This document shows, piece after piece, positions 1 through 26,202 of a stretch of 26,202 nucleotides of DNA. The translations under genes were made by a program, and so were the position numbers. This stretch comes from a virus. The DNA lies in IMG/VR virus record IMGVR_UViG_3300035034_000705, positions 1 to 26,202 of that record. One strand, written 5' to 3'. The first letter of the stretch is position 1. Every line of letters starts with the position of its first letter. The notes below the pieces were generated by a model that saw only the letters and a program-made list of their open reading frames with translations, was not told where the DNA came from and did no database searches.

Positions 1-2
1 CT

Positions 3-1643
3 AACCCCGAGCTATTCTGCGCCGTCAACCTTAAGATCATGGCTAAGCTACCTGGAGGGGGAAACCTCAACAGGAGCCTTATACCGTTTAAGTGGAACAG
101 GGCGCAGAAATACGCTCATGCGCGGCTTGAGGAGCAGAAGGCCAAAACGGGCAAAGTCCGGGCGTTAATTTTGAAAGGCCGTCAGCAGGGCATCTCCACA
201 TACGTCTCCGCGCGCTTCTACCACCGCGCCAGCCTGTTTAAGGGCACCTCAGTCTATATCCTGTCCCACGAGCAGAAATCGGGCCTCACGCTATTCAGCA
301 TGGCCTCGACATACCACAAGAAAAACTCACTAGCACCCCACACCTCAGTTGAAAATAAATCGGAGATGGAGTTTGACCGACTTAACAGCAAGTACGCCGT
401 CGGCACCGCTGGGGAGAGTGAAGGCGGTCGTTCGCAAAATGCTACCCATTTTCACGGCAGTGAGGTTGCGTTCTGGCGTAACGCTACAGCCCATTTTGCC
501 TCGTCCGTCCAGACAGTTGCTGACGCCCCTGGTACAGAGATTATCTTGGAGAGTACCGCCAACGGACCCTCTGGTGAGTTCTTTGAGAGATGGGAAAACG
601 CGGTCAGAGGCGACGGCGATTACATCGCGATCTTTATCCCGTGGTTCTGGCAAGACGAGTACGCCCGCGAGGTAGACGAGACCTTTGAGTTGATGGACGA
701 CGGAAGCGACGATTTTCTGTCTGAGAAACAGTATTACGAGATGTTTGAGAGCGACGGCTGTACCCTCGGCCACATGGCCTGGAGGCGTGCTAAGATTAAA
801 GAGCTAGGGTCACACGCAATCTTCGACCAGGAGTACCCTGGTACAGCGCATATGGCCTTTGTGACGACAGCCACCGACAACTTCATTAAGGCTTTACCCG
901 TTCTCCAGGCACGTAAAAGAGAGCGCGAGGGCACAGGGCCTAGGATTATGGGCGTTGACCCCTCAGGGGCCTCAGGAAGCAAGGGAGACAGGTTCGCGGT
1001 CGCTATCCGCGAGGGCCTCAAGGTGACATCGCTGACATGGCGCACGGGCATGTCCACTATGGAGGGCTACAACTACGTCTCAGACCAGATAGAGCAGCAT
1101 CAGCCGGACCGGGTTAACATAGACGCAGGGGGTATCGGCGCGTCGATCGTGTCGCTCCTCAAGGACAATTTGCCGCCTGACCAAGCCCGGCTCATCCATG
1201 CAGTCAACTTCGGCTCTCCGTCTCAGTTTATGAATATCCGCAAGCAGGCGCGCGGCTCTGGAGGCACGCACCATCCGGACCGCAAGCCCGGACCAATAAA
1301 CCGCCGCGCCGAGATGCACATGCGTATGCGAGAGTGGCTCATGCTCCAAGAGGGGGCGGATCTGCCTGATCTGGACGAGCTACAGGGCGATCTTACAGCG
1401 ACCAAACAACGCTATCGTTTAGACAACGATATACAGCTTGAGAGCAAGGAAGAGATGAGGTCACGTGGCGCTAAGTCGCCAGACCTTGCGGATGCTATTG
1501 CTTTGACCTTTGCTACGACAACCCATATACCTATGCGCAATAAAGGCGGTAAAGCCCCCACGTCGGCGCTCATTAACCCAGACACCGCGCGCAATGTCGC
1601 CCGCTCTGGCCAGACCTTCGGCAGCTATGGATGGATGACATGA
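3..1643 (+). CDS. terL: Terminase large subunit (packaging ATPase/nuclease), 5' partial
   Basis: This is the DNA-packaging motor. It hydrolyses ATP to pump DNA through the portal, and its nuclease domain cuts the concatemer. The Walker A segment GRQQGIST lies near residue 48, counting from the ATG at 39. A Walker B-like strand ending in E is at EIILESTANG. The RNase H-like nuclease domain follows, with GVDPSG, then VNIDAGGIG, then SPDLADAIAL, which supply the expected acidic residues. The frame is open from base 3 through the ATG at 39, and the residues before that ATG look like ordinary protein. No Shine-Dalgarno precedes the ATG. The true start is therefore probably upstream of the window and the protein is cut by the edge. 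The 3' end overlaps the portal start in an ATGA arrangement. The family call is firm; the start is not. Confidence 0.93.
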   Translation, partial: NPELFCAVNLKIMAKLPGGGNLNRSLIPFKWNRAQKYAHARLEEQKAKTGKVRALILKGRQQGISTYVSARFYHRASLFKGTSVYILSHEQKSGLTLFSMASTYHKKNSLAPHTSVENKSEMEFDRLNSKYAVGTAGESEGGRSQNATHFHGSEVAFWRNATAHFASSVQTVADAPGTEIILESTANGPSGEFFERWENAVRGDGDYIAIFIPWFWQDEYAREVDETFELMDDGSDDFLSEKQYYEMFESDGCTLGHMAWRRAKIKELGSHAIFDQEYPGTAHMAFVTTATDNFIKALPVLQARKREREGTGPRIMGVDPSGASGSKGDRFAVAIREGLKVTSLTWRTGMSTMEGYNYVSDQIEQHQPDRVNIDAGGIGASIVSLLKDNLPPDQARLIHAVNFGSPSQFMNIRKQARGSGGTHHPDRKPGPINRRAEMHMRMREWLMLQEGADLPDLDELQGDLTATKQRYRLDNDIQLESKEEMRSRGAKSPDLADAIALTFATTTHIPMRNKGGKAPTSALINPDTARNVARSGQTFGSYGWMT

Positions 1644-3772
1644 TCGACGGACCAAAATACGCCAAGACAGTTGTTGACGAGCTACGAGAAAAGAAAAAAG
1701 AACCGCCAGTTCCTGACGGGTTTGAGACGAAAGAAGAGTTCATCAAGTGGGCGATTGACACCTACGGCAAAGACTTGGATTCTGACAGGCTAAACCGCCA
1801 GCAGGCAATCCAGGACATGAAGTTTGTCGCCGGGGACCAGTGGGACGACCGCGTACTACAGCAACGTATAGCCGACCGTAAGCCCACACTAACGATGAAC
1901 CGCCTCCCAGCGTTTGTTGGCCAGCTTATTGGCAACCGCCGCCTTAATGAAACTGAGGTAAAAGTCGTTCCCGACACAGGCGGAACAAAGGACGTTGCCC
2001 GTATTCGCGAAAGCTTAATCCGGTCCATTCAGAAAACATCGAACGCTAACTTTGCGTACAACAAAGCGGCAGAGAATCAGATCATATCGGGCGAAGGCAA
2101 CTGGAAGATCGAAGTAGACTACGCGCACGACGACGTGTTCGAGCAAGACATCAAAATATGCGCAATTCCTAACCCGTTGTCGGTTGTATGGGATCGATCG
2201 GCACATGAGCCTACGGGCGCGGACGCGAAGCACGTCTTTGTGCTAGACGCTATTTCTCACCAAGATTTTAAGAAAGAGTACCCGTGGGCCAAAGGCAGTT
2301 CCACCGGCTCGGACATACGCTCCTACCTGACAGGTCAGGGGATTGAGAACAACTGGTTTGAGCAAGAGACGTACCGCCTGATCGAGTTTTGGAGGGTACT
2401 TTCACGCAAGCGAACGGTTGCCCTTCTAGAGTCCGACGTGGACCCATTTGCCGAGGCGCAGGTGGAGGACGTGACCGACCTGGAGCCAGAAGAGTATATC
2501 GATCGACTGGTCCTGGACAGCAGCGGTGTGCCTATCATGCGGGAAGTTGACCGTAAGTACGCCCAGATGTATCTCATGACCGCTACAGATATCCTCGAAG
2601 GCCCTTACGAGCTGCCCGTGCAGCGCGTGCCCGTAATCCGTTGCTGCGGCTGGGAGGTCAACGTTGGCGATAGTCGTCAGCGCTGGGGCTTAGTCCGCTT
2701 TCTGAAAGACCCGCAGCGCCTACACAACTACTGGCGTTCGACCATTGCCGAGAAGCTTATGATGGCTCCAAAGGGCAACTGGATTGCGGCTGATAAGTCC
2801 GTAGAAGGCCGAGAGAACGAGTGGCGCAACAGCCACATATCTAACGACCCTCTGCTCACGTATAACAGCGAGGAAGGTCCGCCGCCGCAGCGCGTACCTC
2901 CTGTCCCAATGGAGCCAGCTCTCGTCGAACAGGCGGGCATGGCCAGTCAGGATTTACATGATATTTCTAACCTTCATCAAGCAAGTCTTGGTCAGCAGAG
3001 CAATGAGGTTTCTGGCCAGGCGATTATGGCTCGTCAGAGAGTTGGAGAGACGGGTACTGCAATTTACGAGACGAACCTACAGCTTTCTATCGAAGAGACT
3101 GGCAAAGTGCTTAACCAGCTTATTCCCCTCGTTTATGACACGCCTAGAACGATTAAAATCATGGGTCCAGAGGCTGAGAAAGTCTCCACCGCCCTGATTA
3201 ACGACACGACCAACTCAGAGAGCGTTGACATCACCCTTGGGCGCTACAGCATCACGTCCTCCACTGGACCCAGCTATGTCACCAAACGCGTTGAGGCCGG
3301 GGCGTCTATGCTCAACATGGTTAATGCAGCGCCTCAGGCTATGCAGGTTGCTCTGGACAAAATCGTTGAGGCACAGGATTGGCCCGGCGCGGACGCTATT
3401 GCTGCGCGTCTGCGTACACAGCTTCCCCCAGGCGTTGTCCAGGCCAACGAGATGACCGACGAGGAGAAGCAGGCCCAAGTTGCTGCTCAAGAGGCTCAGC
3501 AGGCTCAGCAGGCCCGCGATGACGCTATGCTAGGCGCTCAGGTCAACGAGAAGAACGCACGTGCAGAGCAGGCTTTGGCCCTCGCGCAGCAAGCAATCGC
3601 CAACTCGGCCAAGATGATGTCCGAAGTTGGAGTGAAAGCGGCAGACGTTGCCGCAAGTGTAGAAGACGCCGAGACCAAACGGTTCTACGAGGCCGTTGGC
3701 ATCTACCAGGACTTCCTAGCCACACAAAAGCAAAGTGACCAAAATGACAGACCAGACCAAGCAGACGCCTAG
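1631..3772 (+). CDS. Portal protein, P22-like
   Basis: This forms the ring at the packaging vertex through which DNA enters and leaves the head and to which the neck proteins attach. The N-terminal segment matches the P22-type portal style: a GDQWDDRVLQQR stretch followed by RKPTLTMNRLPAFVGQL and GNRRLNE around residues 70-105. The core contains LHNYWRSTIAEKL and a QASLGQQSNEVSGQAI segment near residues 440-470, also typical of this family. The last ~120 residues are Ala/Gln-rich and predicted helical, compatible with the C-terminal barrel of P22-like portals. The length (713 aa) fits. Two in-frame ATGs (1631 and 1640) are possible. The one at 1640 overlaps the terminase stop as ATGA, which favours translational coupling. 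The scaffold gene begins inside its 3' end. Confidence 0.9.
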   Translation: MDDMIDGPKYAKTVVDELREKKKEPPVPDGFETKEEFIKWAIDTYGKDLDSDRLNRQQAIQDMKFVAGDQWDDRVLQQRIADRKPTLTMNRLPAFVGQLIGNRRLNETEVKVVPDTGGTKDVARIRESLIRSIQKTSNANFAYNKAAENQIISGEGNWKIEVDYAHDDVFEQDIKICAIPNPLSVVWDRSAHEPTGADAKHVFVLDAISHQDFKKEYPWAKGSSTGSDIRSYLTGQGIENNWFEQETYRLIEFWRVLSRKRTVALLESDVDPFAEAQVEDVTDLEPEEYIDRLVLDSSGVPIMREVDRKYAQMYLMTATDILEGPYELPVQRVPVIRCCGWEVNVGDSRQRWGLVRFLKDPQRLHNYWRSTIAEKLMMAPKGNWIAADKSVEGRENEWRNSHISNDPLLTYNSEEGPPPQRVPPVPMEPALVEQAGMASQDLHDISNLHQASLGQQSNEVSGQAIMARQRVGETGTAIYETNLQLSIEETGKVLNQLIPLVYDTPRTIKIMGPEAEKVSTALINDTTNSESVDITLGRYSITSSTGPSYVTKRVEAGASMLNMVNAAPQAMQVALDKIVEAQDWPGADAIAARLRTQLPPGVVQANEMTDEEKQAQVAAQEAQQAQQARDDAMLGAQVNEKNARAEQALALAQQAIANSAKMMSEVGVKAADVAASVEDAETKRFYEAVGIYQDFLATQKQSDQNDRPDQADA

Positions 3773-4895
3773 CAGCAACCCTCTCGAAGCAGAGGCAGAC
3801 CACACTAAGTTTAAAGTCGTAGAGCAGTCCGATGAGGCACAGCGGAATGCCCGATCGAGAGATGCGGACAATAGCGATAAAGCAGCCGACGACACCGCGT
3901 CAGATGAAAGCATTATTGCTGATCTGGTGGACAGTGACGACACGATCGACGACTTGGACGATATCCTCCATGACGACCTAGAGGACGGCGATCTAAAAGA
4001 TGATGATGACGACCTAGAGGACAATGATGACGACCTAGAGGACGGCGACCTAAAAGATGATGACGAGCCAGACGAGGACGGTAAAAGCCGCAAAAAGAAA
4101 GGCTCCACTCAGCAGAGGATGAACCAACTTCTCCGCGAACGCAGAGAAGCCAAGCAGGAAGCTAAGCTTGAGCGAGAGGCCCGTACAGCCCTCGAAGCAC
4201 GCCTTGCAGCGCTTGAGGAAAAGTTGACACAGCCGGAAGCCGCTGATACGTCTAAGGACGACGCCAAGGAACTTGTCGAGCCTAATCCCGACGATTTTCA
4301 ATATGGCGAACTTGATACGGAGTACACAAAAGCACTCCGCGCCTATGACCGAGACTTAGTACGGCAGGAGCTTCTAGGCCGTCTTGACAAAGACAAAGCT
4401 ACGGAAGACGAAGCCCGGCAGCAAAAAGCCGCTGAGCAAAAAGCTCAGGAAATTGCTACGCAGTATTCTACCACGCTAGATAGAGGCACCGCAAATTACG
4501 ACGACTTCCAAGAAGTTGTTGTCGATGCTGCAGACAAAGGAAAATATGCTTTGTCTGAAACCGTAGCGATGGCGGCACTGCGGTCAGAAGTAGGAGATCG
4601 TGTACTTTACACGTTAGCCAAGAACCCAAAGATGGCACAAAGCATAGCTTCAATGGTTACGCAGGACGCCGACGGGAACAAAGTTGACGACGTAAAACGC
4701 CAAACTGAGGCCTTCGCCAGACTTGAGCGCCGATTTTCGAAAGAATCCTCTAAAGGAAGCAGAAGGGCGAGTAAGGCTCCTCAGCCGCCGCGACGGAAGT
4801 CTCGTGGCACAAGTGGCAAAAATAGGGCCGACCCCGCTAATGCGAATGACTTCCTTGCACTAGAAAAAGCCTATAACTCAGGCGAACTAAATTAG
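3744..4895 (+). CDS. Head scaffolding protein
   Basis: This is inferred to guide coat assembly and then leave the procapsid. Position between portal and coat is the classic scaffold position. The first ~60 residues are polar. Next comes a run of Asp/Glu with tandem repeats (about residues 65-110), then a basic coiled coil (around residues 120-160, with MNQLLRERREAKQEAKLE). A segment of the form PNPDDFQYGELDTEYTKAL follows, and then a helical domain with ALRSEVGDRVLYTLAKNP. That late motif is common in phage scaffolds of this group. The C terminus is very basic (KGSRRASKAPQPPRRKSRG), which fits coat binding by charge. The start is the ATG at 3744; an in-frame GTG at 3735 would add three residues. 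Neither has a clear ribosome site, and both lie within the portal gene, so coupling is likely. Confidence 0.82.
   Translation: MTDQTKQTPSSNPLEAEADHTKFKVVEQSDEAQRNARSRDADNSDKAADDTASDESIIADLVDSDDTIDDLDDILHDDLEDGDLKDDDDDLEDNDDDLEDGDLKDDDEPDEDGKSRKKKGSTQQRMNQLLRERREAKQEAKLEREARTALEARLAALEEKLTQPEAADTSKDDAKELVEPNPDDFQYGELDTEYTKALRAYDRDLVRQELLGRLDKDKATEDEARQQKAAEQKAQEIATQYSTTLDRGTANYDDFQEVVVDAADKGKYALSETVAMAALRSEVGDRVLYTLAKNPKMAQSIASMVTQDADGNKVDDVKRQTEAFARLERRFSKESSKGSRRASKAPQPPRRKSRGTSGKNRADPANANDFLALEKAYNSGELN
3972..4063 (+). repeat. Tandem acidic repeat inside the scaffold gene
   Basis: A 35-bp unit at 3972-4006 recurs at 4029-4063 with a single T/C difference. Its first 14 bases (GACGACCTAGAGGA) occur a third time at 4008-4021. 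The unit encodes DDLEDGDLKDD, so the repeats lengthen an Asp-rich acidic arm in phase with the reading frame. The near identity suggests recent slippage or duplication. Confidence 0.9.
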
Positions 4896-4907
4896 AGGAT
4901 TACCCAA

Positions 4908-6167
4908 ATGGCTAACCAGTTTCTCAATGCAACCGAGTACGCGAACGCGTTCCTCGTCTTGCTGAAAAACCAACTGGTCGCGGCAAAGCTCGTGACTGGT
5001 GAATTTCGTGATGAAGTGACTGACGAAAATGGTCTCTCCGTCAACATTAAACGTCCACCCCGCTTTATTGCTAACGACGGCGCAGCTCTCGCAGCTCAAG
5101 ACATCGTAACTGGCTCTACCAACGTCCGCGTTGACCAGTACAAGAACGTCCACGTTTCCGTTGGCGATCTTGAGTACGTCCAGTCTTTCAACGAGCTGAT
5201 CAAGAACGAAACCTTGAAGTCTGCCGCGTCCGAATTGGCGCATACGATCGACGGCGCTATCCTGAACGAGATGAAGTTCTTTCACTCTTCGGTCGGTACT
5301 CCGGGCAATGTGATCGGAACACCGCAGCAGTTCAACGCCGCGCATACGCGTTTGATGAACCAAGCGGTCCCTAACGAGAGCATCAACGCTATTGTGTCCT
5401 TCGATGACGGCGCAGCAATTCGCGGCTCCCTAATCGGCGGGGATATCCCGGGCATCAACCGGACCGCACTTGAGCGCGTCCGCATCCCTCTCATCTCCGA
5501 GATTGACTTGTACGCATCCAACAACCTTCGTTCGGTTGTCTCTGGTACGCGGACAGGGGGCACAGGCCCAGCGGTCAATGGCGCAAGTCAGAACGTCAAC
5601 TATCGCGCCGTGAAAGACACAAACGTTCAGACACTGAATGTGGACGGCCTAGGTGCGAACGCGACTGTTGCGCAAGGTGACATCTTCACCATTGCTGGCG
5701 TCTTTGCGATTAACCCGCGCAGCCGCGAAGTTCTGCCTTACCTACAGCAGTTTGTTGTCATGGCAGACGCTACGGCATCGGGTGCAGGCGCAGCAGCCCT
5801 CACAGTGTCTATGCCTATCATCGTACCTGGCACCAATGACGGCACGAGTACAGTTGCCAATACGGCCTTTGCGACGGTCTCCGCCGCCCCTGCCGACAAC
5901 GCAGCTATCCAGTTCTACGCCGGAGCAAACGCAAGAGTTCCCGTCCGCGCAGCCTTCCATCGCCGGGCAATCTCTCTCGTATCTGCAAGACTGGCAATGC
6001 CATTTACAGGCGAGGCGTCCTTTGTGACCGACCCTGATACTGGCGTGTCTGTTCGCTACTGGCGCGGCTCTGATATCCAGACAGGTGCCCACATCCACCG
6101 CTTCGATACGATCTACGGCGTAGATAATATCCAGCCAATGCTAGGCGTCCGTGTAAACGGCTCCTAA
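4908..6167 (+). CDS. Major capsid protein, P22 gene 5-like coat
   Basis: This is the shell-forming coat protein with the HK97 fold as found in P22. The N terminus (MANQFLNATEYANAFLVLL, then LSVNIKRPPRF near residue 43 and VSVGDLEYVQSFNEL near 83) matches the P22 coat family pattern, as do ASELAHTIDGAIL and the length of 419 aa. A Gly/Ala/Thr-rich stretch, including GDIFTIAGVFAINPRSREVL around residues 255-280, corresponds to the part of P22-like coats that carries the conserved INP turn. A good ribosome site (GAGGA at 4895-4899, 8 bases before the ATG) overlaps the scaffold stop codon, fitting the high expression needed. A strong hairpin follows the stop. Family assignment is confident; the exact extent of any telokin-like insertion domain cannot be judged by eye. 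Confidence 0.93.
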   Translation: MANQFLNATEYANAFLVLLKNQLVAAKLVTGEFRDEVTDENGLSVNIKRPPRFIANDGAALAAQDIVTGSTNVRVDQYKNVHVSVGDLEYVQSFNELIKNETLKSAASELAHTIDGAILNEMKFFHSSVGTPGNVIGTPQQFNAAHTRLMNQAVPNESINAIVSFDDGAAIRGSLIGGDIPGINRTALERVRIPLISEIDLYASNNLRSVVSGTRTGGTGPAVNGASQNVNYRAVKDTNVQTLNVDGLGANATVAQGDIFTIAGVFAINPRSREVLPYLQQFVVMADATASGAGAAALTVSMPIIVPGTNDGTSTVANTAFATVSAAPADNAAIQFYAGANARVPVRAAFHRRAISLVSARLAMPFTGEASFVTDPDTGVSVRYWRGSDIQTGAHIHRFDTIYGVDNIQPMLGVRVNGS

Positions 6168-6175
6168 CAACCTAC

Positions 6176-6205
6176 AGGGAGAGGAGACCCCAAGCTCCTC
6201 TCCCT
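6176..6205 (+). terminator. Hairpin after the coat gene, probable terminator or attenuator
   Basis: An 11-bp perfect stem (AGGGAGAGGAG at 6176-6186 pairing with CTCCTCTCCCT at 6195-6205) encloses an 8-base loop. It starts 8 bases after the coat stop. Only a weak pyrimidine tract (AACTTCTT) follows, so it may be a leaky terminator or an mRNA-stabilising 3' structure that sets coat levels above those of downstream tail genes. Confidence 0.75.
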
Positions 6206-6229
6206 AACTTCTTAACCTGGAGCATAGCT

Positions 6230-6640
6230 ATGGAAGTTGACAAAACAATAGAGTGGCCGTCCATGTGGTATCACCCAGCATCGGGTGAGTACGTGATCTG
6301 CGAAAAAGCAGACGAAGTTCCTGACGGATATGTAGACAACCTATCAAAGGTCGGAAAGGACCAGGAAGATGATGAAAAATCCAAGCCAAACCCAAACCCA
6401 AGAGCGAAAGCCAACGCAGCGAAGCGTCGCGCAAGAAGCAGCAATCGCAAAGCAGGGAATGATGAACCCACCGGGAACGGAAAAGTCAATGCCAAAGGGC
6501 GGAAAGTAGTCACCCTTGACGACTTAGAAACTACACGCGAAGACGTGATTGAGTTTCTAGCCGAAGAAGGCATCGACTATGACGACAAAATGACCGACGA
6601 CGAGCTAGCCACTTTGGCAAGCGCAAACATCAAGGACTAG
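6230..6640 (+). CDS. Small head-associated protein of unknown function, possible LEM/HeH-like C terminus
   Basis: This 136-residue protein lies between coat and neck genes. The start is well supported: TGGAG at 6218-6222, 7 bases before the ATG. The N terminus (WPSMWYHPASGEYVICEKAD, then EVPDGYVDNL) resembles short phage proteins found next to capsid genes. The middle (about residues 45-90) is Lys/Arg/Asn/Pro-rich and looks disordered. The last ~40 residues form a compact acidic helical module (TLDDLETTREDVIEFLAEEG, then DDKMTDDELATLA) reminiscent of helix-extended-helix/LEM/Rho-N-type folds that occur in phage head proteins. A role in the head or neck is inferred only from position. It is the first gene after the coat hairpin. 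Confidence 0.7.
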   Translation: MEVDKTIEWPSMWYHPASGEYVICEKADEVPDGYVDNLSKVGKDQEDDEKSKPNPNPRAKANAAKRRARSSNRKAGNDEPTGNGKVNAKGRKVVTLDDLETTREDVIEFLAEEGIDYDDKMTDDELATLASANIKD

Positions 6641-6644
6641 AGAC

Positions 6645-7415
6645 ATGGCGACGGGAAGCGAACTAGTTCTAGAGGCGTACCGCGAGGGCAACCTTATTGG
6701 GCCAAACGCTTCCCTCACCTTAGCACAGGCCAACGAGGGCCTTATTGCGCTCAACAACTTCCTAGAGACCCTCTACGGGTACGAGCTAGGAGACTTTGCA
6801 GGCGATTGGGCAATTCCGCCGCTCAACACGGCGCAGGTCCAGGGCAGGTTCCCCCTCTACCCTACCAATCTGTCCCCCAATAATAGCAACATATACTTGA
6901 ACCCGCCACCTAATGCGCGGCTCCTGATAAACTCAGACCAGAACATCACAGTCACGTTTCCGCAGTCGCCCGACGATGGCGCGCGAATGGCTCTGGTTGG
7001 TCTCGGCCCATCCACGGGCGTCATCACTTTCCTTGGCAATGGACGCACCATTGAGGGCAGCTTTACGCTCTCCGGCACCATGACCAATCTGACAGGCCGC
7101 AGGTACTTCTACCGCGCTGACATGGGCGACTGGACCCTGCTTGCACCTGTCACCGCTGACAGCTCTCCAATCCTCCCACGGGCCTATGACGACTTCCTCG
7201 CTCTAGGCATCCTAGACCGCCTATCGAGCCGCTTGGGTCGTCAGCTTACGACGAACCAATCCATGCGTTATAGGACCGCTATGGGCCGTCTACGGGCGCA
7301 GTTTAGGCAGCGCCGCGGTTGGCCAGTGGAGCAGTATGACACCCTCAGCACGCCTGCAGCAGACTTCCAGTATGGAGGCAACACCACGGGCCTCTTTGGT
7401 GGAGGCTCTGCCTAA
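6645..7415 (+). CDS. Head completion / portal adaptor protein, P22 gp4-like
   Basis: This probably binds below the portal and helps hold packaged DNA, as P22 gp4 does. The N-terminal helices (ELVLEAYREGNLIGPNASLT followed by ALNNFLETLYGYELG) and the C-terminal helical segment (DDFLALGILDRLSSRLGRQL with MRYRTAMGRLRAQFRQ) have the layout of phage head-to-tail adaptors of this group. The middle is beta-rich (GRFPLYPTNLSP, then a Gly/Thr-rich sheet around residues 95-155), so at 256 aa it is longer than P22 gp4. It sits directly before the gp10-like gene, which is the gp4-gp10 order of P22-like phages. Its stop overlaps the next ATG by one base (TAATG). The role is inferred from position and helix pattern; direct gp4 homology was not tested. 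Confidence 0.68.
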   Translation: MATGSELVLEAYREGNLIGPNASLTLAQANEGLIALNNFLETLYGYELGDFAGDWAIPPLNTAQVQGRFPLYPTNLSPNNSNIYLNPPPNARLLINSDQNITVTFPQSPDDGARMALVGLGPSTGVITFLGNGRTIEGSFTLSGTMTNLTGRRYFYRADMGDWTLLAPVTADSSPILPRAYDDFLALGILDRLSSRLGRQLTTNQSMRYRTAMGRLRAQFRQRRGWPVEQYDTLSTPAADFQYGGNTTGLFGGGSA

Positions 7416-8659
7416 TGGTCGGCGTCCCTCTAGGGTTTCAGTCCTACAAGCGGCAGTATGGCCAGGAGCCAGAAATCCGTCTTGTGAACCGCTTTATCGA
7501 GGAAGACCCAACGAACCAGGTTGAGAAGATCAGCTTGCTATCTCGTCCAGGGACAACCGCGTTCGGCGGAGCAGGCTCAGGCCCAATCACCGCGCTGGCG
7601 CACCAGCAAGGCGTGTTCAACGATGATCTGTTCTACGTCTCCGGCGACGCGGTGTTTAGATGGGACGGCGTTAACGCGCCGATCGGCCTTCTCGGCAGTG
7701 TGGCTACCGACACTATTCAGGCAACAACCTTTGTCGCAGGCCCGGGCTACGAGCACTTTTTCATCGCCGACGGCATCTCCCTGAAATACTATGACGGCCC
7801 AGCCGCAGCGACGGCCACCCTCACAGTGACCCCAGCATCCCCGCCAGACATCGTGGCCACTGACACTGTGACTATCGCAGGTGTCTACTACGAGTGGACG
7901 GCAGGCTCCGTGGACGCAGGAACGCCTGCAGGCACTATGGCAGCCCCGTGGCTTGTGGTGCTAGGCGCTGACGACGAAGTGTCCCTGACCAACATGGCAG
8001 CAGCTATCAACGCCTCAGGCATTGCTGGAACGACGTACTCTACCGCTCTTGCGCAGAACACAGCCGTTGAGGCCCCAGCAACTACGCCGACATCTCTGTC
8101 AGTTCGTGCCCGCGTGCGTGGCACTGGAGGCAACGCGATTACTCTTGCTGAGACAGGCGCTAACATAGCCTGGGGCAGCGCGACACTTGCAGGGGGCGGC
8201 AACCAGCAGCTCAACCAGATAATCACACCTGACGACGTGGGCATGGTCTCTCTAGCGACGCTAGCGAGTTTTGTTGTCGCCGTCGTATCTAACTCCCAAA
8301 GGTTCTACTTTATCCGGCCCGGTGAGGTGACGATCGACCCGATCGACTTTGCCGAGGCAGAGAGCGAGCCTGACGAGCTGATCGACGTGACGAGGGTAGG
8401 AGACGCACTGTACTTCTTCGGTCAGTCGTCCACGGAAGTCTGGTATGCGTCAGCAGACCCTCTTCTCCCGTTCCTTCGGCAGCAGGGGCTTGCATTCAGC
8501 CAAGGCATTCGGCCTGGGACGTTTGCACAGCTCCGTAATACGGCCTTCGTTGTGGGCGAAGACAAGATAGTCTATAAGGTCGCTAACGGGAATTTTCAGA
8601 GAATATCAACACACGGCATTGAGGAGCGCATCCGCTTAGGCCTCGCCGCACAACCATAG
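7415..8659 (+). CDS. Tail accessory factor / DNA stabilisation protein, P22 gp10-like N-terminal part, with inserted module
   Basis: P22 gp10 plugs the neck and keeps packaged DNA inside. The first ~130 residues (GFQSYKRQYGQEPEIRLVNR, EKISLLSRPGTTAFG, GYEHFFIADGISLKYYDG) and residues 280-390 (VVSNSQRFYFIRPGE, YFFGQSSTEVWYASADP, FVVGEDKIVYKV) fit the gp10 propeller family. Between them, about residues 136-262, lies a Thr/Ala/Gly-rich module that also occurs in the next gene. The protein stops at 414 aa after one blade-like strand (GNFQRISTHGIEERIRL). It lacks the last blades, which seem to be encoded separately at 10862-11647. GGAGG at 7401-7405 precedes the start, and the preceding stop overlaps the ATG by one base. 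Together these suggest a split or interrupted gp10. Confidence 0.78.
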   Translation: MVGVPLGFQSYKRQYGQEPEIRLVNRFIEEDPTNQVEKISLLSRPGTTAFGGAGSGPITALAHQQGVFNDDLFYVSGDAVFRWDGVNAPIGLLGSVATDTIQATTFVAGPGYEHFFIADGISLKYYDGPAAATATLTVTPASPPDIVATDTVTIAGVYYEWTAGSVDAGTPAGTMAAPWLVVLGADDEVSLTNMAAAINASGIAGTTYSTALAQNTAVEAPATTPTSLSVRARVRGTGGNAITLAETGANIAWGSATLAGGGNQQLNQIITPDDVGMVSLATLASFVVAVVSNSQRFYFIRPGEVTIDPIDFAEAESEPDELIDVTRVGDALYFFGQSSTEVWYASADPLLPFLRQQGLAFSQGIRPGTFAQLRNTAFVVGEDKIVYKVANGNFQRISTHGIEERIRLGLAAQP

Positions 8660-8668
8660 GAACGAGAC

Positions 8669-10852
8669 ATGGCAGAGCTTTGGAAAGATGGGTTCGACCA
8701 CTACGGCGCAGGCTCGTCTGGTAGAACTGTAATGCTTGAGGGCGTGTACGCCCAAGTCGGCTCCGAGGTGAACCCAGCAGCTCCAGTAATCCCATCATTC
8801 GGTGCGAGAACGGGCCTTCACGCCCTAGAGGTGAACGGCTCTGCCACCCTGTCAGACACTGCCGCTAGGCGCGTTCTGCCCTCGACTGAATCCGAGGTGT
8901 TCATCTCCCATGCTTTCCGCATAGAGACACTCCCTAACGCAGGCGTCGCAACGATGGCAGGCGCTGCAGATGTGAGCAACAACCCGCGTGTGACGATGAT
9001 GGTAGGGACGACTGGAGAGGTCATAGTACGCGGCCCTGGCACACGTATCACCAACGATAGCGGAGCGTACACTGCGCCACTGCTCGGCCAGTCAACAGGG
9101 CCAGTCATCGAAGCAGGCACATGGCACCATGTCGAGGTGCGGATTGTTCGCGACGACAGCGCCGGGATAGTTGAGGTCCGTGTGGACGGACTAACCGTCT
9201 TGAACCTAACCGCACTAGACCTAGGTGCTACGGATATTGCGCAGATAACTTTTGGTCCGCTGGCAAAGCAGCCCTTAGGCTCTGGCATCTCCAAAATCTA
9301 TTTTGACGACGTGATTGTCCGAGACGCCTCAGGGTCCGTAAACAACGGGTTCGAGGGCGATCTACGCGTCGCAACACTGCCTGTAATCGCTAACGGAGCG
9401 AACCAGGGCTGGACAGCGAGGACTATTCAGAAGCTGGGTACAGGTGTCTTAAGCACGTTTGACAGCGCCCGCGACGCAGCCGTCTTGTTTGACGATGCAG
9501 CCGAGTTCGACCTGACAGACGGCGACTTCTGCATTGAGGGCTTCTGGCGCTTTGCAGAGGCACTCAACACGACCCAGCAAAGGGTCTTGGCCAGCAAGTA
9601 CCAGACAACCCTCAACCAGCGCTCCTGGAGGCTCCTGCAGAATGGCCCTGACGGCGGCGGCAACATCGTGTTCCAGGTCAGTACAGACGGCTCTGCAGCG
9701 ACCGCAGCCAATGTCCACTCACCTGCCTGGGTGCCGGAGGTCAACCGCTGGTACCATATCGCTGTGACGCGCGCTGGGACTACCAGCCGCCTCTTCATCG
9801 ACGGTGTACAGCTTGGAGCTGACCAGACAGACAGCCGCTCATACGCGGAGACAGTGGCCAGCCTCGCCATTAACGGGCAGGCAGCCAGCGCCAACTCCGC
9901 AGTAGACGACCTTGGCGTCACGGGATGGGCAGACGGCTTCCGCATGACCGTGGGCGCAGCGCGATATACTGGCGACTTTGTGCCCCCAGCAGACGTGCTT
10001 CCAAGCACTTTGGTCGGAGACGCTCTGTACAACCAGGTTGCGTTGCTTTTGAACTTTGACGGCGACATCAACTTTGACCAGTCTGTCAACAATTTCACGC
10101 CGGACCTGTTAGCAGATGCTATCCTCCTCACACCAAACGATGGGCTTGCCTTCCAGAACATCGACGACCTGACGCCGGAGGACAACGACTTCATCCTGGC
10201 AGAACTGCTCGCCGCGATCGGCGTGCTAACCATGCCTACTCTGCCCGTTGACGCTAGCGAAGTCGTTCTCGGCTCGGTGACATATACCTTCGTCGATACT
10301 CTAGCCAGCGCCAACGACGTACTCATTGGGGCCGATGCACAGACCAGCCTAAATAACCTCCTGGCTGCCGTCAACGCGGACCCAGGCGAAGGCACGGTCT
10401 ATGGGACTGGAACGGTCATAAACCCCAACGCATTGTTTACCTCGGTGGTGGCTGGGCAGCTTGTCGCCCGCGCCCGCGTACCAGGCGCAGCAGGCAACTC
10501 TATCGCGTCCACAACAGATGTTGTCGGAGCCACCTGGGCAGGCACAACTCTTGCTGGAGGGGTGGACATTCCGCCGAACTCCGAGTTCACAGTTGGCAGG
10601 CTTCCTGCAGAGGTCACAGGCGTTCGGTCTCTGTCAGTGGTCGGCAGGCTGTTCAAGACAGATGCTGGAACGTCAGAAGTCACCATGTCGTTTGTCACGC
10701 AAGGCGGCTCAGTCGCTGCGGGCACGGCACGTGCGGTCACAACGGCCCCCAGATACTACGAGGACATCTTCGAGCAAGACCCATCCACCCTCGGCAGCCT
10801 GACACCCGCGTCGGTGCTCAACGCCCGCATCAGGGTTAACCGCACTACCTAA
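8669..10852 (+). CDS. Tail/adhesin structural protein with two ConA/LamG-like domains
   Basis: This is a 727-residue, beta-rich virion protein. Residues ~1-222 form a concanavalin-like sandwich (LWKDGFDHYG start; WHHVEVRIVRDD; ISKIYFDDVIVRD). Residues ~270-440 form a classical LamG/pentraxin-like jellyroll (VLFDDAAEFDLTDGDFCIEG; WYHIAVTRAGTTSRLFIDGV). Such domains bind carbohydrates or act as structural modules in tail proteins. Residues ~524-632 repeat the module seen in the gp10-like protein (VLGSVTYTFVDTLASANDVL, ARARVPGAAGNSI, WAGTTLAGG). The C-terminal ~90 residues form another beta domain. There is no signal peptide. The gene sits between two apparent halves of gp10, with 9 bases before it and 9 after it, and looks inserted. 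Host-surface binding is inferred, not shown. Confidence 0.75.
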   Translation: MAELWKDGFDHYGAGSSGRTVMLEGVYAQVGSEVNPAAPVIPSFGARTGLHALEVNGSATLSDTAARRVLPSTESEVFISHAFRIETLPNAGVATMAGAADVSNNPRVTMMVGTTGEVIVRGPGTRITNDSGAYTAPLLGQSTGPVIEAGTWHHVEVRIVRDDSAGIVEVRVDGLTVLNLTALDLGATDIAQITFGPLAKQPLGSGISKIYFDDVIVRDASGSVNNGFEGDLRVATLPVIANGANQGWTARTIQKLGTGVLSTFDSARDAAVLFDDAAEFDLTDGDFCIEGFWRFAEALNTTQQRVLASKYQTTLNQRSWRLLQNGPDGGGNIVFQVSTDGSAATAANVHSPAWVPEVNRWYHIAVTRAGTTSRLFIDGVQLGADQTDSRSYAETVASLAINGQAASANSAVDDLGVTGWADGFRMTVGAARYTGDFVPPADVLPSTLVGDALYNQVALLLNFDGDINFDQSVNNFTPDLLADAILLTPNDGLAFQNIDDLTPEDNDFILAELLAAIGVLTMPTLPVDASEVVLGSVTYTFVDTLASANDVLIGADAQTSLNNLLAAVNADPGEGTVYGTGTVINPNALFTSVVAGQLVARARVPGAAGNSIASTTDVVGATWAGTTLAGGVDIPPNSEFTVGRLPAEVTGVRSLSVVGRLFKTDAGTSEVTMSFVTQGGSVAAGTARAVTTAPRYYEDIFEQDPSTLGSLTPASVLNARIRVNRTT

Positions 10853-10861
10853 GGGAGCGAT

Positions 10862-11647
10862 ATGACTGCAGCATCCACACAGTCGGTCCTCCTTGCGTCC
10901 ACAACCGGGGAGGCCGTCCCAGCTCTAACACAGGCGGCGATGCTCGTTGCCTATGGGCCTCCTGCGACTGAGGGCGTGGCTGCGTCTCAGGCGCTCATCC
11001 TGGCAGCTATGGAAGGCAGACCATTGCCCGCAGCATCTCAACTCGCACTTCTCGTCGCTTTCCGAACTGGAGGGACGGAGAACCGGAACAACAGAGCCTG
11101 GTCTTTCGACATGGACGGCCACTCATTCTACGTCCTCACGATCGGCGAAGAAGGCACGTACCTGTACGACGAACTTACAGGCCAGTGGAGCAGGTGGCGT
11201 ACTACGGGCCTCACAAGCTGGAACATGGAGTACGGCTTGGTCTGGAAGGACAAGATCATCGCGGCAGACCAGTCCAACCCAGTGATATGGGCAGTGAAGT
11301 TTGACGGCTTCCTAGATGACGACTTCAAGCCGATTACCCGCGTCGTTACCGGAGCGCTATCGTCGCGTAATAGGGACTTCGTTGGCGTCTATGGGTTCCG
11401 CCTCACCGCGAGCGTCGGCCAACCTAGTGAAGTCGATGCTACAATCAGCTTAAGGTACAGCGACGATCAAGGACGTACCTTCATCCAGTCTAACGAGTTC
11501 ATCGTCGCAGCGGGCGAGACTAAGCAGGAGCTGACATGGCTCTCCCTCGGTCTTGTCGAGCCTCCGGTCAAGGTGTTCGAGATAACGGACACAGGCGCGC
11601 TGGTACGCCTCTCAGGGGCGGACGCAGACATAGACGAGCAGGGATAG
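10862..11647 (+). CDS. gp10-like C-terminal half with repetitive N-terminal arm, tail protein
   Basis: From about residue 75 this 261-residue protein reads as propeller blades: NRAWSFDMDGHSFYVLTIG, TYLYDELTGQWSRW, WNMEYGLVWKDKIIAADQS, then PITRVVTGALSSRNRDFVGV and a late SLRYSDDQGRTF strand. That order matches the second half of P22 gp10-like stabilisation proteins, which the upstream gene at 7415-8659 lacks. The first ~70 residues are four imperfect copies of an Ala/Ser-Gln-hydrophobic helix-like unit (TQSVLLAS, TQAAMLVAYG, SQALILAAMEG, SQLALLVAFR) spaced by about 18 residues. This may be a linker or an association arm. GGGAG lies just before the ATG. It probably works with the N-terminal part as a two-chain neck plug, which is inference. 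Confidence 0.68.
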   Translation: MTAASTQSVLLASTTGEAVPALTQAAMLVAYGPPATEGVAASQALILAAMEGRPLPAASQLALLVAFRTGGTENRNNRAWSFDMDGHSFYVLTIGEEGTYLYDELTGQWSRWRTTGLTSWNMEYGLVWKDKIIAADQSNPVIWAVKFDGFLDDDFKPITRVVTGALSSRNRDFVGVYGFRLTASVGQPSEVDATISLRYSDDQGRTFIQSNEFIVAAGETKQELTWLSLGLVEPPVKVFEITDTGALVRLSGADADIDEQG

Positions 11648-11651
11648 GCTT

Positions 11652-12590
11652 ATGGTCAAAATCCCGCAGCCCACATCACCTCTCCAGTCCACCTCCGCTA
11701 TTGTGGATGAGACAGGCAGGCCGACGCCATACTTTCTCCGGCAGTGGCTTGCTCAGCGCGGTATAAACGCGACCAGTGAAGAGATTATAGAACTGCTTGG
11801 TGTGTTAGAGGCGCAGGTCGGAGCCAACACAACCAACATCACCAATCTCCTAGCCCGCATCCTTACAGCAGGCGTCGGCCTAAACGGCGGTGGCGATCTA
11901 TCAGCCGACCGAACGTTCAACTTAGCTGACACGGCAGTTACCCCTGCCACATACGGCGACGCGACCAACTCCCCCCAGCTCACGATCGACCAGCAGGGCC
12001 GCGTCACCGCTGCGGCCAACATCCCTATCTCAGGCGGCGGAGGGGGTGGCGGCCCAACATGGCTATGGCCAGCCGGGGTTTCAGATTCATCTGTCAACAC
12101 AGCGTCGGACCCTTTCAAGGGCGTGGCTCTCCAGTTCTACGAGGACGTGGAGTTTACCGCGCTCGGCTGCCTATTCCAGTCTGTTAGCGGGCAAGTGTAC
12201 CGCGCTGGCATATACAGGCTAATAGGCGGTACAGGAGAGATTGACGAAGTAACAGGCGTTAGCGCCGACTTCACCGAGACCGTGACGAACACGCGGGCGC
12301 AGCGCCGCCTGGACTTCCCTTCCCCAGTGACATGTGTCGCAGGCACGAGGTACGCCTTCCTGTTCGGCAGAACTGACGGAGGCATAAACGATATTCTCCG
12401 CATATCCTTTGTCAACTTGGGCGGCACGAACGCATACCCTACCCTCCCGCAGGATTACTTCGCCAACGGCGTTACCAACGTGAAGTCTATTGTTGGCTCC
12501 CCGACCAACGACCCAGATGTCGGTACTGTTCTGAACATCATCGGCACAGGCACAATATACGGCATTGGGCTTAGATATCAGGTGCTCTAG
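11652..12590 (+). CDS. Tail fibre / receptor-binding-type protein
   Basis: The N-terminal ~65 residues are short and helical (PYFLRQWLAQRGINATSEEI, then a coil LLGVLEAQVGANTTNITNLL), suited to trimerisation and attachment to the tail. Next is the fibre repeat signature AGVGLNGGGDLSADRTFNL followed by QLTIDQQGRVTAAANIPIS, which recurs in many phage fibres. A run of seven glycines (around residue 130) forms a hinge to a C-terminal beta domain of ~175 residues (YEDVEFTALGCLFQSVSGQV, then RAGIYRL, TRYAFLFGRTDGG). That last domain may bind the receptor but was not matched to a family. The start ATG lies 5 bases after the preceding stop, with a purine-rich GGGATAGG upstream. The fibre assignment is good; host specificity is unknown. 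Confidence 0.78.
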   Translation: MVKIPQPTSPLQSTSAIVDETGRPTPYFLRQWLAQRGINATSEEIIELLGVLEAQVGANTTNITNLLARILTAGVGLNGGGDLSADRTFNLADTAVTPATYGDATNSPQLTIDQQGRVTAAANIPISGGGGGGGPTWLWPAGVSDSSVNTASDPFKGVALQFYEDVEFTALGCLFQSVSGQVYRAGIYRLIGGTGEIDEVTGVSADFTETVTNTRAQRRLDFPSPVTCVAGTRYAFLFGRTDGGINDILRISFVNLGGTNAYPTLPQDYFANGVTNVKSIVGSPTNDPDVGTVLNIIGTGTIYGIGLRYQVL

Positions 12591-12591
12591 T

Positions 12592-13035
12592 ATGCTCCAC
12601 ACTCCCTCAACCGACTTACTCAACAAAGCTGTTAACAGGCCCGAATGTAGAGAAGCGTTCTGCATTCCAGACGAGATATACCTCCGACTGGACACGTACT
12701 ACAGCAAGCCTCGCAACCTCGCTTTCCTGGACGACAACGGCCTTATGCTGTTCGGGCATGTCAAAGACGACGAGTACGAAGTCCATTTTGCGTTCCATAA
12801 AAGTGGGCCTCCAGCTTTCCATAGCGCCAGGCAGATGCTAGACCTTATGTTTACAAGCTATGGGGCGCATGCTATCAAAGGACACCCGCCCCGCGTCAAT
12901 CGCGCAGTCCGTCACCTTGGCGTGGCTCTCGGATTTAGCAAAATCCCTGGCACAATGCACACAGACCTGCACGGCAGGACGTGTGACACTTATCAGCTTA
13001 GGAGCGACGAATGGGCGGAATCATCAGTGGTGTAA
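12592..13035 (+). CDS. Small GNAT acetyltransferase-like protein
   Basis: The ATG at 12592 is preferred over an in-frame upstream start inside the fibre gene, because AGGTG at 12580-12584 lies about 7 bases before it. The product is about 147 aa. The pattern is that of short phage GNAT-like folds: IPDEIYLRLDTYY, strand NLAFLDDNGLMLFGHV, strand EYEVHFAFHKSG, helix SARQMLDLMFTSYG, then AIKGHPPRVNRAVRHLGVAL followed by GFSKIPGT. The Arg/Gly-rich stretch with VALGFSK is where acetyl-CoA binding would be expected, but the classical Q/RxxGxG loop is not obvious. It could therefore be a degenerate or structural GNAT fold. Similar genes sit among tail and internal virion genes in other podoviruses. 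No substrate is known. The end overlaps the next gene by 25 bases. Confidence 0.5.
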   Translation: MLHTPSTDLLNKAVNRPECREAFCIPDEIYLRLDTYYSKPRNLAFLDDNGLMLFGHVKDDEYEVHFAFHKSGPPAFHSARQMLDLMFTSYGAHAIKGHPPRVNRAVRHLGVALGFSKIPGTMHTDLHGRTCDTYQLRSDEWAESSVV

Positions 13036-13550
13036 TCGGAGGTGTGCTGGGCAATAAGTCTGGCAAGCGCGAGGCCCAAGCAATCCGCGAAAGCGGGCAA
13101 ATGGCAGTGGACCAGCTCCAGCCATTCGTTGACCCAGCAGTCGAGGCCAATTCGGCGATCATGGGCGCGCTGGGCCAGCCTGGCTCTCCTGACCAGACGG
13201 CGCAGTTCCAGAACTTCTTAAGCAGCACGGGCTTCCAAGAGCAGCTCCGGCAGGGAGGTAACGCGATCACGACCAACGCAGGCGCTAGAGGCATGTTGAA
13301 CAGCGGCGCGACACTGCAGAGACTGCAGGAGCTGGGCCAGAACCAGGCGCAGGGCAGCTTCAACAACTTCTTAAGTCAGCTTGGCGGCGTAGCCAATCGC
13401 GGCGCAGGCGCTGCAGGCGCATCGGCCAATATCCTAAACCAGTCAGGGCAAGCTGCAGCAGGCGCACGTGCAGGCGCATCCAACGCACTCCAGTCTGGTA
13501 TTGGCCAGGCGGTGCAGGGCGGGATAAGGGCCATAGGAGGGGCGTTCTAA
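13011..13550 (+). CDS. DNA transfer / internal virion protein, p32-like
   Basis: This is probably an internal virion protein ejected with the genome. The N terminus is a Gly/Ile hydrophobic segment (MGGIISGVIGGVLGNKSGKR). It is followed by AIRESGQMAVDQLQPFVDPA, QFQNFLSSTGFQEQLRQGG and ARGMLNSGATLQRLQELGQN. That series matches the phage 'DNA transfer protein p32' pattern: an amphipathic N-terminal segment, a Q-rich LQPF stretch, and an ARG.L.SGAT.. motif. The last ~60 residues are Ala/Gly/Gln-rich. A strong AGGAG ribosome site (CTTAGGAGCGACGAATG) fixes the start at 13011, inside the end of the GNAT-like gene. It is the first of three consecutive ejection-type genes. Confidence 0.72.
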   Translation: MGGIISGVIGGVLGNKSGKREAQAIRESGQMAVDQLQPFVDPAVEANSAIMGALGQPGSPDQTAQFQNFLSSTGFQEQLRQGGNAITTNAGARGMLNSGATLQRLQELGQNQAQGSFNNFLSQLGGVANRGAGAAGASANILNQSGQAAAGARAGASNALQSGIGQAVQGGIRAIGGAF

Positions 13551-13551
13551 C

Positions 13552-14820
13552 ATGGTCAACCCATTCCAAAGGGGGCAAGCGTTCGAGCAGCAGCGCGTCG
13601 CTAACGAGGTCAACAACACGGGCGCGATCAACCGCGAGAACGCTCTTGCAGAGCTACAGCAGACTATGGGTCCGGGCATCCGCGCGGCAGGCGAGGTGGC
13701 AGCTTTAGAAGGCTCCGCGCGGGCAGATACGCGCCTGGCGTCCGACATACAGCAGCGCGAAGTTGTCAACAAACGCGCTATGGAGGAGCAGCAGCGCCAG
13801 TCCCAGGACGACCAGCTCCGCCGCCAGACTATCGCAGGGCAGCGCGCCGTCGGGCTTATGCGCTCCGGCCTATCACGTGGGCGCTCTCCGCAAGAGATCA
13901 TGACGAGGCTCGGCCCGTCCCTCCAAGCGCTCGGCGTGCAGCCTGACGACTTCGAGGGTCTACAGGACATCCTCACCAACAACCCGGACGCGCTGGACGA
14001 CATCGACGCTGCGCTTAAGGCGCAGACGACCACCACGCGCAGGCTGGTAGGCAACCCCGTTGAGGTCCGCCTGGCAGATGGGTCTACGGGCCTACAGCGC
14101 ACGTTCACAGACGGAACCACTGAGTTCGAGCCAGGGGCGGCGATCATAAGCAACGACCTAGCACGCGGCAGGCTTGACGCCGCTCAGGAAAGCCAAGAGA
14201 TTAGACAGACTGACAGTGGACGCAAGCTGCTTAAGGACAATCGCGCAGAGCTTGAGAAGATACAGGAAGAGCGCGCATTCAACGAGACAACGATCAACGC
14301 GGCAGAGACGGTAGTACGAGATATTGGGGCTATCCAAGACATCGCACAAACCGCGTCCGAGTTCGAGGGTAACTCCTTGTCTGAGGCTCTAAGACGCGCC
14401 GTTGGTGCCCGCGTCCTGTCCACTGACGCTAACTCAGTAAACCAGCTCCTGGACAGTGTGAAGTCCAACATCGGTATTGACAGCCTGCTCCGTATTAAGC
14501 GGTCTGGGTCTGGCCTGGGACAAGTTCCGCAGAGCCAGTTGGAGACCTTACAGGGCCTCCTAGGCAAGCTGGACATCACCCGCGATCCCAAGCTATTGAT
14601 GCGTGACCTAAACGACATCGACAACCTATACGGGGATATCATCAGCAAGGCAGGCGAGGACATTGACCGCTTGAACCAACGCGAAGACCGTCTGCTCAAC
14701 CGTCGTGAAGGTATCGAAGGACGCACCTTTGGGGAACGCCAAGAGCAGGCCGCTCAAGACCTTCAAGCGCTGAGCGACGAAGACCTGGCTCGTATGTTAC
14801 AGGAGATGTCCGGTGAGTAG
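13552..14820 (+). CDS. Internal virion / ejection protein
   Basis: This is a 422-residue, mostly helical, Gln/Arg/Ala-rich protein without membrane segments. Long coiled coils occur near residues 60-105 and 215-260 (ELEKIQEERAFNETTINAAE). A segment with KSNIGIDSLLRIKRSGSGLG then QVPQSQLETLQGLLGKLD (about residues 305-342) resembles a region seen repeatedly in podoviral and siphoviral internal or tape-measure-adjacent proteins, where GxLGQVS/PxxEL motifs recur. The first residues (MVNPFQRGQAFEQQR) suit a virion protein with no signal peptide. It sits between the p32-like gene and the large ejection protein and is inferred to be packaged in the head. Exact partner contacts are unknown. Confidence 0.66.
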   Translation: MVNPFQRGQAFEQQRVANEVNNTGAINRENALAELQQTMGPGIRAAGEVAALEGSARADTRLASDIQQREVVNKRAMEEQQRQSQDDQLRRQTIAGQRAVGLMRSGLSRGRSPQEIMTRLGPSLQALGVQPDDFEGLQDILTNNPDALDDIDAALKAQTTTTRRLVGNPVEVRLADGSTGLQRTFTDGTTEFEPGAAIISNDLARGRLDAAQESQEIRQTDSGRKLLKDNRAELEKIQEERAFNETTINAAETVVRDIGAIQDIAQTASEFEGNSLSEALRRAVGARVLSTDANSVNQLLDSVKSNIGIDSLLRIKRSGSGLGQVPQSQLETLQGLLGKLDITRDPKLLMRDLNDIDNLYGDIISKAGEDIDRLNQREDRLLNRREGIEGRTFGERQEQAAQDLQALSDEDLARMLQEMSGE

Positions 14821-16966
14821 TTTTTCCCGTGAGCAACTCTTGGCGGAACAGGCTCGTCGTCAGGGCGGGGCGCAGCCTGGAGGGTTCTCGCTTGAGCAGC
14901 TCCAGGCCGAGCAGAGCCGTCGACAACAGTCTGCGCCCCAACCAGCACAGCCCCAGCAGGCTCAACCTCAGCAGGCTCAACCTCAGCAAGCCCAGCAGCC
15001 GGAACAGATCGAGGCCGCTAACCCGCGTGACACTCTACCGCAGATGATTGGCGGCGTGGAGCTGGACGACGCATTGCGCGACCAGATCATCGAAGCGCAG
15101 CAGATCGAAGACCCTAAGGCCCGCCGCAAGGCAGCCGCCCGCATCACAGGGCAGCTCCAGGCAAAGGGCATGAAGGGCAACTCTCAGGGCCTAACAGCTC
15201 TGCGCAGCATTGGCGCTGGGCTGTTCGGTCTGGGGGACATCGCTGCAACAGGGGGTCAGCTCCTTGGCCAGGCGTTCGACGGCCAGGAGGGCGGTATGTC
15301 CTTCGGCGAGGCCCTCGAACTGCAGCGCGGTGTGCGGGAGGGGATGGAGAGCATCAACCCAACTACAGCAGTGGTCTCCGAGGTTGGTGGCGCACTTGCA
15401 GGGGGCGGCGGCGCACTCAAGCTACTAAGTCGGTTCTCCAAAGGCTCCAAGCCACTTAAGCGTATCGCTGACTTCTTCTCCCTCCAGAAGGGGCAGAAGC
15501 TTGGCAACACTGCACGCCTTGCAGGGGTAGGCGGCGCTGCAGGCGGCGTGACTGAGGCTATCCTAACCGGAGACGGTGAGAAGGCTCTCCAGGGCGCAGC
15601 ATTCGGCGCTGGTGGTGGTTTAGCGGGGGTCGCCTTGGCGAAGGGCGTTGGCCTTGCTGCGAACGTCACCAAGAACGCCGTCCGTGCCGTCCGTGAAGAC
15701 CCTCAGGCAAAAGGTCTGCGGACCCTGGCTAAGAGGCTGGGTGTACCGGAGGACGAGATAATCGAGAGCTACCTCCAGCTCCAAGCTGTGACGGGCAAGC
15801 CCCCAACTATGGCTGAGCTGGCCTCTCCTCAAGCACGCGCTGAGCTGCGAGAGCTTATTGCAGCATCCCCGTCAGCTACGCGGATTGCGCAGGAGGGCGC
15901 AGATCGTGCTCTGTCTACGCGGTCAGGTGAAGTGGCCGACCAGCTTGCAGGCCGTGGCAGGATAACATCCACGACCGAGCAGAGAGCAGCGCGTAAAGCG
16001 CGAGGCGACGCTCAGTTTACAGCCGTGCGGGAACAGCCTGTCACCTTCGCAGACGAGCAGGTCAAGAGCATCCTAGACCAGCCGCAGTTCATGGGCGGTC
16101 TGACGCCTAATCTACGCCAGCAAGTGCGCGGGCTGATCAATGAGGCTGGTGAGGGTGGGGACGTTGTTCTGCCGACGGGCCTTGTAGACGACATGCGTCA
16201 AGCACTGAACAAGCGCGCCGGACCGAACCCATCGGGCGACAACCTCACATTCCGCCAGCTAGCAGACGACCTTACAGAGTTCGCCTCTGACCAGGTGCCT
16301 GAGTTCGCAGAGGCTATCGCTGATTCTGCACGCGGCGCTCAGAGAGTGGACGGAGTAGCTCTAGGCCGTACAGCTCTAAACTCGAATCAAACACGTGAGT
16401 TCGTTGACGAGGTAGGGCAGCGCGCAGGGGCCAGCGACTTCTTCGGCATTGGTGCCCGTGAGGGTGCCCGTACAGCCGTGACAGATGCGGCCAGGGAGGG
16501 TGTTCAAGGCAGCCGCCAGACCCTCGCCCGCTTGAAGGACGATACAGGCCTCATAGAGCGTCTCCGGTCCGTTATGTCTAGGGGGGAGGTAGACCGCCTC
16601 CAGAACATCGCCAGGCTCCAGAGCGACGCGATCGACGGCATCCAAGGTATAGCCCCTCCTACCCAGGCTCAGTTGGACGACGCGATGAAGGGAGCAGTTG
16701 GCGCATTGGCCGACGCGGCGGTTGTCGCATCCCCCTCCACATCGTCAGCCTCTAAGGTGTTCTCAGTCTCCCGTGCGATCAAGCGCATCATCCCAGGTGG
16801 TGGGCCGTCGGACCGCGTACTGGAGAACATCTCCCGCGATCTGTTCGACCCAGAGCAGACCCAGAAAGCGATCAACGCCTTGCGCAAGCTGCAGGTGCAA
16901 GACGCAGACATTATCGACATCATGTCCGCTGCAGCCGCAGGCGGGACAATCAGTGCAGGTGAGTAA
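14813..16966 (+). CDS. Large internal virion / DNA ejection protein
   Basis: This 717-residue protein starts at a GTG within the end of the previous gene (8-base overlap), with AGGAG at 14801-14805, 7 bases upstream. The N terminus contains two copies of a short motif (FSREQLLAEQARRQ and FSLEQLQAEQSRRQ), then a Gln/Pro/Ala repeat (around residues 43-62). A conserved-looking helical stretch follows (PRDTLPQMIGGVELDDALRD), and then a glycine-rich hydrophobic half (LRSIGAGLFGLGDIAATGGQ, EVGGALAGGGGALKLL, AGVGGAAGGVTEAIL, FGAGGGLAGVALAKGVGLAA). Such segments occur in ejection proteins that form a channel through the envelope. The C-terminal half is helical with AALARP-like motifs. No peptidoglycan-lytic motif was recognised. 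The role is inferred from size, order and composition. Confidence 0.66.
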   Translation: MSSFSREQLLAEQARRQGGAQPGGFSLEQLQAEQSRRQQSAPQPAQPQQAQPQQAQPQQAQQPEQIEAANPRDTLPQMIGGVELDDALRDQIIEAQQIEDPKARRKAAARITGQLQAKGMKGNSQGLTALRSIGAGLFGLGDIAATGGQLLGQAFDGQEGGMSFGEALELQRGVREGMESINPTTAVVSEVGGALAGGGGALKLLSRFSKGSKPLKRIADFFSLQKGQKLGNTARLAGVGGAAGGVTEAILTGDGEKALQGAAFGAGGGLAGVALAKGVGLAANVTKNAVRAVREDPQAKGLRTLAKRLGVPEDEIIESYLQLQAVTGKPPTMAELASPQARAELRELIAASPSATRIAQEGADRALSTRSGEVADQLAGRGRITSTTEQRAARKARGDAQFTAVREQPVTFADEQVKSILDQPQFMGGLTPNLRQQVRGLINEAGEGGDVVLPTGLVDDMRQALNKRAGPNPSGDNLTFRQLADDLTEFASDQVPEFAEAIADSARGAQRVDGVALGRTALNSNQTREFVDEVGQRAGASDFFGIGAREGARTAVTDAAREGVQGSRQTLARLKDDTGLIERLRSVMSRGEVDRLQNIARLQSDAIDGIQGIAPPTQAQLDDAMKGAVGALADAAVVASPSTSSASKVFSVSRAIKRIIPGGGPSDRVLENISRDLFDPEQTQKAINALRKLQVQDADIIDIMSAAAAGGTISAGE
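14951..14995 (+). repeat. 15-bp tandem repeat coding PQQAQ in the ejection protein gene
   Basis: Three in-frame units of 15 bases (14951-14965, 14966-14980, 14981-14995) differ from each other by only one to three bases; the second unit is CCTCAGCAGGCTCAA. They encode PQQAQ repeats in a flexible Gln/Pro-rich linker, with signs of slippage-type expansion. Confidence 0.85.
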
Positions 16967-16973
16967 GTAGACT

Positions 16974-17303
16974 ATGGACCATACTCCGCAGCAGGCTTCT
17001 AAGCATCGTGTGGAGGGCCACCTTCAGACAGTAATACTCGCCCTTATGGTGCCCTTCCTAGGATGGATGGGCGTCACGGTCCACACGACCGCAGTAGGTA
17101 TGGGCGTCACAGGCATGCTCGTAGGGCAGTTGGTGAAGCAGACCGACAAGGACGCTACCCAGGTCAGCCAGGCCCTGGGGATGATACGCCTGGATATCCG
17201 CGCACTCAAAGAAGACGACAACGCTCAGCGCATCGCACGCGTTAAGATCATAGAACGCTTGAACACAATTGAAAAAAAGGTTGACGCCAATGCAGTTAAC
17301 TAA
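16974..17303 (+). CDS. Membrane-anchored coiled-coil protein, holin candidate
   Basis: This is a 109-residue protein. One or two hydrophobic segments lie at about residues 18-55 (LQTVILALMVPFLGWMGVTV, then AVGMGVTGMLVGQLV). They are followed by a charged helical tail (LDIRALKEDDNAQRIARVKI, then ERLNTIEKKVD) likely to be a coiled coil on the cytoplasmic side. It lies right before the endolysin gene and overlaps its start, which makes it a holin or holin-like candidate. The long coiled tail is unusual for a canonical holin, and the small two-TM protein at 17757-17978 is a second candidate. Lysis role is from position only. Confidence 0.6.
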   Translation: MDHTPQQASKHRVEGHLQTVILALMVPFLGWMGVTVHTTAVGMGVTGMLVGQLVKQTDKDATQVSQALGMIRLDIRALKEDDNAQRIARVKIIERLNTIEKKVDANAVN

Positions 17304-17760
17304 GCACTTCACCCTGGCGGAGCTGACCAAGAGCGGCACTGCTATGCGCCTGGGGATAGACAACACACCGGACAAGGTGGTGATCGAAAACCTAAAGCGG
17401 CTGGCAGTAAACATCCTAGAGCCTGTCCGCGCCCACTTCGGCACACCATTCTCCCCCTCCAGTACCTACCGCAGCTCAGAGCTGAATAAGGCCGTAGGAG
17501 GCGCAGCGACAAGCCAGCATATGGCGGGCAACGCCACTGACTTTGAGGTGCCAGGCATACCCAACTTTGAGCTGGCGTCCTACATTCGAGACACGCTGTT
17601 CTTCGACCAGCTCATCTTGGAGTTCCCCTCCGCGGCGAACCCAATGGCAGGCTGGGTACACTGCAGTTTTGTCCCCGTTGAGCTGCTCCGCCACGAGGCC
17701 TTGACCGCTGTGAAGCGGGACGGCAGGACGCAGTATCTTAAGGGACTGCTCAAGGAATGA
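17290..17760 (+). CDS. Endolysin, M15-family DD/LD-peptidase
   Basis: This is predicted to cut peptidoglycan peptide cross-links or stems. The M15A zinc-site pattern is clear when numbered from the ATG at 17290: SSTYRSSELNKAVGGAATSQ then H77, with D84 seven residues on (HMAGNATD), and H124 in WVHCSF. These are the usual two His plus one Asp ligands. The length of 156 aa is typical for a single catalytic domain with no separate wall-binding domain. The start at 17290 is preferred over an upstream TTG at 17269, since AAAGG lies 9 bases before it. It overlaps the previous gene's end by 14 bases, and the next gene begins at its stop in an ATGA overlap. It has no signal peptide, so it needs a holin to reach the wall. 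Confidence in the family is high. Confidence 0.9.
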   Translation: MQLTKHFTLAELTKSGTAMRLGIDNTPDKVVIENLKRLAVNILEPVRAHFGTPFSPSSTYRSSELNKAVGGAATSQHMAGNATDFEVPGIPNFELASYIRDTLFFDQLILEFPSAANPMAGWVHCSFVPVELLRHEALTAVKRDGRTQYLKGLLKE

Positions 17761-17978
17761 CAGAGGGGAGTGACCCCCCTGACGGGTTTCGTTGGCGAAA
17801 CCGCCGACGCATGGTGTGGCTGGTGGTCCTGTTTTGCTTGGTCGCAATCGGGTTCATCATCTGGGAGGGCGGCGACGACACAACCCGCACGACGGCGTTG
17901 TCCTCCCTTTCACTTCTCCTGACAGGTGTGGTATCATCCTACGTATTCGGCGCGGTGTGGGATGATAAGGGCAAATAG
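17757..17978 (+). CDS. Small two-TM membrane protein, holin candidate
   Basis: This is a 73-residue protein with a basic N-terminal stretch (RWRNRRRM). TM1 spans about residues 19-36 (VWLVVLFCLVAIGFIIW), followed by a short acidic/Thr loop (EGGDDTTRTT). TM2 spans about residues 46-66 (ALSSLSLLLTGVVSSYVFGA), and a short WDD tail ends it. Small proteins with this R-rich start and a YVFGAVWDD-like ending recur in phage lysis regions, and here it is coupled to the endolysin by ATGA. A holin role is plausible but could be shared with, or antagonised by, the protein at 16974-17303. Confidence 0.66.
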   Translation: MTEGSDPPDGFRWRNRRRMVWLVVLFCLVAIGFIIWEGGDDTTRTTALSSLSLLLTGVVSSYVFGAVWDDKGK

Positions 17979-17980
17979 AC

Positions 17981-18733
17981 ATGGGCCTACGGACGTATAT
18001 CGCGGCAGGCGCTACAGCCCTGTTCCTCGCTCTAGGCGTCACAACCTTCCTCCTCGGCAGAGCCTACCTTGCAGAGAGGGACACAACCGCGAAGCTGGAG
18101 CAGGCCGCAGAAATAAACAAGCTCACCCAGCAGCTCAAGGACCAACAGCAGCAGGCCCTAACGATCGTTAGGGAGACCTACGACGGTCAGATCAGCGCGG
18201 CAGACCGCAGACACACTCAGGAGATAAACGATGTCACACGCCAGCTTGTGGACGCGCGCCGGGCAGCAGTGCAGGAGCCTATCCACTTCGGTGATGATCT
18301 TATGCGCGGCTTCCTTCGCGTTGACTGCGTGTGGAGCCTGGGGGCAGAAGCTCTTAGTCCAGAAGGCCGAGCCTCCTGTGATCGTCAAGCGGCCACTTCC
18401 GACCCCGCCAGGGCGGGCTTTTCCGTACTTACCCCCAGCTTCCTACGAGCCTGGTCTGACGCCTGTGAGCAGTACCCCAGAGCCGCTGCAGGGTCCGCAG
18501 CCGGAGAGACCGGAGACCTCGCCTACACCTTAGAGGAATGGGCTATAGAGTTCGGCAACTTCGACCCATCCCTCTGTTCTGAGAGCCTAGTGGTGATGAC
18601 GCCGGAGGCGGCGCTGTACTTCCGGTTGTTCCTGGAGAACGGCAGCCGATACACCCTGGACTTGCTCCGCTATGTGAGCGAACAGAACGAGGTGCTAGAC
18701 CTTCTGCAAAGAAAAGGCCCCACACCGAACTAA
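17981..18733 (+). CDS. Inner-membrane spanin, Rz-like, with long C-terminal extension
   Basis: This 250-residue protein has an N-terminal membrane anchor at about residues 6-27 (YIAAGATALFLALGVTTFLL), then a coiled coil at about residues 30-100 (LEQAAEINKLTQQLKDQQQQ). That is the i-spanin plan: anchored in the inner membrane, helical in the periplasm. An embedded o-spanin gene in the +1 frame (18231-18533) makes the pair. Canonical Rz proteins are shorter (around 150 aa), while this one continues with a further ~150 residues. The first part overlaps the o-spanin, and the last ~70 residues lie beyond it (NFDPSLCSESLVVMTPEAAL, then FLENGSRYTLDLL). The extension is not recognised. It may be an extra periplasmic domain. 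Confidence 0.75.
   Translation: MGLRTYIAAGATALFLALGVTTFLLGRAYLAERDTTAKLEQAAEINKLTQQLKDQQQQALTIVRETYDGQISAADRRHTQEINDVTRQLVDARRAAVQEPIHFGDDLMRGFLRVDCVWSLGAEALSPEGRASCDRQAATSDPARAGFSVLTPSFLRAWSDACEQYPRAAAGSAAGETGDLAYTLEEWAIEFGNFDPSLCSESLVVMTPEAALYFRLFLENGSRYTLDLLRYVSEQNEVLDLLQRKGPTPN
18219..18233 (+). promoter_or_regulatory. Ribosome site and start of the nested o-spanin
   Basis: AGGAG at 18219-18223 sits 7 bases before ATG 18231. It lies inside the i-spanin coding frame and decides the o-spanin start; a later ATG at 18294 would leave too short a signal segment. Confidence 0.8.
18231..18533 (+). CDS. Outer-membrane lipoprotein spanin, Rz1-like, nested in i-spanin gene
   Basis: This is a 100-residue frame entirely inside the i-spanin gene, in the +1 frame. 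An N-terminal signal (RSLSTSVMILCAASFALTA) ends in the lipobox LTAC with Cys at residue 34, so signal peptidase II processing and lipid anchoring to the outer membrane are expected. The mature part is short (~67 aa) and Pro-rich (EPPVIVKRPLPTPPGRAFPY, then many Pro residues to the end), as in Rz1. A clean AGGAG ribosome site lies 7 bases before the ATG. The nested arrangement, lipobox and Pro-rich tail together make this a confident Rz1-type call by architecture; sequence homology was not tested. Confidence 0.85.
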   Translation: MSHASLWTRAGQQCRSLSTSVMILCAASFALTACGAWGQKLLVQKAEPPVIVKRPLPTPPGRAFPYLPPASYEPGLTPVSSTPEPLQGPQPERPETSPTP

Positions 18734-18737
18734 CGAT

Positions 18738-18758
18738 GCAGGGCCAGGTGCTGCCTGC
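18738..18758. terminator. Weak hairpin between convergent gene arms
   Basis: GCAGG (18738-18742) pairs with CCTGC (18754-18758), and CAG (18745-18747) with CTG (18751-18753) around a GTG loop, with GC bulged. It lies in the short gap between the end of the late arm and the end of the helicase gene. It has no U-tract on either strand, so a bidirectional terminator role is only tentative. Confidence 0.35.
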
Positions 18759-18769
18759 GTGACAGAGAC

Positions 18770-20821
18770 TTATTTACTCATGATACCATAAGCTTGAGCC
18801 AGAGCAAGAACGTCTTGCGGGGTTAGCTTCGTGTCGGTCATGCGGGCTTTGATAAGAGCTGCAACGTCAACGGGGTCACTAGATGACGCTGGCGCAGTCT
18901 TCGCAGGTGCGCGCTTACGAGGGGCAGCCTTCTTAGGAGCTGGCTCTTCGTCCTCCTCATCTTCGTCCTCATCTTCGTCCTCACCCTCACCCTCACCAAG
19001 AGCCTCTTGTACGGCCTTAGAGAACTGACGCTTGGCCCGGCGAGTGACGGGTTCCTCATCTTCCTCATCTTCGTCCTCATCTTCGTCCTCAGGCTCTTCC
19101 TGCTTTAGCTTAGCCTTCGTCGCTGAGCGGCTGGAGCGGCGGCGAGGAGCTGGCTCTTCGTCCTCATCTTCGTCCTCATCTTCCTCGACAGGAGCAGCAG
19201 CACGGGTACGTGTGCGGCTTTTACGGCGAGGGGCCGGAGCTTCATCTTCGTCCTCTTCTTCGATTTCGTCGATGTAGTCCTCGACCGAGGATTCTTGTAC
19301 TTTTGACTTCGTTGATAAACGTCTACGTGCCATGATGTTTTCCTTAGTATCATGTCCATCTATCGGAGATGGGGCCGTTTTACCGTCGCGGTAAATCTCT
19401 GCGTTCAAGGCGAGGAGAAGTGCGTTCTGCGTCCCGCCTTTCGCGTAAACTGAATCCTCTAAAACGCGCTCATCGATAGTGTTCTCCACAACGAAAATGT
19501 GGTTGAACACACGGGCCTGGGTGTTGCCCTGGCGAAATATGCGTTTTATAAACTGGTCGTAGTTCTCATAGTCCCAGGTCATGGAGAACTGCGCTATGTG
19601 GCAGGCCTGGCCCTTCTGTAAGTTCAGTCCGTGAGCGACCGATGCAGGGTGTGCAAACAGGATTGGGTATTTGTTGGCGTTCCAGTCCGCCTCAATCTGC
19701 ATGGACTGCTTCTCACCAACGCCCTTCCCGATATGGGGTGTGCTCTCACCGAACGCCGCCTTGAGCCTGTCCAGATCATGGTTAAACTCGTAGGCCACCA
19801 GCAGAGGCGTTCCCTGCAGCTCCTCCACCAGCTCCTTAAGCGCATCGATCTTAGCGTCATGCAGGTGTTGGACAGTCCGCTCCTCTAGCACACCGTCTCC
19901 GGCGTAGACAGCGCCATTGGCCATCTGCTTGAGCTTGGAGTACACCCCAGCGGCATTGGCTGCTTCGACGACCCCACCAGGCAGGTCCGCGACCATATCC
20001 TTCTTCATCTTCATATAGACCTTACGGGCCTTAGGGGGCATGGTGATGACACGTATGTCCTCCACCAGCTCAGGCAGGTCCAGGTAGTCTTTTGCGCTCA
20101 TCCGGAGAACATAGGGCTTGATCCGTTCCTCAATCTGCTTTCCCGCGCCGCGCCGGAGGGTGTAGTCGAATCCATTGTAGTCACTTTCGAAATATTTGGA
20201 GCGGTAGTGCGTGATGTATCTGCCGAGGGACGCGCCCTGGTCCATGATCAGCATCTGCCCAAACAGGTCCAGATAGCCATTAGGGATGGGTGTACCCGTC
20301 AGGCCCCATCGATACTTGACCTTGGCCATTTTGGGCAGCAACTGCTTGTGCCGCACCGACGACGCATTCTTGAATCGTGTCAGCTCATCGATACACACGA
20401 TGTCGTAGGGGAGCTGGTGGCCCCAATACTTGTGCATGAGCCAGGGTATGCCCTCTGGATTGATCAGGTGGATGTCTGTGTCCTCGTCTAGCAGAGCGTC
20501 CTTCTTAGAGCCGTGGAGGAGGGTGAAGGTTAAATCCTTGAACTGTGTCCAGCGCGCGCCCTCTTGCCTCCACACGAGCTGGCAGACGCGTAGGGGGGCT
20601 ATGATCAGCATCTGCTTGACCTGGCCCTGCCGTTTGAGCTGTTGGAAGGCGTCAAGGGTTATAGACGTCTTCCCAAGTCCTGGGTCTAAAAGTAGGATTC
20701 CTACCCTTCTGTCTTCCTCTTGCATGAACATGGACGCCCGCTCCTGATAGCTGTGCGCGTTCCAAGGCTCGTGAGATAGCGCTCTTTGCACTCTCGTCGT
20801 TGTCGCAGATGCAAACATCAT
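18770..20821 (-). CDS. SNF2-like DNA helicase with long acidic/basic C-terminal tail
   Basis: This is an ATP-dependent superfamily 2 motor, probably for replication or recombination. A Q-motif-like NAHSYQERASMF is near residue 21. Walker A DPGLGKT is at 46-52, DELT (Walker B-like) at 145-148, LTGTP at 174-178. The second domain has HGLNLQ (397-402) and QFIKRIFRQGN (423-433), the SNF2-like motifs V and VI. The recognisable motor ends near residue 490. The last ~187 residues are not motor. They are alternating Asp/Glu-rich runs and Arg/Lys/Pro/Ser-rich runs, repeated four times, then a helical end (DPVDVAALIKARM, LTPQDVLALAQAYGIMSK). An in-frame ATG with a strong ribosome site begins exactly at this boundary. 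The N-terminal start overlaps the upstream nuclease gene by 170 bases. Confidence 0.85.
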   Translation of the reverse strand: MMFASATTTRVQRALSHEPWNAHSYQERASMFMQEEDRRVGILLLDPGLGKTSITLDAFQQLKRQGQVKQMLIIAPLRVCQLVWRQEGARWTQFKDLTFTLLHGSKKDALLDEDTDIHLINPEGIPWLMHKYWGHQLPYDIVCIDELTRFKNASSVRHKQLLPKMAKVKYRWGLTGTPIPNGYLDLFGQMLIMDQGASLGRYITHYRSKYFESDYNGFDYTLRRGAGKQIEERIKPYVLRMSAKDYLDLPELVEDIRVITMPPKARKVYMKMKKDMVADLPGGVVEAANAAGVYSKLKQMANGAVYAGDGVLEERTVQHLHDAKIDALKELVEELQGTPLLVAYEFNHDLDRLKAAFGESTPHIGKGVGEKQSMQIEADWNANKYPILFAHPASVAHGLNLQKGQACHIAQFSMTWDYENYDQFIKRIFRQGNTQARVFNHIFVVENTIDERVLEDSVYAKGGTQNALLLALNAEIYRDGKTAPSPIDGHDTKENIMARRRLSTKSKVQESSVEDYIDEIEEEDEDEAPAPRRKSRTRTRAAAPVEEDEDEDEDEEPAPRRRSSRSATKAKLKQEEPEDEDEDEDEEDEEPVTRRAKRQFSKAVQEALGEGEGEDEDEDEDEEDEEPAPKKAAPRKRAPAKTAPASSSDPVDVAALIKARMTDTKLTPQDVLALAQAYGIMSK
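18935..19270 (-). repeat. Repeated acidic/basic coding blocks in helicase tail
   Basis: Four GAA/GAT/GAC/GAG-rich blocks (about 18944-18996, 19052-19100, 19153-19187 and 19240-19270) encode Glu/Asp runs separated by Arg/Lys/Pro/Ser stretches. An exact 21-bp match occurs at 18935-18955 and 19145-19165. Spurious poly-Ser frames appear on the opposite strand as a by-product. Confidence 0.8.
19331..19345 (-). promoter_or_regulatory. Internal ribosome site and in-frame ATG in the helicase gene
   Basis: On the minus strand AAGGA (complement of 19341-19345) lies 7 bases before an ATG (complement of 19331-19333). The ATG is in frame with the helicase and would make a separate 187-residue acidic/basic protein (MARRRLSTKS...). 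It falls exactly where the helicase motor ends. Confidence 0.55.
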
Positions 20822-21062
20822 AATCCAATTTCAGTAGTAGGTTAATCTTACGTTCTTGCTTGGCGTTGGGAGGCTCACCATCCCACTTGAACTCTATGTA
20901 GAGGGGCCTGCCTCCTGGGATAAGGAAGAGCACGTCTGGCCACCCAGTCTCTGCCCCAGGCCCAAAGTAAAACCGGACACTGTAAACACCTATGGGCTTA
21001 GCCCATTTGATGATGCGGGCCTGCAGCTTAAGCTCTTCCTTCGCCTGGGTGGGCTTAACCAT
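20652..21062 (-). CDS. VRR-NUC domain nuclease
   Basis: Numbered from the ATG at 21062 (136 aa), the PD-(D/E)XK-type VRR-NUC pattern is visible. GW-P42-D43 lies in the GAETGWPDVLFLI strand, E57-x-K59 in PLYIEFKWDGE, and a Q69 helix follows (AKQERKINLLLKL). A final strand/helix (YDVCICDNDESAKSAISRAL) follows the family plan. Such nucleases act as Holliday-junction or flap/structure-specific enzymes, or as small stand-alone phage nucleases. An upstream in-frame start would add 35 unlike residues. The ATG chosen overlaps the preceding gene's stop by 8 bases (ATGGTTAA), which suits coupling. The C-terminal ~55 residues (KGRNPTFRPRTWEDVYNP end) overlap the helicase start for 170 bases in another frame. 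Confidence 0.82.
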   Translation of the reverse strand: MVKPTQAKEELKLQARIIKWAKPIGVYSVRFYFGPGAETGWPDVLFLIPGGRPLYIEFKWDGEPPNAKQERKINLLLKLDYDVCICDNDESAKSAISRALERAQLSGAGVHVHARGRQKGRNPTFRPRTWEDVYNP

Positions 21063-21741
21063 AGGAGCAAGGCCCACCGTTCGATCGGCGGAAGTGGCAC
21101 CAGCCGCACAGCGCATTTGGGTTGGCGGGGAAGCGGTCGGCGGCGAGCATGGCCTCTGCGCGCGCAACGATGTCGTCGAAGTAGTCGAGAGCTTCCTGCT
21201 TGGTGTACTCTTCGACCACCTCGTCGCCCGTGTCTAGAAACCATAGGCGGGTACTGATTGTCTCCAGCTTCCCCCCCGTTCGGAGAACAGATACCCCGGC
21301 GTACAGTCTGAGCTGATCAGTATATTTGTCCATGCTCTGAGGCCGGAACTTGCCAGTTTTAAAATCTATAATGTCCGCGTGACTGTCGCCATAGTCGAGG
21401 AACGCGTCAAGGGACAGGCGCAGCCATGCGTCCGGCGCGAACTTGCCTGTCATCTTCATCTTCTGGGTGAATGTCCAATCCTCCTCCACGATAGGGTGCA
21501 TCTCTTTCAGCTCCTCCAGTTGGGAGGTGAAGGCCGCGCCGGAGGCTGGGACCATCTTAACCTTACCGTCCAGGTAGTCCGCGACCTCTTTGTGTACCTT
21601 AATCCCACGCCACATGGCGTCGCCCTTAGGCTCCTCCAGCTTGTCGATGTTGCGGTATTTGAACAGGGCCGGGCACTGCTCATAGCAGGTCAGACGGGAG
21701 TAGGACCAGAAGGTGTTCCAGGGTCTAGCTTTTGGCATCAT
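21055..21741 (-). CDS. Cas4/RecB-like PD-(D/E)XK exonuclease
   Basis: This is a 228-residue PD-(D/E)XK nuclease of the Cas4/RecB type. H50 lies in a GIKVHKEVADYL helix, D112 in LSLDAFLD, D126-x-K128 in IIDFKTGK, and Q143...Y147 in YTDQLRLYA. Together these are the RecB-family nuclease motifs. Cysteines C19/C23 near the N terminus (SRLTCYEQCP) and C212, C215 and C225 near the C terminus (CGWCHFRRSNGGPC) are placed as in iron-sulfur Cas4-like enzymes. It could act as an end-processing exonuclease in replication or recombination. No CRISPR genes or arrays are near, so an adaptation role is unlikely. It overlaps the genes on either side by 8-17 bases. Confidence 0.85.
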   Translation of the reverse strand: MMPKARPWNTFWSYSRLTCYEQCPALFKYRNIDKLEEPKGDAMWRGIKVHKEVADYLDGKVKMVPASGAAFTSQLEELKEMHPIVEEDWTFTQKMKMTGKFAPDAWLRLSLDAFLDYGDSHADIIDFKTGKFRPQSMDKYTDQLRLYAGVSVLRTGGKLETISTRLWFLDTGDEVVEEYTKQEALDYFDDIVARAEAMLAADRFPANPNALCGWCHFRRSNGGPCSYG

Positions 21742-21976
21742 CTTTCCCGTCTATAAAGAACTTCGTGACCTCTGCCGGGTCCATCTTGAACAGCTCGGCA
21801 AAAACAATGCCCGCCATCTTCTCATACCCGTCGCGAATGTCTGGGTCGAGCTGGCTGTACAAGGGGCTGGTTAACGTGCTCACGCTCTTGTATATCGCAA
21901 GACCGCAGTGCCTCCGCATACGGATGAGCTGGGCGAGATCATCCCGCTCATGTAGGTTGGTTCCGTTCTTCGTCAT
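21725..21976 (-). CDS. Small unknown protein in replication operon
   Basis: This is an 83-residue protein, mostly helical, without recognisable motifs: MTKNGTNLHERDDLAQLIRM, then LAIYKSVSTLTSPLYSQL, then IVFAELFKMDPAEVTKFFID. It overlaps the polymerase stop by ATGA and overlaps the Cas4-like start by 17 bases, so it is co-translated with both. A role as a replication or nuclease accessory is possible from context only. Confidence 0.72.
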   Translation of the reverse strand: MTKNGTNLHERDDLAQLIRMRRHCGLAIYKSVSTLTSPLYSQLDPDIRDGYEKMAGIVFAELFKMDPAEVTKFFIDGKDDAKS

Positions 21977-23919
21977 GCTGCTTCCCTCTTGTCGTCGTAG
22001 CTCTCTAAGTTACCCCAACGGTCCCCGACCTTGCCGGACGAACGCATAAGAAGATCCAGGACAACGCCTTCCATCGCTTCTAACAGGTAGAGCATCTCCT
22101 GCTCTACAAGGTCTTCGTGGCAGCTTATGTTTATCTCATCATAGACCGTGACCAGAAACCGCGTCGTCGCGTGCCTACGTGGGTCTTCGTACCAACGGAT
22201 TAAAGCTTCGTATGTGATGTCCGCTGCAGAGCCTTGACAGTAGTAGTTGATCAGCTTGTAGAGGTAGTGCCTGATACGCCCATCAACCAGTCGCGGCTCC
22301 TCGCAGAAATAGCAGCGCCCGCCCCAGGTCCGGATTGGGTCGCCTTCATCGATAATCTCTTTGATCACATCGTTGACATGAATACGGCCTGGAAGGGCTG
22401 TGTCGTGGAACTTCTTAAACCTCTTGGCGTCGGCCATAGTACAGCCCTCATCCAGGGCCGCGTTGAGCGCCTTCTGAGCCGCAGGGACGCCGCCGCCGTA
22501 CAGGCCTTGGAAGTTCAAAATCTTAACAGGCGTCCGGTCCAGTGCAACACCGACCAGCTTCTCCACCTCATCCCGAACCCAGCCGTGGGGGTCGAGGTCT
22601 GGGTCTGCCTGGTACGCCTCTAGGAGTGGCCCCTGCTCCACATGAGCGAAGGCACGCATCTCCTGCCCGTCGAAGTCGCGGTGACAGAACACATGGCCGG
22701 GGTCGGGCAGGACGTATGCGCGCACATTGGGAAGGGGTGGCAGGCCCCACTCGTTGCCATCCTCAAAGTCGAACTTCTCCCGATCGGACGCTTTGAAGTC
22801 TTTAGGTATGTTCAAAAAGTTTGGGTTAGAGGTGGACGGCCTGCCTGTCCGAGCGCCGCCGTCTGGGCTGCGGACCTGGTTCCAGACCGTGGATATGATC
22901 CCGCCGCGCTGCTTGGCCTGGGCCTCCCACGGGCGGAGGAATGTGGACAAGGTTGTCTGCACCTTGTTGCGGTAGAAGAATAGGCGGGCGACGTGCCTGT
23001 CCTTGAACATCTCAAACTTAAGATTGTCCTTGGAAACACTCCGTAACCCTGTCTTGGTTAGGGTCCAGTCGTCGTCGTCGATGCAACCGCTATCACTAAG
23101 AGCATCAGCAAGTTGAGCGTCAGAAGCAATGTTAAGATCAGGGGCATCCAGAGCGCTTCTGAGGAGGTCATCGGCCTGTTCAAGAGCCGCCTCGTATCGC
23201 GGTACATCGCGCTCCAGCGCTTCGATATCCACATGTATGCCATCCCGTTCGTTCTCCATAAATATAGGCATGACGCGCCGCGTCCGGTCATAGGAAGGTA
23301 CCATACGGTACTCATCCACTACGGGCAGCATCGTCTGAAACAGCCCCCAGGTTCGCCCCACATCGCCAATAGCGTACTTTCCGACCAGACCTGCTGGGCA
23401 CTTCGATATCCACGCCCCAGCGCTGTTAGGGCCAGACTTAGCCTTAGTTATGTTGCCCCCATGCTTGGCGACCAGCCGCTTGCGGTGCTTCCAAACATAG
23501 TCGGCTATCACGTCGCGCTCTTCTGGTGGCCAGTCCAGCCACTCCTCCGCAAGCTCCTTAAGCGCCAGGGACTTGCTGTGCGGCTCCAGGAGAAACGCCA
23601 GGAACATCGTGTCGTGTACGCGGTCCCACGGCAGAGGGTCTAGCCCCATGCGCTCATAGGCGACGTGTAGGTCGAACTTGGCGTTGTGGAACAGGACAGG
23701 GGCGTTGCTGCTCCAGATACTCTCCAGCACGCGCTTGGCCTCGCGCTTGGTGCAGTTGTTGCCTTTGGGGTGGCCCCACGCCAGATAGTCCTCGTCACCG
23801 TTCACCCAGCGGATAGCGACGCCGACTGGTTCAGGCGGGAACTCCGGCCAGTATTGCGCAATCGCCTCTGTCTCGAAATCGACTGTAACGGCGCTGTCTA
23901 TGAGCGTATCAATGGACAC
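21973..23919 (-). CDS. DNA polymerase I-like (family A) with proofreading exonuclease
   Basis: This is the phage replicative polymerase. Exonuclease motifs: D14-x-E16 (VTVDFETEA), N79...F82-D83 (LFHNAKFD), and Y182...D186 (YAIGD). Polymerase motifs: TGRPSTSNPNFLNIP at about 358-372; motif A D415-F-D-G-Q-E420-M-R422 (DFDGQEMR); motif B R462...K466...F470...YG475 (KILNFQGLYGG); motif C VYDE at 592-595. The catalytic Asp residues D415 and D594 are present. Motif C carries Tyr593 where most Pol I members have His. Phe at the E. coli Pol I F762 equivalent (F470) is of the kind reported to correlate with virulent phages. There is no 5'-3' exonuclease domain. The start is GTG 23919, with AGAGGA just upstream. 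Confidence 0.93.
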   Translation of the reverse strand: MSIDTLIDSAVTVDFETEAIAQYWPEFPPEPVGVAIRWVNGDEDYLAWGHPKGNNCTKREAKRVLESIWSSNAPVLFHNAKFDLHVAYERMGLDPLPWDRVHDTMFLAFLLEPHSKSLALKELAEEWLDWPPEERDVIADYVWKHRKRLVAKHGGNITKAKSGPNSAGAWISKCPAGLVGKYAIGDVGRTWGLFQTMLPVVDEYRMVPSYDRTRRVMPIFMENERDGIHVDIEALERDVPRYEAALEQADDLLRSALDAPDLNIASDAQLADALSDSGCIDDDDWTLTKTGLRSVSKDNLKFEMFKDRHVARLFFYRNKVQTTLSTFLRPWEAQAKQRGGIISTVWNQVRSPDGGARTGRPSTSNPNFLNIPKDFKASDREKFDFEDGNEWGLPPLPNVRAYVLPDPGHVFCHRDFDGQEMRAFAHVEQGPLLEAYQADPDLDPHGWVRDEVEKLVGVALDRTPVKILNFQGLYGGGVPAAQKALNAALDEGCTMADAKRFKKFHDTALPGRIHVNDVIKEIIDEGDPIRTWGGRCYFCEEPRLVDGRIRHYLYKLINYYCQGSAADITYEALIRWYEDPRRHATTRFLVTVYDEINISCHEDLVEQEMLYLLEAMEGVVLDLLMRSSGKVGDRWGNLESYDDKREAA

Positions 23920-24232
23920 TGTTGGTCCTCTGAATGTCTACGACCTGCACCCAATCTACTGCCAGTATGTCGTCCTGCGCCATAGGGTATGGGACGATCA
24001 CTAAGCCTCCTTGGGTCTGCCCGCAAAGGTGTATGGTAGGGGGGATAGTGGCGGTCCGCTCTACGTCACCTACTAACACTATAGCACCGTCAGTGTGAGC
24101 CTCCTCCAGGAACACGAACAAAGATGTGGGAGGCCAGGAGGTGCGGCGGAACAGTAGCCCCTCCTTAAGGCCGTGGACGACCGTTGCCGTATCTACCAGC
24201 ATATCTTTGCTGGGGGCGGTGTACTGTGTCAC
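23909..24232 (-). CDS. DUF2829 / Tad2-like protein, candidate anti-Thoeris factor
   Basis: This 107-residue protein shows the DUF2829 plan: an N-terminal VVHGLKEGLLFRRTSW (18-33), i.e. a KEG...R..W signature, beta strands in the middle (FVFLEEAH, IPPTIHLCG, GLVIVPYPM), and a closing DDILAVDWVQV (87-97), i.e. D-LA-DW. DUF2829 proteins are known as the Tad2 family, which can sequester cyclic ADP-ribose signal molecules and so block Thoeris defence; not all members have been tested. The start is GTG 24232, near GAGG. It overlaps the polymerase start by 11 bases and follows the Cys-motif protein gene by 4 bases, so it is expressed with replication genes. Family by pattern is good; activity is inference. 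Confidence 0.7.
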   Translation of the reverse strand: MTQYTAPSKDMLVDTATVVHGLKEGLLFRRTSWPPTSLFVFLEEAHTDGAIVLVGDVERTATIPPTIHLCGQTQGGLVIVPYPMAQDDILAVDWVQVVDIQRTNSVH

Positions 24233-24236
24233 GGCT

Positions 24237-25088
24237 TCACCGCCTCGCTTTTTTACGGGCCGCGATACTGTTCTTGCCCTTCACCTTAGGTGCAGCCAGC
24301 TCGTCCTCAGAGGGAGCCTCATAGCCTTTGAGCAGCATCTCGCGTGCCTCATCTACACGGCTAAGGATAACGCCTAGGCACTCGTCTGAGAGGTCGCCCT
24401 CGCCGATCTTCTCTACCAGCTCAAAGTCGATAGTGAACTGGTTCTCCGCGTCTGGCTCAACAATGATGTTGGACACGACGGCGAAGGGCGGGAGCTGGTC
24501 CTGCTTGGTCAGAGAGGAGGCGTATTTACTGAACGCCTTCATGTTGGTTGGGGAGAGACTGAGCTGGAAAATGGGGGCGTCGCGGTAGTGGTCAGCGTCC
24601 ACATACAGCTCTTCAGAGTAGTCTCGCTTACCCTGCTTAATAAACTCGCCGGCAAACATCACAGCTAGGCGTCGGCGGTTGCCGCATTTCTTCCCGCGGC
24701 CCTTGTCTGCGGACCCCCACTTCGAAAACTCACACTTAGAGCACTCGGCATCGTCGCCGTCGGACTGAGCGATGAAGTAGTCTCCGTCGTCTGCCTCCTC
24801 AGGGAACTTACAGGCTTCGTCGGCTGCCAGGTCTTTCTCGGAGAACGCCAGGGCGAAGCACTTAGGAGGGAGCTGCACGTCTGGGTCATACGCGTGGTCG
24901 TAGTAGGCGTTTTCGTACACGTAATCTACGATGATAGCGAGCATCTGGTTGCCCGGCAGTTCGTCCTCACCGATCTTCATTATGCCACCACGGACAGACA
25001 CGCGTTGAGAGGTGATCTTCTCCTCTGCGGCGTACTCTTTCGCTTTGACGGCCAGTTGCTTTTTATACTTCTCAATTGCGGTGCCCAT
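24237..25088 (-). CDS. Cys-motif replication-operon protein, possible ssDNA-binding/accessory
   Basis: This 283-residue protein has SVRGGIMKIGEDELPGNQML near residues 31-50, which leads into a strand AIIVDYVYENAYYDHAYDPD. A C-x2-C at 116-119 with C135 (CSKCEFSKWGSADKGRGKKC) suggests a metal- or nucleic-acid-binding knuckle. Other Cys lie at 77 and 93, and the C terminus is Lys/Arg-rich (KGKNSIAARKKARR). Similar proteins are found beside phage DNA polymerases, often annotated hypothetical. ssDNA binding is a reasonable guess by context and basic tail, but not shown. AGGAG lies 8 bases before the ATG. The next gene starts 4 bases after its stop. Confidence 0.7.
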   Translation of the reverse strand: MGTAIEKYKKQLAVKAKEYAAEEKITSQRVSVRGGIMKIGEDELPGNQMLAIIVDYVYENAYYDHAYDPDVQLPPKCFALAFSEKDLAADEACKFPEEADDGDYFIAQSDGDDAECSKCEFSKWGSADKGRGKKCGNRRRLAVMFAGEFIKQGKRDYSEELYVDADHYRDAPIFQLSLSPTNMKAFSKYASSLTKQDQLPPFAVVSNIIVEPDAENQFTIDFELVEKIGEGDLSDECLGVILSRVDEAREMLLKGYEAPSEDELAAPKVKGKNSIAARKKARR

Positions 25089-25098
25089 GTTGGGTCTC

Positions 25099-25500
25099 CT
25101 ATAGCTTGGTTAGGCTGATTGATTTCAGCAAGATTGTGTTGATACCTGGAATGCTGCCGTCCACGAGAGTGTCCATGATAGCCTTGTCTGACAGGCGCTT
25201 CTGCAGCAAGTCAAAGCGGTCCTCATCCACAACATAGTCGTAGAACTGCTCCCAATCCTCAACGATAGGTTTCTCGTTGATCTTAAGCTGCGCCCGATAG
25301 GTCTTGCCCGCCGCGCCAGTGTCGTACTCCTCAGAGCCTAGGCTGGATATGAGATGCTCTTGCAGCTCCGACGCGCGCTTACGCACAACGTCAACCTCCT
25401 TCTGCATAGCGGTGGCAAGGTCTTTGACCTTTTTCAGCTCGTCGGCGCAGCGACCTAGGCTGGAGGGGATAGGGTCTCCCGCAACATAGCTAATCTTCAT
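25099..25500 (-). CDS. Conserved-looking phage protein with coiled coil, unknown
   Basis: This is 133 residues long. A coiled-coil segment spans about residues 14-55 (RCADELKKVKDLATAMQKEV, then RKRASELQEHLI). It is followed by a compact half with KPIVEDWEQFYDYVVDEDRF and DLLQKRLSDKAI, and an end GSIPGINTILLKSISLTKL. The WEQFYDYV...DLLQKR...PG.....LS.TK pattern recurs in phage hypothetical proteins near replication genes. The start overlaps the end of the upstream gene by 11 bases and has GGAG about 8 bases upstream, within a repeated junction element. Function unknown. Confidence 0.72.
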   Translation of the reverse strand: MKISYVAGDPIPSSLGRCADELKKVKDLATAMQKEVDVVRKRASELQEHLISSLGSEEYDTGAAGKTYRAQLKINEKPIVEDWEQFYDYVVDEDRFDLLQKRLSDKAIMDTLVDGSIPGINTILLKSISLTKL

Positions 25501-25750
25501 CGTTCAGGCTCCAGTGGACTTTCAAGGTGTACAGATCCAGAAGACTTTCAAGGTTTTCTTGACAATCCGTGAGGTTGTCCAAGACGGAGGATAGGCGGTC
25601 ACATGCTTCATCTAGTGCGAGGGCTGGTCTGCCTTCGGGAACGTTGTCCGTCTCGTCTGATACGTCGTCTCTGTACTCCTCCAGTGAGCTACACAGTTTC
25701 TCAACTTGAGAGATGTACTTTTTAATCTGGGGAATGCGTCTCTTATTCAT
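25490..25750 (-). CDS. Small acidic coiled-coil protein, unknown
   Basis: This 86-residue protein is predicted helical: IPQIKKYISQVEKLCSSLEE, then LALDEACDRLSSVLDNLTDC and QENLESLLDLY. It ends in SLNDED, the same C-terminal signature as the upstream J-domain protein (SLNDE), because both stop/start junctions carry the same 17-bp repeat. AAGGAG lies 8 bases before its ATG. Likely a structural or adaptor helix pair; no family was recognised. Confidence 0.68.
   Translation of the reverse strand: MNKRRIPQIKKYISQVEKLCSSLEEYRDDVSDETDNVPEGRPALALDEACDRLSSVLDNLTDCQENLESLLDLYTLKVHWSLNDED
25496..25512 (-). repeat. 17-bp junction repeat, copy 1
   Basis: TTCATCGTTCAGGCTCC (plus strand) is identical to 25746-25762. 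On the minus strand it holds the GGAG ribosome site, the spacer and the ATG of the 133-residue gene, and codes SLNDE at the end of the upstream gene. Confidence 0.85.
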
Positions 25751-25976
25751 CGTTCAGGCTCCTTATAAGTGTCTCTTTTGCAGCAGTCAAAACGGCCATG
25801 TCTGGCACGTCATCACTTGTGGAGGTGTCGGGGTGGCAGGCACGGGCCTTCGCTTTGAATGCAGCAGCAATCTCTACGGCCCCCGGGAATGCAGTCTCAG
25901 CAAAGCCCAAAGATTTAAGCGCCCTAGCGCGATTCCTCTTCTTCGCTAGCTGCCCGTCCGGTCTACGCAATACCAC
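25743..25976 (-). CDS. Mini J-domain (DnaJ-like) protein
   Basis: This is a 77-residue protein. A helix I-like ALKSLGFAE stretch is followed by helix II (VEIAAAFKAKARA, 34-46), then the His-Pro-Asp motif at 48-50 (CHPDTS). Helix III (PDMAVLTAAKETLIR, 58-72) follows. This is the J-domain order with HPD, the motif that stimulates Hsp70 (DnaK) ATPase; glycine/zinc modules of full DnaJ are absent. A basic N terminus (KKRNRAR) precedes it. The start is GTG 25976 with AGGAG 7 bases upstream. It may recruit host DnaK to phage replication or assembly, which is inference. It overlaps the next gene by 8 bases. Confidence 0.75.
   Translation of the reverse strand: MVLRRPDGQLAKKRNRARALKSLGFAETAFPGAVEIAAAFKAKARACHPDTSTSDDVPDMAVLTAAKETLIRSLNDE
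25746..25762 (-). repeat. 17-bp junction repeat, copy 2
   Basis: This is identical to 25496-25512. On the minus strand it includes the SD and ATG of the 86-residue gene and codes SLNDE, the end of the J-domain protein. Confidence 0.85.
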
Positions 25977-26005
25977 GTCTTGTCTCCTATTGTAGTGTGC
26001 CCTGC

Positions 26006-26194
26006 CTATGACGAACTGTCAAGACTTCGTTTGCGTGCAGCGCGTTTTTTAGCAGGTGTCATGCTTAATGCGGACTGACCTTTGGCGTATTCGCGGTAGG
26101 TCGGGAAGCTGGCCATATACAGCTCGAAGTCCTCCTGCGTAAGCTGACGCTGCTCCCACTCTTCCCGATCGGATATGACCAAAAACTGAGACAT
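26006..26194 (-). CDS. Small basic protein, unknown
   Basis: This is a 62-residue protein (MSQFLVISDREEWEQRQLTQ, then EDFELYMASFPTYREYA) with a Lys/Arg/Ser-rich end (PAKKRAARKRSLDSSS). It has no recognised family. A GGGGGC run immediately before the ATG could act as a ribosome site. It is the first complete gene of the minus-strand operon in the window, so upstream promoters are probably outside. A gap of 29 bases separates it from the J-domain gene. Confidence 0.62.
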   Translation of the reverse strand: MSQFLVISDREEWEQRQLTQEDFELYMASFPTYREYAKGQSALSMTPAKKRAARKRSLDSSS

Positions 26195-26202
26195 CTGCCC
26201 CC

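Follow-up and report, generated by a model that had tools for sequence, protein, structure and literature searches.

The stretch of DNA analysed here (the window) was the record of an uncultivated virus in IMG/VR, with a length of 26,202 bases. A Tad2-like (PF11195) gene was located on the minus strand at 23909-24232. It encoded a protein of 107 aa, with a GTG start and a TGA stop. The gene was placed between that of a 283-aa Cys-motif protein (24237-25088, minus strand; PHROG_27714), a conserved protein that accompanies polA on its upstream side in this group of phages, and that of a 648-aa DNA polymerase A with a 3'-5' exonuclease domain (polA; 21973-23919, minus strand; PF00476, E 2e-30; PF01612, E 2.6e-7). 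The gap between the stop of the Cys-motif gene and the start of the Tad2-like gene was 4 nt. The polA start was located 11 nt inside the 3' end of the Tad2-like gene, which gave an overlap at 23909-23919 on the minus strand, and the SD-like AGAGGA of polA was within the Tad2-like gene. The start codon of polA was also GTG. This gene order was the same as that reported in the preliminary description of the window. The GC content at the three codon positions of the Tad2-like gene was 0.64/0.41/0.65, similar to that of the neighbour genes. When the codon usage of the neighbours was applied, its frame gave the highest score of all six (0.09 per codon), with −0.10 for the runner-up. The Tad2-like gene is coding. 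A promoter-like site was sought in the region of the gene and none was found. The overlap with polA suggested that the gene may be co-expressed early, at the level of the replication proteins.

The minus strand at 18770-25088 carried a replication operon related to those of Xanthomonadaceae phages, and the plus strand at 1631-6167 carried P22-like portal and coat genes (PF16510, PF11651), which indicated a mosaic genome. The window PolA was about 40% identical to the polymerases of Pseudoxanthomonas phage PW916 and Stenotrophomonas phage AXL_3. In addition to polA, the operon encoded a PD-(D/E)XK (Cas4/RecB-like) nuclease (21055-21741, minus strand; PF12705, E 2.3e-19), a VRR-NUC-like nuclease (20652-21116, minus strand; PF08774, 20.1 bits, below the cut-off of 23.8) and an SNF2-type helicase (18770-20821, minus strand; PF00176, E 1.7e-23; PHROG_62, E 1.3e-135). 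The helicase had a long low-complexity C-terminal tail at 18770-19300 (minus strand), in which acidic (EDEDEDE) and basic stretches alternated. A protein encoded at 25099-25500 (minus strand) matched PHROG_13900, which is labelled 'minor head protein'; this label looked doubtful because replication genes adjoin. A 77-aa DnaJ-like protein was encoded at 25743-25976 (minus strand; PF00226, 17.1 bits, below the cut-off), and in PW916 and AXL_3 a protein with a DnaJ domain is annotated on the same strand, upstream of polA.

Profile searches were performed to assign the 107-aa protein to a family. PF11195 (Tad2-like, formerly DUF2829) gave 33.5 bits (E 6e-8) against a curated gathering cut-off of 25 bits, and the match covered protein residues 17-95 and profile positions 5-71 of 73. 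PHROG_1048 was also matched (E 8.5e-7). No match was obtained with the NCBIfam and PADLOC profiles, and a tie to replication factors was given by no Pfam or PHROG profile. The 52 relatives, with the window protein left out, were used to build a profile that still recognised the protein at E 2.7e-6; among 2000 shuffled versions, the best one reached only E 0.49 with the same profile. This meant that the family match was neither due to chance nor supported by the protein itself. The family call made earlier from the letters was thus confirmed: the 107-aa protein belongs to the Tad2-like domain family. An AlphaFold2 model of the monomer, calculated with the 53-row alignment, showed a pLDDT of 76, and its Foldseek ranks 1-24 in the PDB were all Tad2 chains (SPO1, ModTad2, HgmTad2/AcrIIA7 and SptTad2; prob 1.00), a fold match that was not independent of the sequence match, since the input alignment was made of Tad2 relatives. 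The next match, a neck protein of phage 812 (E 0.21), was below significance and was rejected. The model calculated from the single sequence was uninformative (pLDDT 41). These results suggested that the protein probably adopts the Tad2 fold, as predicted by the alignment-based model.

We compared the protein with its relatives to determine how far it had diverged. The alignment consisted of 53 rows, the 52 relatives and the window protein. Identity to the relatives was 16-32% across the whole alignment, and the maximum found anywhere was about 33%. A peptide-pattern search of IMG/VR gave no close homologues. Among GenBank phages, only one weak match was obtained (31.6%, E 0.06), to the canonical Tad2 of Klebsiella phage VLCpiS11a, and no phage DNA nearly identical to the window was found. 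By sequence comparison, the 107-aa protein is the most diverged Tad2-like member among those sampled. Twenty-nine columns were conserved at ≥80% in the 52 relatives, and the window protein kept 15 of them. The kept residues that were invariant in all relatives were G25, R30, W33, Q86, D88, D93 and W94. The motifs cited in the preliminary description, K23-E24-G25, R30, W33 and D88-I-L-A-V-D93-W94, were all present. A protein tree of 92 columns was calculated, in which the terminal branch of the window protein was saturated (10 changes per column, unreliable), and the tree was not used. Within this known counter-defence family, the 107-aa protein represents a genuine, diverged variant.

Changes were examined in two segments that are reported to line the gcADPR pocket of Tad2. 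The β1-β2 loop region corresponded to residues 31-40, T-S-W-P-P-T-S-L-F-V (24113-24142, minus strand; placed by the alignment and the model strands), where the relatives had x-G-W-N-G-K-G-M-F. The G-W-N-G-K-G loop was thus replaced by S-W-P-P-T-S without a change in length. In the 52 relatives, which came from searches where the loop partly served as the pattern, G32 and G35 were found in 52/52, N34 in 51/52 and K36 in 49/52. The search patterns of a second survey did not include the loop. It covered 80 loci, with identities as low as about 31%. A GWNG-type loop was found in about nine in ten of them and a Pro-Pro loop in none. The loops of other types included GWAGAG, GWDGKS, GWNSKD, GWNDKG, GWNAGG, SWNGKG, IWGGYW and KWGDKA. 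All solved Tad2 sequences that were aligned had GWNGK plus G or N, irrespective of the ligand. Taking GWNG[K/N] as the pocket loop of Tad2 sponges, the window protein had SWPPTS at this position. The β4-α3 segment corresponded to residues 81-95, P-Y-P-M-A-Q-D-D-I-L-A-V-D-W-V (23948-23992, minus strand; placed by the alignment). Q86, D88, L90, A91, D93 and W94 of the motif W-x-x-S-Q-x-D-x-L-A-x-D-W were kept here. W82, which precedes helix 3 and was found in 52/52 relatives, was changed to Y, and S85 was changed to A. The gcADPR pocket is formed by loop β1-β2, loop β3-β4 and strand β4 of one protomer and by loop β1-β2, loop β4-α3 and helix α3 of the other (review, PMC12043709). By this description, the window protein would have kept most of one wall and rebuilt the other. 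The ligand of the window protein is likely to be shifted or lost.

The changes were then compared with Tad2 proteins of known ligand. SPO1 Tad2 binds gcADPR and HgmTad2 binds cyclic dinucleotides (PDB titles; PMC12043709), and the ligand of ModTad2 is His-ADPR (PDB title; PMC13299392). SPO1 Tad2 (gp34.65; PDB 8sme, 8smf, 8smg) shared the Pfam family and the predicted fold with the window protein (Foldseek prob 1.00, TM-score normalised to target 0.7-0.8, 19-24% identity), as well as the R, the W and Q-x-D-x-LA-x-DW. However, it had GWNGKN where the window protein had SWPPTS, and AWVPSQ where the window protein had PYPMAQ. HgmTad2/AcrIIA7 (PDB 8kbi-8kbm, 9kzr) was the top sequence match in the PDB (8kbi, E 0.0014) and also contained Q-x-D-x-LA-x-DW. 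It differed by its GWNGKG loop and by a longer insertion after β2, which is tied to cyclic dinucleotide binding (PMC12043709). ModTad2, from a Myroides odoratus prophage (PDB 8v3e, 9eib), belongs to the same family and has a demonstrated ligand shift to His-ADPR (PMC13299392). In contrast to the window protein, it retained the GWNGKG loop, which meant that its ligand shift needed no new loop.

The position of the gene in the operon was compared among 50 related loci, drawn from both IMG/VR and GenBank, in which the Cys-motif protein was ahead of polA. The distance from the Cys-motif stop to the start of the polymerase match ranged from 3 to about 1500 nt, so that the slot was regarded as a variable cargo site. 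A Tad2-like gene was found in the slot of 1/50 operons (L011, IMGVR_UViG_3300033146_000195), whose polymerase was of the same clade as that of the window. As in the window, the L011 gene was located between those of the Cys-motif protein and of DNA polymerase A, and its product was 29% identical to the window protein. However, an additional gene (145 aa) was placed ahead of polA, and the loop was also unusual, the GWAGAG recorded in the second survey (L203, on the same contig), which is still Gly-rich. Another of the 50 loci (L039) had a canonical Tad2-like gene downstream of a nuclease gene, and a locus found via its Tad2-like gene (L098) had a polymerase of the window's clade upstream. A conserved operon position was rejected on the basis of the single occurrence among the 50. 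The opposite idea, that a Tad2 gene close to replication genes has no precedent, was also rejected: terminase and head genes were among the neighbours of other Tad2-like genes, and so were those of ribonucleotide reductase, primase and DNA polymerase. In Delftia phage RG-2014, DUF2829 and PolA are in one genome and are non-adjacent by gene number (PMC5735904). The replication-operon setting is uncommon, not unprecedented. Among the Pseudomonadota genomes drawn, a Tad2-like match was found in 4/399, including the centre genome that was chosen for having one.

The best explanation, in which we have about an even degree of confidence, was that the protein acts as a counter-defence signal sponge with altered or non-canonical specificity. 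The small Tad2-fold protein would be co-produced with the phage DNA polymerase, and its oligomers would bind and hold a nucleotide-derived immune signal of the bacterium. Tad2 signal sponges are homotetramers that have two pockets between protomers, and they act against Thoeris or CBASS. The defence effector would then stay off during phage replication. This explanation was based on the family precedent, since SPO1 Tad2, ModTad2 and HgmTad2 each hold a different signal. The PF11195 score, the profile without the window, the fold, the kept invariant residues, the intact frame and the slot shared with L011 were counted in its favour. The ligand is probably bound in a non-canonical way, because the loop was rewritten (NGK to PPT, with the flanking Gly to Ser) and the α3 side was kept, and a different ADP-ribose or cyclic-nucleotide signal may now be recognised. 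However, Tad2-like domains are also carried by multi-domain proteins encoded on chromosomes, where no counter-defence link was apparent. In addition, ligand binding may be lost because the loop and W82 were changed and only 15/29 conserved columns were kept. The oligomer, the binding of a ligand, the counter-defence role and the early co-expression of the protein are what we infer from these comparisons.

The preliminary description had named the product a Tad2-like candidate anti-Thoeris protein. The family and the operon placement were upheld, but the anti-Thoeris part was not established; it was weakened by the loop replacement, and Trp82 was also changed to Tyr. Since the characterised Tad2 proteins differ in ligand, Thoeris could not be named as the target from the sequence, and it is one option among several and an improbable one. 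An ordinary Tad2 anti-Thoeris sponge would sequester gcADPR or His-ADPR like SPO1 Tad2 or ModTad2, with the loop changes as tolerated drift. The family and fold match and the retained W33 and α3 motif agreed with this, but the GWNGK loop in every solved Tad2 aligned, whatever the ligand, and the second survey, with its predominance of GWNG-type loops and no PP loop, made it unlikely. It is similarly doubtful that the protein has lost the binding of immune signals and has become an accessory of replication or nucleotide metabolism, such as a nucleotide-sensing or structural partner of the polymerase or the Cys-motif protein. The polA overlap, the 4-nt gap, the same slot in L011 and the replaced pocket loop would fit such a partner. 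However, a slot filled in just one of the 50 related operons indicated that the gene was dispensable for replication in this group, and no profile connected the protein to replication factors.

An inhibitor of type II CRISPR-Cas would be consistent with AcrIIA7 (HgmTad2) having the Tad2 fold and being the best PDB sequence match. However, AcrIIA7 also binds cADPR and cGG (PDB titles), so that its Acr activity may be secondary, and nothing in the locus pointed to CRISPR; an anti-CRISPR role was considered very improbable. A former Tad2 gene that is functionless and heading for loss could account for the lost loop residues and the long, unreliable terminal branch. Against such decay, the frame was open, the codon usage was neighbour-like, the operon packing was tight and the core fold residues were retained, and we regarded it as highly unlikely. 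The window protein might also found a Tad2 sub-lineage of replication operons, in which the near-universal GWNGK pocket loop was exchanged for a new one and which binds a ligand beyond the known Tad2 ones, possibly an undescribed nucleotide signal. This is a speculative and rather improbable proposal.

Tad2 proteins represent a single small fold that has been retuned to different immune signals. The window protein probably kept the fold and lost the loop common to the structurally characterised members, and it thus offers a natural test of which parts of the pocket are necessary. It also tests whether the family reaches past gcADPR, His-ADPR and cyclic dinucleotides. In addition, it calls for caution, because a PF11195 match alone does not justify the name 'anti-Thoeris'.

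Several other Tad2-like variants were observed during the surveys. Chromosomal proteins, mostly of about 200-300 aa, had an N-terminal Tad2-like domain in a Xenorhabdus genome (G050; L198-L202) and in a second genome (G348; L192, L194-L197), with up to eight copies per genome. Their loops were of the type GWNAPxEH or DWDVPDEY, and their C-terminal region contained 'SFDLxxG...FHLxW'; the setting was not obviously one of counter-defence. A related phage encoded, within its replication region, a short zinc-ribbon-like protein (L041:187-459) that had the Tad2 C-terminal motif NDLLATDWEVVE as its end and gave 21.5 bits with PF11195, below the cut-off. Tandem Tad2-like genes were found at L256:2443-2963, and likewise in L257 and L258, where the one with a deviant IWGGYWFL loop was directly before the second match. 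In L259:4818-5282, a single open frame encoded a degenerate Tad2-like stretch (MNFEQAVQEMIDGKRVRLSDW...NDWEIA) followed by a canonical Tad2 domain.

Follow-up and report, generated by a model that had tools for sequence, protein, structure and literature searches.

The window analysed here is the whole of an IMG/VR virus record, 26,202 bases long, which carries a P22-like portal and coat protein as well as a minus-strand replication cluster made up of genes for a SNF2-like helicase, a VRR-NUC-like nuclease, a PD-(D/E)XK exonuclease, a DNA polymerase, a Tad2-like protein, a Cys-motif protein and small proteins. The Tad2-like gene (positions 23909–24232, minus strand) begins with GTG and encodes 107 aa; we assign it to PF11195/DUF2829 on the basis of a Pfam match and a modelled fold that matches solved Tad2 structures. 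Downstream of it lies the polymerase gene (21973–23919, minus strand), whose product belongs to family A (PF00476, E = 2e-30), includes a 3'-5' exonuclease domain (PF01612, E = 2.6e-7) and is about 40% identical to the polymerases of Pseudoxanthomonas phage PW916, Stenotrophomonas phage AXL_3 and phage MW202621. Upstream is the gene for the 283-aa Cys-motif protein (24237–25088, minus strand), which, as seen from alignment and from our survey of related loci, is kept beside the polymerase in related phages, and which is 33–37% identical to the syntenic proteins of the same three phages. This protein gave no Pfam match, and its PHROG matches are all of unknown function. The original prediction had called it a Cys-motif replication protein: it does contain the cysteines and is conserved, while the word "replication" comes from synteny.

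Several other features of the record deserve mention. The P22-like portal and coat genes (1631–6167) and the replication module (18770–25088) sit on one record, and among phage records the polymerase and the Cys-motif protein of that module are nearest to those of PW916 and AXL_3; at the DNA level, phage records held no relatives of positions 18000–26202 of the window. The virus is a mosaic of P22-like structural genes and a replication module nearest to PW916 and AXL_3. The C-terminal region of the SNF2-like helicase (18770–20821) is long, acidic and of low complexity, with many DE repeats. Beyond the Cys-motif gene, a 17-nt exact direct repeat, TTCATCGTTCAGGCTCC, occurs at 25496–25512 and 25746–25762, and could be a recombination scar; its two copies flank most of an 86-aa ORF (25490–25750), the product of which ends, like that of a 77-aa neighbour, in SLNDE or SLNDED.

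The ORF at 23909–24232 is a real gene and not a chance frame. We base this on its matches to PF11195 and phrog_1048, on the observation that shuffling the region yields a stop-free frame in only 2% of cases, on a codon usage like that of its neighbours (CAI 0.66, against 0.56–0.74 for the neighbouring genes) and on a Shine-Dalgarno-like run, GAGGCGG, upstream of the GTG start. The original prediction named no strand; the plus-strand frame over the same positions is interrupted by stops, whereas the minus-strand frame is open throughout. The junctions are tight, as had been proposed from the sequence along with the placement of the gene amid a Cys-motif gene and a DNA polymerase gene: 4 nt separate the stop of the Cys-motif gene from the GTG of the Tad2-like gene, the 3' end of which overlaps the GTG start of the polymerase gene by 11 nt. 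That the protein is an outlier of its family, and that the viral collection gave no close relative, might be expected if the frame were accidental or the gene in decay, but the intact frame, a Pfam match at gathering level, the packed junctions and the neighbour-like codon usage make such an origin very improbable.

The assignment to the Tad2/DUF2829 family, put forward in the original prediction from motif layout, holds up in profile searches. The expected residues are present in the translated minus-strand ORF (K23-E24-G25, R30, W33 and D88-I-L-A-V-D-W94), and the protein encoded there (hereafter the window protein) matches PF11195 over profile positions 5–71 of 73 with 33.5 bits (E = 6e-8), above the curated gathering cut-off of 25 bits; its PHROG match is phrog_1048 (E = 8.5e-7). 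The family resemblance is nevertheless distant. Against PDB sequences, the best phmmer match was HgmTad2, and a weak one (E = 0.0014). A profile built from 22 relatives with the window protein left out detected it at 31 bits, whereas each of those relatives scored 80–149 bits when left out in turn. Alignment A5, which combines the window protein with these 22 relatives, was gathered by conserved-motif patterns and is thus biased towards canonical loops. From sequence, then, the window protein is a true but remote, outlying member of the Tad2 family.

Searches for nearer kin returned little. Querying viral contigs with the protein gave no close relative, and the window protein found only weak matches among 369 genomes of the class of genome G049, besides the genome already known. 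We also scanned viral contigs for a W-P followed by QxDxLAxDW at Tad2 spacing, which returned 104 stretches, only three of them in a single open frame; those three are Tad2-like proteins in which the W-P sits upstream of a canonical GWNG loop. The scan, which used fixed codons and spacing that more divergent relatives would escape and included no canonical-loop control, found no other Tad2 with a WP-type loop. PF11195 is rare in the species sampled (3/369, 2/289 and 2/291 genomes, each count including a centre genome picked for carrying the domain). PADLOC and NCBIfam gave no match for the Tad2-like protein.

Structure comparison agrees with this placement. A monomer model of the window protein built with A5 (pLDDT 74.7, pTM 0.64) had solved Tad2 entries as its sole significant Foldseek matches (best E = 5.8e-5, probability 1.00). 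By VIA-align, Tad2 entries scored Z 7.0–8.4 and the next, unrelated entry 4.4, so that all solved Tad2 proteins (SPO1 Tad2, ModTad2, HgmTad2/AcrIIA7 and SptTad2) rank first, and in a viral structure library the named best matches were Tad2-like or DUF2829 proteins. The monomer fold thus bears out the proposed likeness to solved Tad2, with the qualification that A5 itself contains Tad2 relatives, so that the fold match does not count as evidence separate from the sequence match. An alignment-free model was poor (pLDDT 40.9), and a structure search with it returned no Tad2.

The window protein departs from its relatives most clearly in two places. In the first, the beta1-beta2 loop and the first residue of beta2 (residues 31–38, positions 24119–24142 on the minus strand, placed by A5 and the model strands) read TSWPPTSL where relatives have xGWNGKGM, so that the GWN[G/A]..M pattern has become SWPPTSL. 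The second spans beta4, the beta4-alpha3 loop and alpha3 (residues 79–95, IVPYPMAQDDILAVDWV, positions 23948–23998 on the minus strand, placed by A5 and the model); here the PW..SQ that leads up to the conserved Q in relatives is PYPMAQ. In all, six residues differ (G32 to S, N34 to P, G35 to P, M38 to L, W82 to Y and S85 to A), the originals of which are kept in 21–22 of the 22 relatives. The loop reads WNG in twenty relatives, WNA in one and WAG in another, and it is WNG in the aligned solved Tad2 sequences as well; the window protein, with WPPTS, does not carry this alignment-derived motif, a putative marker of functional Tad2. On the other hand, G25, R30, W33, P81, Q86, D88, L90, D93 and W94 are all kept, and the C-terminal QxDxLAxDW is intact (Q86-D-D-I-L-A-V-D-W94), though the W and S before it are Y and A. 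In Tad2, the beta1-beta2, beta3-beta4 and beta4-alpha3 loops, together with strand beta4 and helix alpha3, form the lining of the gcADPR pockets (PMC12043709); when these segments are mapped by the succession of elements in the model, the changes appear to fall on them.

Divergence of this loop is seen elsewhere in the family. The low-scoring PF11195 members from the profile search (L233, L234 and L240) vary in the loop, and these have no known anti-defence or anti-Thoeris role. As a separate observation, a Lachnospiraceae MAG (L221, L238 and L241) encodes a single protein in which PF11195 occurs twice; the loop is divergent in the first domain (PAWRGYW) and canonical in the second (GWNGKGM).

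A pattern in which scaffold residues stay while pocket-loop residues go could also arise if the Tad2 scaffold now did another job, perhaps as a protein-protein inhibitor or a small replication accessory protein, with its signal pocket disused. The closest solved sequence, HgmTad2/AcrIIA7, was deposited as a type II CRISPR-Cas inhibitor, which adds to the appeal of this idea, as does the company that the gene keeps in related phages (see below). Yet on the pocket side the protein retains Q86, D88 and the LAxDW tail, there is no conserved partner or motif indicating another function, and PADLOC and NCBIfam are silent, so that we consider a different job possible but doubtful.

We surveyed 80 viral loci with related polymerases. 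Where both flanking genes were found, the interval separating the Cys-motif gene from the polymerase ranged from nothing to more than 1 kb, and a conserved basic protein about 70 residues long was often encoded in it. In single cases it held a peptide deformylase (L034), a thymidylate synthase (L053), an HNH endonuclease (L047) or a Rv2179c-like exonuclease/3'-5' exoribonuclease (L013), cargo unrelated to Thoeris, in keeping with another job for the scaffold. This interval (L006–L066) is a variable cargo slot, Tad2-like genes included. At L011, a near-canonical Tad2-like gene (317–661) directly follows the Cys-motif gene and lies upstream of a polymerase 44% identical to that of the window; it shares the slot with the window gene but differs in sequence (29–32% identity), having near-canonical GWAGAGVF and ADMLANDW. 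L039 has a canonical or near-canonical Tad2-like gene downstream of its polymerase, within the gene cluster, L041 a partial Tad2-like match upstream of the polymerase, and in L107, which came from the Tad2 search, the Tad2-like gene is immediately followed by a distant homologue of the Cys-motif gene.

On the polymerase tree (54 rows) the L011 and window carriers lie apart, and the four rows with Tad2-like genes require four changes, all of which are forced by the starred branches. A single inherited origin of Tad2-like genes in this polymerase lineage is therefore disfavoured, and their presence in four scattered lineages suggests repeated acquisition, with losses still possible. At other loci the neighbours of Tad2-like genes are mixed (head-tail adaptor, head assembly, endolysin, helicase and polymerase), and in SpaA1 a Tad2-like gene lies between head genes (PMC3398947). 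We therefore reject a special enrichment of the family in replication operons; the position in the window is not special to it. The location is compatible with early expression.

Our preferred explanation, in which we place about even confidence, is that the window gene encodes a divergent Tad2-family sponge for a nucleotide signal, probably of the ADP-ribose type, carried as replication-operon cargo. The gene in the cargo slot would probably be translated together with the Cys-motif gene and the DNA polymerase; its product would assemble as a homo-oligomer (functional Tad2 is a homotetramer with its pockets between protomers), which would hold an immune signal, and with the signal captured the host effector would stay inactive. 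That signal is more probably of the ADP-ribose type (gcADPR or His-ADPR class); a cyclic dinucleotide is the less probable choice. The Pfam, profile and fold matches, the W-to-Q spacing described below and the canonical or near-canonical Tad2-like genes at L011 (in the slot) and L039 (in the gene cluster), together with the kept core and C-terminal residues, support a sponge, which the six changed pocket-loop residues, the loop-divergent PF11195 members and the dependence of the model on its alignment weaken. An anti-Thoeris function can only be inferred for the window protein, and less readily so because PF11195 is broader than functional Tad2 and because the WNG-type loop and the W and S beside Q are lost. 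A 2026 report on a Sinorhizobium phage left the function of its Tad2-like gene undetermined (PMC13299392). Tad2 homologues are widely called anti-Thoeris by Pfam name alone, and the window protein, Pfam-positive yet without the loop motif of solved Tad2, offers a test case for how far such annotation can be trusted, and also for asking whether changes in the loop shift which signal the protein captures. The replication-operon slot is of wider interest as a place where related phages hold differing accessory genes, some of them Tad2-like.

Comparison with solved Tad2 proteins bears on the class of signal. Counted from alignments, the spacing between the W of the pocket loop and the site of the conserved Q (V in ModTad2) is 53 in the window protein, 52 in both SPO1 Tad2 and ModTad2, 64 in SptTad2 and 70 in HgmTad2. 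Cyclic dinucleotide binding by Tad2 is enabled by a beta2-beta5 insertion (PMC12043709), and SPO1 Tad2 does not bind 3'3'-cGAMP (PMC11722364). Since the spacing in the window protein is near that of the SPO1 and Myroides proteins and the long form is tied to cyclic dinucleotides, an ADP-ribose-type signal seems the likelier of the two if the protein is a sponge, judging from length alone. A sponge that took up cyclic dinucleotides or some other nucleotide signal, acting against CBASS or a similar system and not Thoeris, would fit the binding of cyclic dinucleotides by HgmTad2 and SptTad2 (PDB titles; PMC12043709) and the altered specificity that the loop changes suggest, but the long beta2-beta5 insertion of those proteins is missing here, and we regard such a target as unlikely. 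Less likely still is a sponge with a rebuilt pocket for a signal outside the known Tad2 range, for example an uncharacterised ADP-ribose derivative made by another Thoeris type.

Among the solved proteins, SPO1 Tad2 (Bacillus phage, Gp34.65; PDB 8sme, 8smf and 8wje) is like the model in fold (Z 8.0–8.4, rmsd 2.2–3.7), is similar in length and shares the C-terminal QxDxLAxDW; at about 22% identity, it has WNGKN and AWVPSQ where the window protein has WPPTS and PYPMAQ. ModTad2 (Myroides odoratus prophage; PDB 9eib, with His-ADPR) is also alike in fold (Z 7.7) but has the WNGKGM and W.PS that are absent from the window protein. HgmTad2/AcrIIA7 (PDB 8kbi, 8kbj and 8kbk), although the best sequence match in the PDB and similar in fold (Z 7.4–7.8), differs in its long insertion and in its canonical WNGKGM and WLASQTD.
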